NCBI GenBank assembly: GCA_030647905.1
Contig: JAUSJA010000025.1
Span: 186,001 to 250,000 of the forward strand
Source: Gemmatimonadaceae bacterium
GTDB lineage: Bacteria; Gemmatimonadota; Gemmatimonadetes; Gemmatimonadales; Gemmatimonadaceae
Reading direction: 5' to 3'
Length of the DNA: 64,000 nucleotides
Shown: positions 1-64,000 of the stretch, piece after piece
How the letters are laid out: each line of letters opens with the position of its first letter
How positions within the stretch are numbered: the stretch's first letter is position 1
The notes under the pieces: model-generated
What the model was told of the DNA's origin: nothing
Seen by the model: only the letters and a program-made list of their open reading frames with translations
Databases searched by the model: none
Position numbers and translations under genes: made by a program

Positions 1-658
1 CCCACCCGGAATCGAACACCAGCTCGATTCCATCGCCCGCCGTTCGCATCCGCACCACCCTGGCACCAATCAGACCACAAAGCGCATCACACGATCCGGG
101 ATCCGGGTACCGATAACGCTGAGCACCCGAGACGATCATCGGATTTCCTCCGACGGCGACGCGCACTCCGTTGAAGTCGAGCTCCGTCGCGCGCGGCAAG
201 AACTTCAGCGACGCCAGCGAGCGGCCGGAGAGGTCCGGAAACGACGCGGCGGTGGATGTCATCAGTTGCAGTCGCGGGGGTCCGCCAACCTGCGGCAGCA
301 ACGCCGGCAAGCTGACATCTGCCCGCGTTTCTTCGATCGGCGGTTCGAGCGAGGCGTTCCTCTTCAATCGCTCACTCCGCCGATACCGGTGGAACTGCTC
401 CCACATCACGCCCACGGCGAATCCAACGCCAAGACCGGCGATGCCCGTGAACAATCCCGCGGCGACAACTATCCCAGAGAAATACCACAGGCCGCGCGCG
501 AACGAGCCGTTCTCGAGCTGCCCGGCAAGCAGCCCCCACGCGAATGGCGCCGAACCGATGAACCCGACGAGAAAGCCGATATACGCGGCGAGATCCTTGA
601 TCGCCGTGCGGCGAAGCTGGTAGAACTCGGAGAGAATGCGAGCTCCCGCGTTGAGCAT
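1..658 (-). CDS. Two-TM membrane protein with cytoplasmic tail, 3' end outside window
   Basis: The reading frame opens at the ATG at 658 and runs leftward to the window edge without a stop, so only the first ~219 residues are visible. Residues ~15-75 hold two hydrophobic segments rich in Gly/Ala/Phe (around AAYIGFLVGFIG and FSGIVVAAGLFTGIAGLGVG), followed by a basic stretch and a ~120-residue soluble tail. Near the visible end the tail reads GLIGARVVRMRT then DGIELVFDSG, a beta-strand pattern reminiscent of DUF6188-type small domains; that resemblance is from memory and weak. Function is unknown. It is divergent from the PP2C gene across ~136 bp. Several overlapping plus-strand frames here are antisense shadows: this minus frame has the coherent membrane-protein composition. 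Confidence 0.6.
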   Translation of the reverse strand, partial: MLNAGARILSEFYQLRRTAIKDLAAYIGFLVGFIGSAPFAWGLLAGQLENGSFARGLWYFSGIVVAAGLFTGIAGLGVGFAVGVMWEQFHRYRRSERLKRNASLEPPIEETRADVSLPALLPQVGGPPRLQLMTSTAASFPDLSGRSLASLKFLPRATELDFNGVRVAVGGNPMIVSGAQRYRYPDPGSCDALCGLIGARVVRMRTAGDGIELVFDSGW

Positions 659-794
659 GGGTATTTCCTGAATGTAGCGACCGCCACGGGAGTGAGGAGA
701 AGGTGGCTCGCAAAGAGACACTCCTCCCTGCCCGCCGGGGGCCTCCGCTGGCGTCGCACCGCGCCACTTTGCACATTGAACCGGGCGTAACTTC

Positions 795-1546
795 CTGAAG
801 TTTTCTCGCGCCCCGGATGTCTACGGTCTCACCCATCCGGGAAAGGTCCGACCCAACAACGAGGACCACTTCCTTATCTGCGCGCTCCAGAAGCGAATGC
901 AGATCTACCATACGAGCCTGCCTGATCAGTCCATCCTCACGAGCGCCGAGCGGCTGGCGTTTCTTGCTCTCGTCGCCGATGGCGTGGGCGGAGCGAAGGC
1001 CGGTGAAGAGGCGAGCCGCGTCACTCTCGAGTACGTCGCGCGCTACGTCAGCGAGTCACTCGACTGCTACTACACGAACGATCCGGGCGATGACTCGCGT
1101 TTCATCCATGAGCTGGAGGAGTCGGAATGTGGCCCAACGCGTATCTGCTGCAGGTGGGCGACAGTCGCTACTATCAGCTGCGCGACGGCGAGCTGATCCA
1201 GATATCGCGCGATCAGACAATGGCCGAAGAGTTCGTCAAGCAGGGAGTCTTCGATCGCGAGGACGCGGCGTTCAAGAAGTGGACGAACGTTCTCTCGAGC
1301 GCCATTGGCGGTCCCGACGCCGCACCGAGCGTGACGAAAGTGCCGCAGTCATGGAGTAGTATCGGACTCATGTGCAGCGACGGCCTGACGCGTCACGTAT
1401 CGGACGATCGCATCCGCGAAGTGCTGCAGAACATCAGGTCGGCGAAGGAGGGCTGCGAGATACTTCTTCAGGACGCCCTCGACGCCGGAGGCGAAGACAA
1501 CATCACCGTCCTCATCGGCCGTGCGATTCCGCACGAGGAGAAGTAG
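795..1546 (+). pseudogene. PP2C-family protein phosphatase, internal deletion with frameshift
   Basis: PP2C (PPM) phosphatases dephosphorylate Ser/Thr with two Mn/Mg ions bound by conserved Asp residues. The first frame carries GLTHPGKVRPNNEDHF and VADGVGG (metal ligands); the second, entered near 1120-1127, carries YLLQVGDSRYY, CSDGLTRHVSD and EDNITVLI. Between HELEES and WPNAYLLQ the family normally has ~35-40 more residues, including the small-residue MATTLT-like strand, and the frame changes there, so the gene has lost roughly 110-120 bp. No ATG, GTG or TTG precedes the first conserved motif in frame (in-frame stop at 777-779). The only candidate is CTG at 795, giving an N-terminus L-K-F-S-R-A-P-D-V-Y-G. 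ATG 897 would remove motif 1. Probably a pseudogene unless the deletion is an assembly error. A kinase partner sits 60 kb away. Confidence 0.75.
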
Positions 1547-1672
1547 CGCCGCAAGGGCGTTCTCGGCCACCGACATGAGCGACATCCGCTCTGACGTCGA
1601 GTTTTCCAAGAGCGATGTCCTCGTACGACATCACCCTGACAACCTCTTCGTCGCTGAGTGGACCGGGGTCGC

Positions 1673-3388
1673 TCAATGGACGATGAACACCGGCTGCATC
1701 CACGCCACCGCACCGCCGGAATCGGTGATTCGCGGACGAACGTATGTCTCGCTTCCGGTCAGATGATACGTCGCGGGATTGTCGCCCGTCTTCTTCAACA
1801 CCACGCCACCCTGCCCGATGAACTCGGTCGTGAACTTGAAGTCCCCTCGGCGGCGGATGTGAATCGTCATGTCCTGCGGAGTGACCGAGACCGAGTCGAG
1901 CTCCACCCCGCTGCTCGCGTAGAAGCGTCCCGCCTCCATCTGGGTCATGATCTCGCGCCCATCGAGCCTCGACGCACGAACGGATACCCATCCGCGCCCA
2001 GGATTCGCACGGTCGGGGGCGAACTCTCCCTGGAAGTGGTGCGCGTCGTCCACCGCAATGCCGTAGATGCGCTTCCCGGCGCTCAAGAGGTAATCCCAGA
2101 CGGCTTCCATTCCAGGTGAGTCTCCGCCTCCCTCGTTGTGCACGAGAGGATGACCGTTATGTATCTCGATCAGCTTGTCGTTCTTCACCCGCGACAGAAC
2201 GTCCTGGCTGATCGCCCATCCGAAGTTTGGATGGTTGATATGCGGCACGCCTTCTACCTCCCGCACCGCGTCGACGTTCTTCTGCACCGTCCCCAGCAGC
2301 GTGCTGTCAGTGCGCGGCTCGATCACGTGCGGGATGTTGAGTCCGTTGACGTGAACGGGCTTCAAGCCGAATCTCGTGGTCAGCTCTTCGCCGGGAATGA
2401 GCAGAAAGCTCGAGTCCATCAGGTACGAGAGCTTCGCCGGGTTCACCCAGACGTTGTGATCGGAGAGCACGAGAAAGTTGTAGCCGCGGCTTTTGTACCA
2501 CATCGCAACGAGCTCAGGAGGCGAGTCTCCGTCGCTCTCGAGCGTGTGGGTGTGCGTGTTGCCTTTGAGCCATCGGCCCGAGCTGAAATCGACTGCCTCG
2601 AAGTGAGGCATTGCCGCTTCGCTCTTCGGTGCATCGGCCGCGGTCGAGAACAAGCCAGCGTGTCCCGCGAATCCGGTGAGGCTTCGCTTCTTCGGATTGA
2701 ACGTCGTTTTTGCGAGGGCGAGCGGCTTGTACAACTTCTGATCGACGAGCTGATCGAGCGGCTGGCCACTCACCTTTTCGACGATGTAGCCGAGGATCAT
2801 GAACCCGAGATCGCTGTAGTGCCGGCCTTCGCCGACTCCCCAGCCGAGGGGCATGTCGCGAATCGCGGCGTAAGTCTGTGCGCTGTTGGAGGCCTGGTAG
2901 TAAAGAGGCTGCCACTGCACGAGACCCGACGAATGCTGTAGAAGGTGCCGAACGGTGATGCTGTCGAGATGCGGTCCGCGGAAGTCGGGGAGGTAGCGAT
3001 ACACCGGCGCGTCGAGGACCACCTGACCGCGGTCCACGAGCATCATCGTGGCGAAAGTCGTAGCCATGACTTTGGTCACTGAGGCGAGGTCGAAGATCGT
3101 ATTCGTCTGCATCGGGCGCGGAGGAGCGATACGATGCATCGCGTAGTCGTTGAGCTCCGCGTACCCGAACGCGCGCTCGTGGATGACCTTGCCGTTCCTC
3201 GCCACGAGCAGCACCGCTCCCGGTGTGAGCGTGCCGACGCCCGCGTCGATGAGAGAATCCGCGATGGTGATCCCGCGGCGCAGTCCGGATTGTGCCAAAG
3301 GTGTTGACGCGACCTGACCGGCCGCGCATCCGATCAGCGCGGCGGCGAGCGATGCTTGTAAGAAAGGAACCGGGCGGTGGCGGATCAC
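1673..3388 (-). CDS. Fusion: truncated class C beta-lactamase-like serine hydrolase + PHP (CehA/McbA-type) metallohydrolase
   Basis: 571 residues. Residues 1-24 form a lipoprotein-like signal (ALIGCAAG). Residues ~35-250 are a beta-lactamase/esterase (PF00144) N-half: SVTK nucleophile motif at 103-106, YSDLG at 191, and AGHAGLFSTA at ~241-250, where the family would continue for ~150 more residues. Instead the chain passes into a PHP-type phosphoesterase: KGNTHTHTLESDGD (~275-288), SDHN, GVPHINHPNFGW, IHNGHP and GIAVDDAHH, all metal-binding motifs of CehA/McbA-like hydrolases. Some beta-lactamase sequence also seems missing before AGHAGLF. The PHP half looks intact, the serine-hydrolase half does not. 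Its start codon overlaps the sulfatase stop by 4 nt (ATGA), so both are one transcript. Best read as two neighbouring genes joined by deletion; a genuine bifunctional protein is possible. Confidence 0.8.
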   Translation of the reverse strand: MIRHRPVPFLQASLAAALIGCAAGQVASTPLAQSGLRRGITIADSLIDAGVGTLTPGAVLLVARNGKVIHERAFGYAELNDYAMHRIAPPRPMQTNTIFDLASVTKVMATTFATMMLVDRGQVVLDAPVYRYLPDFRGPHLDSITVRHLLQHSSGLVQWQPLYYQASNSAQTYAAIRDMPLGWGVGEGRHYSDLGFMILGYIVEKVSGQPLDQLVDQKLYKPLALAKTTFNPKKRSLTGFAGHAGLFSTAADAPKSEAAMPHFEAVDFSSGRWLKGNTHTHTLESDGDSPPELVAMWYKSRGYNFLVLSDHNVWVNPAKLSYLMDSSFLLIPGEELTTRFGLKPVHVNGLNIPHVIEPRTDSTLLGTVQKNVDAVREVEGVPHINHPNFGWAISQDVLSRVKNDKLIEIHNGHPLVHNEGGGDSPGMEAVWDYLLSAGKRIYGIAVDDAHHFQGEFAPDRANPGRGWVSVRASRLDGREIMTQMEAGRFYASSGVELDSVSVTPQDMTIHIRRRGDFKFTTEFIGQGGVVLKKTGDNPATYHLTGSETYVRPRITDSGGAVAWMQPVFIVH

Positions 3389-5022
3389 TTCGAGTGTTCG
3401 TGCGGTTTCGTGAGCTCGTCCATGGTTCGCGTGCTGCCTGGCGTTCCCGGCCTCCGGTACTCCGGAGGCAGCTCCCAGGGATAGTACGGCGCCGGATCCT
3501 TCGCCGGTACGGCGTACTGGTTTCTCAACGCGGCGAGCTTCTTCTCGAGATCCTTTCGCACTCCCGCATACGATGCGTCGGCGTAAACGCTTTTCATCTC
3601 CTCCGGATCACGCTCGAGATCGAACAGCTCCCACTCACCGATTTCGTAGTAGTAAATGAGCTTGTATCGCGACGTGCGAACTCCATACTGCCGCCGCACG
3701 GCGTGCCAGCCGGGATACTCGAAGTACTGGTAGTAGATCGCGTCGCGCCAGTTGGCGGGAGTTTTTCCCCGCAGCAGCGGGACGATGCTCGCTCCCTGCA
3801 TCGGCGCGGGTACGCGAACTCCCGCCATCTCGAGGAACGTCTCGGCGAAATCGAGATTCATCACGAGGTCCTTGTTGCGCGAGCCCGGCTCGACTACGCC
3901 TGGCCATCTCACGATCAGCGGAGCGCGGAGCGACTCCTCGTACATCCAGCGCTTGTCGAACCAGCCGTGATCTCCGAGGAAGAAGCCCTGATCGGAGGCG
4001 TAGACCACGACCGTGCTTTTCGAAAGGCCCGACTTGTCCAGCTCGGCGAGCACTCGTCCCACCTGCGCGTCGAGAGCCTGTACGACCCGCATGTAATCGG
4101 CGATGAACCTCTGATACTTCCACTTCGCGAGGGCTTCACCCTCGAGGCCGGCCGCACGCAGCTTCGCGTTCTCCGGCTCGTATGCCGCACGCCACACCGC
4201 GAGCTGCTCTGACGTGAGATTGTTCGGCTCCTCGACCTTGAGGTCCCGCGGTACCATGTCGAGCGCGATCTTCATCTCCGGATCGCGCGACGGGGAGGCG
4301 CGCCCCGCGCCAGTATCCCAGAAGGTGCCCGGCATCTCGAATGTGGTGTCGCGGTACAGCGAGAGCTGGTCCGCCCCCGGATCCCACCACCGGTGCGGCG
4401 CGTTGAAGTTGAGCATCAGGAGAAATGGCTTCTTCGCATCCCGATCCTCGTGAAGCCACCGCATTGCGCGGCCGGTCACGACATCGAGCGTGTAGCCTGT
4501 GTAGCGAACGCTGTCGTCACCATTGTGGAGCACCGGGTTGTAGTAGGGACCCTGCCCCGCGAGGATCTCGTACCTGTCGAATCCCTCGGGCTCCGACCTC
4601 AGGTGCCACTTTCCAAACAGCGCAGTCTGGTATCCGGCGGCCTGCATCAGTTTCGGAAAAGTCAACGTCGTCGGATGTAATGCTTCCGTGTTCGTCATCA
4701 CACCATTGAGATGACCGTACTGTCCGGTGAGCACTGTCGCGCGCGCGGGGCCGCAGATGGAATTCGTGACGAACGAGTTGACGAACAGCATGCCGTCGCC
4801 CGCGAGACGGTCGAGATTCCGCGTCGGGGGCAGCTTGATCCCGTACTTGAGCGACGTCTGATACGCAGAGATAGCGTGCGCGGCGTGATCGTCGGAGAAG
4901 AGGAAGACAACATTGGGGCGCTCCGCCGCGGCGGCCACGATAGGCACGGATTGGCGGGCAGGGCCCGAGCACGCGAGGACCGTGCAGGCCAGCAGAGTCG
5001 TGATGGATATCGAGCGGATCAT
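3385..5022 (-). CDS. Secreted/lipoprotein sulfatase (arylsulfatase family, type I)
   Basis: Hydrolyses sulfate esters, probably on carbohydrates, outside the cytoplasm. The start at 5022 was chosen over an upstream in-frame ATG at 5163 because it has a Shine-Dalgarno-like GGGGAGA just upstream and begins a lipoprotein signal (MIRSISITTLLACTVLAC). RPNVVFLFSDDHA supplies the two metal-binding Asp (~44-45). SICGPARATVLTG carries the CxPxR signature, whose Cys (~90) would be converted to formylglycine, as in type I sulfatases. FGKWH, the DAQVGRVLAELD helix, SDQGFFLGDHGWFDK and the C-terminal small domain are all present, so length and domains look complete (545 aa). Maturation needs a formylglycine-generating enzyme, not seen here. 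Coupled by ATGA overlap to the downstream fusion gene and divergent from the DUF1460 gene. Confidence 0.9.
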   Translation of the reverse strand: MIRSISITTLLACTVLACSGPARQSVPIVAAAAERPNVVFLFSDDHAAHAISAYQTSLKYGIKLPPTRNLDRLAGDGMLFVNSFVTNSICGPARATVLTGQYGHLNGVMTNTEALHPTTLTFPKLMQAAGYQTALFGKWHLRSEPEGFDRYEILAGQGPYYNPVLHNGDDSVRYTGYTLDVVTGRAMRWLHEDRDAKKPFLLMLNFNAPHRWWDPGADQLSLYRDTTFEMPGTFWDTGAGRASPSRDPEMKIALDMVPRDLKVEEPNNLTSEQLAVWRAAYEPENAKLRAAGLEGEALAKWKYQRFIADYMRVVQALDAQVGRVLAELDKSGLSKSTVVVYASDQGFFLGDHGWFDKRWMYEESLRAPLIVRWPGVVEPGSRNKDLVMNLDFAETFLEMAGVRVPAPMQGASIVPLLRGKTPANWRDAIYYQYFEYPGWHAVRRQYGVRTSRYKLIYYYEIGEWELFDLERDPEEMKSVYADASYAGVRKDLEKKLAALRNQYAVPAKDPAPYYPWELPPEYRRPGTPGSTRTMDELTKPHEHSK

Positions 5023-5166
5023 GCGGTCTCCCCGATGGGTATTGTCTCTTTCCGACGGGAAAGGTGCCGATGTGCGCGGCACGCATCCAGAGCAGCCCCG
5101 CCCGCTCCACGCGTTGACTGTCCGCCGCACTCGGCCGAGATTGACGATGACCTCACACAGCACCTC

Positions 5167-6081
5167 ATGAATACGCCCATTACACGCAGGGAGCTCATCA
5201 GCAGGGCCGCTACCGTCGCGGCGGCGCTCGCGATGCCCATGCCGCTGTTCGCCGAGGACGCACCGGCCGACACGGATGAGTCGCGGCTCCGTGCGTGGTC
5301 GGCTGCGCTCCGCAGCCAGGGAATGGACCGGCGTTCACTCCCACTCGGGCCGAGAGCCATACTCGTCGGCGAGCTGGCCATCGGAACGCAGTACGTCCCG
5401 AACACGCTCGAGGCCTACATCAAGGCGGGCGGTGATCCATCCGGCCTGGAGCCGCTCACTCTCTCGCTGACTCAGTTCGACTGCGTCACGCTGGTCGAGG
5501 GATGCCTCGCAGTCGCGCGCGCGTCAGACGATGGCGTGAAGCCGTCGTGGTCGCGATTCGCCCGCGAGGTGGAGCGGATGCGCTATCGCGATGGAAAGCG
5601 AAAAGGCTACGCGTCGCGTCTGCATTACTTCAGCGAATGGATCTCCGACGGCGCGCGTCGCGGTCTCGTCCGCGATCTCGGCGAAGAGTTGGGAGGCGTC
5701 GAAGACCCGCGTCCGCTGCGGTTCATGACCGAGCACCGCGCGAGCTACCCGGCGCTGGCCAACGACGGGGTGTTCGCCGAGATCGGCAAGATGGAGCGGC
5801 GCCTCGATTCGCATCGTCGCTACGTCGTTCCGACCGACCGGATCAAAGGCGTTGCCGACCGGATCCAGACAGGAGACGTGCTGGCGTTCGCGACGGCGAC
5901 ACCGGGTATTGACGTCTCGCATGCAGCGTTCGCCTATCGGGGCACCGATGGAGTGCTGCGCGTGCTTCACGCGCCTCTCTCGGGAGGAGCCGTGGAAATC
6001 ACGCGCACGACGCTTCCCGAATACGTGGCGAGGATTCGCCGGTCCACCGGCATCCTCATCGCGCGCCCGCTATCGGGTTGA
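5167..6081 (+). CDS. DUF1460 family N-acetylmuramoyl-L-alanine amidase-like protein, Tat-type leader
   Basis: 304 residues. DUF1460 (PF07313) proteins are cysteine amidases/peptidases of the NlpC/P60-like fold acting on peptidoglycan fragments. The start at 5167 opens a twin-arginine-like leader (TRRELISRAATVAAALA), ending near MPLFA; the open frame continues upstream but only as the complement of the sulfatase gene. The family motif LTQFDCVTLVEGCLA contains the predicted nucleophile Cys (~106), and IDVSHAAFAY the catalytic His (~250). GDVLAFATATPG before the His strand is typical. It converges on the amidohydrolase gene with ~20 bp between. No clear Shine-Dalgarno is visible. Likely exported and involved in muropeptide recycling; family assignment confident, substrate inferred. 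Confidence 0.85.
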   Translation: MNTPITRRELISRAATVAAALAMPMPLFAEDAPADTDESRLRAWSAALRSQGMDRRSLPLGPRAILVGELAIGTQYVPNTLEAYIKAGGDPSGLEPLTLSLTQFDCVTLVEGCLAVARASDDGVKPSWSRFAREVERMRYRDGKRKGYASRLHYFSEWISDGARRGLVRDLGEELGGVEDPRPLRFMTEHRASYPALANDGVFAEIGKMERRLDSHRRYVVPTDRIKGVADRIQTGDVLAFATATPGIDVSHAAFAYRGTDGVLRVLHAPLSGGAVEITRTTLPEYVARIRRSTGILIARPLSG

Positions 6082-6102
6082 TCGTGATCGCCGGCCCCGC
6101 GC

Positions 6103-7716
6103 TCAAGCCACTCTGAGTGCGCGCCCGCTCCCCTTCGCATTTCGTTGTCCGTCGCGGAGCGTCACCGTTCCATTCACGATCACCATCGAGATACCGACCG
6201 GATACTGGAAGGGCGCATCGAACGTGGCGGTATCGGCCACGCGCGATGGATCGAACACGACGATATCCGCCGCCAATCCCTCGGCGAGCCGACCCCGGTC
6301 CGCGAGTCTCACTCGCGACGCGGGCAGGGACGTCATCTTCCGAATCGCCTGCGGGAGCGACAGCACCTTTCGCTCTCGCACATAGCGGCCGAGAACCCGC
6401 GGGAAGCTCCCCGCTCCGCGCGGGTGCGGACTTCCGCGTCTCGTCGGACCGTCTATCGCAAAGCCGCCGCCATCCGTGCACACCATCCCCATTGGGTGCG
6501 ACAGAATGCGCTCGAGATTCTGCTCGCTCATAGCGTAGCCGAGCATTCCGACGTCACCCCTGCTCTGCCGCAGCAATCCAACCGTGACCTCGTAAGGATC
6601 TCCGCCGCGCGCCTTCGCGTAGGCGCCCAGCCGCTTCCCCTCGGCGTCACGATCCTCGACCGCGCTCACGCCGGAGAGCTGCACATTGTCCCATCCGCCG
6701 ATGAGGTCCACCTTGGCGAGCATCTCGCTCCTGATCCGCGGCGCCACCGTCGCATCCGACAACCGCGCGAGGAACGCGTCAATGCCGCCATCCCTGCTCC
6801 ACACCGGGAACAGGTTCGTCAGTCCAGTCGCATACGCGACATACGGATAGCGGTCGAATGCGATATCGGTCCGTAAAGAGCGCGCCGCTTCGATCAGGAG
6901 GAAAACCTTGTCGAGCTTCGCCCAGTTCCTCGGGCCCTGCGTCTTGAGATGCGAGATCTGGAGGGGGCACCCGGCTCCGCGCGCGACGGCAATGGATTCG
7001 TCTATCGCGTCGATCAGGCGGTCGTCCTCATTGCGCATGTGCGTCGCGTAGGGCAGGCGCCGCGCCGCCAAAGGCCTGCACAGCGCGATGAGCTCGTCGC
7101 GTGACGCGAACGCGCCAGGCGTGTACTCGAGGCCCGACGACGCGCCGCACGCACCTTCGCTCAGCGCGCGCTCGACCATCGCCGTCATTCGCTGTATCTC
7201 TTCGGTAGTCGCCGGCCTGTCCTTGTCGCCGATGACGGCTTCGCGCACCGACCCGAGTCCCACCATCGAAGCGACGTTTGGTCCGGGCCGGAGTTGATCG
7301 AGCGAGTTGAACAGCGACGCGAATGTGCTCTCCTCCGATCCGGACGCGCGCGAGCTTCCATCCGCCCCGACGACGATGGTCGTGATCCCCTGGCGAATTA
7401 CCGATTCGACACGCGGGTCTTCGGTGATGTTGCCGTCACCGTGAGAGTGTATGTCAACGAACCCCGGGGTCACGGCGAGACCTCGGGCGTCGATCTCCTC
7501 CCGGCCCCGGCCGGCGCCTTTCGGCAACAATCCGGAGATCTGCGCCCCGCCAATCGCCACGTCCCAATCACGCCCCTCCGCACCGGTCCCTTCGAACACA
7601 GTCCCGCCACGGATGATGATGTCGTGGTCGGCGCGGCCGGTGAGAACCGCGGGAGCGCCGGCGATCGCGAGGAGCGATGTCCCTGCGTCGGCGAGGAATG
7701 ATCTGCGAGTCGTCAT
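6103..7716 (-). CDS. N-acyl-D-amino-acid deacylase / D-aminoacylase-like amidohydrolase
   Basis: 537 residues. Amidohydrolase superfamily, D-aminoacylase/dihydroorotase-like subgroup. An N-terminal twin-arginine-like leader (TTRRSFLADAGTSLLAIAG) suggests Tat export. DIIIRGGTVFEGTG opens the small beta domain, VTPGFVDIHSHGDG gives the first metal ligands (HxH), THMRNEDD and QISHLKTQG further His ligands, and MVCTDGGGFAIDG the metal-binding Asp. The C-terminal LADRGRLAEGLAADIVVFDP is the family's closing strand. Likely substrates are N-acyl-D-amino acids or related cyclic amides; specificity cannot be read from sequence. It converges with the DUF1460 amidase; both could process peptidoglycan-derived D-amino acids, which is inference from adjacency. 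Confidence 0.88.
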   Translation of the reverse strand: MTTRRSFLADAGTSLLAIAGAPAVLTGRADHDIIIRGGTVFEGTGAEGRDWDVAIGGAQISGLLPKGAGRGREEIDARGLAVTPGFVDIHSHGDGNITEDPRVESVIRQGITTIVVGADGSSRASGSEESTFASLFNSLDQLRPGPNVASMVGLGSVREAVIGDKDRPATTEEIQRMTAMVERALSEGACGASSGLEYTPGAFASRDELIALCRPLAARRLPYATHMRNEDDRLIDAIDESIAVARGAGCPLQISHLKTQGPRNWAKLDKVFLLIEAARSLRTDIAFDRYPYVAYATGLTNLFPVWSRDGGIDAFLARLSDATVAPRIRSEMLAKVDLIGGWDNVQLSGVSAVEDRDAEGKRLGAYAKARGGDPYEVTVGLLRQSRGDVGMLGYAMSEQNLERILSHPMGMVCTDGGGFAIDGPTRRGSPHPRGAGSFPRVLGRYVRERKVLSLPQAIRKMTSLPASRVRLADRGRLAEGLAADIVVFDPSRVADTATFDAPFQYPVGISMVIVNGTVTLRDGQRNAKGSGRALRVA

Positions 7717-7779
7717 GCCGCAGAAGATGGCTGCCGCACGCCGCGAGTCAATTCGCGCGAGCGTCTCGCCGCACCGGGT

Positions 7780-8613
7780 TTACCTTCGCGCGGCGTCCCG
7801 CTCTCCGAGCGCGACCCTCTTCGCGAGATACAATGCGTTCTCCGTCGCCGCGCCGCGGATCGTGTTGTCGAACACGCACCACACTCTGCCTCCGGCGTGG
7901 GCGTGCGCGCGCAGGCGGAATGCGAGGCCGTTCAGATACGAAGTGGTATACGAGGAGTAGTAGATCTGGGGCGAGCCGTGCAATCGGAAATAGACCTTCC
8001 CGGCAAGCCCGCCGGGCTCCGCCGCCGCCGGTAGTATCGCCGGGTCAGCGGCAACACGTCCCACCTGGAAGTCCTTCAACAGCTTGCCCGCGGCGGGAAC
8101 GAACCAGCTCGGATGGCGCGGCTCGATGAAGACATCGCCGCTGTGCCTGCTCCTCAGCGACTCCAGAAACTTCGTCGCAATCTCGAAATCCAGCTCCGCG
8201 CTCGGCGGAAGTTGCACGAGAAGGCACCCCAATCGGGCGCCGAGCCCGCTCACCTCGTCGAGGAACTGCGCCAGCAGGTCGTCCGCGTCCGCGAGACGCT
8301 TCGCGTGCGTAATGATCTTCGGCATCTTGACCGAGAACCGAAACGGTTCGGGCACGCTTGCCGCCCACCGCTCGTACGTGGAGGTGCGATGGGGCCTGTG
8401 GAACGAGGAGTTGATCTCCACCGAACGAAAAACCGAGGCGTACCGCTCGAGGTTGGTCCCATCGGCCGGAAAGGCGGTGATCGCGGCGCGTGGAAGACTC
8501 CATCCTGCACACCCGATGTACAGATTCCGGGGCGCCGTATGGCCCGACAGATCCGTCAGCTTCCAGCTTCCCGTCGCGGTGATCGCCTGGCGATCGGAAA
8601 ATACGGCGCCCAT
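7780..8613 (-). CDS. DUF72 family protein (YecE-like)
   Basis: 277 residues of a TIM-barrel-like DUF72 (PF01904) protein. Visible motifs are YIGCAGWSLP, FRSVEINSSFHRPHRTSTYERWA, FRFSVKMPKIITHAKRL, LLVQLPPS, FIEPRHPSWF, and the C-terminal CVFDNTIRGAATENAL. All the usual DUF72 blocks are present and the length is normal, so the gene looks intact. The biochemical role of the family is not established. The first ~30 residues before the DUF72 core are not conserved and the true start could lie slightly inside. It is divergent from the small lipoprotein gene, with a 230-bp spacer holding a 14-bp tandem repeat. Confidence 0.85.
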   Translation of the reverse strand: MGAVFSDRQAITATGSWKLTDLSGHTAPRNLYIGCAGWSLPRAAITAFPADGTNLERYASVFRSVEINSSFHRPHRTSTYERWAASVPEPFRFSVKMPKIITHAKRLADADDLLAQFLDEVSGLGARLGCLLVQLPPSAELDFEIATKFLESLRSRHSGDVFIEPRHPSWFVPAAGKLLKDFQVGRVAADPAILPAAAEPGGLAGKVYFRLHGSPQIYYSSYTTSYLNGLAFRLRAHAHAGGRVWCVFDNTIRGAATENALYLAKRVALGERDAARR

Positions 8614-8756
8614 GACAAAGGGACGACTTGCCCACCCCTATGGTAAGACGGCCGGCCGGAAGGTCATTGCAAAAAAGTATCAACCTTCAGCAAGAGCGTC
8701 GCCAGAACGGAGCAGCTGTGGCCCGCTCTTCACTGGTCCGCCCCTCTCCAGCAGCC

Positions 8757-8790
8757 GGTCAACGCCTGACGGTCAACGCCTGACGGTCAA
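8757..8790. repeat. 14-bp tandem direct repeat, 2.4 copies
   Basis: The unit GGTCAACGCCTGAC occurs at 8757-8770 and 8771-8784, and the first 6 bases recur at 8785-8790. The two full copies are identical. It lies in the divergent spacer between the DUF72 gene (minus) and a small lipoprotein gene (plus), ~55 bp before the latter's start. It could be a paired operator site or a simple replication-slippage repeat. The rest of the 8614-8843 spacer shows no ORF and no clear promoter. Confidence 0.9.
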
Positions 8791-8843
8791 GCGCCGGACC
8801 CTGAGTCGTTTGTTACGGATTGCCGTCTGGCGCGTCAGGATAT

Positions 8844-9065
8844 ATGCGAATCTCCCTCGGCCTCAGTGCGATCGCGACAGTCCTCCTCACCGCCTGCGCC
8901 GCTCCGGCGAAGGTGGACAAGCCACGCGAGCAGATGACCCAGAGGGAGCGCGATAGCACCGTGGCCGCGTCTGGACTGCCTGGCTCGGGCGTCGTGAGGA
9001 AGGCATTGAGCATGTCGGACGCCGAGACGAAGCGCGCCGCGCTCTACGATTCAGCCGGTCAATAG
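8844..9065 (+). CDS. Small lipoprotein, 73 aa, function unknown
   Basis: The start at 8844 gives a compact lipoprotein signal (MRISLGLSAIATVLLTAC) with lipobox LTAC, so the mature lipidated protein begins at Cys18. AGGA lies 4 nt upstream. An in-frame ATG at 8820 would add 8 residues of no signal character. The mature ~55 residues are charged (DKPREQMTQRERDS) with no recognised domain. It stands alone before the bactofilin gene. Confidence 0.65.
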   Translation: MRISLGLSAIATVLLTACAAPAKVDKPREQMTQRERDSTVAASGLPGSGVVRKALSMSDAETKRAALYDSAGQ

Positions 9066-9273
9066 ACCGCCTCCACAAAAGCGACGCGAGGCCGTTATCT
9101 TGCGGTTGAATGCGCCGTCGTCGGGGATCTGCTGCCTCAGCGCAACACCAAATCCATGCGGCTAGTGCCGAGCGACTGCCCACGATGCTAAGCTTCGCTG
9201 GTACCCCGCCCGGCTGGCCGCCGCATATTGATTACCCCGCGCCACTACTATAAAAGGAAAGGAGTCCCGAGCC

Positions 9274-9783
9274 ATGGCAATCTGGAAGGAACAGACCACT
9301 CCCACTAAGGAGCCGCCCCCCATAACCCAGCCGTCCGCCCCGCAGAGCAACAACATCGCCCCGGTCCGTACTCCGAGCTATGACACACCGTCGTCGCGCT
9401 CTTCGCAAACGGACGCCAAGGAGACGCTCATCGCTGCGAACCTCTCAATCGAAGGGAAGATCCAGGGCTCGGGCCACGTGCGCGTCGCTGGACAGTTCAA
9501 GGGTGACGTGAACGTCGAGGGGAATCTCACGATCGAGCAGGGCGCCAAGGTCATTGGCGGCGTTCGCGCGAACACGGTCACCATCGCCGGCGAGCTCGAA
9601 GGAAACGTTGATGCGGCTTCACGTGTCGAGCTTCTCGCCTCGGGCGTGCTGAACGGCGACCTCAAGGCCGGATCGCTGACCGTCGCCGCGGGCTCGCGGA
9701 TGCGCGGCAACGCGGAGTTCGGCTGGGAGGATGGACAGGGCAAACCTGCACGGGCGAGAACGGAGTCAGGCTCGGCTGCATGA
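9274..9783 (+). CDS. Bactofilin (DUF583/CcmA family) cytoskeletal protein
   Basis: 169 residues. Bactofilins self-assemble without nucleotide into filaments of right-handed parallel beta-helices and scaffold envelope or morphogenesis proteins. Residues 1-45 form the disordered Pro/Ser/Thr-rich tail usual for the family. Residues ~48-150 are the beta-helix, with repeating blocks such as LIAANLSIEGKIQGSGHVRV, GDVNVEGNLTIEQGAKVIGG and VTIAGELEGNVDA. The start is decided by a strong AAAGGAG-type site at 9253-9264, nine bases before the ATG. Its stop overlaps the zinc-ribbon gene by 4 nt (ATGA), so the two are co-translated. Confidence 0.93.
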   Translation: MAIWKEQTTPTKEPPPITQPSAPQSNNIAPVRTPSYDTPSSRSSQTDAKETLIAANLSIEGKIQGSGHVRVAGQFKGDVNVEGNLTIEQGAKVIGGVRANTVTIAGELEGNVDAASRVELLASGVLNGDLKAGSLTVAAGSRMRGNAEFGWEDGQGKPARARTESGSAA

Positions 9784-10139
9784 GCAATGGCGCGCAGGGA
9801 ACCGCGGGAAAGACGCGCACCTGCCCGCACTGCAAAGCGACCATTCTCCAGAGCGCGACGGTATGTCCGATCTGCCGGAAGAGCCTCCGATGGGACCTGC
9901 ATACCGCAAAGCACAAGGCGCCCGGGTTCTCGGCCCTGACGGTGGAGGGAAATATCCGGCATCCGGAGAACGAGCCGGCGTGGGAATACTCGATGCTGCT
10001 CTCGATCCGCAACGAGAAGGGTGAGGAGATCACCCGCCAGATGATCGGAGTGGGGACGCTGAGCCCGGACGAGCAGAGAACATTCACGCTCTCCGTCGAG
10101 GTGTCGAAACCTGATTCGGGGCTGCCGAAGCTGCGCTGA
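9780..10139 (+). CDS. Zinc-ribbon protein coupled to bactofilin, function unknown
   Basis: 119 residues. An N-terminal rubredoxin-like zinc knuckle is clear: TCPHCKATI then VCPICRKSL (CxxC-x10-CxxC, residues ~15-33). After it comes a beta-rich ~80-residue domain (FSALTVEGNIRHP, WEYSMLLSIRNEKGEEI) ending in LSVEVSKPDSG, which resembles a small Ig/FN3-type sandwich; that is inference. ATGA overlap with the bactofilin gene implies a joint role, perhaps as a filament-binding or regulatory partner. No enzymatic motif is seen. Confidence 0.75.
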   Translation: MSNGAQGTAGKTRTCPHCKATILQSATVCPICRKSLRWDLHTAKHKAPGFSALTVEGNIRHPENEPAWEYSMLLSIRNEKGEEITRQMIGVGTLSPDEQRTFTLSVEVSKPDSGLPKLR

Positions 10140-10156
10140 TCGAGCGAGCGCGCCCG

Positions 10157-10300
10157 TCAGTCACCAGAGGGGAAGCCCGGCGCCTGCTCCTGCGGCTGGG
10201 GTTGCACCGGCCTGATCTTCGGCGCCTGGCCGAAGTTGTACTGGAACATCAGGAACGCCGCGCGAACCCCGAGCTCGCCCGCGTAGTCGGCCGTCCCGCA
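10157..10300 (-). pseudogene. C-terminal remnant of a lost outer-membrane beta-barrel gene
   Basis: In the minus frame ending at the stop 10157-10159 the translation reads TADYAGELGVRAAFLMFQYN, then FGQAPKIRPVQPQ and a Pro/Gln tail. This looks like the last transmembrane strand and tail of a beta-barrel protein. No upstream part of such a gene exists: the frame runs directly into the IS3 orfA fragment, whose own frame reads through the same DNA in another register. The join lies around 10270-10300. Best explanation is IS insertion followed by deletion of the rest of the barrel gene and most of the IS. Confidence 0.5.
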
Positions 10301-10495
10301 CATCCTTGCGCCACTTCGAAAGCATGAAGGGATGAATCGTCAGCGCAGCAGCCACGGTCTTCATTTGCAATCCCGGCTGCTGACTGAGTCGCACAGCAGT
10401 CAGCTTGAACTCGTCGCTGTACTTCCGCACCGCTCGTGGCCCTGCTCGTGGCATGATTGACACTCCACGGTGGTTAGGTGGAAGTGTCTACAAAA
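10270..10495 (-). mobile_element. IS3-family remnant: left end and 5' part of orfA
   Basis: A frame starting at ATG 10454 (or GTG 10463) encodes PRAVRKYSDEFKLTAVRLS, then VAAALTIHPFMLSKWRKDVR, the helix-turn-helix N-terminus of IS3-family OrfA transposases. After ~55 residues the frame enters unrelated DNA. The bases just before the start (up to ~10495, reading TGTAGACACTTCCACC on the minus strand) match the kind of terminal sequence seen at IS3-family ends, so one IS end seems to survive. orfB and the other end are absent, so the element is dead. Confidence 0.75.
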
Positions 10496-10701
10496 GTGGT
10501 GCAAGAACCCTCTACGCTGGCATCCGCTGGTTTGGCGGATTCGAGGAAGCGTCTCGTTCGTCGATCCCGGAAGGGTCACTCCGCGATCAGGATGCGAGCG
10601 AACTGGCGCAAGCGAACTGGATGTACGAACTGGATGTAGGCTCGATTTTCCCCGGCAACGGCGGTATTATCGAATGTTCCGTCACATACCGGAGGACATT
10701 T

Positions 10702-11322
10702 GTGAGATATGCAGCGGTTGCAGCATTCGCGATGCTGATCACAGCATGCGAACGGCCGAACACATCGGCGACTGCCGGCGACACGATGAAAGCCGCAGAC
10801 ACGGGGACGATCGCCAGCACCGATGGTGCAACGCCCGCGGCCTCGAGCGACGAGGCCAAGATCGCCGAGGCGATGAGCGCCGCCCCGGATTTGATCTCGA
10901 AGACGGCGACGATCATGGACTGGCCCGCGACCGAAGGCGGACAGCCGCGGCAGCTACGGGCTGGGACGTCCGGCTGGGTGTGCTATCCCAGCTCGCCGAA
11001 TCCGAAGGGCGCAGTTGGCCAGGATCCGATGTGCCTCGACCCGGTGTTCCAGGAGTGGGCCGGAGCGTGGATGTCGAAGACGCCGCCGAAGATCACCGGC
11101 GTCGGATTCGCCTACATGCTCAAGGGCGACCGCGGCGTAAGCAACACCGACCCGTTCGCAACTGACTCGACGGCAACCAACAACTGGGTACGCGCCACAG
11201 CGCACCTGATGGTCGTCGCGCCCGCGGCGACGCTCGCCTCGGTGAGCGCGACCCCGGGTGGAAGCCCATGGGTTATGTGGAAGGGAACGCCGTACGCGCA
11301 CGTGATGATGCCGGTGAACTGA
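10702..11322 (+). CDS. Lipoprotein, 206 aa, function unknown
   Basis: The start is GTG at 10702, preceded by GGAGGA at 10691-10696 with a 5-nt spacer. It opens VRYAAVAAFAMLITACERP, a lipoprotein signal with lipobox ITAC. After a Thr/Ala-rich linker (~20-60) comes a compact domain with MDWPATEGG, TSGWVCYPSSP, DPMCLDPVFQEWAGAWM and FAYMLKGDRGVSNTDPF, ending WVMWKGTPYAHVMMPVN. Similar periplasmic proteins occur widely as 'hypothetical'; I know no function. The open frame continues upstream to 10405, through the IS end, but that extension is not supported. Confidence 0.7.
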   Translation: MRYAAVAAFAMLITACERPNTSATAGDTMKAADTGTIASTDGATPAASSDEAKIAEAMSAAPDLISKTATIMDWPATEGGQPRQLRAGTSGWVCYPSSPNPKGAVGQDPMCLDPVFQEWAGAWMSKTPPKITGVGFAYMLKGDRGVSNTDPFATDSTATNNWVRATAHLMVVAPAATLASVSATPGGSPWVMWKGTPYAHVMMPVN

Positions 11323-11332
11323 AGCACCGCTC

Positions 11333-12328
11333 TCACCACTTCAACACAGCGCTTCCCCAGAGAAAGCCGGATCCGAACGCGGTGATCGCCACCAGGTCAC
11401 CGCGCCGGAGTCGGCCAGCCCTGACGCACTCGTCGAGCGCGATGGGAATCGTCGCCGCCGTCGTGTTTCCGAAGCGGTCGATGTTGTTGTAGACCTGATC
11501 GTCGCGCAGGCCGAGTTTGCGTTGGACCATCTCGGAGATCCTGAGGTTCGCCTGGTGTGGAATCAGCAGCGTGATATCCGAGACGCTCACTCCGGCTTTC
11601 GCCAGCGCGGCCTCGACTGATTCGGGCATGCGCACAATCGCGTGGCGGAATACTTCCCTGCCTTCCATGTGCGCGTACACCTTGTCGTCGAGGTGAGCCG
11701 CCTGGTTTCGCGGATGGTAGATCGCACCCGGTGAATCCACCCACAGCTTCTCGGCGAACGATCCGTCGGAGTGGAGGTCCCACGCCAGCACGCGCGATCC
11801 GTCGGGATCGTCGTCGGCTTCAACGAGGACCGCTCCCGCCCCGTCGGCGAAGATCACAGCCGTATCGCGCCCGCGGGTGGAGACGTCCATGCCGGTGCTC
11901 TGCACTTCCGCGCCAACGACGAGAATGCGCCGGTACATGCCGGCGCGAACGTAGGCGTCGGCAATCGACATCGAGTAGACGAAACCCGAGCACTGCGTCC
12001 GGATGTCGATCGCCGGAATCTCACCGACGCCGAGGTCGCGCTGCAGAAAGACTCCGTTGCCGGGAGCGAAGTGATCGGGCGAGACAGTGGCGTAGAGAAT
12101 CAGTTCGACGTCGTTCGCGCTCAAACCAGCCGCCGCGATCGCCCGCTCTGCGGCAATTTTCGCCAGCGCGGTGCCGCTCTCACCCTCGACGATCCAGTGG
12201 CGCTGCCTGATTCCCGTGCGCTGGATTATCCACTCGTCGGAGGTGTCCATGATTCTTGCAAGATCGTCATTGGTGACGACCCGATCCGGCACTGCGTGCC
12301 CGGTTCCGACTATGCGACTCCCCGGCAT
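11333..12328 (-). CDS. fabH: Beta-ketoacyl-ACP synthase III
   Basis: 331 residues. FabH condenses acetyl- or acyl-CoA with malonyl-ACP to start fatty acid synthesis in the cytoplasm. The start at 12328 gives the normal N-terminus (MPGSRIVGTGHAVPDRVVTN) with GAGG upstream; an in-frame ATG at 12394 would add 22 atypical residues. The triad is visible: Cys113 in IRTQCSGFVYS, His in LIPHQANLRI (~250) and Asn in IDRFGNTTAATIP (~280). FGSGFLWGSAVLKW is the usual C-terminus. It stands alone, not in a fab cluster, so it may be an additional KAS III with its own primer specificity. Confidence 0.93.
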   Translation of the reverse strand: MPGSRIVGTGHAVPDRVVTNDDLARIMDTSDEWIIQRTGIRQRHWIVEGESGTALAKIAAERAIAAAGLSANDVELILYATVSPDHFAPGNGVFLQRDLGVGEIPAIDIRTQCSGFVYSMSIADAYVRAGMYRRILVVGAEVQSTGMDVSTRGRDTAVIFADGAGAVLVEADDDPDGSRVLAWDLHSDGSFAEKLWVDSPGAIYHPRNQAAHLDDKVYAHMEGREVFRHAIVRMPESVEAALAKAGVSVSDITLLIPHQANLRISEMVQRKLGLRDDQVYNNIDRFGNTTAATIPIALDECVRAGRLRRGDLVAITAFGSGFLWGSAVLKW

Positions 12329-12532
12329 GTCCTCAGCCTCCGCGCTGATGTCGCTGGTGGGACATGGGAATTTCAATGGCCCTCCGGGAACCATAAGGGC
12401 GTGTAGCGGCGGCCGGCAAGGACACCGAGGAACCTCTCCGGCCTCGGCGGGGGTCCCGGTTGGGGGAAAGGACGCTGGCTTGGTCCCGCCGCAGGAGGAA
12501 ATCGTCCCGCCCGCCGCAACGCTGGCGACGGC

Positions 12533-12691
12533 CTACTGGTAGTTCTGCGCCAGCCTTCTTCCGTAGTAGAGTCCAACGCCGGTGCCGACCATGCCGAGGA
12601 CAAATGACCCCATGAAGCCCCATGGCGTGCCGAGCCACCACCCGGCGTAGCTGCCGATCATCGTGCTGGCGAATGTGAAGAGCTTGCTCAT
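12533..12691 (-). CDS. Small membrane protein with glycine-zipper pattern, 52 aa
   Basis: From ATG 12691 the protein reads MSKLFTFASTMIGSYAGWWL, then GTPWGFMGSFVLGMVGTGVG, ending YYGRRLAQNYQ: two short hydrophobic segments with Gly/Ala spacing and a basic C-terminus. A longer form from 12775 (80 aa) is possible, but the extra residues are hydrophilic. No ribosome site is obvious for either. The ~200 bp between it and the fabH start (12329-12532) hold no other gene I can support. Confidence 0.5.
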   Translation of the reverse strand: MSKLFTFASTMIGSYAGWWLGTPWGFMGSFVLGMVGTGVGLYYGRRLAQNYQ

Positions 12692-12836
12692 ACTGTCATG
12701 ACTGTCAGGGCCGCTCGAGGTTACCGGGTAATCGAGCTCGGGGAAGTTCTTCCGAACGACGCGCACATCAGCCATACTCGGTGCGCGACCGCCGGATTAC
12801 ACTGTCGGCTATTCCGTACACACATCAGGAGAAAGA

Positions 12837-15002
12837 ATGCGCCTCCGCCCGATACTGCATGCCGCCATGGTTCTCGGCGTCAGCACCGCCCTTCTCGCGT
12901 TCACCAGCGACCGGCGGCCCATCACTGACCGGGACATCTGGCTGTTCACGTGGATCGGAGATCCGCAGCTCGCGCCCGATGGATCGCGCGTCGCGTTCGC
13001 GAAAGTTGTCGCGGACCAGAAGCATGCTGGATACGAGACATCGCTCTGGATGGTGCCGGCGAAAGGCGAAAGCACGATGCAGCGCCTGACGTCCGGCACG
13101 CGCGACTCGCAGCCGCGCTGGTCACTCGACGGGACGCGGATCGCGTTCGTTCGGTCCATCGAAAAGGACGGGAAGCCGCAGCCGCCGCAGATCTACGTTC
13201 TCTCGATGTCGGGGGGCGAACCGGTGAGGATCACGGATCTGCCCAAGGGCGCGGGCGATCCGCACTGGTCGCCTGACGGAAGGCGTATCGCTTTCACGTC
13301 CAACACCTCGCCCGAAGACATTGCAGCGAAGAACCGGAAGCCGGGCGAGGATACGACGGACGCGTCGCGCGAGACCGATGTCAAATACATCACGCGCGCT
13401 GTCTATCGCTTCAACGGCGCCGGTTATCTCGACACTTCCCGCCCGTCGCACATCTGGGTCGCCTCGTTGCCGGCGGCGCCCGACGAGGCAGTCGTTCCAA
13501 AGCAGCTGACTACCGGAAAGTTCGACGAAGACGAGTTCTTCTGGTCGAAGGATGGCCGCGATATCGTGTTCAGCACGACAAGAGTGGCCGAGCCGTACTA
13601 TGAGCTGCCGCACACCGACATCTATCGCGTTTCAGCGGATGGAGGCCAGCCGCAGCTGGTGAACGCGGTGAAGATCGGCGTGTCGCAGATGTCGCCGAGC
13701 CCCGATGGAAAGCGCATCGCATTCAGGTCGAACGCCAACGAGCCGGTTCGATCGTACGCCCAGCCCGACCTCTATGTGCTCGATCTGACGCCGGGCGCGC
13801 AGCCGAAGAATCTCTCCGCGGATTTTGACTTCGACGTCGGGGACGGGGTCGGCGGCGACAACACTCCGCCGCGCGCAGGGGGCGGAACGCAACCGTATTG
13901 GTCGGCGGACGGAAGCAGCATCGTGGATGTCGTGGCCGCGACCGGCCGCGCAAACCTGATGCGCTTTCCGGTCAATGGAGGAAAGCCGCTCGAGCTGACG
14001 AAAGGCGATCAGGCGGTCCAGAGATTCAGCTATTCCGCAGACGGCAGCGTTGCGCTGCTCGTGTCCACGCCGGTGAACATCGGCGATCTCTTTGTCGTCG
14101 GCGCGAACGGCGGCGATCAGAAGCGTCTCACGGACATCAACCGCAAGCTCTTCTCGCAACTCAACCTCACGCCGCCGGAAGAGATCTGGTACACGAGCTT
14201 CGACGGGCAGAGGATCCAGGCGTGGGTTCAGAAACCACCCGATTTCGACAAGTCGAAGAAGTATCCGCTCATCCTCAACATTCACGGCGGACCGCACACC
14301 GCATATGGATGGGTGTTCGATCACGAGTTCCAGTGGATGGCGGCGAAGGGCTACGTCGTGCTGTATCCGAATCCGCGCGGAAGCACGAGCTACGGCCAGG
14401 ATTTCGGCAACGTCATTCAGTACAAGTATCCCGGCGACGACTACAAGGATCTGATGGCGGGAGTGGACGAGCTGATCAAGCGCGGCTACATAGACGAGAC
14501 GCGACTGGGTGTCACTGGAGGGAGTGGTGGCGGCGTGCTCACCAACTGGACGGTGACGCAGACCAATCGCTTCAAGGCCGCCGTGTCGCAGCGCGACATC
14601 TCGAACTGGGCGTCGTGGTGGTATTCGGCGGATTTCTGGCTCTACTATCCGCAGTGGTTCCGCAAGGCGCCGTTCGAGGATCCCAGGGAGTACGCGGACC
14701 GGTCGGCCATCACGTACGTGGACCGCATCCACACGCCGATGGCGTTCATCCTCGGCGATGCGGACCTGCGGACTCCCACGCAGACCGGGGGCGAAGAGCT
14801 CTTCCGCGCTCTCAAGTATCTGAAGCGGCCGACCGCGATGGTGCGGTTCCCGGGCGAGTCACACGAGCTGTCACGCGGCGGACAGCCGTGGCACCGGGTG
14901 GAACGCCTCCAGGCCATCGTGGGCTGGTTCGACAAGTACCTGCTCGGGAAGGATGTCGCTATCTACCGGGATGTGGCGCCGGCCCCGTCTGGCGCGCCCT
15001 GA
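12837..15002 (+). CDS. S9 family (acylaminoacyl/prolyl oligopeptidase-like) serine peptidase, secreted
   Basis: 721 residues with a signal peptide (MRLRPILHAAMVLGVSTALLAF). AGGAGAAAG precedes the ATG. Residues ~30-420 form the WD/PD40-like propeller with repeated PDGSRVAFAK, SPDGRRIAFTSN and SPDGKRIAFRSN blocks. The C-terminal alpha/beta hydrolase has NIHGGPHTAYGW (oxyanion region), TGGSGGGVLTNW (Ser ~561), ILGDADLRTP (Asp ~641) and GESHELSRGG (His ~677). It probably trims short peptides in the periplasm. One of four S9 peptidases in the window; length is typical and the gene looks intact. Confidence 0.93.
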   Translation: MRLRPILHAAMVLGVSTALLAFTSDRRPITDRDIWLFTWIGDPQLAPDGSRVAFAKVVADQKHAGYETSLWMVPAKGESTMQRLTSGTRDSQPRWSLDGTRIAFVRSIEKDGKPQPPQIYVLSMSGGEPVRITDLPKGAGDPHWSPDGRRIAFTSNTSPEDIAAKNRKPGEDTTDASRETDVKYITRAVYRFNGAGYLDTSRPSHIWVASLPAAPDEAVVPKQLTTGKFDEDEFFWSKDGRDIVFSTTRVAEPYYELPHTDIYRVSADGGQPQLVNAVKIGVSQMSPSPDGKRIAFRSNANEPVRSYAQPDLYVLDLTPGAQPKNLSADFDFDVGDGVGGDNTPPRAGGGTQPYWSADGSSIVDVVAATGRANLMRFPVNGGKPLELTKGDQAVQRFSYSADGSVALLVSTPVNIGDLFVVGANGGDQKRLTDINRKLFSQLNLTPPEEIWYTSFDGQRIQAWVQKPPDFDKSKKYPLILNIHGGPHTAYGWVFDHEFQWMAAKGYVVLYPNPRGSTSYGQDFGNVIQYKYPGDDYKDLMAGVDELIKRGYIDETRLGVTGGSGGGVLTNWTVTQTNRFKAAVSQRDISNWASWWYSADFWLYYPQWFRKAPFEDPREYADRSAITYVDRIHTPMAFILGDADLRTPTQTGGEELFRALKYLKRPTAMVRFPGESHELSRGGQPWHRVERLQAIVGWFDKYLLGKDVAIYRDVAPAPSGAP

Positions 15003-15015
15003 GCTGAGGTGGTGA

Positions 15016-15315
15016 TCAGGCCGCGGGGGGCGGCGGCGATGATTCGACTGTCGCCTCCGGCTTTTGCCGCCGCTCCCACATGCGGCCAATGAACGCGGAC
15101 AGGACGACAGTTGCGCCGATGCGGAGCGGCTGTGTGATCTTGGTGACGATGTAGGCCGCTGTCCACGCGCCCGCCTTGCCCGCGACTCCCGCGGGGGCCC
15201 AGCCGAGCTCGATCGCGAACCACGCGCCGACGAAAACGGCGAAGAAGAGCGCAAGGTAGATGACGACGGCAATCACGCCGTATTCCGCGAGGATATTCGA
15301 GAGCGTCTTGCGCAT
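15016..15315 (-). CDS. DUF1279/FAM210-like small membrane protein
   Basis: 99 residues from ATG 15315. MRKTLSNILAEYGVIAVVIY, then LALFFAVFVGAWFAIELGW, resembles the DUF1279 (FAM210) family: a short amphipathic start, one strong TM hairpin and a loop. A second membrane-associated stretch (AYIVTKITQPLRIGATVVLS) and a Pro-rich tail ending SSPPPPAA follow. The open frame extends upstream to 15801 but that part is the complement of the M23 gene. Convergent with the S9 peptidase gene (13 bp apart). Molecular function of the family in bacteria is unknown. Confidence 0.6.
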   Translation of the reverse strand: MRKTLSNILAEYGVIAVVIYLALFFAVFVGAWFAIELGWAPAGVAGKAGAWTAAYIVTKITQPLRIGATVVLSAFIGRMWERRQKPEATVESSPPPPAA

Positions 15316-15395
15316 CTGTGCGGCTGCGAGAGGAGAGTGGAACGCGAACCGAAAACTAGCGGATGTGCGGGAGTATGACGGTGATCCGCCGATCG

Positions 15396-16313
15396 CTACC
15401 AGCCGGCGCCGATGCCGACGAGATCGAGCGGATTCACGGTTATCGCGCCGTAACGCGCGCTCCAGTGGAGATGCGGCCCCGTGACGCGTCCAGTCGCGCC
15501 GACGAATCCGATCTCCTGTCCGCGAGACACCGTGTCGCCCGTCGCGACGAGCGCCTTGCTCAGGTGGAAGTATCCGGTGACTACACCGCCACCGTGGTCT
15601 ATGTAGATAAGGTTGCCGGCGAGAAAGAACTGATCCGCCAGCGCGACGACGCCTTTGTTCGCGGCGCGCACAGGGGCGCCGATGCCGCCGGCGAAATCCA
15701 CGCCCAGGTGCCGGCTGGACAACGCGCCGTTGAACATTCGTCCTGATCCAAACCGGCTCGTTACGGCGGATGCGCGAGGACGAAGAAATGGCTCCGTCCA
15801 CGTCGGCGGAATGTCGTGCGCCCGTCGCCCGATCTCGCGCGCGCGGGCGTTCTCGTTGTCAATCCGTGCCTGTGTGGCGGAATCGAGAGGTCGCGTGAAG
15901 CGGGGCGCGACGGCAAGCGCGCGTCTCCGTCCGGTGACCTTCGGCGGACGCGGAAGTGTAACCGCGACGCGAGATGTATCGGTCGCGCCCGAGGCACGCT
16001 CGGCGAACACCTGTGCGGCGACGCTGTCCGTGGCGTCCACTGAGATAGCGCCGATGGACCGCCAGATTCCGCCGGTGAATTTGCGGAAGTGAAGCGGCTC
16101 GCCAGACATCGTGCCCAACACGGCGACGATCGAATCCGATCTTGCGAACCCGGCATGGAGCGTCAGCCGAACGATGGATCCAAGAGCCGGTCGAGCGGGC
16201 GCAACCGTCAGCCGCCGGGCCTGCGCGCCGGCCGTAGCGAAAGCGCAGGTCAGCGCGGCCAGCGCGCAGGCCTCTCGCGCGATGCGGGCCCGCGAAAACC
16301 GGATGAGCTTCAG
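15396..16313 (-). CDS. M23 family metallopeptidase (LytM/peptidoglycan endopeptidase-like), probable CTG start
   Basis: M23 peptidases cut peptide cross-links in peptidoglycan. The C-terminal domain has SSRHLGVDFAGGIGAPVRA (HxxxD), YIDHGGGVVTGYFHLSK and GPHLHW, the metal ligands and catalytic His. Upstream is a beta-rich domain (TVAPARPALGSIVRLTL) preceded by a clear signal peptide (ALAALTCAFATAGAQA). In this frame there is no ATG, GTG or TTG between the upstream stop (~16400) and GTG 16121, which lies well inside the domain. CTG at 16313 gives the n-region L-K-L-I-R-F-S-R and overlaps a stop codon as CTGA, with AAGGCGAG upstream, so it is chosen (305 aa). Starting at 16121 would delete the signal. 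Confidence 0.85.
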   Translation of the reverse strand: MKLIRFSRARIAREACALAALTCAFATAGAQARRLTVAPARPALGSIVRLTLHAGFARSDSIVAVLGTMSGEPLHFRKFTGGIWRSIGAISVDATDSVAAQVFAERASGATDTSRVAVTLPRPPKVTGRRRALAVAPRFTRPLDSATQARIDNENARAREIGRRAHDIPPTWTEPFLRPRASAVTSRFGSGRMFNGALSSRHLGVDFAGGIGAPVRAANKGVVALADQFFLAGNLIYIDHGGGVVTGYFHLSKALVATGDTVSRGQEIGFVGATGRVTGPHLHWSARYGAITVNPLDLVGIGAGW

Positions 16314-16384
16314 CTCGCCTTCAGGTACGCCGCGCCGGCGTTGACCGCGGCGGATTCGAGGAAAGAACGTCGGCTCTGGCTCAT
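16310..16384 (-). CDS. 24-aa twin-arginine-like leader ORF before the M23 gene
   Basis: ATG 16384 opens a 24-codon frame, MSQSRRSFLESAAVNAG..., with a Tat-like SRRSFL motif, then stops at TGA 16310-16312. The last codon and stop overlap the proposed CTG start of the M23 gene (CTGA). It may be the 5' remnant of a decayed Tat-exported gene, or a coupling ORF that lets ribosomes re-initiate at CTG. Too short to be sure it is translated. The remaining spacer up to 16552 shows nothing else. Confidence 0.35.
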   Translation of the reverse strand: MSQSRRSFLESAAVNAGAAYLKAS

Positions 16385-16552
16385 TGTCGGGTCACTCGCG
16401 AGGAGGAGTCTGAAAGCAGTCGTGGCACAACAAAATATGGCGTTGGACACCCCATCACGCGTGCCACGAATCCTTCGCGCCACTGGAAGCCCAGGCCACC
16501 GGTGGAACCGTCCCTGACTACGGAGTGAACTTCGTGGGGGCGGTCAAGCGAA

Positions 16553-17140
16553 TTACCTCACTTCAAGAGTGAATGGCTGAAACTCCTTCAGCTTTTTCGA
16601 GACGAAGAGACCCATCCCGCAATCGCGGAAACCAGCGGCTTTCAGCCGGCGGCGATAGCTCGCCGTTGTCCTGAAGAAACCTTCCATGTCGCTGGCGTCT
16701 TCGTCTATGTCGTCTTCGCGCGTGATGACATGGAGATACAGCACGCCGCGGCATTTCTTCGCCAGGCGCCGGATGGCCCGGTCCAGATGAGCGTCGGCAA
16801 TGTACCGCAGTACGTCGCGGCACACCACGAGATCGGATTCCCTCCCCGATAGGTCCTGGATCGCGGCATGCCCGTGCCCGTAGAGATCGCAGGCAGCCCT
16901 GCTCGCGTCGAAGGTCTCGATGCGCTTGCATTCCGGGTATTGCCTGGCGAATTCCTTCGCCCACCAGCCGGTGCCGGCGCCGACGTCAGAGAAGCGCTTC
17001 ACATCGAGTCCGATGTGGCGGCAGAATGCGATGACGAACGCGACCTCGCGCCGTTGCGAAGCCGCCTCTACGACGGCCGTGCGGGAATTCACGTAGTAAC
17101 GCCGGTAATACTCGGCGTCAAAGCGTTTCGTGGATGTCAT
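16553..17140 (-). CDS. Class I SAM-dependent methyltransferase
   Basis: 195 residues. SAM-binding motif I is FSDVGAGTGWWAKEFA (~50-65), the acidic end of strand 2 is IETFDAS, and SDLVVCRDVLRYIADAHLDR matches motif IV and the following helix. The C-terminal part (AGFRDCGMGLFVSKKL) is ordinary for small-molecule methyltransferases. Substrate unknown. Divergent from the GHL10 gene with overlapping upstream regions (~77 bp between starts). Confidence 0.85.
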   Translation of the reverse strand: MTSTKRFDAEYYRRYYVNSRTAVVEAASQRREVAFVIAFCRHIGLDVKRFSDVGAGTGWWAKEFARQYPECKRIETFDASRAACDLYGHGHAAIQDLSGRESDLVVCRDVLRYIADAHLDRAIRRLAKKCRGVLYLHVITREDDIDEDASDMEGFFRTTASYRRRLKAAGFRDCGMGLFVSKKLKEFQPFTLEVR

Positions 17141-17217
17141 TCAGTTGCGGCAGGCTCTTCCACCTTGCGCCCCGCGTCCCGTCGGTGCAGCGTGATCCGC
17201 ACTTTCTTCTCTCATTG

Positions 17218-18723
17218 ATGATTCGACATCCTGCCAGAAACTGCGGCTATCTTGCTCTCGCGGCAATCGCCGCGGCCTGTTCCGGCTCGGGCGGCGACAT
17301 CACCGGCCCCCCTCCGCCGGTGATTCAGCCCGACACAGCCGCGCCCGCCGTCCAGCGCGAGATGCGCGGAATGTGGATCGCCACGGTTGCCAATATTGAC
17401 TGGCCAAGCAGGACGACGCTCAGCGCGGACCAGCAGAAGGCGGAGCTGGTGGACATCCTGACGCGCGCCGCCGCGACTGGCATCAACACCGTCGTATTCC
17501 ACGTTCGGCCCGCAGGCGATGCGGTTTACGAATCCTCGCTGGAGCCGTGGGCATCGCTGCTCAGCGGAGCACAGGGAACGAATCCCGGCTACGATCCGCT
17601 CGCTTTCGCGATAGACGAGGCGCACAAGCGGGGCATGGAGCTGCACGCGTGGATCAACCCGTTCCGCGCGGGCAATACCTCGGACACGGTGAAGATGGTG
17701 GCGCCCCACCTGTTCAGAACGCGTCGCGATCTCATTCGCGTTTACGGATCCAACATCTGGATGGACCCCGGCGAGCCCGACGTGCAGGACCACTCGATGC
17801 GCGTGATCACCGACATCGTGCGCCGGTATGACATAGATGGCATCCACGCCGACGATTACTTCTATCCATATGTCGTGAGCGACAACGCCGGCAAGGCGAT
17901 TCCCTTCCCCGACGACGATACGTGGTCGAAGTACGGCACCGGACTTCCGCGCGACGACTGGCGGCGTGCGAACATTGATCGCTTCGTCGAGCGGATGTAT
18001 CGCGAAGTTCATGCGATCAAGCCGACGATCAAGGTCGGCATCTCGCCGTTCGGGATCTGGCGCCCGGGATTCCCGGCCGGAGTGAGCGGTCTCGATGCCT
18101 ATGGGACGATCTACGCCGATTCGCGGAAGTGGCTCCAGCAGGGGTGGGTGGATTACCTCGCGCCGCAGCTCTACTGGGCCATCTCCGCGCCGCAGCAAAG
18201 CTATATCGCCCTGCTGGATTGGTGGCTCGCACAGAACACGGCTGGCCGGCATGTGTGGCCGGGACTCGCCGTCTATCGCGTGAACGATGGGACATCGAGC
18301 GCATTCTCGATGCAGGAGATACCCGAACAGATAAAACAGACTCGCGCCCGGCCAAACAGCTCGGGGAACCTGCTGTACAACACGACGTGGACGCTGACGC
18401 GGAACGGGGGTGTGCTTGCGGGCACTCTCGCCGGAGATCTCTACAAGACCGCGGCGCTTGTGCCGGCAGTGCCCTGGCTCGATGCGACGCCGCCCGGCGC
18501 GCCCGCCCTCGCGCTCTCGGGAACGACGCTCCAGATCACCCCCGCCGCTGGAGAGACCGCGCGCTGGTGGATGACGCGCACGCATTCCCCGAGCGGTTGG
18601 ATGGCGCGGGTGCTCTTCGGCACTACGCGCTCGCTGGTGGCGGATGCTTCGACCGACCGTGCGCTCGTGCAGGCCGTGGATCAGGCGGGCAATCTCAGCT
18701 CAGCGGCCGAGTGGCGCCGCTGA
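17218..18723 (+). CDS. GHL10 (DUF187) family glycosyl-hydrolase-like lipoprotein
   Basis: 501 residues from ATG 17218, chosen because it opens a lipoprotein signal (GYLALAAIAAAC, lipobox AAAC); an in-frame ATG at 17134 adds unrelated residues. The TIM-barrel core is GHL10: EMRGMWIATVANIDWPS, NTVVFHVRPAGDAVYESS, ELHAWINPFRAG, YDIDGIHADDYFYPY, KVGISPFGIWRPG and VDYLAPQLYWAI. This family is predicted to hydrolyse polysaccharide or peptidoglycan glycan. A C-terminal beta domain (~430-501) with PGAPALALSGTTLQITP looks FN3-like. All blocks are present. Confidence 0.92.
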   Translation: MIRHPARNCGYLALAAIAAACSGSGGDITGPPPPVIQPDTAAPAVQREMRGMWIATVANIDWPSRTTLSADQQKAELVDILTRAAATGINTVVFHVRPAGDAVYESSLEPWASLLSGAQGTNPGYDPLAFAIDEAHKRGMELHAWINPFRAGNTSDTVKMVAPHLFRTRRDLIRVYGSNIWMDPGEPDVQDHSMRVITDIVRRYDIDGIHADDYFYPYVVSDNAGKAIPFPDDDTWSKYGTGLPRDDWRRANIDRFVERMYREVHAIKPTIKVGISPFGIWRPGFPAGVSGLDAYGTIYADSRKWLQQGWVDYLAPQLYWAISAPQQSYIALLDWWLAQNTAGRHVWPGLAVYRVNDGTSSAFSMQEIPEQIKQTRARPNSSGNLLYNTTWTLTRNGGVLAGTLAGDLYKTAALVPAVPWLDATPPGAPALALSGTTLQITPAAGETARWWMTRTHSPSGWMARVLFGTTRSLVADASTDRALVQAVDQAGNLSSAAEWRR

Positions 18724-18825
18724 GCCCCCGCTTCTTGCCGCCTTCGATCCCAGCGCACAAGCGAAGTTTTCAATTGTCTGATTCCGGGGAATTGACGGGG
18801 CAGGGCCGATATGATGGAGTAAAAC

Positions 18826-18978
18826 CTAGTGTCGCTTGAAGTACTGTACCGCCCGCTCGTGCTTCTCCGCGGCCGCGCGTGAGCTGAACGTCCCGAGGTT
18901 GCGCCGCTTGCCCGTCTTCGGGTTTTTCTTTCGCGAATAGAGCCGGTACCGTCCGTCCTTGAGCTTGCGAATCATCAT
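18826..18978 (-). CDS. Conserved 50-aa basic protein
   Basis: ATG ATG at 18978 is preceded by a near-perfect AAGGAGG (revcomp of 18979-18986), the best ribosome site in the window. The 50-residue product reads MMIRKLKDGRYRLYSRKKNP, then KTGKRRNLGTF and RAAAEKHERAVQYFKRH. The basic beta-strand pattern (GRYRLYSRK..KTGKRRNLGTF followed by a helix) resembles an integrase arm-type/AP2-like DNA-binding unit, and near-identical small proteins occur in many bacteria as I recall. Function unknown. It stands alone between the GHL10 gene and the P1 peptidase gene. Confidence 0.75.
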   Translation of the reverse strand: MMIRKLKDGRYRLYSRKKNPKTGKRRNLGTFSSRAAAEKHERAVQYFKRH

Positions 18979-19054
18979 GCCTCCTTGTCGCAACTCTCCA
19001 GGCATTCTGGAAGGATCGTACCAGCGCGGCGACTGCTTGGGTGGAGGCCAGGCG

Positions 19055-20209
19055 TCATCGTGGACGGATGCCGTACCGCGAGAGAATCTCCTTCACCCGG
19101 TCGATCGGGATCGCCTCGACCGTCCCACCTTTGCCGCTTACGGTCGTGGCGCGGAACAGAGAGTTATAGATGGCCTCCTCGGTGGACTCGATGACGGCCT
19201 CGTACAGGCCCGAGAGCTCTTCCGTGTTTCCAATCTCCGTCGTCGTCAGGCGGGCGGCATCGCGCTTCCGCCTCACCCCGGCCGCAGTCGAGAACGCGAT
19301 CACGTAATCACCCGATCCATTGCCCGCGACCGAGCCCGTGCGCGCAAGTCCCATGAGCGCGCGCGATGCGAGGCGCTCGAGATTGCGATCGGAGAGCGGT
19401 GCGTCAGTGGCGACGACGATCATGATGGACCCGTCGCCTTTCTCGCGCAGCGCGCGGGCGAACTTGTGGCTCCCCATCTCGCGCCCCACGGGTGCGCCCA
19501 TGACCTGAAGCACGCCGCCGAAGTTCGTTTGCACCAGAACTCCGACAGTCCAGCCGCCAAGCGAAGCGGGCACGTGGCGCGACGACGTGCCGATGCCGCC
19601 TTTCCATTCGAAAAGGCGCGTGCCTGTTCCAGCGCCGACGCTTCCCTCCTCGACCGGGCCACTCCGTGCCGACTCGAGCGCCTGTCTCACATGCGCCGCG
19701 GTTATCGGACGCGACCTGATGGCAATGTTGAGCTCGTATCCATCGTTCGTCTCGCCGACGACAGGATTGATGGAGCGCACATTCTGCATGCCATCCTGAC
19801 CGAGCATCCACTCGACCATCGCATCGCCCGCCTTCCATACGCAGAGCGTGCATGTCAGCAGGACCGGAGTCTCGAGCTCGCCCAGCTCGTTTACCTGAGT
19901 GGAGCCGAGCAGCTTGCCAAATCCGTTGCCGACGACGATCGCTGCCGGCACTCGCTCGAGGAAGAGATTTCCGGCGTGCGGCCGGACAGCCGTAATTCCG
20001 GTGCGCACCGAATCGCCTTCGATCACTGTCACCTGTCCGACGAGCACTCCGGAGACGTCGGTGATCGCATTCAGCGGCCCCGTTGCGAAAACGCCCGGTG
20101 CCACTCCCAAGTCGCGCGCGCGTGGACGCACCTGTGCTTCGACGGCGCCTGACGCGAGAGCGACCACCGCGGCCGTAGCCGCCACCGCTGCACAAGAAAT
20201 TTTCTTCAG
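19055..20209 (-). CDS. P1 family (DmpA-type) aminopeptidase, probable CTG start
   Basis: DmpA-like enzymes self-cleave to an Ntn-hydrolase and release N-terminal amino acids. VAPGVFATGPLNAITDVSGV, AAIVVGNGFGKL, GETNDGYELNIAI and GAGTGTRLFEWKGGIGTSS are family blocks, and KGDGSIMIVVATDAPLS carries the autocleavage/nucleophile Ser. With GTG 20185 the leader would start AATAAVVALASG without positive charge. Extending to CTG 20209 gives L-K-K-I-S-C-A-A-V, a standard signal n-region, and places CTG in a CTGA overlap with the hldD stop. I favour the CTG start (384 aa); no other start codon lies between. Confidence 0.88.
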   Translation of the reverse strand: MKKISCAAVAATAAVVALASGAVEAQVRPRARDLGVAPGVFATGPLNAITDVSGVLVGQVTVIEGDSVRTGITAVRPHAGNLFLERVPAAIVVGNGFGKLLGSTQVNELGELETPVLLTCTLCVWKAGDAMVEWMLGQDGMQNVRSINPVVGETNDGYELNIAIRSRPITAAHVRQALESARSGPVEEGSVGAGTGTRLFEWKGGIGTSSRHVPASLGGWTVGVLVQTNFGGVLQVMGAPVGREMGSHKFARALREKGDGSIMIVVATDAPLSDRNLERLASRALMGLARTGSVAGNGSGDYVIAFSTAAGVRRKRDAARLTTTEIGNTEELSGLYEAVIESTEEAIYNSLFRATTVSGKGGTVEAIPIDRVKEILSRYGIRPR

Positions 20210-21228
20210 TCCGGCTCCAGCCGCGCATCCGGCGCGAGATAGTTGACCACGTAATCCCGCACCGCGGCTGGGAGTGGCGTCACCGGAGCCTCGTACCCCG
20301 TCGCCCGCAATCTCCCGATGCTCGCCCTGGTGTGATACTGGTACTTCGCCCGGATCGCCTCGGGAATGTCCACGAAATCCACCGCGCGCTCACGCCCCAT
20401 GGCGGCGAATATCGCGTCCACCAGCGCAAGCCAGGTGTTCGCCTCGCCGCTGCCGATGTTGTACAACCCCGCCGCCGAGGACGACATCGCCAGATGCAAC
20501 GACATGGCCACCGCATCCTTCACGTAAAGGAAATCGCGCTGCTGCTCGCCGTCGCGATACTCGGGCCTGTGACTGCGGAACAGCTGCACGCGCCCGGTGT
20601 CCACGATCTGCCCGTATGCCTTGTGCACCAGCGAGCGCATGTCGCCTTTGTGTGCTTCGTTCGGACCGAAGACGTTGAAGTACTTGAGCCCGACGATTCG
20701 CGGCAGCATCCCGGCGCGCGCCGCGTACTGATCGAACAGGTGCTTCGAGTATCCGTACATGTTCAGCGGGCGCAGGCGCGACAGCGCCACCGCCGAATCG
20801 TCAATGTCGTCCATCCCCGCCGAGCCATCGCCGTAGGTCGCCGCGCTGGACGCGTAAGCGAATCGCGCGCCCTTCTCCACCGCCCAGTGCGCAAGCCGCT
20901 TCGTGAACTCGAAGTTGTTGTGAACCAGATACGTGGCGTCGCGCTCCGTAGTCGCCGAGCAGGCGCCGAGATGCAGCACAAGGTCGAAGCTTCCGAGTGC
21001 GCCGTTTTCGAGTCGCGGAAACAGGTCGTCCGCTTCGAGATAGTCCTCGAATCGCAGCGGCACGAGGTTGCGCCACTTCTCATCGCTTCCCAGGCGGTCC
21101 ACCACCACGACGCGCTCGACACCGTGCCGGTTGAGCGCCCACACCAGCGCGCTGCCGATGAACCCGGCACCCCCGGTAACGAGGACGCGGGACGGACGCG
21201 CCGCGAGTTGCGGTAGTGAATCGCTCAT
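20206..21228 (-). CDS. hldD: ADP-L-glycero-D-manno-heptose 6-epimerase
   Basis: 340 residues. HldD makes ADP-L-glycero-D-manno-heptose for the LPS inner core, so the organism has, or had, heptose-containing LPS. The NADP-binding motif is VLVTGGAGFIGSALVWALNR (from residue ~15). The short-chain dehydrogenase Ser and Tyr-xxx-Lys are in FAYASSAATYGDG and NMYGYSKHLFD. GLKYFNVFGPNEAHKGDMRS and RDFLYVKDAV are HldD-specific blocks. Length is normal. The stop is shared with the CTG start of the P1 peptidase. It is divergent from the AAA kinase gene across ~160 bp that hold no other gene. Confidence 0.95.
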   Translation of the reverse strand: MSDSLPQLAARPSRVLVTGGAGFIGSALVWALNRHGVERVVVVDRLGSDEKWRNLVPLRFEDYLEADDLFPRLENGALGSFDLVLHLGACSATTERDATYLVHNNFEFTKRLAHWAVEKGARFAYASSAATYGDGSAGMDDIDDSAVALSRLRPLNMYGYSKHLFDQYAARAGMLPRIVGLKYFNVFGPNEAHKGDMRSLVHKAYGQIVDTGRVQLFRSHRPEYRDGEQQRDFLYVKDAVAMSLHLAMSSSAAGLYNIGSGEANTWLALVDAIFAAMGRERAVDFVDIPEAIRAKYQYHTRASIGRLRATGYEAPVTPLPAAVRDYVVNYLAPDARLEPD

Positions 21229-21390
21229 CTACCCGACGGCTGGATGAGGCGAATGTTTGAAGCGCGCATTGTTTCTCCAGATGCCCGGACGACCGGGCGT
21301 TGAGCGATATTGTTGGCGGTCAGGCAGCCCGCGGCCCTTAACTAAAGGCCGAAACGTCCGAGTATCAATCGAGAACCTGGGAACGACAGC

Positions 21391-22026
21391 ATGCGCGTTG
21401 CGATCGTTGGGGGGCCCGGAGTCGGCAAGAGCACGCTCGTTCGCCAGCTCGGCGACCTCTATCACCACGGGTCGTACGGAGAGGGCGAGAAAGGCGTGTG
21501 GGATCAGCACGTTCTCGAGGACATCGGGGCTGGGCTCAATCCGATTGGCGTCACGGCGTACTTCGGCGAGCTGTACGACGCCAACTACCGCGACGCGGAA
21601 GAGCATGACCGACCCGATCGCGTCATCTTCATCGAGGGTGCGCGCATCACTCTCGAGGCGCACATCGTTGAATATCCGGAGGAATACCACGCCGGGCTTC
21701 GCGACGTTCTCGCGATCGGCGACGAGTGGAAACCGGACCGCGTGATCGTCCTGACGTCGAGCAGCGACACGGTCGAGAAGCACATCCGCCTGCGGCGACG
21801 CGCGCACGAACAGGTCGAGAACATGGTACGGCGATTCCGTTTGATAGACAGCGAATTCCGCCGCCTCGCGCCCCAATATCCCGACACCATAGTGCTGGAC
21901 CGCGATGGGATTGAATTCCACGAGCGCGAGGGTCTGTCCTCAGTCATCAAAGCGGCGGGTCTCCCGCCGTTTCAGACCATCCCTTACAGGCAAATGGAAA
22001 GCTACGCGGCGGAATTCCGCGACTAG
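21391..22026 (+). CDS. P-loop ATPase/kinase-like protein (AAA_28/NadR-type fold)
   Basis: 211 residues. The Walker A motif MRVAIVGGPGVGKSTLVRQL is at the very N-terminus, followed by a thymidylate/NadR-kinase-like layout: DRVIFIEGARITLEAHIVEY supplies a DE-like acidic/Arg region and HIRLRRRAHEQVENMVRRFR a basic lid-like helix. It probably phosphorylates a nucleoside or small metabolite, or is a signalling ATPase; the family does not fix the substrate. It converges with a GNAT gene (10 bp apart). Confidence 0.75.
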   Translation: MRVAIVGGPGVGKSTLVRQLGDLYHHGSYGEGEKGVWDQHVLEDIGAGLNPIGVTAYFGELYDANYRDAEEHDRPDRVIFIEGARITLEAHIVEYPEEYHAGLRDVLAIGDEWKPDRVIVLTSSSDTVEKHIRLRRRAHEQVENMVRRFRLIDSEFRRLAPQYPDTIVLDRDGIEFHEREGLSSVIKAAGLPPFQTIPYRQMESYAAEFRD

Positions 22027-22035
22027 CGAAGGCAG

Positions 22036-22629
22036 TCAACGCGTCCCGGTAGCGACCAGTTCACGGACCATCACGCGATCCGTCTGTATGTCCTCGCCGA
22101 GAAGAAATGACTGTGCGCCGACGTCACGAAAACCGATCTTGTCGTAGAATCGCCGCGCGCGCGAATTGTGCTCCCAGACGCTGAGACAGAGCGTGCGTCC
22201 CCCCCGCGCGCGCGCTTCTTCATCGCACGCGTCCATCAGCGGCTGCGCAATTCCGAACCCGTGCCACGGCTTGTCTATGTAGAAGCGGAACAGCTCGATC
22301 GGTGCGTCGAACTCCCTGCACGACCCAGACTCGCAGTCCCCCAGCATCGCAAAGCCGGCGGCCTGCCCATCAACCTCGGCGACCAGATACGTCTTCGACT
22401 CACTGTTCAGCTCACGCCGCTGAATGTCGGGCGCGTACATCCTCGCTACGTGCAGCGCGATGTTTTCCGGCGTGTTCTGCGGGCCGAACGTGTCTATGAA
22501 GATCTTCCGCGCGAGATCCGCCAGCAGCTCGGCGTCGGCGGCAGTCGCCCGGCGGATGCTGACCTTCAGTGGCCGGAGTGCGGGTGTCGGCTCGCGCCCG
22601 TCTGTTCCATCGTCAATGCGTGGCTGCAT
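22036..22629 (-). CDS. GNAT family N-acetyltransferase
   Basis: 197 residues. The GNAT core begins at VSIRRATAADAELLADLA (~23). Strand 4 and the acetyl-CoA pyrophosphate loop are ELFRFYIDKPWHGFGIAQPL (variant of Q/RxxGxG/A), followed by LCLSVWEHNSRARRFYDKIG, typical motif A/B. The N-terminal ~20 residues are not conserved, so the start could be ATG 22629 or later. Substrate unknown. Confidence 0.85.
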   Translation of the reverse strand: MQPRIDDGTDGREPTPALRPLKVSIRRATAADAELLADLARKIFIDTFGPQNTPENIALHVARMYAPDIQRRELNSESKTYLVAEVDGQAAGFAMLGDCESGSCREFDAPIELFRFYIDKPWHGFGIAQPLMDACDEEARARGGRTLCLSVWEHNSRARRFYDKIGFRDVGAQSFLLGEDIQTDRVMVRELVATGTR

Positions 22630-22654
22630 GGGGCAAAGTCGCTACTTTGAACGG

Positions 22655-23146
22655 ATGTCAAAGCTATCACCATACAGGTCGCTTCCTCCAGAGCGGCGCC
22701 TGGCGCTCGTCATGCACGCCATGAAGGCCAGCAAGGAAGGACGGGACCAGTTCATCCAGCGGCTGGTGGCGCGCGGGGGCGGCTTCCGCGCCGTAACCCT
22801 CAGGACCTGGCCCGTCGAACGCGTCGCGAAGGAAATCGTGCGGATGAAGGCGGAGAGCTCCGACGACGAGCTGGACCTGCTTCAGCTCTTGTACGTGGAC
22901 CTCGAGCCGGGCATTCAGATCAACTTTCTCGATGCCGCAGGTGTGCAGCACGAAGGCGGCAAGATGGCCGAGTCATTGGAGCCGCCTTATGCCGATGCTG
23001 AGTCGGTGCGCCGGGGAGCGGCCGCCGTGCAGGAAACACACGGTTCCGACGGCGTTCAGTACCTGCGCACGATTGCGAGATACAGTCCCGACGGCTGGCC
23101 CGGAATAGACGCATTGGTAGCAAAGCTGAGTCCGGACATCCTCTAA
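22655..23146 (+). CDS. Uncharacterised 163-aa protein
   Basis: From ATG 22655 the product opens SKLSPYRSLPPERRLALVMH, followed by basic helices (RDQFIQRLVARGGGFRAVTL) and an acidic segment (SSDDELDLLQLLYVDLEPG). No signal peptide or TM segment. The open frame continues upstream to 22424 but that is the complement of the GNAT gene. I recognise no domain; composition and good frame support a real cytosolic protein. It is 12 bp upstream of the DPP-IV-like gene and may share its transcript. Confidence 0.6.
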   Translation: MSKLSPYRSLPPERRLALVMHAMKASKEGRDQFIQRLVARGGGFRAVTLRTWPVERVAKEIVRMKAESSDDELDLLQLLYVDLEPGIQINFLDAAGVQHEGGKMAESLEPPYADAESVRRGAAAVQETHGSDGVQYLRTIARYSPDGWPGIDALVAKLSPDIL

Positions 23147-23158
23147 CCACCCTGTCAG

Positions 23159-25633
23159 ATGCACATCGGATCTCTCTCCCGCCTGCTCGTTCTTCTCGCC
23201 AGCGGCACCCTTGTCGCCGCCCCTGCGACGCTTCATGCGCAGCAAACGCTGACAGCCGCCGATTACGACCGCGCAGCGAAGATGCTTTCCTTCAACGTGA
23301 ACCCGCTGGTCATCGGTGGCACTGTGTCGGCGACCTGGCTTCCCGACGACCGTTTCTACTATAGAGACGTCACTGCGACGGGCGCGGATTGGGTGATCGT
23401 GAATCCGGCGAAGAAGTCGCGCGCACCGCTCTTCAGGGCGCCCGAGGTTGCGCAGGCGCTCACTCGCGCCGGCGCGGGGACGATCGATCCACGCAACATC
23501 CCCGCGCAGCGCGCCGAGCTCTCAGCCGACGGCCTCCGCGTCACGCTCGTGATCGGCACCAGACGTTGGAGTTGCGATGTAAGCGGTGGAAGTTGCAACG
23601 CCGTCGATTCATCGGCGCAGCAGACCGGCGGACGCGCGAGTCCCGCGACACCTCCCGTCGTCCTTTCTCCGGATGGAAAGCGCGCCGCCTTTATCCGCGA
23701 CTGGAACCTCTGGGTGCGGGACGTCGCCACTGGTCGCGAAACTCAGCTCACCACGGACGGTGTGAAGAACTTCGGATACGCGACGGACAACGCGGGCTGG
23801 GTCCACAGCGATCGGGCGATCCTGCTCTGGTCGCCGGACTCGAAGAAGATCGCGACGCAGCAGCAGGACGAGCGGAATGTCGGTGACATGTTCCTTCTGG
23901 ACACGCGCGTCGGACATCAGCGACTGTCCACGTGGAAGGGCCCGCTTCCGGGCGACAGCGTGGTGGCGATGATTCATCGCGTTATCATTGACATGGGTGC
24001 GCGCACCATCGTCCGTCTCCAGACTCCACCCGACTTCCACCGCGCGATGCTCGGCGACGATCTGGACATGGGCGACCTCGTCTGGAGTCCCGATGCGTCT
24101 CGTCTCGCGTATGTCAGCACGTCGCGCGATCACAAGCGCGCCACGGTGAAGCTGGCCGATGCCGCGACGGGAACGGTACGCACCATCTTCGAGGAGACCT
24201 CGCCGACGCAATTCGAGTCGGTGGCGGGATGGCGCGTGATCTGGCCATTGAATGAAATTGTCTGGTCGTCCGAGCGCGACGACTGGGCGCAGCTTTACCT
24301 GTACGATCTGACCACGGGGAAGCTGAAGCAGAAGATCACGACGGGTGCCGGTCCGGTACAGTCAATCAAGCATGTGGACGAGAAGCGTCGCACCCTGCTT
24401 GTCGAAGGGCTCGGGCGCATTCCAGGCGAAGACCCGCACTTCCGCCACTATTACCGGGTGGAACTGAACGGTCGTGGCTGGACCGCGATCACGCCGGAAA
24501 GCGGCGACCATTCGATCCAGGTATCGCCCACCGGGCGGTACTTCATTGACAGCTGGTCGAAGCCGGACGTCCCTCCCACGGTGGTGCTTCGCGACAAGAA
24601 TGGCCGCTCACTGATGGCACTCGGGAAGGCCGATATCTCCCAGCTCCTTGCCGCCGGATGGAAGCCGCCGATCCCCATCGTCACAAGGGCGCGCGACGGC
24701 AAGACGGATCTTTACGGCCTGATGTTCCGCCCCACCAATTTCGACTCCACGAAGAGGTACCCGATCATCAACAATGCGTATCCGGGTCCTCAGTCTGGCA
24801 GCGTCGGCTCGCGCAGCTTCAGCGCAGCGCGAGGCGACCGCCAGGCGCTTGCCGAGCTCGGGTTCGTGGTGATCGCGGTGGATGGCATGGGAACGCCGAA
24901 TCGTTCCAAGAGCTTTCACGATGCGTACTACGGAGCGATGGGGCGCGACAACACGCTGCCAGATCAGGTTGCCGCAATGAAGGAGCTGGCCTCACGCTAC
25001 CCGTGGATAGACGTCGAGCGCGCGGGAATGTACGGACACTCGGGCGGCGGATTCATCACCGCCGACGCGATGTTCCGTTATCCGGACTTCTTCAAGGTGG
25101 GGATCGCCGAGTCGGGAAATCACGACCAGCGGAACTACGAGGACGACTGGGGTGAGCGCTATCAGGGATTGCTGGTGAAGAGCGGCAACGCACCGGACAA
25201 CTATGACGTCGAGGCAAACCAGAACATCGCGAAGAATCTGAAGGGTCACCTGCTTCTCGCGCACGGAACGATGGACGACAACGTCCCCCCCTCGAACACC
25301 GACCTCGTCGTGGACGCGTTGATCAAGGCCAACAAGGATTTCGATCTGCTGATGATTCCGAACGCGAGACACGGCTACGCTGCGGCGAGCAACTACATGA
25401 CGCGGCGACGGTGGGATTATTTCGTGCGGTACCTGTTGAATGCCGATCCGCCGAAAGAGTATGAGATCGTCGTGCCGGCGGCTCCCTCGAGCATTACCTA
25501 TCCGCCACGCACGGGTGCTGGAACCGGCGGGGGCAGCTCTTCAGCGAATTTCCACGGTTGCGGCCCCGCGCGCGTAAGCGGCTGGTTCTCCAGCCGCGCA
25601 CGCACCATCGCGATCGGCATCGGCCCACCCTGA
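23159..25633 (+). CDS. Dipeptidyl-peptidase IV-like S9 serine peptidase, secreted
   Basis: 824 residues. Signal peptide MHIGSLSRLLVLLASGTLVA, then APATLHAQ. The N-terminal DPP-IV propeller includes AAFIRDWNLWVRDVATGRET, WSPDSKKIATQQQDER and IVWSSERDDWAQLYLYD. The catalytic domain has AYPGPQSGSVG, MYGHSGGGFITADAMFRYP (Ser ~628), HGTMDDNVPPSNT (Asp ~706) and IPNARHGYAAAS (His ~738). It probably removes dipeptides in the periplasm. After the usual end (~790) the frame continues ~45 residues into the 3' end of the opposing DUF885 gene, giving an antisense coding overlap of 136 bp (25498-25633). No strong ribosome site. Confidence 0.9.
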   Translation: MHIGSLSRLLVLLASGTLVAAPATLHAQQTLTAADYDRAAKMLSFNVNPLVIGGTVSATWLPDDRFYYRDVTATGADWVIVNPAKKSRAPLFRAPEVAQALTRAGAGTIDPRNIPAQRAELSADGLRVTLVIGTRRWSCDVSGGSCNAVDSSAQQTGGRASPATPPVVLSPDGKRAAFIRDWNLWVRDVATGRETQLTTDGVKNFGYATDNAGWVHSDRAILLWSPDSKKIATQQQDERNVGDMFLLDTRVGHQRLSTWKGPLPGDSVVAMIHRVIIDMGARTIVRLQTPPDFHRAMLGDDLDMGDLVWSPDASRLAYVSTSRDHKRATVKLADAATGTVRTIFEETSPTQFESVAGWRVIWPLNEIVWSSERDDWAQLYLYDLTTGKLKQKITTGAGPVQSIKHVDEKRRTLLVEGLGRIPGEDPHFRHYYRVELNGRGWTAITPESGDHSIQVSPTGRYFIDSWSKPDVPPTVVLRDKNGRSLMALGKADISQLLAAGWKPPIPIVTRARDGKTDLYGLMFRPTNFDSTKRYPIINNAYPGPQSGSVGSRSFSAARGDRQALAELGFVVIAVDGMGTPNRSKSFHDAYYGAMGRDNTLPDQVAAMKELASRYPWIDVERAGMYGHSGGGFITADAMFRYPDFFKVGIAESGNHDQRNYEDDWGERYQGLLVKSGNAPDNYDVEANQNIAKNLKGHLLLAHGTMDDNVPPSNTDLVVDALIKANKDFDLLMIPNARHGYAAASNYMTRRRWDYFVRYLLNADPPKEYEIVVPAAPSSITYPPRTGAGTGGGSSSANFHGCGPARVSGWFSSRARTIAIGIGPP

Positions 25634-27366
25634 AGCACAGCGTCGTGGAACGCGCGATCGGTCATCTTCCCCGAGTCCACCAGCTCCCTGTGGAGCGCGC
25701 GAAGCTCGAGCCCGCCGATCATGTACGCCATCTGATAGAGCGGGGAGTAGTCGCCGCTGAACGAGCGTCTCACCTCGCCTTCCGCGTTCGCCCGCTCGAA
25801 GTTGACGGTGTCAACGAGAAACTGAACCGCCTTGTCGGGCGTCATCTTCCCGAGATGGAAGTTGAGCGAGAAGATGATTCGCGCGCTCCGGTGCATCCTC
25901 CAGAAAAGCGCACCGATGCGATCCTCGGGTGTGACCTGGAATCCGTGATCCCAGAGAAACATTTCCCAGTAAAGCGACTGGCCTTCACTCCAGAACGGCG
26001 TACCGAACAGCCGGCGGTGTGAGTTGTACCGGGCAGACATGAAACCCTGGAGATGATGTCCGGGATTCAGCTCGTGGAAGACGGTGGCGTGTGAGAAGTG
26101 CGGATTGTTGCCGCGCAGGCTCATCAGCTTTTCCTCTTCCGTCATATCTGCCGTGGGATACGACACGATGATGGACTCGCCGCCGAGGAAGAAAGGAGCG
26201 ACCCGCTGGCGCTCTGGACTCATCATCTCCATGCGCCAGTCGTCGCGCGCGAGCTGCGGAATCGTCACCCAGTCGTGCTGGTCGAAGAACGCTTCGGCCT
26301 GTCGCGCCAGATCGCGGATGAGATCGGGCTGCTTCCCCGGCTCGACGTACGTGTTCTTCACCTTCTCCATCGCCGCTTTCCAGTTGTCGCCGAATCCCAT
26401 TTCCCGCGACGCCTTCTTCATCTCGCTCAGACTGAACGCGTACTCACGCCCGGCGATCGCGATCAGCTCTTCCGGAGTGTACGGAATCATCTCGTGGACG
26501 AGATCCTCCTCGAGCCCTTTCCGCCCGATCGGATCGCCGATGATCGGGCCGTTGTTCGCCGACGACTGGCCCTCTCCCGGCTTGAAACCCACCACCCGCT
26601 CGCGCAGGATGCGCGCGTAACGGGTCAAGGATTCATCGAGGCGCTTGTACGGGTCCTTCATCCACCACGTGAACAACGGATCGTATCCATCGTAGTACTG
26701 ATACCAGTTCTTCACGACCGACCGGATCTCATCAATGTCATTCGCGCCGCGATTGGCGACTGTCTTCGAGACTTTGGGCGCGGACGGCAGGGGGCGAGCT
26801 TTACCGCCTGCCGATGAATCCGGGCGTGCCGGCGTCGCTTCGAACAATGCGCGCAGGCTGTCCACCTGCCGGGCGACGGCCGCGAGCGTGCTGGACGCCG
26901 CGCGAGGGTTCACCGTCGCGAGATCCCGGCGCGCATCCTGAAGCGCGAGCAGCGTGTCGCCGAAGGGGACCAACGCCGCCGTCTCGGATCTCAGTCTGTC
27001 CTGCCGGTCCATGAGATCGAGCTCATGCTTCACGTAATTGGCCAGCAGCACGTAGTCAGTCTTGCCTTCCTGACTCAGCTTGTCAAAGTCCAGCTCTGCG
27101 ACGCGCCCGCTCCACGCAGTGTAGAAGTCGCGCATCCTCCACCGCTGGCTCGGTGAATCAGTGGCGTCATACCGGCGGCTCATAGCTGAGAGATCGCGCG
27201 AGAACCGGTCTACGACGTTGGCGAGCTCGCTCGACGGCTGACCGACGAGTGCCGTGAGCGCAGGAACCGACCGGAGGGAATCGAAGCGGCTCGACGCGGC
27301 GGTCTGGGCGTTCGCGTTGGCGGTGGAGATCAGAAGAACAGCGAAGAAGGCGACGGAGCGGGTCAT
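25498..27366 (-). CDS. DUF885 family secreted protein (putative metallopeptidase)
   Basis: 622 residues. Signal peptide MTRSVAFFAVLLISTANANA. DUF885 proteins carry an HExxH-like motif: here ATVFHELNPGHHLQGFMSAR, with a following Glu in PFWSEGQSLYWEMFLWDHG, and RMHRSARIIFSLNFHLG and YMIGGLELRALHREL downstream. All family blocks appear intact. Peptidase activity is predicted from the motif rather than shown for this subfamily. The last ~45 codons overlap antisense with the DPP-IV-like gene; both frames look coding near their ends, but the DUF885 end (QPWKFAEELPPP) is the more family-like. Confidence 0.88.
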   Translation of the reverse strand: MTRSVAFFAVLLISTANANAQTAASSRFDSLRSVPALTALVGQPSSELANVVDRFSRDLSAMSRRYDATDSPSQRWRMRDFYTAWSGRVAELDFDKLSQEGKTDYVLLANYVKHELDLMDRQDRLRSETAALVPFGDTLLALQDARRDLATVNPRAASSTLAAVARQVDSLRALFEATPARPDSSAGGKARPLPSAPKVSKTVANRGANDIDEIRSVVKNWYQYYDGYDPLFTWWMKDPYKRLDESLTRYARILRERVVGFKPGEGQSSANNGPIIGDPIGRKGLEEDLVHEMIPYTPEELIAIAGREYAFSLSEMKKASREMGFGDNWKAAMEKVKNTYVEPGKQPDLIRDLARQAEAFFDQHDWVTIPQLARDDWRMEMMSPERQRVAPFFLGGESIIVSYPTADMTEEEKLMSLRGNNPHFSHATVFHELNPGHHLQGFMSARYNSHRRLFGTPFWSEGQSLYWEMFLWDHGFQVTPEDRIGALFWRMHRSARIIFSLNFHLGKMTPDKAVQFLVDTVNFERANAEGEVRRSFSGDYSPLYQMAYMIGGLELRALHRELVDSGKMTDRAFHDAVLQGGPMPIAMVRARLENQPLTRAGPQPWKFAEELPPPVPAPVRGG

Positions 27367-27443
27367 GTGCTGACGGTCTGATGTGGTTGTGGCACAGCCG
27401 GGCGGATCTATTCGTGCCGGCGAATATGGATCGTCGGTGCGGC

Positions 27444-27475
27444 GCCGTCTACGCCGCCGTCTACGCCGCCGTCAT
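27444..27475. repeat. 12-bp tandem repeat next to the rhomboid stop
   Basis: GCCGTCTACGCC occurs at 27444-27455 and 27456-27467, with a partial third copy running into the rhomboid stop. Unit length is a multiple of three, so it may derive from slippage in or near coding DNA. The spacer 27367-27474 holds nothing else. Confidence 0.6.
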
Positions 27476-28071
27476 CAGCCAGCGCCGGCTGGTGACCTCG
27501 GCGCTCTGAACGCCCGGGCGGCAACTACGCCCCCGATGAATCCGCCGAGGTGCGCCTGCCAGCTGATACCGACTTGTCCAGGCATCACGCCGAATAAGAG
27601 CCCGCCCCACATGACCGTGACCAGAACGCTCAGCAGAATGCTGCCCACACTGCGCGCGTACCACCCGCTGAGCATCAGGAATCCGAAATAGCCGAAGATC
27701 ACGCCGCTCGCACCGATGTGGACCGATCCGGGGGCGCCGATCAGCCATGCCATCATTCCCGATCCGATCATCGCTACAAGCGAAACGACCGTGAAGTGCC
27801 TGGAGTCGCGCAGCATCACCAGCCAGCCAAGTATCACGAACGGGATGCTGTTGGCGACGAGATGGTTCAGGCTGCCGTGAAGGAACGGCGCGAAGAGGAT
27901 GCCGCGGAGGCCGATTGCCGTACGCGGAATGACGCCGAGCGAGAGCAGGGCGCCGCCAGACAGCCAGCTCGCGATGAAGATCACCCACATCGCGGCGAGC
28001 GCTCCGCCCAGCACCGTCGCCTGCGCCTTGAGCGTGCCGGATACGCTCCTCGTCACCGTGGTCGTCAGCAT
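27475..28071 (-). CDS. Rhomboid family intramembrane serine protease
   Basis: 198 residues from ATG 28071. Six hydrophobic segments. HGSLNHLVANSIPFVILGWL is the rhomboid TM2 motif, HIGASGVIFGYFGFL the GxSG catalytic Ser, and SWQAHLGGFIGGVVAA the catalytic His. It cleaves membrane proteins within the bilayer. The start at 28071, one base after the DUF2207 stop, makes it the third gene of a lemA-DUF2207-rhomboid operon; an upstream in-frame start (28128) would read Glu-rich residues inside the DUF2207 Gly-rich tail. Confidence 0.92.
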   Translation of the reverse strand: MLTTTVTRSVSGTLKAQATVLGGALAAMWVIFIASWLSGGALLSLGVIPRTAIGLRGILFAPFLHGSLNHLVANSIPFVILGWLVMLRDSRHFTVVSLVAMIGSGMMAWLIGAPGSVHIGASGVIFGYFGFLMLSGWYARSVGSILLSVLVTVMWGGLLFGVMPGQVGISWQAHLGGFIGGVVAARAFRAPRSPAGAG

Positions 28072-28072
28072 G

Positions 28073-29803
28073 TCATCGCCCTCCTCCTCCTCCGCCCCCG
28101 CCACCCCCGCCCGATGACCCGCCACCACCGGACCCCGAGCCGCTTCCGGGCGGGCTCGACGCCGAGGAGATCGTCGAGTTCAGCCCGGAGCTGACAGCAC
28201 TTGTGAATTCCCCGAGATTCGTGATGGGACCGCGTCCGATGTACCAGCCCATGTTGTTCGCTGCAGCCGCGGCGGCAGCGGCGCCTGCGGCGATCGTGAA
28301 TTTCTCCGTCCACGCGTCCTCCACACCGAGTGCGACAGCGAACGGCAGCATCGCCTCATACCGCTTCGCATCGAGCGGCGGCTCGTCCGGACCACGCATG
28401 CTCTTCAGCTCGTCCCGCTCCGCCACGCTCATGTAAAGTTTCAGCCCTTCGATCTCGTCGAGCAGTGCGCGGCCTTCGGGCGTTGGCGCGCGTATGAGCC
28501 ACGCGAAGGCGACGACCGCGACGAGCATCAACACGAGCACGGCGATGATTGCCGGAATGCCGAACCCGCCCGATGTCACGAAGGCGATGACTCCCGTGAG
28601 TACGGCGATTAGAACGGCCATCGCCACCTTCTTTCCGTTGCGTTTGAAGTAGCGGGGCTGGAATTCCTGATTCAGGATTTCTTGATGCCCTTCGCGGGCG
28701 GCAGAAACCGTGGAAGCGTTCGTGTTCTTCAAGACCAGCGTGCCCGTACCGTCCTGGAAGAGCATGTCGAGCAGCATCTGCTGCCCGAGCGACACCGGCG
28801 CCGGCGCCGGTGACGACGTGCTGGTACGCTCGAGCTGCCATTCGTCCTTGAAGATCCGTTCGTTCTGATGAATACGCAGCCGGCCGGCGACGGCGAGCGC
28901 GAGAACGTCGGCGGTGAAGCAGCGCAAGTCGTATCCCATGCGCTGGAGAAAACGAAGTCCCGCCGGAGTCTGTCCATCGCGTGGCTCGTAGCGAGCGATG
29001 ATGGTTCCGCTCTGCGGATCCCGGCCGACGCGTCGCCATTCGCGCAGCATGAACAGCAGCATGACGACCAGGCCAGCCAGCGCCACCAGCACGCCGCGAT
29101 TGTCAGCGAGGAACAATCTGGCGCGTTCCGCCTCGGTCGGCTGGTGTATCAGGCCCTTGGGAAACGTCAGTACGACCGTGAATCCTTCGTGAGCACCCAG
29201 CGGTTGAGTGAGGCGATAACGCCCGACGCCGGGCGCGTGCAGCTCCGCGACGTACGCGTTTCCTTTCGCTCCCTGCGGACCGGTGTAACCCTCCGCATGC
29301 ATTAGATCGAGCGGCACAGGTGAAGGCAGTCGCACCTCGACCGTGCCCTTCTCGACCGGAAAGACCCAGCCCGTGCCAATCGCATTCCAGTAAAGCTCGT
29401 CGTGATCGGCGAAGAAGCCGAGCTGCCGCGTGGTGCGGTAGCGCAGCGTATAGGTGTATTCGGCCGGAACGGGCAGAAAGCTGTCGTTGCCTGTGTTGAT
29501 GCGGATTCCGTTGCTCATCCGCTCGGTGAACCACGGCTCCATGACGTCGTTGCGCTCGACGAAGAGAACCTGGAGATCCACTCTGACGCGATTGCCGAAG
29601 CGATCGGTGTAGCGGGTCGGAAAATCGCGATAGATTCCGCGACGGATCTGCTGGCCCTCGGCCCGCACCGCTATGCGCTCGGTAACGTCGAGGCGGCCGT
29701 CGGTGCGGATCTCGATCTGCGTGTCGTAGGAGAGGATGCGCTCCTGCGCGGCGATCCGAGTAGCCGCACAAAGCAGCGCGAGCACGAGCGCGATGCGTCT
29801 CAT
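28073..29803 (-). CDS. DUF2207 membrane protein with Gly-rich C-terminus
   Basis: 576 residues. Signal peptide (MRRIALVLALLCAATRIAA). The extracytoplasmic DUF2207 domain (~20-220) reads YDTQIEIRTDGRLDVTERI, RGIYRDFPTRYTDRFGNRVR and ELYWNAIGTGWVFPVEKGTV. One TM lies near 235-255 and a pair near 400-455. An Ala-rich stretch (residues ~515-525) and a terminal run of Ser/Gly (SGGGGSSGGGG, then poly-Gly to a final Arg) close the protein, as in many DUF2207 members. Function unknown; association with LemA is common. Its start overlaps the lemA stop (ATGA) and its stop abuts the rhomboid start. Confidence 0.9.
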   Translation of the reverse strand: MRRIALVLALLCAATRIAAQERILSYDTQIEIRTDGRLDVTERIAVRAEGQQIRRGIYRDFPTRYTDRFGNRVRVDLQVLFVERNDVMEPWFTERMSNGIRINTGNDSFLPVPAEYTYTLRYRTTRQLGFFADHDELYWNAIGTGWVFPVEKGTVEVRLPSPVPLDLMHAEGYTGPQGAKGNAYVAELHAPGVGRYRLTQPLGAHEGFTVVLTFPKGLIHQPTEAERARLFLADNRGVLVALAGLVVMLLFMLREWRRVGRDPQSGTIIARYEPRDGQTPAGLRFLQRMGYDLRCFTADVLALAVAGRLRIHQNERIFKDEWQLERTSTSSPAPAPVSLGQQMLLDMLFQDGTGTLVLKNTNASTVSAAREGHQEILNQEFQPRYFKRNGKKVAMAVLIAVLTGVIAFVTSGGFGIPAIIAVLVLMLVAVVAFAWLIRAPTPEGRALLDEIEGLKLYMSVAERDELKSMRGPDEPPLDAKRYEAMLPFAVALGVEDAWTEKFTIAAGAAAAAAAANNMGWYIGRGPITNLGEFTSAVSSGLNSTISSASSPPGSGSGSGGGGSSGGGGGGGGGGGR

Positions 29804-30351
29804 GACGGCAATTCTACCTTCACCACAGCGCGGTCCTCGTCGTCGGCGTGGAAGAACTCGCTCTCGGTGAAGCCAGCCGCGTGCGCTACGAGCATGTCCG
29901 GAAAGCGCTGAATCGCCGTATTGAAGTCGCGCACCGCGCCGTTGTAGAAGCGTCGTGCGTATTGGAGGTTGTCCTCGACTTCGACGAGATCGCGCTGCAA
30001 CTGAAGGAAGCTCTCGTTGGCCTTGAGATCCGGGTAGGCTTCCTTGAGGGCGAAAAGCTGGGTCAGCGCCTGTTCCAGGGCGGCTTCGGTCTCGCCGAGC
30101 TTTGCCGGACTCGTGATGGCGACAGCCTGCGCGCGCAGCTCGGTGACGGCAGTGAGCACGCCGCGCTCATGCCCCGCGTATCCTTTCACCGCGGCGACGA
30201 GCTGAGGAACCAGGTCGTGCCGCCGCTTGAGCTGCACGTCGATGTCGGCCCATGCGGTGCGTACCTGATTCCTCAGCCGTACGAGCCGGTTGAACGAAAT
30301 CGCGGCCCAGATCACGGCCGCAACTCCCATCAGGATCAGAATGGTGCCCAA
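29800..30351 (-). CDS. lemA: LemA family protein
   Basis: 183 residues. N-terminal TM segment (GTILILMGVAAVIWAAISFN), then the LemA helical domain with RLRNQVRTAWADIDVQLKRR, HDLVPQLVAAVKGYAGHE, YPDLKANESFLQLQRDLVEV and QYARRFYNGAVRDFNTAIQR. These are all canonical blocks. The domain probably faces the periplasm. First gene of a three-gene operon with 4-nt overlap to DUF2207. A palindromic CACAGATG repeat lies in the divergent spacer upstream. Confidence 0.95.
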   Translation of the reverse strand: MGTILILMGVAAVIWAAISFNRLVRLRNQVRTAWADIDVQLKRRHDLVPQLVAAVKGYAGHERGVLTAVTELRAQAVAITSPAKLGETEAALEQALTQLFALKEAYPDLKANESFLQLQRDLVEVEDNLQYARRFYNGAVRDFNTAIQRFPDMLVAHAAGFTESEFFHADDEDRAVVKVELPS

Positions 30352-30395
30352 GATCGTCTCCCGGTGCTTTTGCCTGGCGAATCCCTATGAAAAAA

Positions 30396-30449
30396 TGAAA
30401 CACAGATGCACAGATGGCCACAGATGACACCGTGTGCATCTGTGTTTCA
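30396..30449. repeat. Palindromic intergenic element with CACAGATG repeats
   Basis: Arms TGAAACACAGATGCACA (30396-30412) and its exact reverse complement (30433-30449) flank a 20-nt loop. The left arm and loop contain three direct copies of CACAGATG (30401-30408, 30409-30416, 30419-30426). It sits between the divergent lemA and S9 peptidase starts. RNA from either strand could fold into a 17-bp hairpin. Elements with CACAGATG/CACAGAT runs recur between genes in several bacterial phyla as I recall, so it is probably a copy of a dispersed repeat family. Confidence 0.9.
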
Positions 30450-30497
30450 ACGCACCACTCTTGCGCAGCCGCGCGTGATGCCGCCGATTTTAATCTC

Positions 30498-32663
30498 ATG
30501 CCAACAAACCTTTCTCGCGCCTTTGCAGTGTTCGCTCTCGTGTTTGCTCCGGCGACCGCAGAAGCGCAGCGACAGACTCCGTTCACAATAGAACAGATCA
30601 AGAGCTACCCGTTTCCCAACGAGCTCACGGCGGCTTCGTCAGGAAGCAGGATTGCCTGGGCGTTCAACGAACGAGGACTTCGCAATCTATGGGCCGCAGA
30701 AGGTCCGGAATGGAAGGCACGGCAGCTCACGGGCTATCGCGTTGACGACGGCCAGGAGCTGACGAGCATCTCGATCAGTGCGGACGGGAAGTACGTGATC
30801 TACGTGCGCGGCGGCGAGCACTCCGCCAACTGGCAGGGATCGCCGCCAAATCCGACATCGAATCCCACAGCCCCCAAAATTCAGATCTGGAGCCTGTCGT
30901 TCGCGTGTCCGTCGCCCGGCACTGGGTGCGAGCCGAAGATGCTGGCCGACGGAGACGATCCCGAGCTTTCTCCACGCAGCGATCGGCTGGCGTTCATCAA
31001 GGACCGCCAGATCTGGACAGTCCCCGTTGACGGCTCCTCAGCGGCAAAGAAACTGTTCTCGGCGAACGGAGATCTCGGCAATCCGCAGTGGTCACCAGAT
31101 GGCACCCGGCTGGCTTTCGTTTCCAGCCGCGGGGATCACGCATTTGTCGGCGTGTTCACGAATGATTCAACACCGATCCTGTGGATCGCGCCGACTACCT
31201 CTCGCGATGCTTCACCGCGCTGGTCGCCCGACGGGACACGCATCGCATTCGTGCGCTCGCCGGGAAGCGGCGGCGCTCCTGATTCCATTCTCGTCCGTCC
31301 ACGCCGGCACTGGGCGATCTGGACCGCCGACGCGAAGACGGGAGAAGGCAAGCTGCTCTGGGACGCGCCTGACAAGTCGTACCCGTCAACGCAGGGCGGC
31401 ACCAATCTGCACTGGGCCGCGAACGGACGGATCGTTTTTCTCTCCAACGCTGATGGTCAGGCGCACCTGTACTCGGTCGGAGAGAACGGCGGCGCACCGC
31501 TGCTGCTGACGCCGGGCAATTACATGGCGGAGTACATCACGCTGAGTCCCGACCGGCGGTTCCTGTTGTTTGCCGGAAATGCGGGCAGTGATGCGAACGA
31601 CATGGATCGCCGTCACATCGTGAAAGTTCCCGTGGATCGCGCGGAGCCGAAGGTGATGACGCCGGGTGCCGGACTCGAGTGGACGCCATTCGTGACCGCT
31701 GACGGCAAATCCATCGCTTTCATCGGCGCGACTGCGCAACGGCCGCCGCTCCCGGCGGTCATGCCGGTGGATGGAGGCAAGCCGGTGTGGATCGGCGCCG
31801 ACCGCATTCCAGCGGACTTCCCCACGCGGCTCGTCACTCCCACCAGAGTCGTGATCAAGTCACCCGACGGATTGGAGGTGCACTCTCAGCTGTTCAACGC
31901 AGGCGGAGCGACTGGCCGCAAGCCAGCGATCGTCTACGTGCATGGCGGCCCGCCCCGACAGATGCTGCTCGGCTGGAACTACTCCGACTATTACTCGAAC
32001 GCCTACGCGCTCAATCAGTATCTGGCGAGTCACGGATTCGTCGTCCTCTCGGTGAATTATCGCCTTGGCATCGGTTACGGACGCGATTTTCAGCAGGCGA
32101 AGCAGGCCGGCTCGCAGGGTGCGTCAGAGTACACTGACGTACGTGCAGCCGCCGAGTGGCTGCGAGAGCAGCCGTTCGTGGATCCGAATCGCGTCGGGAT
32201 CTATGGAGGGTCGTACGGCGGCTTTCTCACCGCGATGGCGCTCGCGCGCAACTCCGATCTGTTCGCCGCGGGAGTGGACATGCATGGAGTGCACGACTGG
32301 ACCACCGAGCGCGCGCGGGGATTGATGAATCGCGATCGCCACGAGGAGGCGCCTGACCTCTCGCGCGCGCTGGAGATCGCGTGGACATCGTCGCCGGTGT
32401 CCTCGATGAAGACATGGAAGTCGCCCGTGCTTCTCATTCATGGCGACGACGACCGTAACGTCCGCTTCAGTCAGACGGTGGATCTCGCTCGCCGTCTCCT
32501 GGCGCAGGGCGTTCCGTTCGAAGAGCTGGTCATTCCAGACGACACGCACCACTTCATGCGGCATGCGAACTGGGTGCGCGTGGATGCGGCAACGGCGAAA
32601 TTCTTCGAGCGGAAATTCGTGCCCGGCAATGCGTCCGGCCGCGCGACAGGGGCGAGCCGCTAA
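30498..32663 (+). CDS. S9 family peptidase (acylaminoacyl-peptidase type), secreted
   Basis: 721 residues from ATG 30498, which opens a signal peptide (PTNLSRAFAVFALVFAPATA then EAQ). The upstream frame to 30414 reads the repeat element and was rejected. Propeller blocks include SISADGKYVIYVRGG, WSPDGTRLAFVSSRGDH and WSPDGTRIAFVRSPG. The hydrolase domain has VYVHGGPPRQMLLGW, GIYGGSYGGFLTAMALAR (Ser ~571), IHGDDDRNVRFSQ (Asp ~651) and IPDDTHHFMRH (His ~684). Intact and typical length. Confidence 0.93.
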   Translation: MPTNLSRAFAVFALVFAPATAEAQRQTPFTIEQIKSYPFPNELTAASSGSRIAWAFNERGLRNLWAAEGPEWKARQLTGYRVDDGQELTSISISADGKYVIYVRGGEHSANWQGSPPNPTSNPTAPKIQIWSLSFACPSPGTGCEPKMLADGDDPELSPRSDRLAFIKDRQIWTVPVDGSSAAKKLFSANGDLGNPQWSPDGTRLAFVSSRGDHAFVGVFTNDSTPILWIAPTTSRDASPRWSPDGTRIAFVRSPGSGGAPDSILVRPRRHWAIWTADAKTGEGKLLWDAPDKSYPSTQGGTNLHWAANGRIVFLSNADGQAHLYSVGENGGAPLLLTPGNYMAEYITLSPDRRFLLFAGNAGSDANDMDRRHIVKVPVDRAEPKVMTPGAGLEWTPFVTADGKSIAFIGATAQRPPLPAVMPVDGGKPVWIGADRIPADFPTRLVTPTRVVIKSPDGLEVHSQLFNAGGATGRKPAIVYVHGGPPRQMLLGWNYSDYYSNAYALNQYLASHGFVVLSVNYRLGIGYGRDFQQAKQAGSQGASEYTDVRAAAEWLREQPFVDPNRVGIYGGSYGGFLTAMALARNSDLFAAGVDMHGVHDWTTERARGLMNRDRHEEAPDLSRALEIAWTSSPVSSMKTWKSPVLLIHGDDDRNVRFSQTVDLARRLLAQGVPFEELVIPDDTHHFMRHANWVRVDAATAKFFERKFVPGNASGRATGASR

Positions 32664-32673
32664 ACCGTATTCG

Positions 32674-33648
32674 CTAGTGGCACTTGCCCGCACCTCGATC
32701 CCAGACCCGCCCGCTGGTATCAAGGAAAGCGTGCCGATACTCGCCGTCTCCCAGCTTCAGCTTCAGGACACCGAAGTATCCGTGCACCCGCGCAGCGGAG
32801 TTGGGGGCGGGCGGGTCACTCACACCCCGCAGTACGGAACCGCCGGTACCGGCTACGATCTCCACTATGCCCTTGACCGAGTCGGCGGCACCCAGCGGTG
32901 TCTGCGGGAGGAAGCGTTCGTAATGGTGTTCGTGTCCGTTCAGGACGATATCGACTCCGGCTTCATATAGGACGTGCCACACACTCTCCATCTCGATCGA
33001 CGGGCCGTGGGGGCCCGAGGTGAAAAGCGGATGGTGAAAGCTGGCTAGCGTGCATGGCTTGCCATGATCCCGAAGGTCGGCGCGCAACCACTCTTCCTGA
33101 GCGATTGCCTCGCGCGACGACCTACGGTTCACGACCAGCTCGCTGTTCAGTGAGATGACATGCCATTTGCCGATGTCAAAGCTGTAATAGCCCTTTCCCG
33201 CGGGCCCCGCCCTGTCACCGAAATAACTGTAGTATCCTGCGCCGCTGCTGTTCTCGAAATCGTGGTTTCCCGGCGAAGGGCGGAGGGCGTCCATTATCCG
33301 CCTGGAGCCCCAGGAGGGCGCGAAGCAGCGCGCGAAAATATTGTTCGATCCCCTCGCCCCCGATGGATATGCGTTGTCCCCCATCGTTACGACGACGGTT
33401 GGGAGGTTCGCGACGCTGTCCGCTCTCAGCACGCTGTCCACGATCGCCGCTGTCGCCTCGTCTCCGCTCGGGCCGCACATCGCTATGTCCCCTGCCGCGA
33501 GCAGCACCACGGCGCCGCTCATCGCAACCTCCGCGAGGGAAGCACCTACGGGTGGCAATGGCGTCGGCCGGTCAGCGGTATTACAGGTGGCCGCGAGCAT
33601 GGTCAACGCCACGAGCCACACCGATCGTCGAGCGAGCGACGCGATCAG
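32674..33648 (-). CDS. Metallophosphoesterase (purple-acid-phosphatase-like) lipoprotein, possible CTG start
   Basis: Calcineurin-like phosphoesterase motifs are clear: LLAAGDIAMC, VVTMGDNAYPSG (GDxxY), SPGNHDFEN (GNHD), LASFHHPLFTSG and VLNGHEHHYERF (GHxH). ISLNSELVVN adds the usual inter-motif strand. A lipoprotein signal ends in MLAATC. CTG 33648 lies in a CTGA overlap with the stop of the upstream outer-membrane gene and gives L-I-A-S-L-A-R-R-S-V-W-L, a normal n-region; GTG 33621 is a conventional alternative with a poorer n-region. The frame also continues further upstream inside the outer-membrane gene. Probably an extracytoplasmic phosphatase. Confidence 0.87.
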   Translation of the reverse strand: MIASLARRSVWLVALTMLAATCNTADRPTPLPPVGASLAEVAMSGAVVLLAAGDIAMCGPSGDEATAAIVDSVLRADSVANLPTVVVTMGDNAYPSGARGSNNIFARCFAPSWGSRRIMDALRPSPGNHDFENSSGAGYYSYFGDRAGPAGKGYYSFDIGKWHVISLNSELVVNRRSSREAIAQEEWLRADLRDHGKPCTLASFHHPLFTSGPHGPSIEMESVWHVLYEAGVDIVLNGHEHHYERFLPQTPLGAADSVKGIVEIVAGTGGSVLRGVSDPPAPNSAARVHGYFGVLKLKLGDGEYRHAFLDTSGRVWDRGAGKCH

Positions 33649-35963
33649 AAAGCAAACCCGAGATTCACCATCGTCCGCCGGTTGGCGCGATCCGTGAACA
33701 GAACATTCACGTTCAGGCCGGGATTGATTGCGCCAACCCAGAACCCCGCACCGTTCGCCCTGTGCCAACCGCCCGGTGAATCGCCGTCCACATAGACCCG
33801 GCCGGCATCCATGAAGCCGAGCACTCCAACGTCGAGCGGAAGAATTAACGGGAATTTCGCGATGGGAACACGAAGCTCGGTGGTACCGTAGACGGACGCG
33901 TCACCCGCGTAGCGCTGACGATGCTCCGTACGGAAAGAGCTGCCTCCACCGAGAAACGCCGCGTCGAAATACGGAAAGTCGCCGAACAGCTTCTTGCCGC
34001 CCGCGCGCAATGCAAGCACGGGACTCGTGGCCACGGGAAGTGTGAGATAGGAAACGGCAACCGCCTCGATTGCCTGATACGCGCTCGCCACATCCCAAAT
34101 TGCCGGATATGCGCTCCCGGCTACATCAAGCACGGAGCGATTTCTTATGGTGGCTCGCGCCTCTCGCGTATCGTAGTGCAGCTTGAGCTGTGCTCCCACC
34201 TGGCCGAAGCGCGTGAATCCGTACGGCCTCTCATCTGATATGAAACGCTGGCGCGTGCTATCGGTGGTCGCATAGCGAATGACCGGACCGAGTGAGATGT
34301 CGCTCTCTGGCGCGAAAGACAATCCAACCGCCGGGCGGAACTGCCACTGGGTCTGCCTTACATCATAGAACCTGCTTTCGATGTAGGGAACGTCGTTGCC
34401 GAAGCCGCGAAACTGAATGACATCGAGCTGCGACATGCCGGCGGCCCCGGCCAGGTGAACATCGGAGCTCTCGAACCGCTTGTCCGCGTCCGTGCGGACC
34501 TGGAATCCATGGGTTGCGGTGGACCAGGCAGCGTCTGCCTTCACCATGTTCGAGTACGGAACGCGCCGAAAACCGTATGCGTAGCGGGCGACGCCGACTC
34601 GCGGAACGAGTCCGAGTCCGTGCCCGGTCTTGATACCGGCAAGCGGCTCGATTGAGCTGCCGTGATCCTTCATCGGCGGCATGGACGTGCCGAAAGCGTG
34701 CACCCACGGCCGACGATTGAAGTAGTGATTCAGCGCGGTCGCTTCATCCTTGCCCTCGTCCACCGTATCGCGGGCATACTTCACCTTCTGCGTGCTCCCT
34801 GCGTCATAGAGACGCGTCGGATTTTTCTCGCCCCCGACCGTGGACATGTCCACGAATGAATTGTCGCCGTTGCCGCCGATGATGCGCACCTTGATAGTGC
34901 GCGGAACATTTCCGGTGACGATCGCCGAGTCGTTGCCGTCGTGAAGGTAGACCCGAATCTCACTGGTCTCGCGCGGATCGAAGCGGCGATGGAAATACGG
35001 AGATTTGCCCCCTGACTGCATGCTGACATCTACAGCACCGTCGGCGGAGCGAACGACAGTGGCCTTCTCGGCCGAATCGGTGCCGTGGATGTCGGCTACC
35101 GACCAGAGCTGCCGATAATAGAGCCCGGCCGCCTCGGGCAGCTTGTCGCGGCGTGCATGGAGGATCTGGGCGATGCGGCCCGACGACGCGGCGTACTCCG
35201 CCGGCATCGCGCCAACCGCCTTGTCTATCACTGCGTCGTCAATCGTCCGCACCGGACCGGCGACGACGGCATCCCACGTTGTCCTGTCGAGGCTGCCGAG
35301 AAGCCGGCGGTCGAAGTCTGTCGCGTTCTGGAACAGAGCCGTCGCATCAGGATACACGTCGCGGAATGTGACGAGACTCGGCGCCGCGAAGCGCGCGGCG
35401 TTCAGCAGCAATCCTTCATACGAGACGAATACCTTGTCGCGATCGCGCGTAATCGGCTCCCACGGCGCATCGGAGCCTTTCCGAAGACGGGCCCATTTCC
35501 ACTGGCCGGGGTGCCGGTCGTTGTCGCCGAGCAGTATATCAACCAGTCGTGCGCGGAGAAATGCGCGAGCATCTACCTGATTCTGCGGGTCCTCGTTGAT
35601 CTTCTTCAGCAGCTCGTCGCTGTCAATAATTTCAGCGGCGCCCGCAAATCCGCGCACGTCTTTGGGTACCGTCGGATATTCCTCGATGGTGCCCAGCATG
35701 CCGGCGAAGTCCTTCCGGAACTCGCCTAGCCGGGGGTCGTCGGGCATGACAACGAGCATCGGCCTGGGATGGAGGATGCCGACTGCGTCGAGAATCGGAG
35801 CGGCGCCCACCGGAGCCGCTGGATGCGAGGCGCTGCCCTGGTCGTGGAAGATTTTCGCGATGAGGGCCGTCCGGCGACGCGCCGGCACCTTTTCCCAGCA
35901 ACAGCCGCTGGGTATCGGGAAAAAAATACGACACGATAAGCAGAACCGCCGCGAGGATCGCAT
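33645..35963 (-). pseudogene. 5'-truncated outer-membrane protein with Omp85-like C-terminal barrel
   Basis: The body from about 35880 down is a known type of large outer-membrane protein. It has a globular domain with PRPMLVVMPDDPRLGEFRKD, VDARAFLRARLVDILLGDND, RHPGQWKWARL and PITRDRDKVFVSYEG. It then has a surface-antigen-like beta-barrel ending RTMVNLGFAF with the terminal Phe needed for outer-membrane insertion. The family's normal ~120-residue start (signal plus conserved beta region) is missing. Instead the 42 residues from ATG 35963 are the out-of-frame reading of a different membrane-protein gene start (see 35860-36039). Without a signal peptide it cannot reach the outer membrane, so it is probably non-functional unless the join is an assembly error. 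Confidence 0.7.
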
Positions 35964-36039
35964 AGTAGGCGAGGAGGCGCCGCAGGGGGCGGTCGGAACC
36001 GAGCGTCATTGCATCGATGAGCCAGCCAATGGGGTGCAT
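35860..36039 (-). pseudogene. N-terminal remnant of a small membrane protein (possibly DUF4956-like)
   Basis: ATG 36039 opens MHPIGWLIDAMTLGSDRPLR, then RLLAYYAILAAVLLIVSYFF and PDTQRLLLGKGAG, after which the frame loses sense and the next frame becomes the outer-membrane protein. The single TM segment after an RRLLAYYA motif recalls the start of DUF4956 membrane proteins; low-confidence memory match. Only ~55 codons survive. It supports a deletion joining two unrelated genes near 35870-35890. Confidence 0.5.
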
Positions 36040-36127
36040 GCTTCGCTCCAGTGCAAGTTGAAAGCCGGATTGCCCTGTCGTTTATGCTGGTGTCACATGT
36101 GGCGTCGGCGAAGTGTCAACCGGGGCT

Positions 36128-36352
36128 TCAACCTCCAGCTTCACCCGCGGATCGGGAGCGATCGAGCATCACCCCCGCGCCGACGAGGATCGCGCCGATC
36201 ACCACGGCACTGAGTCCGAGCGTACCGGCTGGACCGAATCCGGGGCGCGCTCCGTTTCGGATGGCGAGGAGAGCGATCACGAGCACTACCCCTCCAAAGG
36301 AAAGACAAATGGTTCCTACAGCCGCCAGACTCGTGGCCAACCTTGAATGCAT
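36128..36352 (-). CDS. Small two-TM membrane protein, 74 aa
   Basis: MHSRLATSLAAVGTICLSFG, VVLVIALLAIRNGAR, then GFGPAGTLGLSAVVIGAILV, ending DRSRSAGEAGG: two hydrophobic helices with a short basic loop. GGAG lies just upstream of the ATG. No family recognised. Composition argues for a real membrane protein rather than an antisense shadow. Confidence 0.55.
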   Translation of the reverse strand: MHSRLATSLAAVGTICLSFGGVVLVIALLAIRNGARPGFGPAGTLGLSAVVIGAILVGAGVMLDRSRSAGEAGG

Positions 36353-36445
36353 CGCTCCGCCATGGTTCTCGGCCTGACTGATTATCAGGTCGCTGGTATA
36401 GTGCTCCGGAAACGCGGCTCCAGCAAGCCAGAAGCAAATTGCTCC

Positions 36446-36895
36446 TCAATCCGAGTAGGGATAGTCCGGATCGGCCAGCTTCGCGGCGAGCGCTGTTGCG
36501 TCAGGACCAGCGATCTCGCTTGCCAGCTTGAGAAGCATGCCGCTGAGATGGTCTCCATACCTCAGAATGGCAACCGCGCGCGATTTCCGCGCGAGCAGAA
36601 AGGCAAGAAAAGGCTTGTCGGACTTGTCAATGTTGCACGCCGGACACGCGAGCACGAGGTTGTCGCGCCGGTCGTAGGCGGTCTTGCCCTTCCGCGGAGT
36701 TACGTGGTCGAGCGTGATGCGATCGCGCCGGATCTTTCGCTCACAGTAAGCGCAGACCGGGCCGTGTTTCACGAGAAGCCACTCTCGCGTTTCCATGTAG
36801 GCATTGCGCGATGTAGGCTGCGATGTGTGTTCCTGCTGTTTTCGGGCTGGGCCGGCGCGGCGGCGGCGGGACGATCCAGTTTGCTTCCGCTTCAT
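36446..36895 (-). CDS. HNH endonuclease
   Basis: 149 residues. HNH motif: VCAYCERKIRRDRITLDHVT, then PRKGKTAYDRRDNLVLACPA and CNIDKSDKPFLAFLL. It has the zinc-binding CxxC pairs, the catalytic His in LDHVTP and the Asn of the NLVLAC strand. The N-terminus (~1-30) is basic. Its ATG overlaps the stop of the sortilin-like gene (ATGA, 36892-36895), an odd partner for a cytoplasmic nuclease. No phage or restriction gene is adjacent. Could be a domesticated stand-alone nuclease with McrA-like preference; unknown. Confidence 0.88.
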   Translation of the reverse strand: MKRKQTGSSRRRRAGPARKQQEHTSQPTSRNAYMETREWLLVKHGPVCAYCERKIRRDRITLDHVTPRKGKTAYDRRDNLVLACPACNIDKSDKPFLAFLLARKSRAVAILRYGDHLSGMLLKLASEIAGPDATALAAKLADPDYPYSD

Positions 36896-39777
36896 TGCTG
36901 TCGCCCGAGCATCGGATCGGCGCGGATTACGAGAGTGCTCATGTAGCGATTCCCGTCCACCACGAGCGTCAGCCGATACGTGCCCGGCCCGACAGTCATG
37001 CCGCGCAGCTCGTTGGCGAGCGGCCCTCCCGCATCCAGCAGTACCTGAATCGCCTCTCGGCGCTGTGCGTCCGTCGTCGCGGCCTGATACCGCGCGTATG
37101 CCTGCTGGTAGCTCGACTGCTCCTCACCGCCGGCGCGAATGAGCTGCTCGAAACGCTGCGCGATCGTCTGACGCTGCGCATCGGTCAGCGCAGCCGTGAC
37201 GAACCGGAGGTCCCACTTGTAGCGATTGATCCCTGTGCTGCGCGGCAGCGTCACGGTCCGCGTGACTCCACGGCCGTTGGAAATCTCGAGCGTGGGATCG
37301 GCGGCCGGAGCGCTCCTGATGTAGTACGCGATGAGCGCACTGTGAGTGAGACCCGCGCGCGGAAGTGTGCCGCTCGGCGCCACCGATGGCGGGTTCTCGC
37401 CCGCGAACCAGAAATGGCCGCGCTGTCCGCCGCGGCTCACGCTCTCCCAGAGCGTCGTGACACGTTGCTCGAAGAGATGCGCCGGCGCCGCGATCACCGC
37501 TGGCGTCATCTGCTGGAGCGGCGTGATGTCATCCGCGATGAAGATGCTGCGTCCATGGGTTCCGGCGACGAGATCGTTGTCACGCGGATGGATTACCAGA
37601 TCCTGTGTGGCGACCGTCGGCATGCCGTTCATGAAACGTGTCCAGTGCTTTCCGCCATCGAGCGATGCATAAACAGCGAACTCGGTCCCCGCAAAGAGAA
37701 GATTCGGATTGCGCAGGTCCTCGCGCACGACATGCACGGCCTGGCCATCGGGAATGTTCGCCGAGATGCTCGTCCATGTCTTTCCGTAATCCGCCGTCTT
37801 GAAGATCCATGGCGTGAGCCGCTCGCTGCGGTGGCCGTCGAACACCGCGTACGCCGTCGCCGGATCGAAATGCGACGCTTCTATGCGGTCCACCCAGATG
37901 CCGGCCGGGACACTCCGCACCGCGGCGCGCACGTTCGTCCACCGGATTCCACCGTCGCGCGTTACCTGAACGTTTCCGTCATCGGTTCCGACCCAGATCA
38001 CATCCCTGGCGATCGGTGACTGTGAGACCGATGTGATCGTACCGTGAGTCTCGGCGCCCGTGTTCTCGCGCGTGATGCCGCCATGCTGAATGCGAGTCTT
38101 CGCTGAATCGTTCGTCGAGAGATCAGGACTGATGATGCGCCAGCTCTCTCCGCGGTCGGTGGTGCGGAAGAGATGGTTGCCGCCGAGGAAGAGCGTGGCT
38201 GGATCGTGCGGCGACATGACCAGCGGCGCCGACCAGTTGAAGCGGAACATCCCCGTGCCGCGTGCGTTCGGGCCGAGGGTTTCCGCATAGTTCACGACGT
38301 TCGCCTGAGTGGGACGTGCGTTCGTGATCGCGCGCGTTTCGGCGTTGTAGCGCCGGAAGCTTCCCCCTTCCGCTTCTGTGTAGACGCGACGCCAGTCGGT
38401 TGGATCTATCTGAATGTCCTGGCCGTCACCCCAATGCACCTTCCACGCGTTGTCGTTCAGAATGCCGCGCACGTCGCGGGTGAAGCTCGGCCCGGCGAAT
38501 GTGCCGTTGTCCTGGAGACCGCCGTACACGTAGTACGGATCACGCATGTCCAGACCGAGACGATAGTACTGCCCGATGGCGAAGTTGTCGAACAACGTGA
38601 AGCTGCGACCGTGATCGTGCGTGAGCGATGATCCCTTGTCGGCGCCGATGTAGTAGCGGTTGGCGTTCTTCGGATCAAGCCATATCGCGTGGAAGTCGCC
38701 GTGAATCTCCTCGTCGGCACTGCCGTTGCGGAAAGTCTTTCCGCCGTCATCAGACACCATGAACCGGGTCGTCAGGACGTAGACACGCTTGTCGTCCAGC
38801 GGGTTGATGCGGATCTGGCTGTAGTAGAACGGACGGTTGTTGTACGTGTTGAGGTATTTCCAGGAATTGCCGCCGTCCTCGGAGCGGTAGATGCCTGAGC
38901 CGGGTCGCGCGAGATCGTTGGTCTGTTCCGCCTCGACGATCGCCATCAGGATCTGCGGGTTCTGCCGCGAGATCGTGAGTCCGATGCGCCCTGTCAGGCC
39001 AGGCGGCAATCCAACGGTGAGCTTCTTCCACGTCGCGCCGCCATCGGTGGACTTGAAGATGCCGCCACTCGGCCCGCCGCTCGTGAAAGTCCAGGGCTTG
39101 CGAAGGCGATCATAGAAGGCGGTGTACAGAACGTCGGGATTGGATGGATCCATCACCAGGTCAATCGCACCCGCGCGTCCGTCGGCGGGGAGACCGCCGC
39201 CGAGCCTGGTCCAGGTGATGCCGCCGTCGGTCGTCTTGAAGATGCCGCGGTCGCCGGTGTATCCCCACAGGTGACCGATCGCGGCCACGTAAACGATGTC
39301 GGCCTGATTCGGATGCGTGACGACGCGCGCGATCTGGTGGGTCGAGCGCAGCCCCATGTTCCGGAACGTGCGGCCTCCGTCGGCGGACTTGTAGATCCCG
39401 TCGCCCCACGCAACGCTGTTGCGATTGTTCGCTTCACCCGTGCCGACCCATACGATCTCCGGGTTCGGCTGAAAGAGCGCGATGTCCCCGATGGATGCCG
39501 ACGCGTAATTGTCGAAGATCGGTTGCCAGGTAGTCCCCGCATTCACCGACTTGAAAATGCCGCCGGACGCCGACGCGACGTACACCGTTGTGAAGCTCGT
39601 GTCCACCGCTTCGATGTCCACCACTCGGCCGCCCATGCTCGCGGGCCCGATGTTCCGCCAACGGAAACTGGAGAGCAGCGCGGAGTCAGTTGGCTGTGCG
39701 GCGAGCGGAGTCGCCGCGATAGTGACAAGAAGCACGAATGGTGCGAAGCAAATGGTGCGGAAGGTGGAGTGATGCAT
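36892..39777 (-). CDS. Sortilin/VPS10-like multi-bladed beta-propeller protein, secreted
   Basis: 961 residues from ATG 39777, which opens a signal peptide (TICFAPFVLLVTIAATPLAA) and has GGAGAC ten bases upstream; ATG 39822 adds 15 residues without signal character. The repeats GGIFKSVNAGTTWQPIFDN, GIYKSADGGRTFRNMG, GIFKTTDGGITWTRLG, GIYRSEDGGNSWKYLN and LFRTTDRGESWRII are BNR/Asp-box blades of the type annotated as glycosyl hydrolase or VPS10 domain. The C-terminus (~820-960) has a helical insertion and a beta domain with VGPGTYRLTLVVDGNRY. No catalytic residues can be assigned; probably an extracellular binding or degradative protein. Coupled to the HNH gene. Confidence 0.88.
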   Translation of the reverse strand: MHHSTFRTICFAPFVLLVTIAATPLAAQPTDSALLSSFRWRNIGPASMGGRVVDIEAVDTSFTTVYVASASGGIFKSVNAGTTWQPIFDNYASASIGDIALFQPNPEIVWVGTGEANNRNSVAWGDGIYKSADGGRTFRNMGLRSTHQIARVVTHPNQADIVYVAAIGHLWGYTGDRGIFKTTDGGITWTRLGGGLPADGRAGAIDLVMDPSNPDVLYTAFYDRLRKPWTFTSGGPSGGIFKSTDGGATWKKLTVGLPPGLTGRIGLTISRQNPQILMAIVEAEQTNDLARPGSGIYRSEDGGNSWKYLNTYNNRPFYYSQIRINPLDDKRVYVLTTRFMVSDDGGKTFRNGSADEEIHGDFHAIWLDPKNANRYYIGADKGSSLTHDHGRSFTLFDNFAIGQYYRLGLDMRDPYYVYGGLQDNGTFAGPSFTRDVRGILNDNAWKVHWGDGQDIQIDPTDWRRVYTEAEGGSFRRYNAETRAITNARPTQANVVNYAETLGPNARGTGMFRFNWSAPLVMSPHDPATLFLGGNHLFRTTDRGESWRIISPDLSTNDSAKTRIQHGGITRENTGAETHGTITSVSQSPIARDVIWVGTDDGNVQVTRDGGIRWTNVRAAVRSVPAGIWVDRIEASHFDPATAYAVFDGHRSERLTPWIFKTADYGKTWTSISANIPDGQAVHVVREDLRNPNLLFAGTEFAVYASLDGGKHWTRFMNGMPTVATQDLVIHPRDNDLVAGTHGRSIFIADDITPLQQMTPAVIAAPAHLFEQRVTTLWESVSRGGQRGHFWFAGENPPSVAPSGTLPRAGLTHSALIAYYIRSAPAADPTLEISNGRGVTRTVTLPRSTGINRYKWDLRFVTAALTDAQRQTIAQRFEQLIRAGGEEQSSYQQAYARYQAATTDAQRREAIQVLLDAGGPLANELRGMTVGPGTYRLTLVVDGNRYMSTLVIRADPMLGRQQ

Positions 39778-39833
39778 GCTCGGACTGTCTCCGGGAGCTG
39801 GTGAATTGGGGAGCCGCGTCAATATGTGAGTGA

Positions 39834-40178
39834 CTAGGCGCGCACGGCTACGACCGCTGTCCCATAGCAGAGAACTTCCGTCACGCCGGACATGACCTCG
39901 GTGGCATCATAATGAATTGCGACAACGGCATTCGCGCCCAGCTCCTGGGCGTGCCTCAGCATCAGCTCGAAGGCCTCCGCCCGCGTCTTCTCACACAACT
40001 CGGTGAGCAGCGTGATATTGCCGCCGATGAGTGTCTGTAGCGATGCCCCGACTGTGCCCAGAATGGAGCGGGATCGCACTGTGACGCCCCTGACCACGCC
40101 GAGCGTCTGGGTGGCACGATAGCCCTCCAGAGTCATCGCGGTCGTCGTCATGTCGTGCGCTATTGGTCGCATGCCCAT
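39834..40178 (-). CDS. YbjQ/UPF0145 family protein
   Basis: 114 residues; a start at 40151 ([20 protein letters not shown]) is also possible. Family blocks: [36 protein letters not shown] and [20 protein letters not shown], then [11 protein letters not shown]. The fold is a small oligomeric alpha/beta domain once called heavy-metal-binding; function unproven. The divergent spacer to the propeller-phosphoesterase (40179-40391) shows no gene. Confidence 0.9.
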
Positions 40179-40391
40179 TTCTGTTCTCCGGGTCTCAGGC
40201 CTCGATTTGACGGCGCGTCGGGTGCGGCATATCCTCCGCTGAACACGAAGGAACGCAAAAGGAGAGCGAGATGCAAGCAGAGGTTCGGCACGTGCTCCGC
40301 CCGGGTAACGGGTAGCGCGTAACCCTTACCAGTGCCCCCATCCGGTCCCATACTCCCGGCCACTCATCGCATTTCCTCTCCAAACCGTCTC

Positions 40392-42842
40392 ATGCAGCTA
40401 TCACGTCTTCTCGCACTGCTCGCGCTAGTCAGCGCCTGCACCACCTCTCCATCGAGTGACATCGCGTCCACTACGGAAGCGCCGCGGCTTCCCACTGGCG
40501 TGCGCCTCGATCCCGCGGGCAAGATCGCCGATGTGGGGTCGTTGCCTCTCGCACTCGTTCCTTCTCCCGACGGGCGCCGCATCGTGCTGCTGCTCAATGG
40601 ATACAGGGACCAGGGAGTGCAGATCGTTGACCGGGCCACCGGACAGGTCACGCAGACGCTCGTACAACCCGCTGCATTCCTTGGGCTCGCGTTCAGCCCC
40701 GATGGCAAGCGGCTGTACGCTTCAGGTGGTGACGAAGACGTAGTGTACGCCTACGACTGGGCAAATGGCGCTGCTACACCGGCCGACACGTTCGTCCTCG
40801 CGAAAAAAGAAAAAGGAAAGTCAGGAACGAAATATCCCGGAGGCATCGGCATGTCGCCCAACGGGAAAACGATGTACGTGGCGGAGAATCTCGCGGACTC
40901 GCTGGTGGTGGTGGACATTGCGACCGGGAGGGTGACGCAGCGGTTCGCGACCGAGCGGTATCCGTACGGCGTGGCTGTGGCGCCGGATGGAACTGTCTAT
41001 GTGTCGGCGTGGGGTGGTTCCACGGTCTCGGTGTTCACCCCTTCGGGTGAAACCGTTGTTAGCGCCGGCCGCATCACGGTGGGACGCCATCCTTCGGCGC
41101 TGCTGCTGAATCACGATGGCTCGCGGCTGTTCGCGGCATCGGGAAGTACCGACCGCATTGCTGTAGTGGATACGCGCGAGCGCAAAGTCATCATGCAGCT
41201 CATGGATGCACCGCCCGCCGGACCGAGCGAAGGAAGCACGCCGAACGCGCTGGCATTGTCGCCTGACGGCCACCGGCTGTTCGTCGCCGAAGGCGACAAC
41301 AACGCCGTCGGCGTGTTCGATCTTTCGCCCGCAATCTCTGGAGTCCCCACTGCGACAGGCAATAACCGACTGGCCGGGCGAATTCCGGCTGGCTGGTATC
41401 CCGCCGCGCTGATGGCTACGCGCGATTCACTGTTCGTCGCGAACGCCAAGGGGCGCGGCACGGGCCCGAATCCTGGTGGACCGGACCCGCTCAATGGACG
41501 TAGCACCAACCCTCGTCTCTACACGCTCGGCCAGCTTTCGGGAACGGTGATGATGATAGACGCCGCCCGCGCCACTTCCGCCGAGCTGGCGCAGTACTCG
41601 GCGCGAGTCGAGCGCGCGAACGGCTGGAATGTCGCACGGCCGGGCGCAAGCTATCCGCCGATCGAGCATGTCATCTATGTCATCAAGGAGAATCGCACCT
41701 ACGATCAGGTATTGGGCGACCTGCGCCAGGCGGACGGCGATACCTCGCTGCTCTTCTTCCCACGACCGGTGTCGCCGAATCATCACGCGCTCGCCGAGCG
41801 GTTCGGCATCTTCGACCGGTTTTTCGTGAACGCGGAGGTGAGTCCGGACGGGCACAACTGGTCCACCGCCGCGTATGCGTCCGACTATCTGCAGAAGACC
41901 GTTCCGTCGAATTACTCGAGACGTGGACGGAGTTACGATTACGAGGGGACCAATCGCGGAAAGATTCCTGACGATGATGTGGCGGAGCCGGGGTCCGGTT
42001 ATCTGTGGAATCTCGCGCAGAAGTCAGGGATCACCTTCCGGAACTACGGCGAGTTCGTGATTCCGCTCGACTTCCTGCCGGATGGCTCGAGGCCTCCGGG
42101 ATATCGCGCCAACAAGCCATACCTGGCCGCCAACACCAATCAGGATTATCCCGGCTTCAGCATGGAGATCCCCGACCAGAAGCGGGCGGATATATGGATC
42201 GCCGAGCTGCAGAAGTTCGAGCGCGATGGCAAGATGCCGGCGCTCGAGATCATACGGCTGCCGAACGACCATACGTCGGGTGCCTCGGCTGGCAAGCCGA
42301 CGCCGAGGGCGTTCATGGCGGATAATGATCTCGCGCTGGGGCGGATGATCGAAGCGTTGTCGAAGACCCAGTTCTGGAAGAGCACGGCCGTGTTCGTGCT
42401 CGAGGACGATGCGCAGAACGGTTCGGATCACGTGGATTCGCACAGGTCGCCGATGCTCGTGATATCGCCGTGGTCGCGCGGTGGGGTCGTGCACCGATTC
42501 ATCAACACGACCGATGTGATCGCGACGATCGAGGAGCTGTTGAAGCTCGGGACGATGTCGCAGTTCGATCACTTCGGCCGCCCGTTGAGAGATATCTGGG
42601 CATCGAAGCCCGACGTCACGCCCTATGTGGCGCTCGTGCCGGCGGTGTCGCTCGACGAGCGGAATCCGAGAGTCGGAATCGGCGCGGAAGAATCGAAGAA
42701 GCTCGCGCTTGAGAAGGAAGACATCGCGGACGAGGAGCTGTTCAATCGAATCCTGTGGCGCGCGATCAAGGGCGACGCGCGCTCATGGCCCGGAACCAAG
42801 AGAATGTCCGCGCGGGAGATGATGGTCAGTCCTGCTCGATAG
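40392..42842 (+). CDS. Lipoprotein with YncE-like beta-propeller and C-terminal phosphoesterase domain
   Basis: 816 residues from ATG 40392, giving a lipoprotein signal (MQLSRLLALLALVSAC). Residues ~50-410 are a seven-bladed YncE/NHL-like propeller: LAFSPDGKRLYASGGDEDVV, GIGMSPNGKTMYVAENLADS, ALALSPDGHRLFVAEGDNNA. Residues ~430-790 are an alkaline-phosphatase-superfamily phosphoesterase (PF04185-like): VIYVIKENRTYDQVLGDLRQ, RFFVNAEVSPDGHNWSTAAY, FVLEDDAQNGSDHVDSHRSP. Such bifunctional proteins are common in soil bacteria. Its 3' end overlaps antisense the shortened epimerase gene by 60 bp. Confidence 0.9.
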   Translation: MQLSRLLALLALVSACTTSPSSDIASTTEAPRLPTGVRLDPAGKIADVGSLPLALVPSPDGRRIVLLLNGYRDQGVQIVDRATGQVTQTLVQPAAFLGLAFSPDGKRLYASGGDEDVVYAYDWANGAATPADTFVLAKKEKGKSGTKYPGGIGMSPNGKTMYVAENLADSLVVVDIATGRVTQRFATERYPYGVAVAPDGTVYVSAWGGSTVSVFTPSGETVVSAGRITVGRHPSALLLNHDGSRLFAASGSTDRIAVVDTRERKVIMQLMDAPPAGPSEGSTPNALALSPDGHRLFVAEGDNNAVGVFDLSPAISGVPTATGNNRLAGRIPAGWYPAALMATRDSLFVANAKGRGTGPNPGGPDPLNGRSTNPRLYTLGQLSGTVMMIDAARATSAELAQYSARVERANGWNVARPGASYPPIEHVIYVIKENRTYDQVLGDLRQADGDTSLLFFPRPVSPNHHALAERFGIFDRFFVNAEVSPDGHNWSTAAYASDYLQKTVPSNYSRRGRSYDYEGTNRGKIPDDDVAEPGSGYLWNLAQKSGITFRNYGEFVIPLDFLPDGSRPPGYRANKPYLAANTNQDYPGFSMEIPDQKRADIWIAELQKFERDGKMPALEIIRLPNDHTSGASAGKPTPRAFMADNDLALGRMIEALSKTQFWKSTAVFVLEDDAQNGSDHVDSHRSPMLVISPWSRGGVVHRFINTTDVIATIEELLKLGTMSQFDHFGRPLRDIWASKPDVTPYVALVPAVSLDERNPRVGIGAEESKKLALEKEDIADEELFNRILWRAIKGDARSWPGTKRMSAREMMVSPAR

Positions 42843-43550
42843 GTCCCCGGTCCGCGTGTCATCAGCGCCTTCAGTCATGGAGTCCACTGCATCGCGCACC
42901 GCCGCAAGCGCGCTGCAGCGCGGCTCGAATGCCTGCGCTACGTCGTCTGCGTGAACGTGTTGCAGCGTGGCCATTCCATCTTCGGGGAGGGCAACCTTGT
43001 CGCCGCGCGCGAGCCGCTCGAACACGGTCACGTCGAGATTCCCCGCGGGGTTGATCGGTGGCCAGCCTCTGCCGGTGATATGGCCGGGATGCAGCACCGA
43101 CGCGGGAAAGCCGGCGCGAGCCTCGTCGAGCAGGAACCGCTCGATCTGCGCCTTTCGAATGCCGTATTCACCGAACGGCTTGCGCGGAGCGGTCTCGTCA
43201 TACGGACGCGACTGCGGCACACCGTGCACCCACAACGTTCCGCAATGAATGAAGAGCTTCACTCGATTCCGCAGCGCATCCACGATGTGTGTCGCTGAGC
43301 CGAGATCGAAACAGGTCAAATCCACGACCACGTCGGGCTCGAGAGAAGCCATGGCCTTTCCGAACGACCCGTTCCGCTCCGCTTCGACACGATCCATCAC
43401 AACAAGGCGAGTGGATTGCCACGCAGGGGATTCGTGGTAAGGCTGCCGCAAGCCACGACTGACTCCCACGACCTCATGCCCCGCCGCTACGAGCCGCGGT
43501 ACAAGGTAGGTGCCGATGTGACCTGTAGCGCCAACGATCAGGATGCGCAT
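42783..43550 (-). CDS. NAD-dependent epimerase/dehydratase, C-terminus truncated
   Basis: The Rossmann start MRILIVGATGHIGTYLVPRL is intact, and PDVVVDLTCFDLGSATHIVD, LFIHCGTLWVHGVPQSRPYD and YGIRKAQIERFLLDEA place the catalytic region. After VHADDVAQAFE (~205) the family usually has ~80-100 more residues of substrate domain. Here the next ~45 residues (PRCSALAAVRDAVDSMTEG and a hydrophilic tail) look unrelated and run antisense into the 3' end of the propeller-phosphoesterase gene. Probably a deletion has cut the 3' part; activity doubtful. Confidence 0.72.
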   Translation of the reverse strand: MRILIVGATGHIGTYLVPRLVAAGHEVVGVSRGLRQPYHESPAWQSTRLVVMDRVEAERNGSFGKAMASLEPDVVVDLTCFDLGSATHIVDALRNRVKLFIHCGTLWVHGVPQSRPYDETAPRKPFGEYGIRKAQIERFLLDEARAGFPASVLHPGHITGRGWPPINPAGNLDVTVFERLARGDKVALPEDGMATLQHVHADDVAQAFEPRCSALAAVRDAVDSMTEGADDTRTGDLSSRTDHHLPRGHSLGSGP

Positions 43551-43572
43551 CGCAACACTGCGGCATCCCGCT

Positions 43573-45054
43573 TCATCGGTGGTGCTCTGCGATGTTCACC
43601 GCGATCGTCCGCCACTTGCCCTGATTGAACCTCATGACGCTCAATGCGCACCGTGTCGCGTGGCCCGCCAGAATCGCCAGCCAGATATCTATCGGATCCA
43701 GCGTGCTCACTCTCCTGATCACGAAACACGCACCGAGTGGCACGATGATCTGCGAGACGATGGAGATGTAGAACGGGCTCCTGGTGTCCCCGGTTCCCTG
43801 CAGCCCGCCGGTGTACGCGAGCGCGACGGAGACGAGCAGTCCCGAAACGCTCAGCACGTGCAGCAGGCTTACGGCGATTTCCACCACGCCCGGCTGATTC
43901 ATCCCGAATATCTCGAGCAGTTGGCGCGGCAGGAACAGGAAGAAGAGGCCGATGAACGCGGCGCCGGTGAACGCGATTCGCGCGGCGACGTGAACGCCTT
44001 CCCTGGCACGCTCGGGATTCCGGGCGCCGAGGTTCTGCCCGGCGACGGCGGATGCGGCGCCGAGCAGTCCGACGGAGGTCCACGTGATCAGCGAGAAGAG
44101 CTGCGAGTACGACACGGCGAACGCCGCTTGCGCCTCGGCGCTTTGCGCCAGTGAGCCGACGAACGACAGCATCAGGAGACCGCCGATGTTCATCGCGATT
44201 CCCTGAAGTCCCGTCGGCAGGCCGAACTTGAACAGCGACTTGATGATCCCCCAATCCGGCCCGAACCCGTGCTTGCGCGGAAATGAAACCACCCATCCTC
44301 CGCTCCACAGTTTCCAGAGCGAGTACACGCCGAGGATGTTGGACGCAAGCACGGTCCCCATCGCTGCGCCGGCGGTGCCGTACGCGGGGATCGGACCGAG
44401 CCCGCGAATGAGCACGATATTGAACGCGATGTTCATCAGCGTCATCACGATTCCCATCATCATGGGAGTTCGCGCGTCACCGGCTGAGCGGAGTGCGCCG
44501 CTGAGCATGAAGAAGACGAGCATGCCGCTCGAGAAGACGAGCATGATGCGCAGGAACGGGAGCGCTTGCGCCTGAACTTCTGGCGCAGCGTTGACCAGTC
44601 GAAGGAGCGTCGGAGCAGCGAAATAGCCGACGGGTGCGAGGACGCCGACCGAGATCGCGGTCGCAGTGAGGAATGCCTGATAGACCGTGCGGTCGGCCAT
44701 CTCTTCATTGCCGGCGCCGACGAATCGCGCGACGAGCACGCTCATGCCAGTGAACACCGACATGATGAAGACGATGATGACGATCCAGATCTGATTCGCC
44801 ACTCCGATGCCGGCGTTTGCGTTGTAGCCGACGAGGTGGCCAACCATGATGTTGTCAATGATTCCCTGGAGTCCGCCGAAGATGTTCGTGAGCATCGTCG
44901 GCCACGCGAGCTTCCACACCGCGGGGAGAAGGGGGCCTTCGACGATGGAGCGGTCGTAGCGGGAGCGCGCAGGCGCGACGGCCGGCGCGGGCGAAGTGGG
45001 TGTTTCCGGCGGTGTCAGAGCCGGAGAGGGAACATCGGCGGCTGGCTGCGTCAC
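43573..45054 (-). CDS. MATE family multidrug/Na+ efflux transporter
   Basis: 493 residues with ~12 TM segments after a Pro-rich cytosolic N-terminus (~1-35). MATE blocks: AWPTMLTNIFGGLQGIIDNI, MVGHLVGYNANAGIGVANQI, FMLSGALRSAGDARTPMMMG and SVGLLGAASAVAGQNLGARN, the last in the second half as expected from the internal pseudo-repeat. It exports cationic drugs or metabolites using Na+ or H+. Lies 22 bp beyond the epimerase start, same strand. Confidence 0.93.
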   Translation of the reverse strand: MTQPAADVPSPALTPPETPTSPAPAVAPARSRYDRSIVEGPLLPAVWKLAWPTMLTNIFGGLQGIIDNIMVGHLVGYNANAGIGVANQIWIVIIVFIMSVFTGMSVLVARFVGAGNEEMADRTVYQAFLTATAISVGVLAPVGYFAAPTLLRLVNAAPEVQAQALPFLRIMLVFSSGMLVFFMLSGALRSAGDARTPMMMGIVMTLMNIAFNIVLIRGLGPIPAYGTAGAAMGTVLASNILGVYSLWKLWSGGWVVSFPRKHGFGPDWGIIKSLFKFGLPTGLQGIAMNIGGLLMLSFVGSLAQSAEAQAAFAVSYSQLFSLITWTSVGLLGAASAVAGQNLGARNPERAREGVHVAARIAFTGAAFIGLFFLFLPRQLLEIFGMNQPGVVEIAVSLLHVLSVSGLLVSVALAYTGGLQGTGDTRSPFYISIVSQIIVPLGACFVIRRVSTLDPIDIWLAILAGHATRCALSVMRFNQGKWRTIAVNIAEHHR

Positions 45055-45106
45055 CCCATGAATCTACGGGTCGAGCCCCGTCGAAGCATTGGGTTGAACC
45101 TGTCGG

Positions 45107-45535
45107 TCAGATCACGCTGGCAGGCATCACGATTTCGATTTTCATCGCGGCCCCATTCGCGAGAGTGTTGTGCGCGGGACAGCTCCTTACGACCCGTTCC
45201 AGCATCGGCGTGTATTGTTCCGGTAGATCGGCGGGCATCAGCACTCGCACGACAAACTCTCCGACGCGTGCCGGATTCTTTTCGCCACGCTGCTCTACCT
45301 CCACCCGCATTCCCTCATACGGAAGCGCCCGGGCATGGCAGAACTGCTGGACGTAGAAGGCGATGCAGCTTCCCAGGGATGCACCGAGCAGCTCGATCGG
45401 CGTCGGTCCGGAATCCGTCCCACCCGCACGCTCCGGCTGGTCTGTCACTATGCGGTGCGAACGCACCTTGGCGGCGAATTGCATCCCGCCCTCGTGGGTG
45501 ATCACTATCGGTGCGCGAATGTTGCCCTCTTTCAT
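45107..45535 (-). CDS. OsmC/Ohr family protein
   Basis: 142 residues. OsmC-like thiol peroxidases reduce organic hydroperoxides with two cysteines: here PIELLGASLGSCIAFYVQQF (Cys ~57) and VVRSCPAHNTLANGAAM (Cys ~119) match the two catalytic positions. The N-terminal strand region (FAAKVRSHRIVTDQPERAGG, then TDSGPT) is also typical. Same strand as and 12 bp downstream of the acyl-CoA synthetase gene, so probably the third gene of its operon. Confidence 0.9.
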   Translation of the reverse strand: MKEGNIRAPIVITHEGGMQFAAKVRSHRIVTDQPERAGGTDSGPTPIELLGASLGSCIAFYVQQFCHARALPYEGMRVEVEQRGEKNPARVGEFVVRVLMPADLPEQYTPMLERVVRSCPAHNTLANGAAMKIEIVMPASVI

Positions 45536-45547
45536 TGGAACCCGCCT

Positions 45548-47710
45548 TTAAGAAGTAGAATGCTCTTGCCCGTCATGATCGCAGGCAGCCAGCAGCACTC
45601 TCGCGTCAACCGCAATTGCGCCGCTGGCCGAGGCGACCAGCGGATTGATGTCCAGCTCCTCTATCTCCGGGAAATCCACGCCGAGCCTTGCCACGCGAAC
45701 GAGCACGTCCCCCACGGCGTCCCGGTCGGCCGCGGGTTGTCCACGGAGCGCATCGAGAATCGAAGCGCCCCGAAGCTCCGACAGCATCTCGCTCGCGTCG
45801 AGCGCGTCTATGGGCGCGAGGCGGAAGGTCACGTCGCGAAGCACCTCGACGAACACGCCGCCCAGGCCGGCCATGACGAGCGCACCGAATCCCGGCTGAC
45901 GCGTGATGCCGGCGATGAGCTCGCGACCTGGAGCCAACTGCCTTTGCACGAGAACACCCTCGATCTCCGCGTCCGGCACCGCTGCCCGCGCGGACTCGAA
46001 AATTTCGTCGTACGCCATCCTGACGTCGCTCGCAGTGTTCAAATGCAGTCGCACTCCACCGACATCGGTCTTATGAACTATCTGCGGCGAGACGATCTTG
46101 AGAACGATCGGCCAGCCGGCTTCTTCCGCAAGCTCGGCTGCCTCCGCCGCGCTTCTGGCGAGCCTCGCGCGTACAGTCGGTATTCCATAGGCCTCAATCA
46201 CTGCGAGTGCTTCACCTTCACTCAGCTTGAGCTCGCCTCTCGCCCTGACGCCAGCGAGGATCTCACGCACGACATTCATGTTCACAGAAAGCGCGGAAGC
46301 GTCCGGGATCGCGCGCGCCGGGCGACGGTACCACTCGCTTTGCCTGATAAGCGCGCCAACCGCTCTCGCCGCCGATTCGGGAAAGACGTACGCAGGAACT
46401 CCGCAGGTCAGCAGCTCCGCTTTCCCCTGTGGAAGTCCCGCACGACCCATCAGAACCGACACGACGGGCTTGGTCGGATGCTGTATGGCGGCCGCGCCGA
46501 TGGCTTCCGCGACTTCCTCCGTACGAACGCCCAGCGGCGGAGTGAAAATCGCGACTGCCATGTCCACGCCGCTGTCCTCGAGAATCGCATCGAGGGCCGT
46601 CCGATATCCCTGCGCATTGGCGGAAGCGATCATGTCGAGCGGATTGCGGATTGACGCCTCCGGCGGATACAGCGGCAGAAGCCTAGCCACTGTTTCCGGT
46701 TGAAAGTCCACGAGGTCCACGTTGTAGTCGCCGAGCGCATCAGCGGCGAGGACCCCCGGACCTCCTGAATTGGTGAGGACGGCCGTGCGTCTGCCGCGCG
46801 GCGGCTTGAGCACAGAGAGCGCCATCGCGATGTCGAAGAGCTCTTCGACAGAACGTGCGCGAAGCACACCCGCCTGCGTCAGCAGTGCATCCACGGCAGT
46901 ATCGCTGGCCGCGAGCGCGCCCGTGTGGCTCGATGCCGCGCGCGCACCAACCACTGAGCGCCCCGCTTTGACGACGACGATCGGCTTGTGTGGCGTGATG
47001 CGGCCGGCAATCTCGAGAAAACGGCGCGGATTCCCGAAGTTCTCGGCGTACATGAGAATGAGCTCGACCGCCGGGTCGTGCTCCCACTGAAGCAGAAGGT
47101 CGTTGCCGCTGACGTCCGGCTTGTTGCCCATGGACACGAACTGCCCGATCCCTATCCCCAGCTCTGTCGCGTAGTCGAGCACGCTGACGCCGAGCGCTCC
47201 CGACTGTGACACGAACGCCGCCTTCCCGCCGGGGGGCATCAGCGGCGCAAACGTCCCGTTCATTCGGAAGTTCGGATCCGTATTTATCACGCCCATGCAA
47301 TTCGGCCCGATCATCCGCATTCCATGGCGGCGAACCGTCTCCATGAGCTGCCGCTCACGCTCTACTCCGTCGCCCCCAACTTCGCGGAAGCCCGCCGAGA
47401 TCACGATCAATCCTTTCACGCCGTTGGCGCCACATTCCTCGGCGACGTCGTTGACGCGCTCCTTTGGTACGCACACGATCGCGCAATCCACCGGCGACGG
47501 GAGCGAGGAGAGATTCGGCCACGCGTGCATGGAGTTGACCGCCGTCGCTCTCGGATTTACCGGATAGACCGAGCCGGTGAACCCGTGTGCCACCAGATTG
47601 GCCACGATCTGGTTACCGATCGTGTTTGGTTGACGGGATGCGCCGACGACGGCGATGGAGGTTGGCTTGAGCAGCGCGTCGAGGGCGCCGTTCGGGCTTA
47701 CATCGTTCAT
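45548..47710 (-). CDS. Acetate/acyl-CoA ligase, NDP-forming (fused alpha-beta)
   Basis: 720 residues. NDP-forming acyl-CoA synthetases convert acyl-CoA + NDP + Pi to acid + NTP. The alpha part has IAVVGASRQPNTIGNQI (CoA-binding Rossmann), VISAGFREVGG, MIGPNCMGVINT and AFVSQSGALGVSVLDYA; ASSHTGALAASDTAVDAL holds the likely swinging/phospho-His. The beta part has an ATP-grasp domain (GELKLSEGEALAVIEAYGIP, PIVLKIVSPQIVHKTDVGGV, EELDINPLVA). Full length, no GNAT domain, so not a PatZ-type fusion. Coupled by ATGA overlap to the upstream cupin. Confidence 0.92.
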   Translation of the reverse strand: MNDVSPNGALDALLKPTSIAVVGASRQPNTIGNQIVANLVAHGFTGSVYPVNPRATAVNSMHAWPNLSSLPSPVDCAIVCVPKERVNDVAEECGANGVKGLIVISAGFREVGGDGVERERQLMETVRRHGMRMIGPNCMGVINTDPNFRMNGTFAPLMPPGGKAAFVSQSGALGVSVLDYATELGIGIGQFVSMGNKPDVSGNDLLLQWEHDPAVELILMYAENFGNPRRFLEIAGRITPHKPIVVVKAGRSVVGARAASSHTGALAASDTAVDALLTQAGVLRARSVEELFDIAMALSVLKPPRGRRTAVLTNSGGPGVLAADALGDYNVDLVDFQPETVARLLPLYPPEASIRNPLDMIASANAQGYRTALDAILEDSGVDMAVAIFTPPLGVRTEEVAEAIGAAAIQHPTKPVVSVLMGRAGLPQGKAELLTCGVPAYVFPESAARAVGALIRQSEWYRRPARAIPDASALSVNMNVVREILAGVRARGELKLSEGEALAVIEAYGIPTVRARLARSAAEAAELAEEAGWPIVLKIVSPQIVHKTDVGGVRLHLNTASDVRMAYDEIFESARAAVPDAEIEGVLVQRQLAPGRELIAGITRQPGFGALVMAGLGGVFVEVLRDVTFRLAPIDALDASEMLSELRGASILDALRGQPAADRDAVGDVLVRVARLGVDFPEIEELDINPLVASASGAIAVDARVLLAACDHDGQEHSTS

Positions 47711-48090
47711 TCAGCCCCTTCAGCCGCTATGGCGTCTGCCTTTGTCTTGTGGACCGTGCCGTCGGGATGATTGGGAGGAGAATAGATCGTGTAGAGCCGC
47801 AGCGCTTTCGTGGACGATGTATTGATGACGTTGTGGCGTGTGCCCGCTGGCACTACTACCGCGTCGCCATTGCCGACGACGTATTCCTCCTTCCCGTCGA
47901 AAACGAATTTCGCCCCGCCTTCTTCCAGTCGGAAAAACTGGTCTACGGCTGCGTGCACTTCGTCGCCGATCTCCTCGCCCGGCTGCAGACACATGACGAC
48001 AACCTGGCTGTGCTTGCCCGTGAACAGCACTTGGCGGAAGAAGGGATTGTTCAGCGTCGCTTTTTCGATTGATCCAACGTAGCCCGTCAT
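47707..48090 (-). CDS. Cupin domain protein
   Basis: 127 residues of a single cupin barrel. Motif 1: PGEEIGDEVHAAVDQFFRLE; motif 2: VVVPAGTRHNVINTSST, giving the His/Glu/His metal set. Possible substrates range from sugars to acyl compounds; unknown. The 4-nt overlap with the acyl-CoA synthetase (47707-47710) makes it the operon's first gene. Divergent from the Fic gene across 257 bp containing the 24-bp repeat array. Confidence 0.88.
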   Translation of the reverse strand: MTGYVGSIEKATLNNPFFRQVLFTGKHSQVVVMCLQPGEEIGDEVHAAVDQFFRLEEGGAKFVFDGKEEYVVGNGDAVVVPAGTRHNVINTSSTKALRLYTIYSPPNHPDGTVHKTKADAIAAEGAE

Positions 48091-48234
48091 CGTGTGCCCC
48101 CAATCAGTTAGCGGTTGCCTGTCTCACCCATGACGATACGGGTGCTACGGGGCGCTTTCAGTCGGGACATGGCCGCAAGTGCGGTGAGGGAACCCCTGAC
48201 GCCGCCCATCGGCAAGAATGGTAACCTATCATTC

Positions 48235-48316
48235 TTACGGCAGGACGGCTATCTTTGTTACGGCTAAACGGTTGGCCTATCTTACGGAAAAACGGTCGGC
48301 CAGTCCTACGGCAGAA
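48235..48316. promoter_or_regulatory. Array of four ~24-bp direct repeats upstream of the Fic gene
   Basis: The core (T/C)TACGG recurs at 48235, 48258, 48282 and 48306, spaced 23, 24 and 24 bp. Copies 1-3 continue with A-rich bases then ACGG, and copies 2-3 then GGCC. Copy 4 is more diverged, and a degenerate fifth may precede at ~48210. The array ends ~30 bp before the ATG at 48348. Regular spacing near two helical turns suggests an operator bound cooperatively, plausibly by the AbiEi-like N-terminus of the Fic protein itself; inference. The rest of 48091-48347 shows no gene. Confidence 0.75.
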
Positions 48317-48347
48317 GGATGGACACACTGAAGCAGGAGAAGGGCAA

Positions 48348-49991
48348 ATGGCTGGTTCACCACGCAAGCGAACGGCTCCCGACAAGGCCGGGCGCAGGTC
48401 CACTCCGGCGGAGGATGCCAGAAAATGGTGGGGCCGGCACGCCAGGGCCCATCGCTATGTCGTTTCATCAGCCGAAGCACCCTCGGCTGGCGTCGCAACG
48501 GTGTTGCGGCAGGAAGGCCTTGTAATGGAAGTTGCCGGCCGACGCACGTGGATCCTTGTCCCTCAGCCTCCTCAGGATCGGCGAGCGGTTTTTCTGTCCA
48601 ACTATTGGCCGGTAGTGGAAAATGTATTGACCCGCTACAACCCGTCAGCCGTAGTGGGCCTCGAAGCCGTGAAACTGCACCTCGGCGACTTCACCGCGCC
48701 CGACATACTTCCGGTTCAGCAGGGTGCGAACCGAAGCGAGTATCTCCTCGAGCTCGAGCCGGGGTTCTCACTTCGGTTGAGACCGCGCGATATCACCGGC
48801 GTGAAGGCTCAGGAGCTGGAGGCACCCGGCGGAGCGAGAATTCGCGTTCTGTGCGCGGCCGATCTTCTCGCGACGCTGGATGAGCCTGAGGTGGCCGATG
48901 GAGTCGAGCCCGTCACGGCCTGGCTGCGCCACCTGGTGATTCGCACTCCGGACCTCGAACGAGCGACCAGCGAATGGCCACGTCCTCAGGTGCTCCGGCG
49001 ACTCGCTGATGTATCTGCAGCAATAGACAACAAGCCGCTCGCAAGACAACTGGACGCAGCCGCTCGCCGAATTTCCACACGCTCGGCGCCTCCTTCGCGG
49101 ACGGGCGTCGGAAGCCGGATCATCATTCCACCCGCAATCCTTGCACAGCCGCGAGCATCGGGATCGCCGTGGCTCGACGAGCAGGCAATGCGCCTCGAGC
49201 GGCAGAGTGCGGACATATCGAAGCTTCTCGGGTCACGGATCGCTGCGCTCCCTTCATTCAGGCTTCAGCACCTGATTGCGAACGCTGTCCAGTCGAAGGC
49301 ATATGACGCCTATCACAGCACGACGATGGAGGGCTATCGCATATCGCTGGATGTAGTCGATGCCATTGTGCGCGGCGATCCACCACAGGACGGGCCACAG
49401 GACGAGACAAGCCTGAGAGCGGCCATGGCCGTACAGGGTTACTCCGTTGCCTTCGACAGCGTGCTCGTGCGTGCGAAGAACCGCTCGCCGGTTACCGGCT
49501 CACTGATCCTGGACTTGTACGAGGATCTTTTCCGGCCGTCCGTGGATGCGGGAATAGTCGAGCCTGGTGAGCTGAGAGGATGGCGCACCAGCTCTGTCTC
49601 TCTCAAAGGCTGGCGCCATGTTCCGCCGAATGCGCGAAAGATCCGTGATCTGATAGATGGCTTGGAGACATTTGCCGCAGAATCAGAAATTGACCCAGTG
49701 ACACGAGCGTTCCTCGTGCATCTGGAATTCGTGACCATTCATCCTTTCCTCGACGGCAATGGGCGGCTTGGACGGTTGCTGATGAATCTCGAGCTGCTTT
49801 CCGGCGGATTGCCGTGGGTGACGGTTCGAGCGGATGAGCGGAATGCGTTCTTCCGGGCGATCGAGAGCGCACAGGTGGACAATGACACTGAACCGTTCAT
49901 CCGGTATCTCTGGCATCTGCTTCGCCAATCCATTCACGATATGGAGAACAGCGTGAAGCAGAAACGGGGCGGCGCACGCAGACGAAAATGA
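48348..49991 (+). CDS. Fic-domain AMPylase-like protein with AbiEi-like N-terminal domain
   Basis: 547 residues from ATG 48348, preceded by AGGAGAAGG; an earlier in-frame start would translate the repeat array. Residues ~30-200 resemble the AbiEi antitoxin/regulator family (wHTH: GVATVLRQEGLVMEVAGRRT; then YWPVVENVLTRYNPSAVVGL and LELEPGFSLRLRPRD). Residues ~300-520 are Fic: TIHPFLDGNGRLGRLLMNLE is the complete HxFxxGNGRxxR motif (~464), so AMP or other nucleotide transfer is expected. HSTTMEGYRIS (~322-332) matches the inhibitory motif [S/T]xxxE[G/N], so activity is likely self-restrained. The combination suggests a self-contained toxin-antitoxin-like regulator. Confidence 0.9.
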   Translation: MAGSPRKRTAPDKAGRRSTPAEDARKWWGRHARAHRYVVSSAEAPSAGVATVLRQEGLVMEVAGRRTWILVPQPPQDRRAVFLSNYWPVVENVLTRYNPSAVVGLEAVKLHLGDFTAPDILPVQQGANRSEYLLELEPGFSLRLRPRDITGVKAQELEAPGGARIRVLCAADLLATLDEPEVADGVEPVTAWLRHLVIRTPDLERATSEWPRPQVLRRLADVSAAIDNKPLARQLDAAARRISTRSAPPSRTGVGSRIIIPPAILAQPRASGSPWLDEQAMRLERQSADISKLLGSRIAALPSFRLQHLIANAVQSKAYDAYHSTTMEGYRISLDVVDAIVRGDPPQDGPQDETSLRAAMAVQGYSVAFDSVLVRAKNRSPVTGSLILDLYEDLFRPSVDAGIVEPGELRGWRTSSVSLKGWRHVPPNARKIRDLIDGLETFAAESEIDPVTRAFLVHLEFVTIHPFLDGNGRLGRLLMNLELLSGGLPWVTVRADERNAFFRAIESAQVDNDTEPFIRYLWHLLRQSIHDMENSVKQKRGGARRRK

Positions 49992-50013
49992 AGGGCCCGG
50001 ATGTCTTATGGGT

Positions 50014-50165
50014 CTATCGCTCGACGATGCGGAACGGCATCGGCGGCGTTTCGAGCGGATCGCCTTCGACCAGCAGAAAGCCACGTGCGATGTAGTCGCC
50101 CGCATTGACCCACCCGTTGCAGGCCGGAGCAGATGGATCCGTGTGCTCCGGCGTGAGAGTCGATT
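50014..50165 (-). other. Possible coding remnant downstream of the S1 protease
   Basis: A minus frame ending at 50014 reads TLTPEHTDPSAPACNGWVNA, then GDYIARGFLLVEGDPLETPP and MPFRIVER. The composition looks like a protein C-terminus, but no start or upstream part exists in that frame and I cannot name a family. It may be the tail of a lost gene. Low confidence. Confidence 0.25.
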
Positions 50166-50179
50166 CCGCTGATAAGGCT

Positions 50180-50950
50180 CTACTGCACAGCGTTGATAGG
50201 TCCCAACTCGTCCCGGATCTGCTTGAAAGGGCTGAAGACGAACAGCGTGCCGCTCGAGTTCCCACCCCAGAGGATTCCAACCATCTGCACCTTGCTCCCT
50301 CCGGTAATCCGGAATACGTCCGATCCGCTGTCGCCGGCACCGACGACGACCGCGCCGCCAGCATCCTGTACGAACGTCTGGCAAAGCAGCGCGACGTTGG
50401 AGCCCGACACGTTCGTGTTCACGCAGGTGTTCGTGACTCTGCCCTGAGTCCAGCCCGTCGTGCGGCCGACCTTGTTGACGGTCGCCCCAATGGCAAAGCT
50501 CGTCGTCGTGTTGTCCTGCGTCGTGACTGTGAACGAGCCAGCCACGTCGAGGCTGCTGTTATTCGGCCCCGATGTCATCGCAATTGCGCCGCGGGTGGAG
50601 CTTACGCCCGTGCTGTAGAGTGCGCGCGCGGCGTCGCTGTAACGGCACTTCCGCCCGCGCGGGCAGGCACCACCTTTGAAGTACCTGGGATCTTCGACTT
50701 CGGTGGCGATCACCGTCGGGTCGGTCGTACTGACTGGCTGGTAATACTGTGTACCTTCGACACCGCCCTGGGTGTTGGTGCAGTGCGATGCCGTGATGAA
50801 GGAGCGCTCGGCGCCGTCGTCGGCATTGAAGCCAAGTGAGCACAGATACTGGCCGAAGTGGATCTGGATTCCGGCCTGCGTTGGGCTCCAGCTGCTGCGG
50901 AGCGTCGCGACGAAACTGACGACAGCGGCGGCGCCAGAATTGAACTCCAC
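50180..50950 (-). CDS. S1 (trypsin-like) serine protease, signal region lost
   Basis: The catalytic triad is visible: SFITASHCTN (His), CRYSDAARALYS (Asp) and VVGAGDSGSDVFRITG (Ser, GDSG). IQIHFGQYLCSLGFNADDGA is the usual start of the chymotrypsin-fold domain in streptogrisin-like secreted enzymes. The frame from GTG 50950 starts EFNSGAAAVVSFVATLRSSW with no signal peptide, and an in-frame stop lies just upstream (~50976). A well-placed ATG at 50970 with GAGGA upstream opens MNYKLAK in another frame and may be the original start, leaving the leader deleted and frameshifted around 50953-50962. As it stands the enzyme would not be exported. Confidence 0.8.
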   Translation of the reverse strand: MEFNSGAAAVVSFVATLRSSWSPTQAGIQIHFGQYLCSLGFNADDGAERSFITASHCTNTQGGVEGTQYYQPVSTTDPTVIATEVEDPRYFKGGACPRGRKCRYSDAARALYSTGVSSTRGAIAMTSGPNNSSLDVAGSFTVTTQDNTTTSFAIGATVNKVGRTTGWTQGRVTNTCVNTNVSGSNVALLCQTFVQDAGGAVVVGAGDSGSDVFRITGGSKVQMVGILWGGNSSGTLFVFSPFKQIRDELGPINAVQ

Positions 50951-51136
50951 TTGGCGAGCTTGTAGTTCATGGTTTCCTCAACGAAGGAGTGAAACGAGCC
51001 GTGGTGCCCTGCATACCAGGGGCGCGTCTCGGAGAGGGAACTGGAGCAGGTCGCGGAACTTCTCGCGGTCAGATCAGGTGCACCGGCAGGTGCGCATTTA
51101 GAGTATTGCCCCGGTTCCTCCATTCATCAATCTCTG

Positions 51137-51610
51137 TTATCGGTCGAAGTACGCGAGAGAGCGAGTCACCAGCCATTTCCCGGCTATTCGTCTGACTTCC
51201 AATACTCCGATAGGACCGAAGGGCAACGGCACTGACTCTCCGCGGGGCGTAATGTGGCAGGTGCCCGACCATACCACCTCGGCCCGATCATCCATGACCT
51301 TTGTTAGTGTGAGCTTGACCAGCAGCCCCGTGACTTGATCCTTGCCTGCGGGGCCGCCGCACAATGCCAGCGACGACGTCGCGCTGATCGTGTATCCTCG
51401 GCGCTGGGCCGCGGGCCTGAGTGCCTGCGCCGTCAGCGTATCAGCGACAAGGAGTCGCGGATCCGGCGACGCGAGGAATGCGAGCACGGTATCGGCGCTG
51501 GCAGCCAGAATTTCAGCGGCTGTGGAACGGTGAGGCGCGAGCCTAGGCGAAGGCGATGGTGCACAGCCAAGGCAAACAGCCACAGCAAGTGCCCAGCGGA
51601 TCCTCACCAT
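51137..51610 (-). CDS. Lipoprotein, 157 aa, function unknown
   Basis: Signal MVRIRWALAVAVCLGCAPSP with lipobox CLGC. The mature part has a helical N-half (STAAEILAASADTVLAFLA) and a beta-rich C-half with LLVKLTLTKVMDDRAEVVWS, then GTCHITPRGES and RIAGKWLVTRSLAYFDR, resembling NTF2/SnoaL-like folds; inference. It starts 3 bp after the patatin-like gene's stop and is probably co-transcribed. Confidence 0.7.
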   Translation of the reverse strand: MVRIRWALAVAVCLGCAPSPSPRLAPHRSTAAEILAASADTVLAFLASPDPRLLVADTLTAQALRPAAQRRGYTISATSSLALCGGPAGKDQVTGLLVKLTLTKVMDDRAEVVWSGTCHITPRGESVPLPFGPIGVLEVRRIAGKWLVTRSLAYFDR

Positions 51611-51613
51611 GTC

Positions 51614-54292
51614 CTAATGTAGCCTCAACAACGAGTCGATCTTCTGGATAGCATGCTCGTTGCTCCGCCGACACCTGCTCGGCCTCGCCTTGCCGTCTCC
51701 CGCGGTGAGCGATGCATCCATCCAATCGCGCGCCACTTTGGACAAGAGCCATCCCAGTGGAGGTGAAACGATTCGCTCTTTCGCTCGCTGCCGGCGCTCG
51801 CTGGACCCGAGGAGCTCGGCGCTATCCGGATTGGAGCTGTCGTCCGCAAGCAGGGATTCGCAGACATTGAGCTGTATGAAGTGAACGCTGTCCACGTCGG
51901 CGATATCCGCGCGAGCGAGAGACCCTCGCGCATCCCGGGTTCCGAGGAGGGCGCGTATCGGCCCGAACCACTCGACGACGGCGGAGTGCCTGGTCGTCAG
52001 AACGGTATCGCCTGCGCCGCCGTCCCTGCACGATACGGGATCGTTGCACAGGTACAGAACGATTGGCTTGAGCCGGGGACTCCCTCCGGTGGCCGCGCGA
52101 TTTTGCATGATGACATCGAGCACTTCGCGCAGCGTCGCAAGTCCGGAGTTCTCGAAGTAGCCGCCATCCACCAGGTGTCCGTACTCCGCGCTGTCACTGC
52201 GCTGAATGCGCCCCGGCGGGCTGACGTATGTAAAGCGCGCGCTGTTGTGAACCGCCGTTGACAACGGCAGGTCGGACTGAAGAATGTCGAGCAGATCCCG
52301 CGAATCGTGCATCGTCCGTGACGAGCTCCCCGGCGGAGGCGTTGAATCCCCGCGCACGATGGCCGCATATACCGCCGCGCCGAGACTGCCGCCCGATACG
52401 CCGGAGATGGCGAAGACGTGGCGATTGAACGAGTGATTCCTGTTCTGGATTGCAGCGAGCGAAGTCGCCGTCCAGTACGCTGCCCTGAGACCGCCGCCGG
52501 CGGCAGCCACCAGGATCACCGGGCTCGGAGTCTGTGAAGAGTCCGCGGCACGCCATTGGCTCAGCCGAGTGGCGATGTCTGGACGATCGGCGACCATCTC
52601 GCGCCCGGTGTTCAGCTTTCGGATCACGTGATTCTCGTTCCAGACGCTGAACAGCACCGCGAACGCGATCGCGATGGGAACGACGGGAACGCGGTACTTG
52701 CCGTAAACCCAGGCGGCGATGCTTCCATAGAAGACGACGCTGCTCGCGGCCATGGCCAGAATTACCAGAGACCCGAGACCCCGCGCGCTCTCGACCGGCC
52801 AGAAAGTGAAGACCGCAACCGCGATAACGCTCGCAAGCAATCCGGTCAATACGCCGCGCTTGATAGCACGGCCGAGCGCATTTGCGTCCACCGACGCAAC
52901 CGCCTCGGCTTCGACGTGGCGCACTTCGTAGGCGAAGACGTCCTTCTTCAGGTCCAGCGAGCCACTTGCGGCCAGCTTGGGAAGCCTTTCCCGCACTATC
53001 GGGAGTATGCGCCTCTTCGCATTGCGCGCCGCAATTCGCCCGCGTCGCGAGTACACGTAGAGGTAGAACCCCCACGCGACGACGAGAAGCAGCCACGCCG
53101 TGACGCGAAGCAGCAGGAAGTCTCGCGGTACCGAATCGTACCGCCATGGCGGGATGAGGATGACGAAGGCAAGCAATCCTGCGATGACCGCTCGGCCGAT
53201 CTGCTCGTCGAAGTGAGCGATGATCTTCCAGTAGCCGTGAACGAAGAGCCGTCCGACCAAGCGCGGCAGCGCAGGCCACCACCGGTTCGCCGCGAACGTC
53301 ACCAGGTAGCCGGCCAGGGTAGCGGCAGTGAACAGGCCCAACGCCGCACCGGCGCGCGCGAATGCGGCGCCTCCGAGAGCGAGCACCGCAATTCCAAGCA
53401 TTCGCGGAATGTGCTCGGCGAAGAACTCGTACCAGTTTCCGTCCTGGGGATCAGGATCACCGGCGAACCGGAGCTGGACGAGCTTGCGGCCGCAATACCA
53501 CACTGTCTGCGCCGCGAAAGTCAGCGCGAGGAGTGCGCCGATTATTCGCCTTGTTGGACTATCGCCCTCGACAACGCGCTGGAGTATGTCCTGCCCCTGT
53601 GCAATCAGAAGCAGAGGAAGCGATCCCAGCACCACGGCGATTACGCTGAAGCGGAGTCTCCGCAGAACTGTGCCCCGCGAGCAGCTCAACAGCTCTCCGA
53701 GTATCGCCAGCGCGGACATCAGAACGAGTGCCCACTTGATCGCGGCGCCGAGCGATCCGATGCAGACCAGACCGGCGATGAAGAGAGAGTCGGCGGTCCA
53801 GCCGCGACCCAACAGCGTTGCACCGAGCCAGAGCGGAACGTTCTCGAAAAAAATGTCGACCGCACCGGCCGCAAGCGGTCCGAGTACGAAGAGATGATTA
53901 CGGAACGGGAGCGGAACGCCCGTTGGCGATCCATCCGCGTTGAACCGGCGCTGTCGCTCCATCCATAGGAACACCGCGCACAGCCCGAGTGCGTAAGCGA
54001 TTGGGAAGAGGACGTCCAGCGTGAGGAAGTTCCACTGAACGAAGGCGCGGCACTCGTCGCTTCGTATCAGTCCCAGCAGTGTGCTGAAGCGGTGTGCTGA
54101 GAACGTGAGCTCGATGTCAATGATTCGAACCGGGAGCTCGCCGCACTTCCGTTGCTCAAGCCATCCCATCGCGGCGACGACAATTGCGTTGAGGATCGCG
54201 AGAATCCCGACGACGCCGAGAGGACCGATGCGGCGCGCGAAGGAATCGAACCGGGACCGTGCGATGTTGGCCAGCTTGATGACCCAGTCCAT
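51614..54292 (-). CDS. Patatin-like phospholipase with large N-terminal membrane domain, catalytic part shortened
   Basis: 892 residues. Residues ~1-560 contain about a dozen hydrophobic segments. The patatin part follows: ILVAAAGGGLRAAYWTATSL (oxyanion Gly run), FAISGVSGGSLGAAVYAAI (GxSxG, Ser ~633) and HLVDGGYFENSGLATLREVL (Asp-Gly dyad, ~709). Patatin proteins of this membrane type usually have ~150 residues between the Ser helix region and the STAVHNSARF strand; here RDLLDILQSD is followed directly by LPLSTAVHNSARFTYVSPPG. An in-frame internal deletion is likely. Nucleophile and Asp remain, so residual activity is possible. Likely acts on membrane lipids. Confidence 0.82.
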   Translation of the reverse strand: MDWVIKLANIARSRFDSFARRIGPLGVVGILAILNAIVVAAMGWLEQRKCGELPVRIIDIELTFSAHRFSTLLGLIRSDECRAFVQWNFLTLDVLFPIAYALGLCAVFLWMERQRRFNADGSPTGVPLPFRNHLFVLGPLAAGAVDIFFENVPLWLGATLLGRGWTADSLFIAGLVCIGSLGAAIKWALVLMSALAILGELLSCSRGTVLRRLRFSVIAVVLGSLPLLLIAQGQDILQRVVEGDSPTRRIIGALLALTFAAQTVWYCGRKLVQLRFAGDPDPQDGNWYEFFAEHIPRMLGIAVLALGGAAFARAGAALGLFTAATLAGYLVTFAANRWWPALPRLVGRLFVHGYWKIIAHFDEQIGRAVIAGLLAFVILIPPWRYDSVPRDFLLLRVTAWLLLVVAWGFYLYVYSRRGRIAARNAKRRILPIVRERLPKLAASGSLDLKKDVFAYEVRHVEAEAVASVDANALGRAIKRGVLTGLLASVIAVAVFTFWPVESARGLGSLVILAMAASSVVFYGSIAAWVYGKYRVPVVPIAIAFAVLFSVWNENHVIRKLNTGREMVADRPDIATRLSQWRAADSSQTPSPVILVAAAGGGLRAAYWTATSLAAIQNRNHSFNRHVFAISGVSGGSLGAAVYAAIVRGDSTPPPGSSSRTMHDSRDLLDILQSDLPLSTAVHNSARFTYVSPPGRIQRSDSAEYGHLVDGGYFENSGLATLREVLDVIMQNRAATGGSPRLKPIVLYLCNDPVSCRDGGAGDTVLTTRHSAVVEWFGPIRALLGTRDARGSLARADIADVDSVHFIQLNVCESLLADDSSNPDSAELLGSSERRQRAKERIVSPPLGWLLSKVARDWMDASLTAGDGKARPSRCRRSNEHAIQKIDSLLRLH

Positions 54293-54399
54293 GTCGGCCG
54301 ACCCCGCGAGGTAGTGTATTTGCTGCCCCCCCTATTTCCTCACACTCGGGGGCGTTCCGCAATGCCTGTTTCGTTTACAGGACTCGTGAGTCCGCCGTT

Positions 54400-54513
54400 C
54401 TAAGACGCGAGTATCAGAAGCATTGCGACGAGCCCCGGAACGGCCTGCACGAAAAGAATCTTTCGGCTCTCCTGAGTCTCGGGGATTTGTTCGCTCACGA
54501 TAGTGACGCCCAT
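54400..54513 (-). CDS. Possible 37-aa single-TM microprotein
   Basis: ATG 54513 (or GTG 54498) opens a frame ending at 54400: a hydrophilic start with SEQIPETQESRK, then ILFVQAVPGLVAMLLILAS, a single hydrophobic helix. No strong ribosome site. The spacer 54293-54632 between the divergent patatin-like and prolyl oligopeptidase genes otherwise shows no gene, no convincing terminator and no repeat. Confidence 0.3.
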   Translation of the reverse strand: MGVTIVSEQIPETQESRKILFVQAVPGLVAMLLILAS

Positions 54514-54632
54514 CAATCTCGTCCCGGGAATTGGTATCCGTGAGAGGCGGCAATGCGCAAAGCGGCCCGCTCATCCGCGAAGCATATTTGGGGTGCGGTT
54601 GAAACTGGACACCATTCTGGAATGGAGAGCAC

Positions 54633-56762
54633 TTGAGACGTTCGAGCCCGATTGTCACTACCGCCCTATTGATCCTGGCTTCAGCATTTCCACTTGTTGC
54701 CCAGCAGGATCCGACGCTCTCACCGCCGGTCGCAGCTCGTGAGGCGCATGAGACTTCGATTCATGGCTACAAGCTGAGCGATGACTATTTCTGGCTGCGG
54801 CAGAAGACCAACCCCGCAGTCCGCGCATATCTGGATGCCGAGAATGCGTATACGGCCGCCATGATGAAGCATACCGAGGCGCTACAGCAGAGTCTGTATG
54901 ATGAGATCACCGGGCACGTCAAACAGACCGACTTGAGCGTTCCCTATCGTCGTGGCGCTTATCTGTATTACTCGAAGACCGAAACCGGGAAGCAGTACCC
55001 CATATATGTCCGGAAGCCCGTAAAGGGTGGTCCCGAGCAGGTGCTTCTCGACCAGAACGAGATGGCCAAGGGACAAGGCTACTACTCCATTGGCGCTCGC
55101 GTGGTGAGCGATGACGACTCACTCCTCGCGTTTACTTTCGATAGCACCGGATACCGCCAGTACACGCTGCGCATCAAGAATCTTCGTACTGGACAGATGC
55201 TTCCCGACCGGGTTCCTCGTGTCGGAAGCGTCGTATGGTCCACCGATGGGCGCACGCTGTTCCTGACGACAGAGGATTCGATTACCAAGCGGTCGGATAA
55301 GTTCTGGCGCCATCCCGTCGGCGGCGCGACGATGAATCTGCTATTCGATGAGAAGGACGAGCTTTTCGACATCGGGGCTAATCGGTCCCTCGACAGGAAG
55401 ATGATATTCCTTCAGAGCGCGGCGAAGACGTCATCCGAGATTCAGTACCTTCCTGCGGATAAGCCGTCAGCCGCGCTCACCGTGATGCTGCCGCGGGAGA
55501 ACGGGCATGAGTACGATGCCGACTACGATGGTGGCCGTTTCTACATCCGGACGAACAAGGGCGCGAAGAACTTCCGTGTGGTGAGCGCGCCGGTCGCCGC
55601 GCCCGCGAAGTGGACCGAGGTCGTCGCCGGCAAACCCGACGTCAAGATTGCCGGCATGGAATTCTACCGCGATCATATCGTACTCTCCGAGCGCGAAGGC
55701 GGTCTTCCGTACCTGCGCATCATAGACAAGAAGACCGGGGCTTCGTACCGCATCGCGACACCAGAGCCTGCCTACTCCATGGCCATCGGCGCGAATGCCG
55801 AGTACGACACTCGTGTGATCCAGTATGTCTACAACTCGCTGGTCACTCCGTCCTCGACGTTCGAGTACGACATGTCGCGGAAAACCCGGAAGCTTCTCAA
55901 GCAGCAGGAGGTGCCGGGATACAGTGCGTCGGGCTACGAGTCGCGCCGCATCTGGGCCACGGCACGTGATGGAACGAAGGTGCCGATGGCTCTTGTGTAC
56001 AAGAAGGGAACGAAGATGGATGGCTCCGCGCCAATGCTTCTCTATGCGTACGGATCCTATGGTTCCTCGCAGGATGCTGGCTTTTCATCGAACCGTCTCT
56101 CTTTGCTCGATCGCGGGTTCATCTGGGCCCTGGCGAACATCCGCGGCGGCGGTGAGCTGGGCGAGGAGTGGCGCGAAGCCGGACGCATGATGAACAAGAT
56201 GAACACGTTCACCGATTTCATCGACGTAGGTGAATACCTCGTGAAGAATAAATACACGTCGAGTGACCGGTTGATGATTCAGGGAGGTTCGGCTGGCGGG
56301 TTGTTGATGGGCGCCGTAGTGAACATGAAGCCCGACCTTTTCAAGGCAGCGATTGCGGCCGTCCCGTTCGTCGACGTCATGAACACGATGCTCGACGCTT
56401 CCCTGCCCCTTACGACAAGCGAATACACCGAGTGGGGCAACCCGAACGAGAAACCGGCGTTCGATTACATGATGAAGTATTCGCCGTACGATAACGTCAA
56501 GGCGCAGTGGTATCCCAACATGCTGGTCGAAGTGTCGCTCAACGACAGCCAGGTGCCTTACTGGGAAGGAGCGAAGTTCGTGGCGAAACTGCGCGCCATG
56601 AAACAAGGTGACAACGTCTTACTCCTGAAGGCGAACATGGGTGCGGGACATGGCGGAGCATCGGGACGATATGACCGCTACCGGGAGATTGCCTTCGAGT
56701 ACGCGTTCTTACTCAGTCAGGCGCCTTTCGTATCATCTAAAACTCCGGGCCCGATGCTCTAA
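54633..56762 (+). CDS. Prolyl oligopeptidase / oligopeptidase B-like (S9A), secreted
   Basis: 709 residues. TTG start at 54633 with GGAGAG upstream opens a signal peptide (MRRSSPIVTTALLILASAFP, then LVAQ). The S9A N-terminal block HGYKLSDDYFWLRQKTNPAV, the propeller, and YAYGSYGSSQDAGFSSNRLS, ANIRGGGELGEEWREAGRM, QGGSAGGLLMGAVVNMKPDL (Ser ~552), NDSQVPYWEGAKF (Asp ~638) and MGAGHGGASGRYDRYRE (His ~673) are all intact. It resembles protease II, which prefers basic P1 residues, but carries a leader. Its last 10 codons overlap antisense with the dnaE2 stop. Confidence 0.93.
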   Translation: MRRSSPIVTTALLILASAFPLVAQQDPTLSPPVAAREAHETSIHGYKLSDDYFWLRQKTNPAVRAYLDAENAYTAAMMKHTEALQQSLYDEITGHVKQTDLSVPYRRGAYLYYSKTETGKQYPIYVRKPVKGGPEQVLLDQNEMAKGQGYYSIGARVVSDDDSLLAFTFDSTGYRQYTLRIKNLRTGQMLPDRVPRVGSVVWSTDGRTLFLTTEDSITKRSDKFWRHPVGGATMNLLFDEKDELFDIGANRSLDRKMIFLQSAAKTSSEIQYLPADKPSAALTVMLPRENGHEYDADYDGGRFYIRTNKGAKNFRVVSAPVAAPAKWTEVVAGKPDVKIAGMEFYRDHIVLSEREGGLPYLRIIDKKTGASYRIATPEPAYSMAIGANAEYDTRVIQYVYNSLVTPSSTFEYDMSRKTRKLLKQQEVPGYSASGYESRRIWATARDGTKVPMALVYKKGTKMDGSAPMLLYAYGSYGSSQDAGFSSNRLSLLDRGFIWALANIRGGGELGEEWREAGRMMNKMNTFTDFIDVGEYLVKNKYTSSDRLMIQGGSAGGLLMGAVVNMKPDLFKAAIAAVPFVDVMNTMLDASLPLTTSEYTEWGNPNEKPAFDYMMKYSPYDNVKAQWYPNMLVEVSLNDSQVPYWEGAKFVAKLRAMKQGDNVLLLKANMGAGHGGASGRYDRYREIAFEYAFLLSQAPFVSSKTPGPML

Positions 56763-59700
56763 CCTCTTCACATCCAACTCCTTAAACCTCTTTCCCACCA
56801 CATTCAGCACGTTCCCGTCTTTCTCGAATCTCCCCTGCACTACCACGAACGTCGCGAACTTAACGACCTCGCTGTTCTCTTCCACGAGGAAGCTCGGCAC
56901 GACAACGTTGATGAACCCCCACTCATCCTCCAACAACAAAAAGATCGTCCCGTTGGCAGAAGCAGGCCGCTGACGAATCGTCACCAGACCCGCTACAACG
57001 ATCGGCTCTCCGCCACGCAAATCACGTAAGCCGCGACTGTCCACAACGCCCGCCCGCCGTAGCCGCTCACGCATGTGCTGCATGGGATGCCCATTGATAC
57101 TGACTCCCGTGGCGAAGTAGTCCAGATAAATAAGCTCGGTGGCTGACAATGCCCTTGGGCTGTGCATCTCTCGAGTGGCTGGAGCCAGAGGCAATGAGTC
57201 ACCACACGCCCGCAACGCCTCCCACGCAGCCCGCCGCCGATCGGGCTCCCACGCCGCGAACGCACCAGCCCGCGCGAGATGCAGTGCATCCGCACGCCTG
57301 AGCTTCGCGCGCAGCACTACGTCTTCTATAGAAGTGAAAGGGCGGTCAGGGAAACGAGTGAGCCGCAACACATCCAACGTCTTCTCACCAAGGCCTCGGA
57401 TATGCCGCCAGCCGACACGCAAAGCCGGCCCACCAGGATCGAGATACGAATCGGACATCACGCTCTCCATCCGCTCCGTCTCGTTCGTACGATCCACTCC
57501 CTCACGATCCAACGGCTCGATCGTACACTCCCACTCACCATCACGCATGCACGGGGGCCGCACCACAACGCCGTGCCGACGCGCATCGTGTATCAGAGTG
57601 GACGGCGGATAGAACCCCATCGGCCACGAGTTCAACAGCGCAGCAAAGAATTCCGCCGGATAATGCGCCTTGAGCCATGCGGTCGCATACGCGATCAGCG
57701 CAAAGCTCCACGCATGCGACTCCGGAAATCCATAATTCGCGAAGCTCTTTAGATCTTCGACGATTCCCGTTGCCACCGATTCGGACACTCCACGCTCCAT
57801 CATCCGATCTCGCAACCGTCCGAGGGTCTCCATCAGCCGCCCGATCTTCCTCACATGACCCATCGTCCGCCTCAGCTCATCCGCCTCGGCCGCAGTGTAT
57901 CCGCCGAGCACCATCGCGATCGCCATTGCCTGCTCCTGGAAGATCGGAATCCCCTGCGTTCTCTTCAAAATCGGCTCGAGCAACGGATGTGGATACATCA
58001 CGGGCTCGAGCCCGCGGCGGCGCGCGGTGTACGGATGAACGAACTTCGCCTGGATGGGACCGGGACGGATCAGCGCCACCTGCACCACGATGTCGTACAG
58101 CCTGTCCGGCAGCGTATGCAGTATTGACGCGATCTGCGCGCGACTCTCGATCTGGAACGTCCCTATGGTCTCGCCGCGACAGATGAGGTCGTACGTCTTC
58201 TTGTCGCCCGCGGGCAGCTTGTACATCTGCGGCCGCTCGCCGGTGCGCACCTCGATGTAGTCGAACGCGCGCCGCACGAGCGACATCGCGCCAAGTCCCA
58301 GGAAGTCGAACTTGGGCACACCCACGGCGTCGAGGTCGTCCTTGTCGAACTGCACGATGGTGCGGCCCATGGTCGTGTGCTCGATGGGCATATAGTCGCC
58401 GAGCGGCATGGACGAGAGCACGAATCCGCCGACGTGCGTCGCGCGAAGCCGCGGCAGATCCTCGAACGCGGCCATCGCAGCGAGCATCGTCTTTCCTCTT
58501 GCGTTCTCGGCGTCGAATCCGAACCGAGCGCCAAGCTCCGTTCGGATTCGCTCTGCGCCCTCTCGCGGTTCATCGTAGTGCATGCGTTTGGACATGTCAT
58601 TGATCAACTCCATCGGATACCCAAACGCGCGCATCGAATCGCGCAGCGCGTTGGGACCGCGATACGTCTGCACGATGCACGCGATGGCGGAGTGCGATCT
58701 CTCGTAGTGATCGTACATGTAGTCGAGGACTTCCTCGCGCCGGTCGTGCTCGATGTCCACGTCTATGTCGGGCGCTTCGGTCTGACCGTCCACTCGCTTC
58801 TCCGACAGGAACCTCTCGAAGAGCAATCCATTCGCGACAGGATCCACCGCAGTGACGGCGAGACAGTAGGCGACAGCGGAGTTGGCAGCGCTCCCGCGAC
58901 CCTGGCAGAGAATGTTCTGCGACCGCGCGAACCGCACGGCGTCCCACATCACGAGAAAGAATCCGGAGAAGCCGAGCGTGGCGATGACGCGGAGCTCGTG
59001 CTCGATCTGGTTCTTCTGGGCGTCGCTTAAGGCTTCGCCCCACCGCTCCCGCGCGCCCTCATACACTTTCTCGCGCAGGAATTGGGTGTCGCTCACACCC
59101 GGCGGATTGGGGAACTTAGGCAAGGGGGGCCTGAGCCAGCTCAGATCGAAATCGCATTCGCTCGCGATCCGCTCGCTCTCCTCGAGCCCCTCCTCTCTTC
59201 CCTTCCACCTCTCCGCCATCTCGATCGGCGAAAGGAGCCGCCACTCCCCGTTGGGATGCAGCAGCCCCCGCGACATCGCCTTATCTATAGTTGTGTCGTA
59301 CCTGAGCGCGGTGAGGATGTCGTGCACGAGCCGGCTCGACTGGTCGGCATATCGCGGATCGTTCACAGCGACCCACGGAATGTTCTGCTTCCCCGCGAGA
59401 TCTATCAGCGCCGAAGCGAGCGCCGCCTCGCATCCGCCGGTGTGATGGAGCTGCACTTCCACCGCGAGCCGGTTGCCGAACACCTCGCGCCACTCGCTCA
59501 GCATCCGTGATGCAGTGGAGTACTCGCACGCCTGGATCTTCGCACCGATGGGACCGGAAGCGGGGCCGGTCAAAGCGAAAATGCCAGTGCTCCGTTCCGC
59601 GACATCCTTCCAGCTCACGCGCGGCCGTCCGCGCTTGTCGGCGCTCTGCCCTTTCACCCATCCGCGAAGCGATCCGACTCTCGCTCGAGTCACCAAAGCG

Positions 59701-59960
59701 CCGATGTTCCGCATCCCTCCCACATTGCACGCGTAAAAAGCGGCCGGACGCCCATCCACATTCAGCTCGACACCCACGACCGGCTTCACACCCTGACGCC
59801 GGCACTCGAGTGCGAAACGCACGACACCGCCCAGATCGGCGGTGTCGCTTATACCTATAGTATGGTGCCCCAGCTCTGCCGCTCTCTTTACGAGAGCTTC
59901 AGGCGTGAGTGCCCCATTGTTGAATGAGAATGCGGTGTGGGCTCGGAGCTCGATGGGCAT
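56733..59960 (-). CDS. dnaE2: Error-prone DNA polymerase III alpha-like subunit (DnaE2/ImuC)
   Basis: 1075 residues, normal for DnaE2. The PHP domain begins MPIELRAHTAFSFNNGALTP; several PHP metal residues are replaced, as usual for non-proofreading DnaE2. The polymerase core has GFFLVMWDAVRFARSQNILC, CQGRGSAANSAVAYCL and EAPDIDVDIEHDRREEVLDY with the catalytic Asp cluster (~397-401). TFQIESRAQ, FQEQAMAIAMVLGGYTAAEA and SFANYGFPESHAWSFALIAY are typical, and a C-terminal OB-fold ends it. DnaE2 does damage-induced mutagenesis with ImuA/ImuB, neither of which is in the window. I could not see a convincing LexA box upstream. Confidence 0.96.
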   Translation of the reverse strand: MPIELRAHTAFSFNNGALTPEALVKRAAELGHHTIGISDTADLGGVVRFALECRRQGVKPVVGVELNVDGRPAAFYACNVGGMRNIGALVTRARVGSLRGWVKGQSADKRGRPRVSWKDVAERSTGIFALTGPASGPIGAKIQACEYSTASRMLSEWREVFGNRLAVEVQLHHTGGCEAALASALIDLAGKQNIPWVAVNDPRYADQSSRLVHDILTALRYDTTIDKAMSRGLLHPNGEWRLLSPIEMAERWKGREEGLEESERIASECDFDLSWLRPPLPKFPNPPGVSDTQFLREKVYEGARERWGEALSDAQKNQIEHELRVIATLGFSGFFLVMWDAVRFARSQNILCQGRGSAANSAVAYCLAVTAVDPVANGLLFERFLSEKRVDGQTEAPDIDVDIEHDRREEVLDYMYDHYERSHSAIACIVQTYRGPNALRDSMRAFGYPMELINDMSKRMHYDEPREGAERIRTELGARFGFDAENARGKTMLAAMAAFEDLPRLRATHVGGFVLSSMPLGDYMPIEHTTMGRTIVQFDKDDLDAVGVPKFDFLGLGAMSLVRRAFDYIEVRTGERPQMYKLPAGDKKTYDLICRGETIGTFQIESRAQIASILHTLPDRLYDIVVQVALIRPGPIQAKFVHPYTARRRGLEPVMYPHPLLEPILKRTQGIPIFQEQAMAIAMVLGGYTAAEADELRRTMGHVRKIGRLMETLGRLRDRMMERGVSESVATGIVEDLKSFANYGFPESHAWSFALIAYATAWLKAHYPAEFFAALLNSWPMGFYPPSTLIHDARRHGVVVRPPCMRDGEWECTIEPLDREGVDRTNETERMESVMSDSYLDPGGPALRVGWRHIRGLGEKTLDVLRLTRFPDRPFTSIEDVVLRAKLRRADALHLARAGAFAAWEPDRRRAAWEALRACGDSLPLAPATREMHSPRALSATELIYLDYFATGVSINGHPMQHMRERLRRAGVVDSRGLRDLRGGEPIVVAGLVTIRQRPASANGTIFLLLEDEWGFINVVVPSFLVEENSEVVKFATFVVVQGRFEKDGNVLNVVGKRFKELDVKRLEHRARSFR

Positions 59961-60069
59961 GGGGTCCCAATGCTAATACCGAACAAACCCCGAAGCAAGA
60001 AGGAAGCCCGAGCCGCCAGCGCCGCCCTCCGAACAGGCACGGCGCTTTCACTTTAACTGCCCTCTTTCT

Positions 60070-60507
60070 TCACCGGATAATGATCATGTCAGGATCGATG
60101 ATCACAGTGTCCGACGTCAAATTGTCGCGCACACAGATCGCGGTTACCGCGTATTGGTACTTCCTGCCGGCTTGAGTAGGATCCAGCGCCTGCGCCCCGG
60201 CTGGCTTCGCCTTGCTGCCCTTGTATGGGGTCTTTCTCTTGAACGGCCAGGGTTTACCAGTCTTCGCCAGAACCTGCATATCCGTAACGTTCGATGCGGC
60301 ATCCAGTCTCCAATTGATCGAGTCACCGGGCCTGAGGCTGATAGACCAGGGAGTAAGGGAGAACGAGACACCGCGCCCCGCGAGGCAGTCTACTCTGGTG
60401 TCCACGTTAACAGTCTGGTAGCTGCCTTGTGCGTCAGCGGATCTTTTCGTTTCCACGACGGCGAAAACGAGAACAGCACCGCAGGTGAGCAGAACCTTCG
60501 CGCGCAT
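60070..60507 (-). CDS. Secreted 145-aa protein, possible cupredoxin-like fold
   Basis: Signal peptide MRAKVLLTCGAVLVFAVVET, ending near SADAQ. The mature part has VSFSLTPWSISLRPGDSINW, then RLDAASNVTDMQVLAKTGKP, a Greek-key strand pattern (...PwsisLrPGDsinW...) like cupredoxin domains, but without the Cys/His/Met copper ligands in place. Two Cys (VDCLAGRG and AICVRDN) could form a disulfide. Function unknown. Confidence 0.65.
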   Translation of the reverse strand: MRAKVLLTCGAVLVFAVVETKRSADAQGSYQTVNVDTRVDCLAGRGVSFSLTPWSISLRPGDSINWRLDAASNVTDMQVLAKTGKPWPFKRKTPYKGSKAKPAGAQALDPTQAGRKYQYAVTAICVRDNLTSDTVIIDPDMIIIR

Positions 60508-60616
60508 TTGTCACTCCGGAGGAGAGAGCGACAACAGTGCAAGCGGCCGGATTGGAACGCAAGGACCGAACAATCGAGAGGTGCGTACGGAGCAGGGCTT
60601 GGGCTGTAGGCCCCGT

Positions 60617-61325
60617 TCAGACCGAACAGTTCAGCGCAGCCAGCGCTGACTGCCACTCCTCCTCGCTGATCGCCTTGCGCGCGCGGAAATTGATTCCGAG
60701 CGTACCGAACTTCGCGGCACTCGATGCCTGTGGTGCATCGGCATAAACGTCCACTCGCGACACGATCTCGAAATTCACGAACCCGGCAGCGACGACCGTC
60801 GCTTGAAGCTCCGCTTCGACCAGAGCACCGGCAATTCAGCCCTTCCACAGGTCTATGTCACGCCTCGCACCATCCCCGACGTCCTTCTCAACGAGAATGT
60901 CACCGATCTGAAGCCGTCCGCCTGGCTTCAGCACACGCGCCATCTCCTGAAGTCCCGCCATCTTGTCGGGGAAAAGATTGAGCACACCGTTCGAGATGAC
61001 GACGTCGGCCCACGCATCCGCCACGGGAAGCGACTCGGCCAGACCATGATGGAAACGAACATTGCGAAACCCGCTGGCCTCGGCGCTCTCTCGCGCCCGA
61101 TCGAGCAAACGAAGCGATGCTCTCTTCGGGCACTCCCGCGAGCCATTCATCCTCGTATCCGAGGATACCCGCGAGCCGACGACCCGTGTGGAAGTGGAAG
61201 CCCTGCTCCGGATCCTCCGCCACCATCGCGTACTCGTTCTGAATGGCGCGCCGAAGTTCCTGAATGTCGAGCCCTTCTGGCGCGCGACTCGCGCGCACCA
61301 CCCGAGCGCTAGCTGACTCTGTCAT
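60617..61325 (-). pseudogene. ArsM-like SAM methyltransferase with frameshifting deletion and in-frame TGA at a conserved Cys
   Basis: Three pieces in order. (1) 61325 to ~61110: IQNEYAMVAEDPEQGFHFHT, GYEDEWLAGVPEESIASF, the family N-terminus. (2) ~61110-60839, another frame: RESAEASGFRNVRFHHGLAE, DVVISNGVLNLFPDKM, MARVLKPGGRLQIGDILVEK, then DIDLWKG. (3) TGA 60838-60836, then in the same frame IAGALVEAELQATVVAAGF, QASSAAKFGTLGINFRARKA, to a normal stop at 60617. Between (1) and (2) ~45-50 residues with the SAM-binding DxGxGxG motif are gone. ArsM-type proteins read LWxGC-IAGAL at the TGA, that Cys binding As(III). Either selenocysteine or a nonsense mutation. With motif I lost, the enzyme as sequenced cannot bind SAM normally. 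Confidence 0.75.
60808..60826 (-). other. SECIS-shaped hairpin just after the in-frame TGA
   Basis: On the minus strand, 9 nt after the TGA, GCTCTG pairs with CGGAGC (six pairs, one G-U) around a 7-nt loop GTCGAAG beginning with GT. Bacterial SECIS elements have a 4-16 bp stem, a 3-14 nt loop with G in the first two positions, and a loop beginning ~16-37 nt after UGA; here the loop begins at +16. A chance hairpin in GC-rich DNA is not excluded. Confidence 0.4.
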
Positions 61326-61469
61326 TGGCCTCCACGGCCGGACATTGACGCCGAACTACCTTCGTCCATTGTATCGAGCGTTTGAACAGCGTCAAGACCG
61401 GCGAGTCATCGCCCCACGACCGATCAGAATGTATCGGCTCTCCGTGTCGGAATTGTCTCCGCGCGGTTG

Positions 61470-63602
61470 TCAAACCCCGAGCTCGAGACCAATCTCCCCA
61501 CACAGCGCCTGCAACCTCTCGACCACACCCGAGTCTCCGTCCTGGCTGTCGCCCGCGGCCCGGACCAGCGTCCAAAGCGCCCTCAACAGATCGACGAGAT
61601 GCGCGCGCTCGCGGAGAACGACTTCGCGGCGGCTCTGCATTCGCCGCACGAGATCGAGCTGGTGTCGCACGAGCTCGCGCAGCTCTGCACGCTCGCGTGT
61701 GTCTCCAGTTCCGCCGGACTCGAGCGCATCAAGCTGGGAAACGAGGCGATTCGCCTCCCCCGGACCGGCGTCGCGGGAAAGTGTAGCAAGCTCACTGTCG
61801 CGCTGGTCAATTGCCTTCAGCAGGCGCTCCGCCGCAGTCGCAGTTCGCAAGCCAGAGTCTCCCGTGCTGGCCGGGAGGAGTTGAAGCACCTCGCGAATGG
61901 CACGCAGATAGTCCGAAGGCGCATCGCGGTCCGGTACGCGCACCTTTCCCGAAGCGGGGGCGAGCAAACGTGTCAACGCCGGTTCATTCCATCCCGACGA
62001 AGCCAGTGTCGGACCAAGAAGCAGGCGCAGCGACTGGTCGAACGCGAGCCCTATGCGCCGCGCCCAGGCAAATCCCGACATGACAGCCAGCGAGCCGGCA
62101 ATGAAGATCGCCCACTCCGCGACCTCGACCCACGATTCGTAAATCACCCCAGCGCCTGAAGAAATCCGTCCTCGCAGCAGAATGAGCAGAAGAAGTGCTG
62201 GACAGGATGCGATAAGGAGAACTCTCACTCCTTTGGCGATCCATGGCAGGCGGTCCCAGAGATCCGATGGCCGGCGAAGCGCGCGCGGCCACCACATGCC
62301 CCACCACTCGGGCGGCCACAATGCGATCCGCGCGAGGTCGAGGAATCTCATCGCGCGTCCCGCTCCATTCCACAGATGCAGGACGAGTCCGATCGGGACG
62401 ATCAAGGCGACGAGAATCAGCAGCGCCCGCTCGCTGCCGGACCGCTCCGTGAGAAGCGCGAAGCCGGCCCATCCGGCCGCCCAGAGAAAAGCGTACGGAC
62501 CGAAGCTCGGCAGATCACGAACTGCGTCCGGCAGGCGTTCGGCCGCAACGATGCTCTCGAGCGCTTCTCTCAGCGATCGCGCGTTCGCCCAGCGGTCCGC
62601 TCTGTCGCGAGCCATGCACTTGCGGACAACGGACGACAAGTCCGGCGGAATCGAAGAGACGAGCGCATCCACCGGCGTCGGATCTTCGACAAGTCGCCGG
62701 TAGATTGTCGCTGCGGCGGTCTCACTGCGGAACGGCTCGCGTCCCGTCAGCATCACATAGGCAACCGCTCCCAGAGAGTAGATGTCGCTCCGCTCGTCAA
62801 TGTCCGGAGCACCGGTCACCTGCTCGGGCGACATGTAATCCGGCGTGCCCAATATGGCCCCTGTAGCCGTGAGGCTCTCGGCCGCACCCGGCATCTTCGA
62901 GATCCCGAAATCCGCGAGGATCGCGTGGCCGCTTTCGCTGTCGAGAAGGATGTTCGCGGGCTTGATGTCCCGGTGAATCACACCGTTCCGGTGCGCGCAC
63001 TCCAGAGCGTCGGCCATCTCGCTGAAGATTCGATGCGCTTCAGTCCACGGCAGGAGACCCTCGCGTCGAATTCTCTCCCCGAGAGTTTCCCCGCGCACGT
63101 ACGTCATCACGAAATACCAGAGGTTGTCTATCTCACCGAAGCTGTGCAGCCCGAGAATGCCGGGGTGAGAGAGCCGCGCCGCTATCCGGGCCTCCCGTCG
63201 AAAGCGCTCCCGATGGCCTTCGGCAACCGCGAGGTCGGGACGGAGGACCTTGATCGCGACGAACCGCTCGAGCGCCCGCTCTCTCGCCAGATACACGCAC
63301 CCCATTCCACCACTTCCGAGAGGGCGGATGATCTCATACTGGTGCGCCAGCACACTCTCCAGAAGGCTTCGCAATGTCGCATCCTGCTCTGCGACCAGAG
63401 ATCCCGCCGCCGAGGCGATGGCTGCCCGCGCTTCCGGCAGACTGTCGGCCGCGTCAGCGGCCGCGAGAAGAGACTCCACTTCCAGGCGAAGCTCCGCATC
63501 GTTCCCGCACGCGGAATGGAGCAGTTCCGTCCGTTCAGCTCCGGGCGCCTCCATCGCGAGAGCGACGATCGATTTGATCCGCTGCCAGCGCTCCAGACTC
63601 AC
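61470..63602 (-). CDS. Membrane Ser/Thr protein kinase (PknB-like), coupled to an ECF sigma factor
   Basis: 710 residues from GTG 63602, chosen because GTG overlaps the ECF stop (GTGA) and starts SLERWQRIKSIVALAMEAPG, the usual leader of sigma-linked kinases in these phyla; ATG 63647 lies inside the sigma gene. Kinase domain ~80-345: IIRPLGSGGMGCVYLARERA (P-loop), VAIKVLRPDL (Lys), HRDIKPANILLDSE (catalytic loop), ADFGISKM (DFG), GTPDYMSPEQ (APE-like) and DERSDIYSLGAVAYVMLTGR. Several TM segments follow (~365-560), then a cytosolic helical tail with coiled-coil character (VSQLDALESGGTGDTRERAE). No PASTA or TPR sensor. Likely a signalling kinase controlling or controlled with the adjacent sigma factor. 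Confidence 0.92.
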   Translation of the reverse strand: MSLERWQRIKSIVALAMEAPGAERTELLHSACGNDAELRLEVESLLAAADAADSLPEARAAIASAAGSLVAEQDATLRSLLESVLAHQYEIIRPLGSGGMGCVYLARERALERFVAIKVLRPDLAVAEGHRERFRREARIAARLSHPGILGLHSFGEIDNLWYFVMTYVRGETLGERIRREGLLPWTEAHRIFSEMADALECAHRNGVIHRDIKPANILLDSESGHAILADFGISKMPGAAESLTATGAILGTPDYMSPEQVTGAPDIDERSDIYSLGAVAYVMLTGREPFRSETAAATIYRRLVEDPTPVDALVSSIPPDLSSVVRKCMARDRADRWANARSLREALESIVAAERLPDAVRDLPSFGPYAFLWAAGWAGFALLTERSGSERALLILVALIVPIGLVLHLWNGAGRAMRFLDLARIALWPPEWWGMWWPRALRRPSDLWDRLPWIAKGVRVLLIASCPALLLLILLRGRISSGAGVIYESWVEVAEWAIFIAGSLAVMSGFAWARRIGLAFDQSLRLLLGPTLASSGWNEPALTRLLAPASGKVRVPDRDAPSDYLRAIREVLQLLPASTGDSGLRTATAAERLLKAIDQRDSELATLSRDAGPGEANRLVSQLDALESGGTGDTRERAELRELVRHQLDLVRRMQSRREVVLRERAHLVDLLRALWTLVRAAGDSQDGDSGVVERLQALCGEIGLELGV

Positions 63603-64000
63603 GTGTCGCTCAGTTCCCGCCGGAGCCAGGCGCGCGCAACTGCCCACTCGCGTTTGACAGTAGCCGGAGAAATCCCGAGCGCCTCGGCCGTCTCATCGAT
63701 GTTGAGACCCGTGAAATAGCGAAGCTCCACGACCCGCGCCTGGCCGGGGTCGAGCGTCGCAAGCTTCTCGAGCGCTTCGTGCAGCGCGAGTATGTCCACA
63801 GCGCTCGACGACGCGGATGCTTGCGACGCGTCGTGCACATCATCGAGCGTGATCGCGCGCGCTCCGCCGCCGCGTTTCTCGGAGCAGCGAGCCCGTGCGT
63901 GATCTACGAGGACCCGACGCATCACCTGCGCGGCCACGCCGAAGAACTGTGCGCGGTTCTGCCACCCGGCACGGCTCTGGTCCACCAGTCGGAGATAGAC
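63599..64000 (-). CDS. ECF-type RNA polymerase sigma factor, 5' end outside window
   Basis: The frame is open to the right edge; visible residues read VYLRLVDQSRAGWQNRAQFF, then GVAAQVMRRVLVDHARAR and a KRGGGARAITLDDVHD linker (sigma2 end). These are followed by sigma4: LEKLATLDPGQARVVELRYF, TGLNIDETAEALGISPATVK, REWAVARAWLRREL. This matches the ECF group found next to PknB-like kinases in Gemmatimonadota and Acidobacteria. An internal GTG at 63985 is not the real start. Translationally coupled to the kinase by GTGA. Confidence 0.92.
   Translation of the reverse strand, partial: VYLRLVDQSRAGWQNRAQFFGVAAQVMRRVLVDHARARCSEKRGGGARAITLDDVHDASQASASSSAVDILALHEALEKLATLDPGQARVVELRYFTGLNIDETAEALGISPATVKREWAVARAWLRRELSDT

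Follow-up and report, generated by a model that had tools for sequence, protein, structure and literature searches.

The window (the whole 64,000-nucleotide stretch of Gemmatimonadaceae DNA analysed here) very probably holds what is left of a recently inactivated selenoprotein gene, that of a SAM-dependent methyltransferase of the ArsM/AS3MT fold, whose UGA would once have been read as selenocysteine (Sec) by means of a bacterial SECIS (bSECIS) hairpin. The observations underlying this reading are a conserved TGA, a conserved SECIS, the Sec machinery and a deletion; the fold of the relatives is predicted. The gene is composed of the following features.

61325 to 60617, minus strand: Sec methyltransferase gene, with an ATG start at 61325 and a stop at 60619-60617.
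61108 to 61325, minus strand: 5′ gene fragment, the N-terminal domain from the ATG to VPEESIASF, delimited by the open reading frame and by aligning the DNA with the intact copy in genome G030.
61107 to 61108, minus strand: deletion junction, 152 nt missing relative to the intact homologue, from the alignment of the window with G030.
60617 to 61107, minus strand: 3′ gene fragment, comprising the remaining catalytic domain, the TGA, 72 further codons and the stop 60619-60617.
60836 to 60838, minus strand: in-frame TGA, probable ancestral selenocysteine codon within the motif LWKG-U-IAGAL, with TGA at the matching site in G030, G306 and nearly all of the Sec clade.
60808 to 60826, minus strand: putative relic of a bacterial SECIS hairpin, GCUCUGGUCGAAGCGGAGC, with 6 bp left (7-8 bp in relatives).

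The best intact homologue of the window gene, from G030, belongs to another genus of the same family and is 76% identical. In the DNA alignment of the two, the window shows a single 152-nt gap and no other change of frame; the breakpoint at 61107/61108 is certain to within a few bases only. On this alignment, the gap is one deletion event. In G030, the lost stretch specifies SAM-binding motifs I and II (VDVGCGAGIDSLIAARMVGASGTVVGVDMT). Its length is not divisible by three, which also puts the two halves of the gene out of frame. The window copy thus has neither an intact frame apart from the TGA nor SAM-binding motifs, and its product cannot work in this genome. The first-pass annotation had described the gene as broken upstream, and the break is this one deletion. 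Directly upstream, on the same strand, the region 61470-63985 holds a serine/threonine kinase gene beside an ECF sigma factor-like gene, the latter as judged by eye; the intact G030 gene likewise adjoins a kinase gene.

The 5′ fragment retains FHFHTGR, a signature of the clade described below. The 3′ piece reads in frame as ...RRDIDLWKG-(TGA 60838-60836)-IAGALVEAELQATVVAAGFVNFEIVSR..., and 72 sense codons separate this TGA from the terminal stop, itself a TGA. With the internal TGA read as Cys, it is 180 residues long, of which residues 16-141 match the arsenite methyltransferase model NF008823 with 128.5 bits. Against the closest intact homologue, dN/dS is ~0.11 over 88 codons upstream of the TGA and ~0.08 over 65 codons downstream (~0.1 across the 3′ piece), values that are approximate, synonymous sites being near saturation. 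These ratios show purifying selection on the codons of both sides, and the earlier claim of an in-frame TGA followed by 72 conserved codons is exact in its coordinates. The window branch carries 7 unique amino-acid changes and that of G030 carries 8. The lack of an excess in the window implies that the inactivation is recent, or that the deletion, known from one assembly, reflects an assembly error or the variant of a single strain.

The two closest intact homologues, those of G030 and G306, come from other genera of the same order (G306 from another family). Both have TGA at the matching site, within LWKS-U-IAGAL and LWKG-U-IAGAL, respectively, and neither has a Cys codon there. Among 288 genomes of the order, 25 carry the gene at E<=1e-48, and each match listed is flagged with an internal TGA; the majority of these sites were read directly. 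GTDB contigs, scanned with a query ending upstream of the TGA site to keep the codon from influencing the choice, gave 80 relatives; built from genes of the SNGV type, this query favoured the clade but not the codon. All the SNGV-type relatives among the 80 have TGA, with one exception (L126, TGC), and they come from Chloroflexota, Actinomycetota, Alphaproteobacteria, Gemmatimonadota, Acidobacteriota, Planctomycetota and others. Three distant planctomycete loci (L146, L150 and L170; 35-39% identical), which have ANGI or VNGI for SNGV, carry Cys at the site and were left off the tree. This tree was computed without the TGA site and by a quick method, its deep branches being provisional. A supported branch separates 60 Sec rows and a single Cys row, L126 (together the 61-member Sec clade), from the rest. 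The window is paired with G030 (SH-aLRT 99) within a 12-row, all-Sec set (96), the nearest other members of which are from Chloroflexota and Rubrobacter. The Sec/Cys label needs two changes on the tree versus a mean of 37.7 with shuffled labels.

The window's genome (3.1 Mb, 98.6% complete) has the complete Sec decoding set, every component that the first-pass annotation had proposed to look for being found. SelA (534 bits), SelB (353 bits) and SelD score above their curated cut-offs, as does tRNA-Sec (69 bits) above its own. SelD has one in-frame TGA itself, at CAG-U-ASK; its gene (177684-178628 of its contig) is located ~100 bases upstream of tRNA-Sec. Furthermore, a BCP-type peroxiredoxin gene of this genome has TGA at the peroxidatic site, TSG-U (21265-21648 of another contig), and as it is apparently live, Sec decoding is likely in use. 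Formate dehydrogenase, looked for in the same genome as an additional selenoprotein, was not found. Among genomes with a TGA member, 25 of 30 have a tRNA-Sec of at least 64 bits; in the other five, mostly fragmented MAGs, no convincing one was found. Two genomes with a TGA member and no tRNA-Sec found above the cut-off are those of loci L113 and L107, and the former is a chromosome-level assembly, for which sequence gaps are a weak excuse. L126, the sole Cys member of the clade on the tree (TGC at 3586-3588 of its locus), comes from a genome whose best tRNA-Sec score, 43.6, is in the range of ordinary tRNAs and not convincing; it is a natural Sec-to-Cys replacement. The five TGA genomes lacking a convincing tRNA-Sec score count against the Sec reading.

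The hairpin noticed at 60808-60826 in the first-pass annotation is correctly located and coincides exactly with the position of a bSECIS that is conserved and covaries across the clade. The bSECIS model requires a loop of 3-9 nt with G in its first two positions, a stem of 4-16 bp, a distance of 16-37 nt from the UGA and a minimum free energy (MFE) <= -7.5 (PMC13188914). In most clade members, the 19 nt starting 9 nt past the TGA fold into a stem of 7-8 bp, typically with a GGA loop, as in GCUCUGCU-GGA-AGCAGAGC; an actinobacterial subgroup and a few others fit this stem poorly. The typical hairpin, with 8 bp, a GGA loop lying 17 nt from the UGA and -11.7 kcal/mol, fits the model. Over 59 distinct TGA genes, the 19-nt hairpin averages -9.7 kcal/mol, versus -3.5 kcal/mol in 55 homologues without TGA (all with Cys at the site except one, a misregistered row). 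Tested by synonymous recoding, it reaches p<0.05 in 41 of the 59 and in 6 of the 55, respectively. In a gap-free alignment of 51 sequences, from which the actinobacterial subgroup with its shifted stem was excluded, 89.5% of cells pair and 43 cells are changed on both sides. The covariation score is 0.327 versus 0.142+/-0.014 after shuffling (0/500), slid controls giving at most 0.110. This covariation is strong, yet it partly tracks clade-wide amino-acid changes and is hence not independent of the protein. A chance hairpin is ruled out at the clade level by the covariation together with the control homologues lacking TGA.

The window hairpin itself (60826-60808; 6 bp, loop GUCGAAG, 15 nt from the UGA, -7.6 kcal/mol) is borderline against the model. 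It beats 97.7% of synonymous recodings and 196 of 200 dinucleotide shuffles, and taken alone is only moderately unusual. G030 and G306 have an intact hairpin of identical sequence; relative to it, three substitutions specific to the window have broken the seventh pair, turned one A-U into G-U and removed the first G of the GG loop. These weakening changes suggest relaxed selection, as read from the sequences, by an argument independent of the deletion. Another candidate, the minimum-energy hairpin of the window (GAAGC-GGA-GCUUC, at 23 nt), was rejected as a SECIS, being weak (-3.4 kcal/mol) and not conserved.

The full machinery, the clade-wide TGA, the conserved and covarying bSECIS and the lone Cys member without a convincing tRNA-Sec make the window TGA a strongly supported, if sequence-based, case of an inherited selenocysteine codon. 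It is unlikely, though conceivable, that the gene is intact in the organism and yields a working selenoprotein, the 152-nt gap being an assembly error or the variant of one strain. The single frameshift, the dN/dS of ~0.1, the lack of excess amino-acid changes and a genome equipped with Sec machinery and other selenoproteins would all fit this. A clean loss of 152 nt from unique sequence is however rare in assemblies, and the three substitutions that weaken the SECIS are specific to the window. The annotation had weighed a Cys-to-stop mutation in a decaying gene, here an ordinary ArsM; the deletion does break the gene, and the family has many canonical Cys-type homologues. The gene is indeed dead here, but the intact orthologues of G030 and G306, and nearly all of the 61-member clade, share the TGA, which refutes this origin for the codon. 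The SECIS is conserved as well, and the window is nested in the Sec clade with Gly at the second As site, which excludes a recent descent from a three-Cys ArsM; a Cys-to-stop origin is thus highly improbable. Finally, reading of the UGA through, or as another amino acid than selenocysteine, would account for the frame open past it, but has next to no probability in view of the Cys at this site in homologues without TGA, the bSECIS downstream, the presence of tRNA-Sec, SelA, SelB and SelD, and the gene's own terminal TGA stop.

Structurally, the intact relatives are predicted to have the ArsM/AS3MT fold. The model of one of them, L093, has a mean pLDDT of 93.6, and its top 13 Foldseek matches in the PDB are all ArsM/AS3MT; it also possesses the SAM-binding motifs that the window copy has lost. 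As the first-pass annotation had proposed, the TGA falls at an As(III)-binding Cys; the Sec site aligns with the third one of solved ArsM structures (GEC-LAGAL in CrArsM and GEC-LGGAL, Cys224, in CmArsM). Of the three CmArsM sites 72, 174 and 224, the Sec clade keeps only the last, as Sec. In all 64 readable Sec entries (some genes having been fetched twice), and in L126, site 72 is T/V and site 174 is G; the window gene likewise carries Gly in place of Cys at the second As site. Among Cys homologues of the SNCV type, 55 of 56 have Cys at both other sites, site 72 of the remaining one being unread by the pattern. The Sec clade therefore falls short of the at least two, and usually three, As-binding cysteines of canonical ArsM/AS3MT. 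The intact G030 protein reaches 211 bits against NF008823, below the cut-off of 263, while a control Cys-type ArsM reaches 351 bits.

Functionally, the CmArsM mutants C174A and C224A each fail to methylate arsenite or methylarsenite (PMC3877260). The Sec clade has no Cys at site 174, which argues against the standard ArsM reaction. In contrast, ArsM of Thermus thermophilus (TtArsM) is reported to methylate arsenite with one cysteine, histidines being proposed as substitute ligands (PMC8649762). The Sec clade displays an invariant histidine in a [FY]HF..GR segment, and arsenic is a possible substrate, judging from these residues. In the intact relatives, the bSECIS hairpin, 9 nt past the UGA, would direct Sec insertion at the third As-binding Cys position (CmArsM Cys224). 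Facing the SAM methyl group, the selenol would then act as ligand or nucleophile, the sole conserved chalcogen in this role, and may bind a soft substrate such as trivalent arsenic, another metalloid or a sulfur/selenium species. The clade-specific invariant histidine (in FHFHTGR) might provide a second ligand. Of the selenocysteine arsenic ligand put forward in the earlier annotation, the Sec codon stands; the arsenic-ligand part stays conjectural, in a clade devoid of the other two As-binding cysteines.

Several genomes (G023, G030, G037, G042 and G051) have a Sec-type and a three-Cys gene together, which suggests different jobs for the two; no canonical ArsM was found in the window's genome. 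Gene order in L092 (2386-4460) is OsmC, a Sec methyltransferase fused to TusA, and DsrE. DsrE is also found near the Sec methyltransferase in L096 (4690-5061), L124 (3752-4504) and L125 (3817-4182), and L130 has an ArsR-rhodanese protein as a neighbour. Such sulfur-relay neighbours (OsmC, TusA, DsrE), found in several phyla, hint at sulfur or selenium chemistry; the window and G030 loci have none of them. Tentatively, with slightly less than even confidence, the Sec clade may be a distinct enzyme type in which a single Sec, perhaps with the invariant His, carries out the methylation of a non-arsenite substrate, possibly a sulfur/selenium species.

Sec-containing ArsM relatives are already known, and the kind itself is not new. 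Arsenite methyltransferase selenoproteins were reported in a 2008 GOS survey (PMC2398784), and a 2026 review lists an ArsM selenoprotein family with the motif UxxG among the experimentally verified ones (PMC13188914, citing Fomenko 2007). The window's clade shares with this known Sec ArsM (PRK11873/NF008823) the ArsM fold, Sec at UxxG and a bSECIS-type gene. It differs by the G030 score below the NF008823 cut-off, in the window by a broken copy and, probably, by the lack of Cys72 and Cys174 equivalents. Of the NCBIfam models, NF041537 (ArsM_AhpD_UU) gives the intact G030 protein its highest score (234.5 bits), and the two share the UxxG motif. The protein misses the cut-offs of this model (510 bits), of ArsM_DUF2284_UU (NF041536, 575 bits) and of MTase_UXPK_star (NF047649, 460 bits), all three described as fusions or proteins with at least two Sec. 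Canonical ArsM/AS3MT (CrArsM 5evj, CmArsM 4fr0, human 8xt7) have a similar fold, their third As-binding Cys aligning with Sec, but possess three catalytic cysteines where the Sec clade has a single Sec, the other two sites being T/V and G. TtArsM is comparable in that it is reported to work with a single cysteine; this cysteine is described as part of the N-terminal domain (PMC8649762), and the clade keeps a different site, as selenocysteine. The window gene is classed here as a pseudogene among the known Sec-containing ArsM-like proteins, apart from canonical ArsM. No mention that the equivalents of Cys72 and Cys174 have been lost together was found in the open-access papers searched.

What looks like a stop codon within an apparent pseudogene can thus turn out to be a fossil selenocysteine codon. 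The Sec methyltransferase clade is widespread, with members in Chloroflexota, Actinomycetota, Alphaproteobacteria, Gemmatimonadota and Acidobacteriota, and Cys-based surveys of arsM would miss it; one such survey retained only sequences with at least three of four conserved cysteines (PMC5552862). Two cultured isolates, Pseudonocardia asaccharolytica DSM 44247 and Actinomycetospora cinnamomea DSM 45771, have the Sec-type gene, which makes the substrate testable. Should the clade prove a distinct enzyme type, the window would represent a natural loss of that function.
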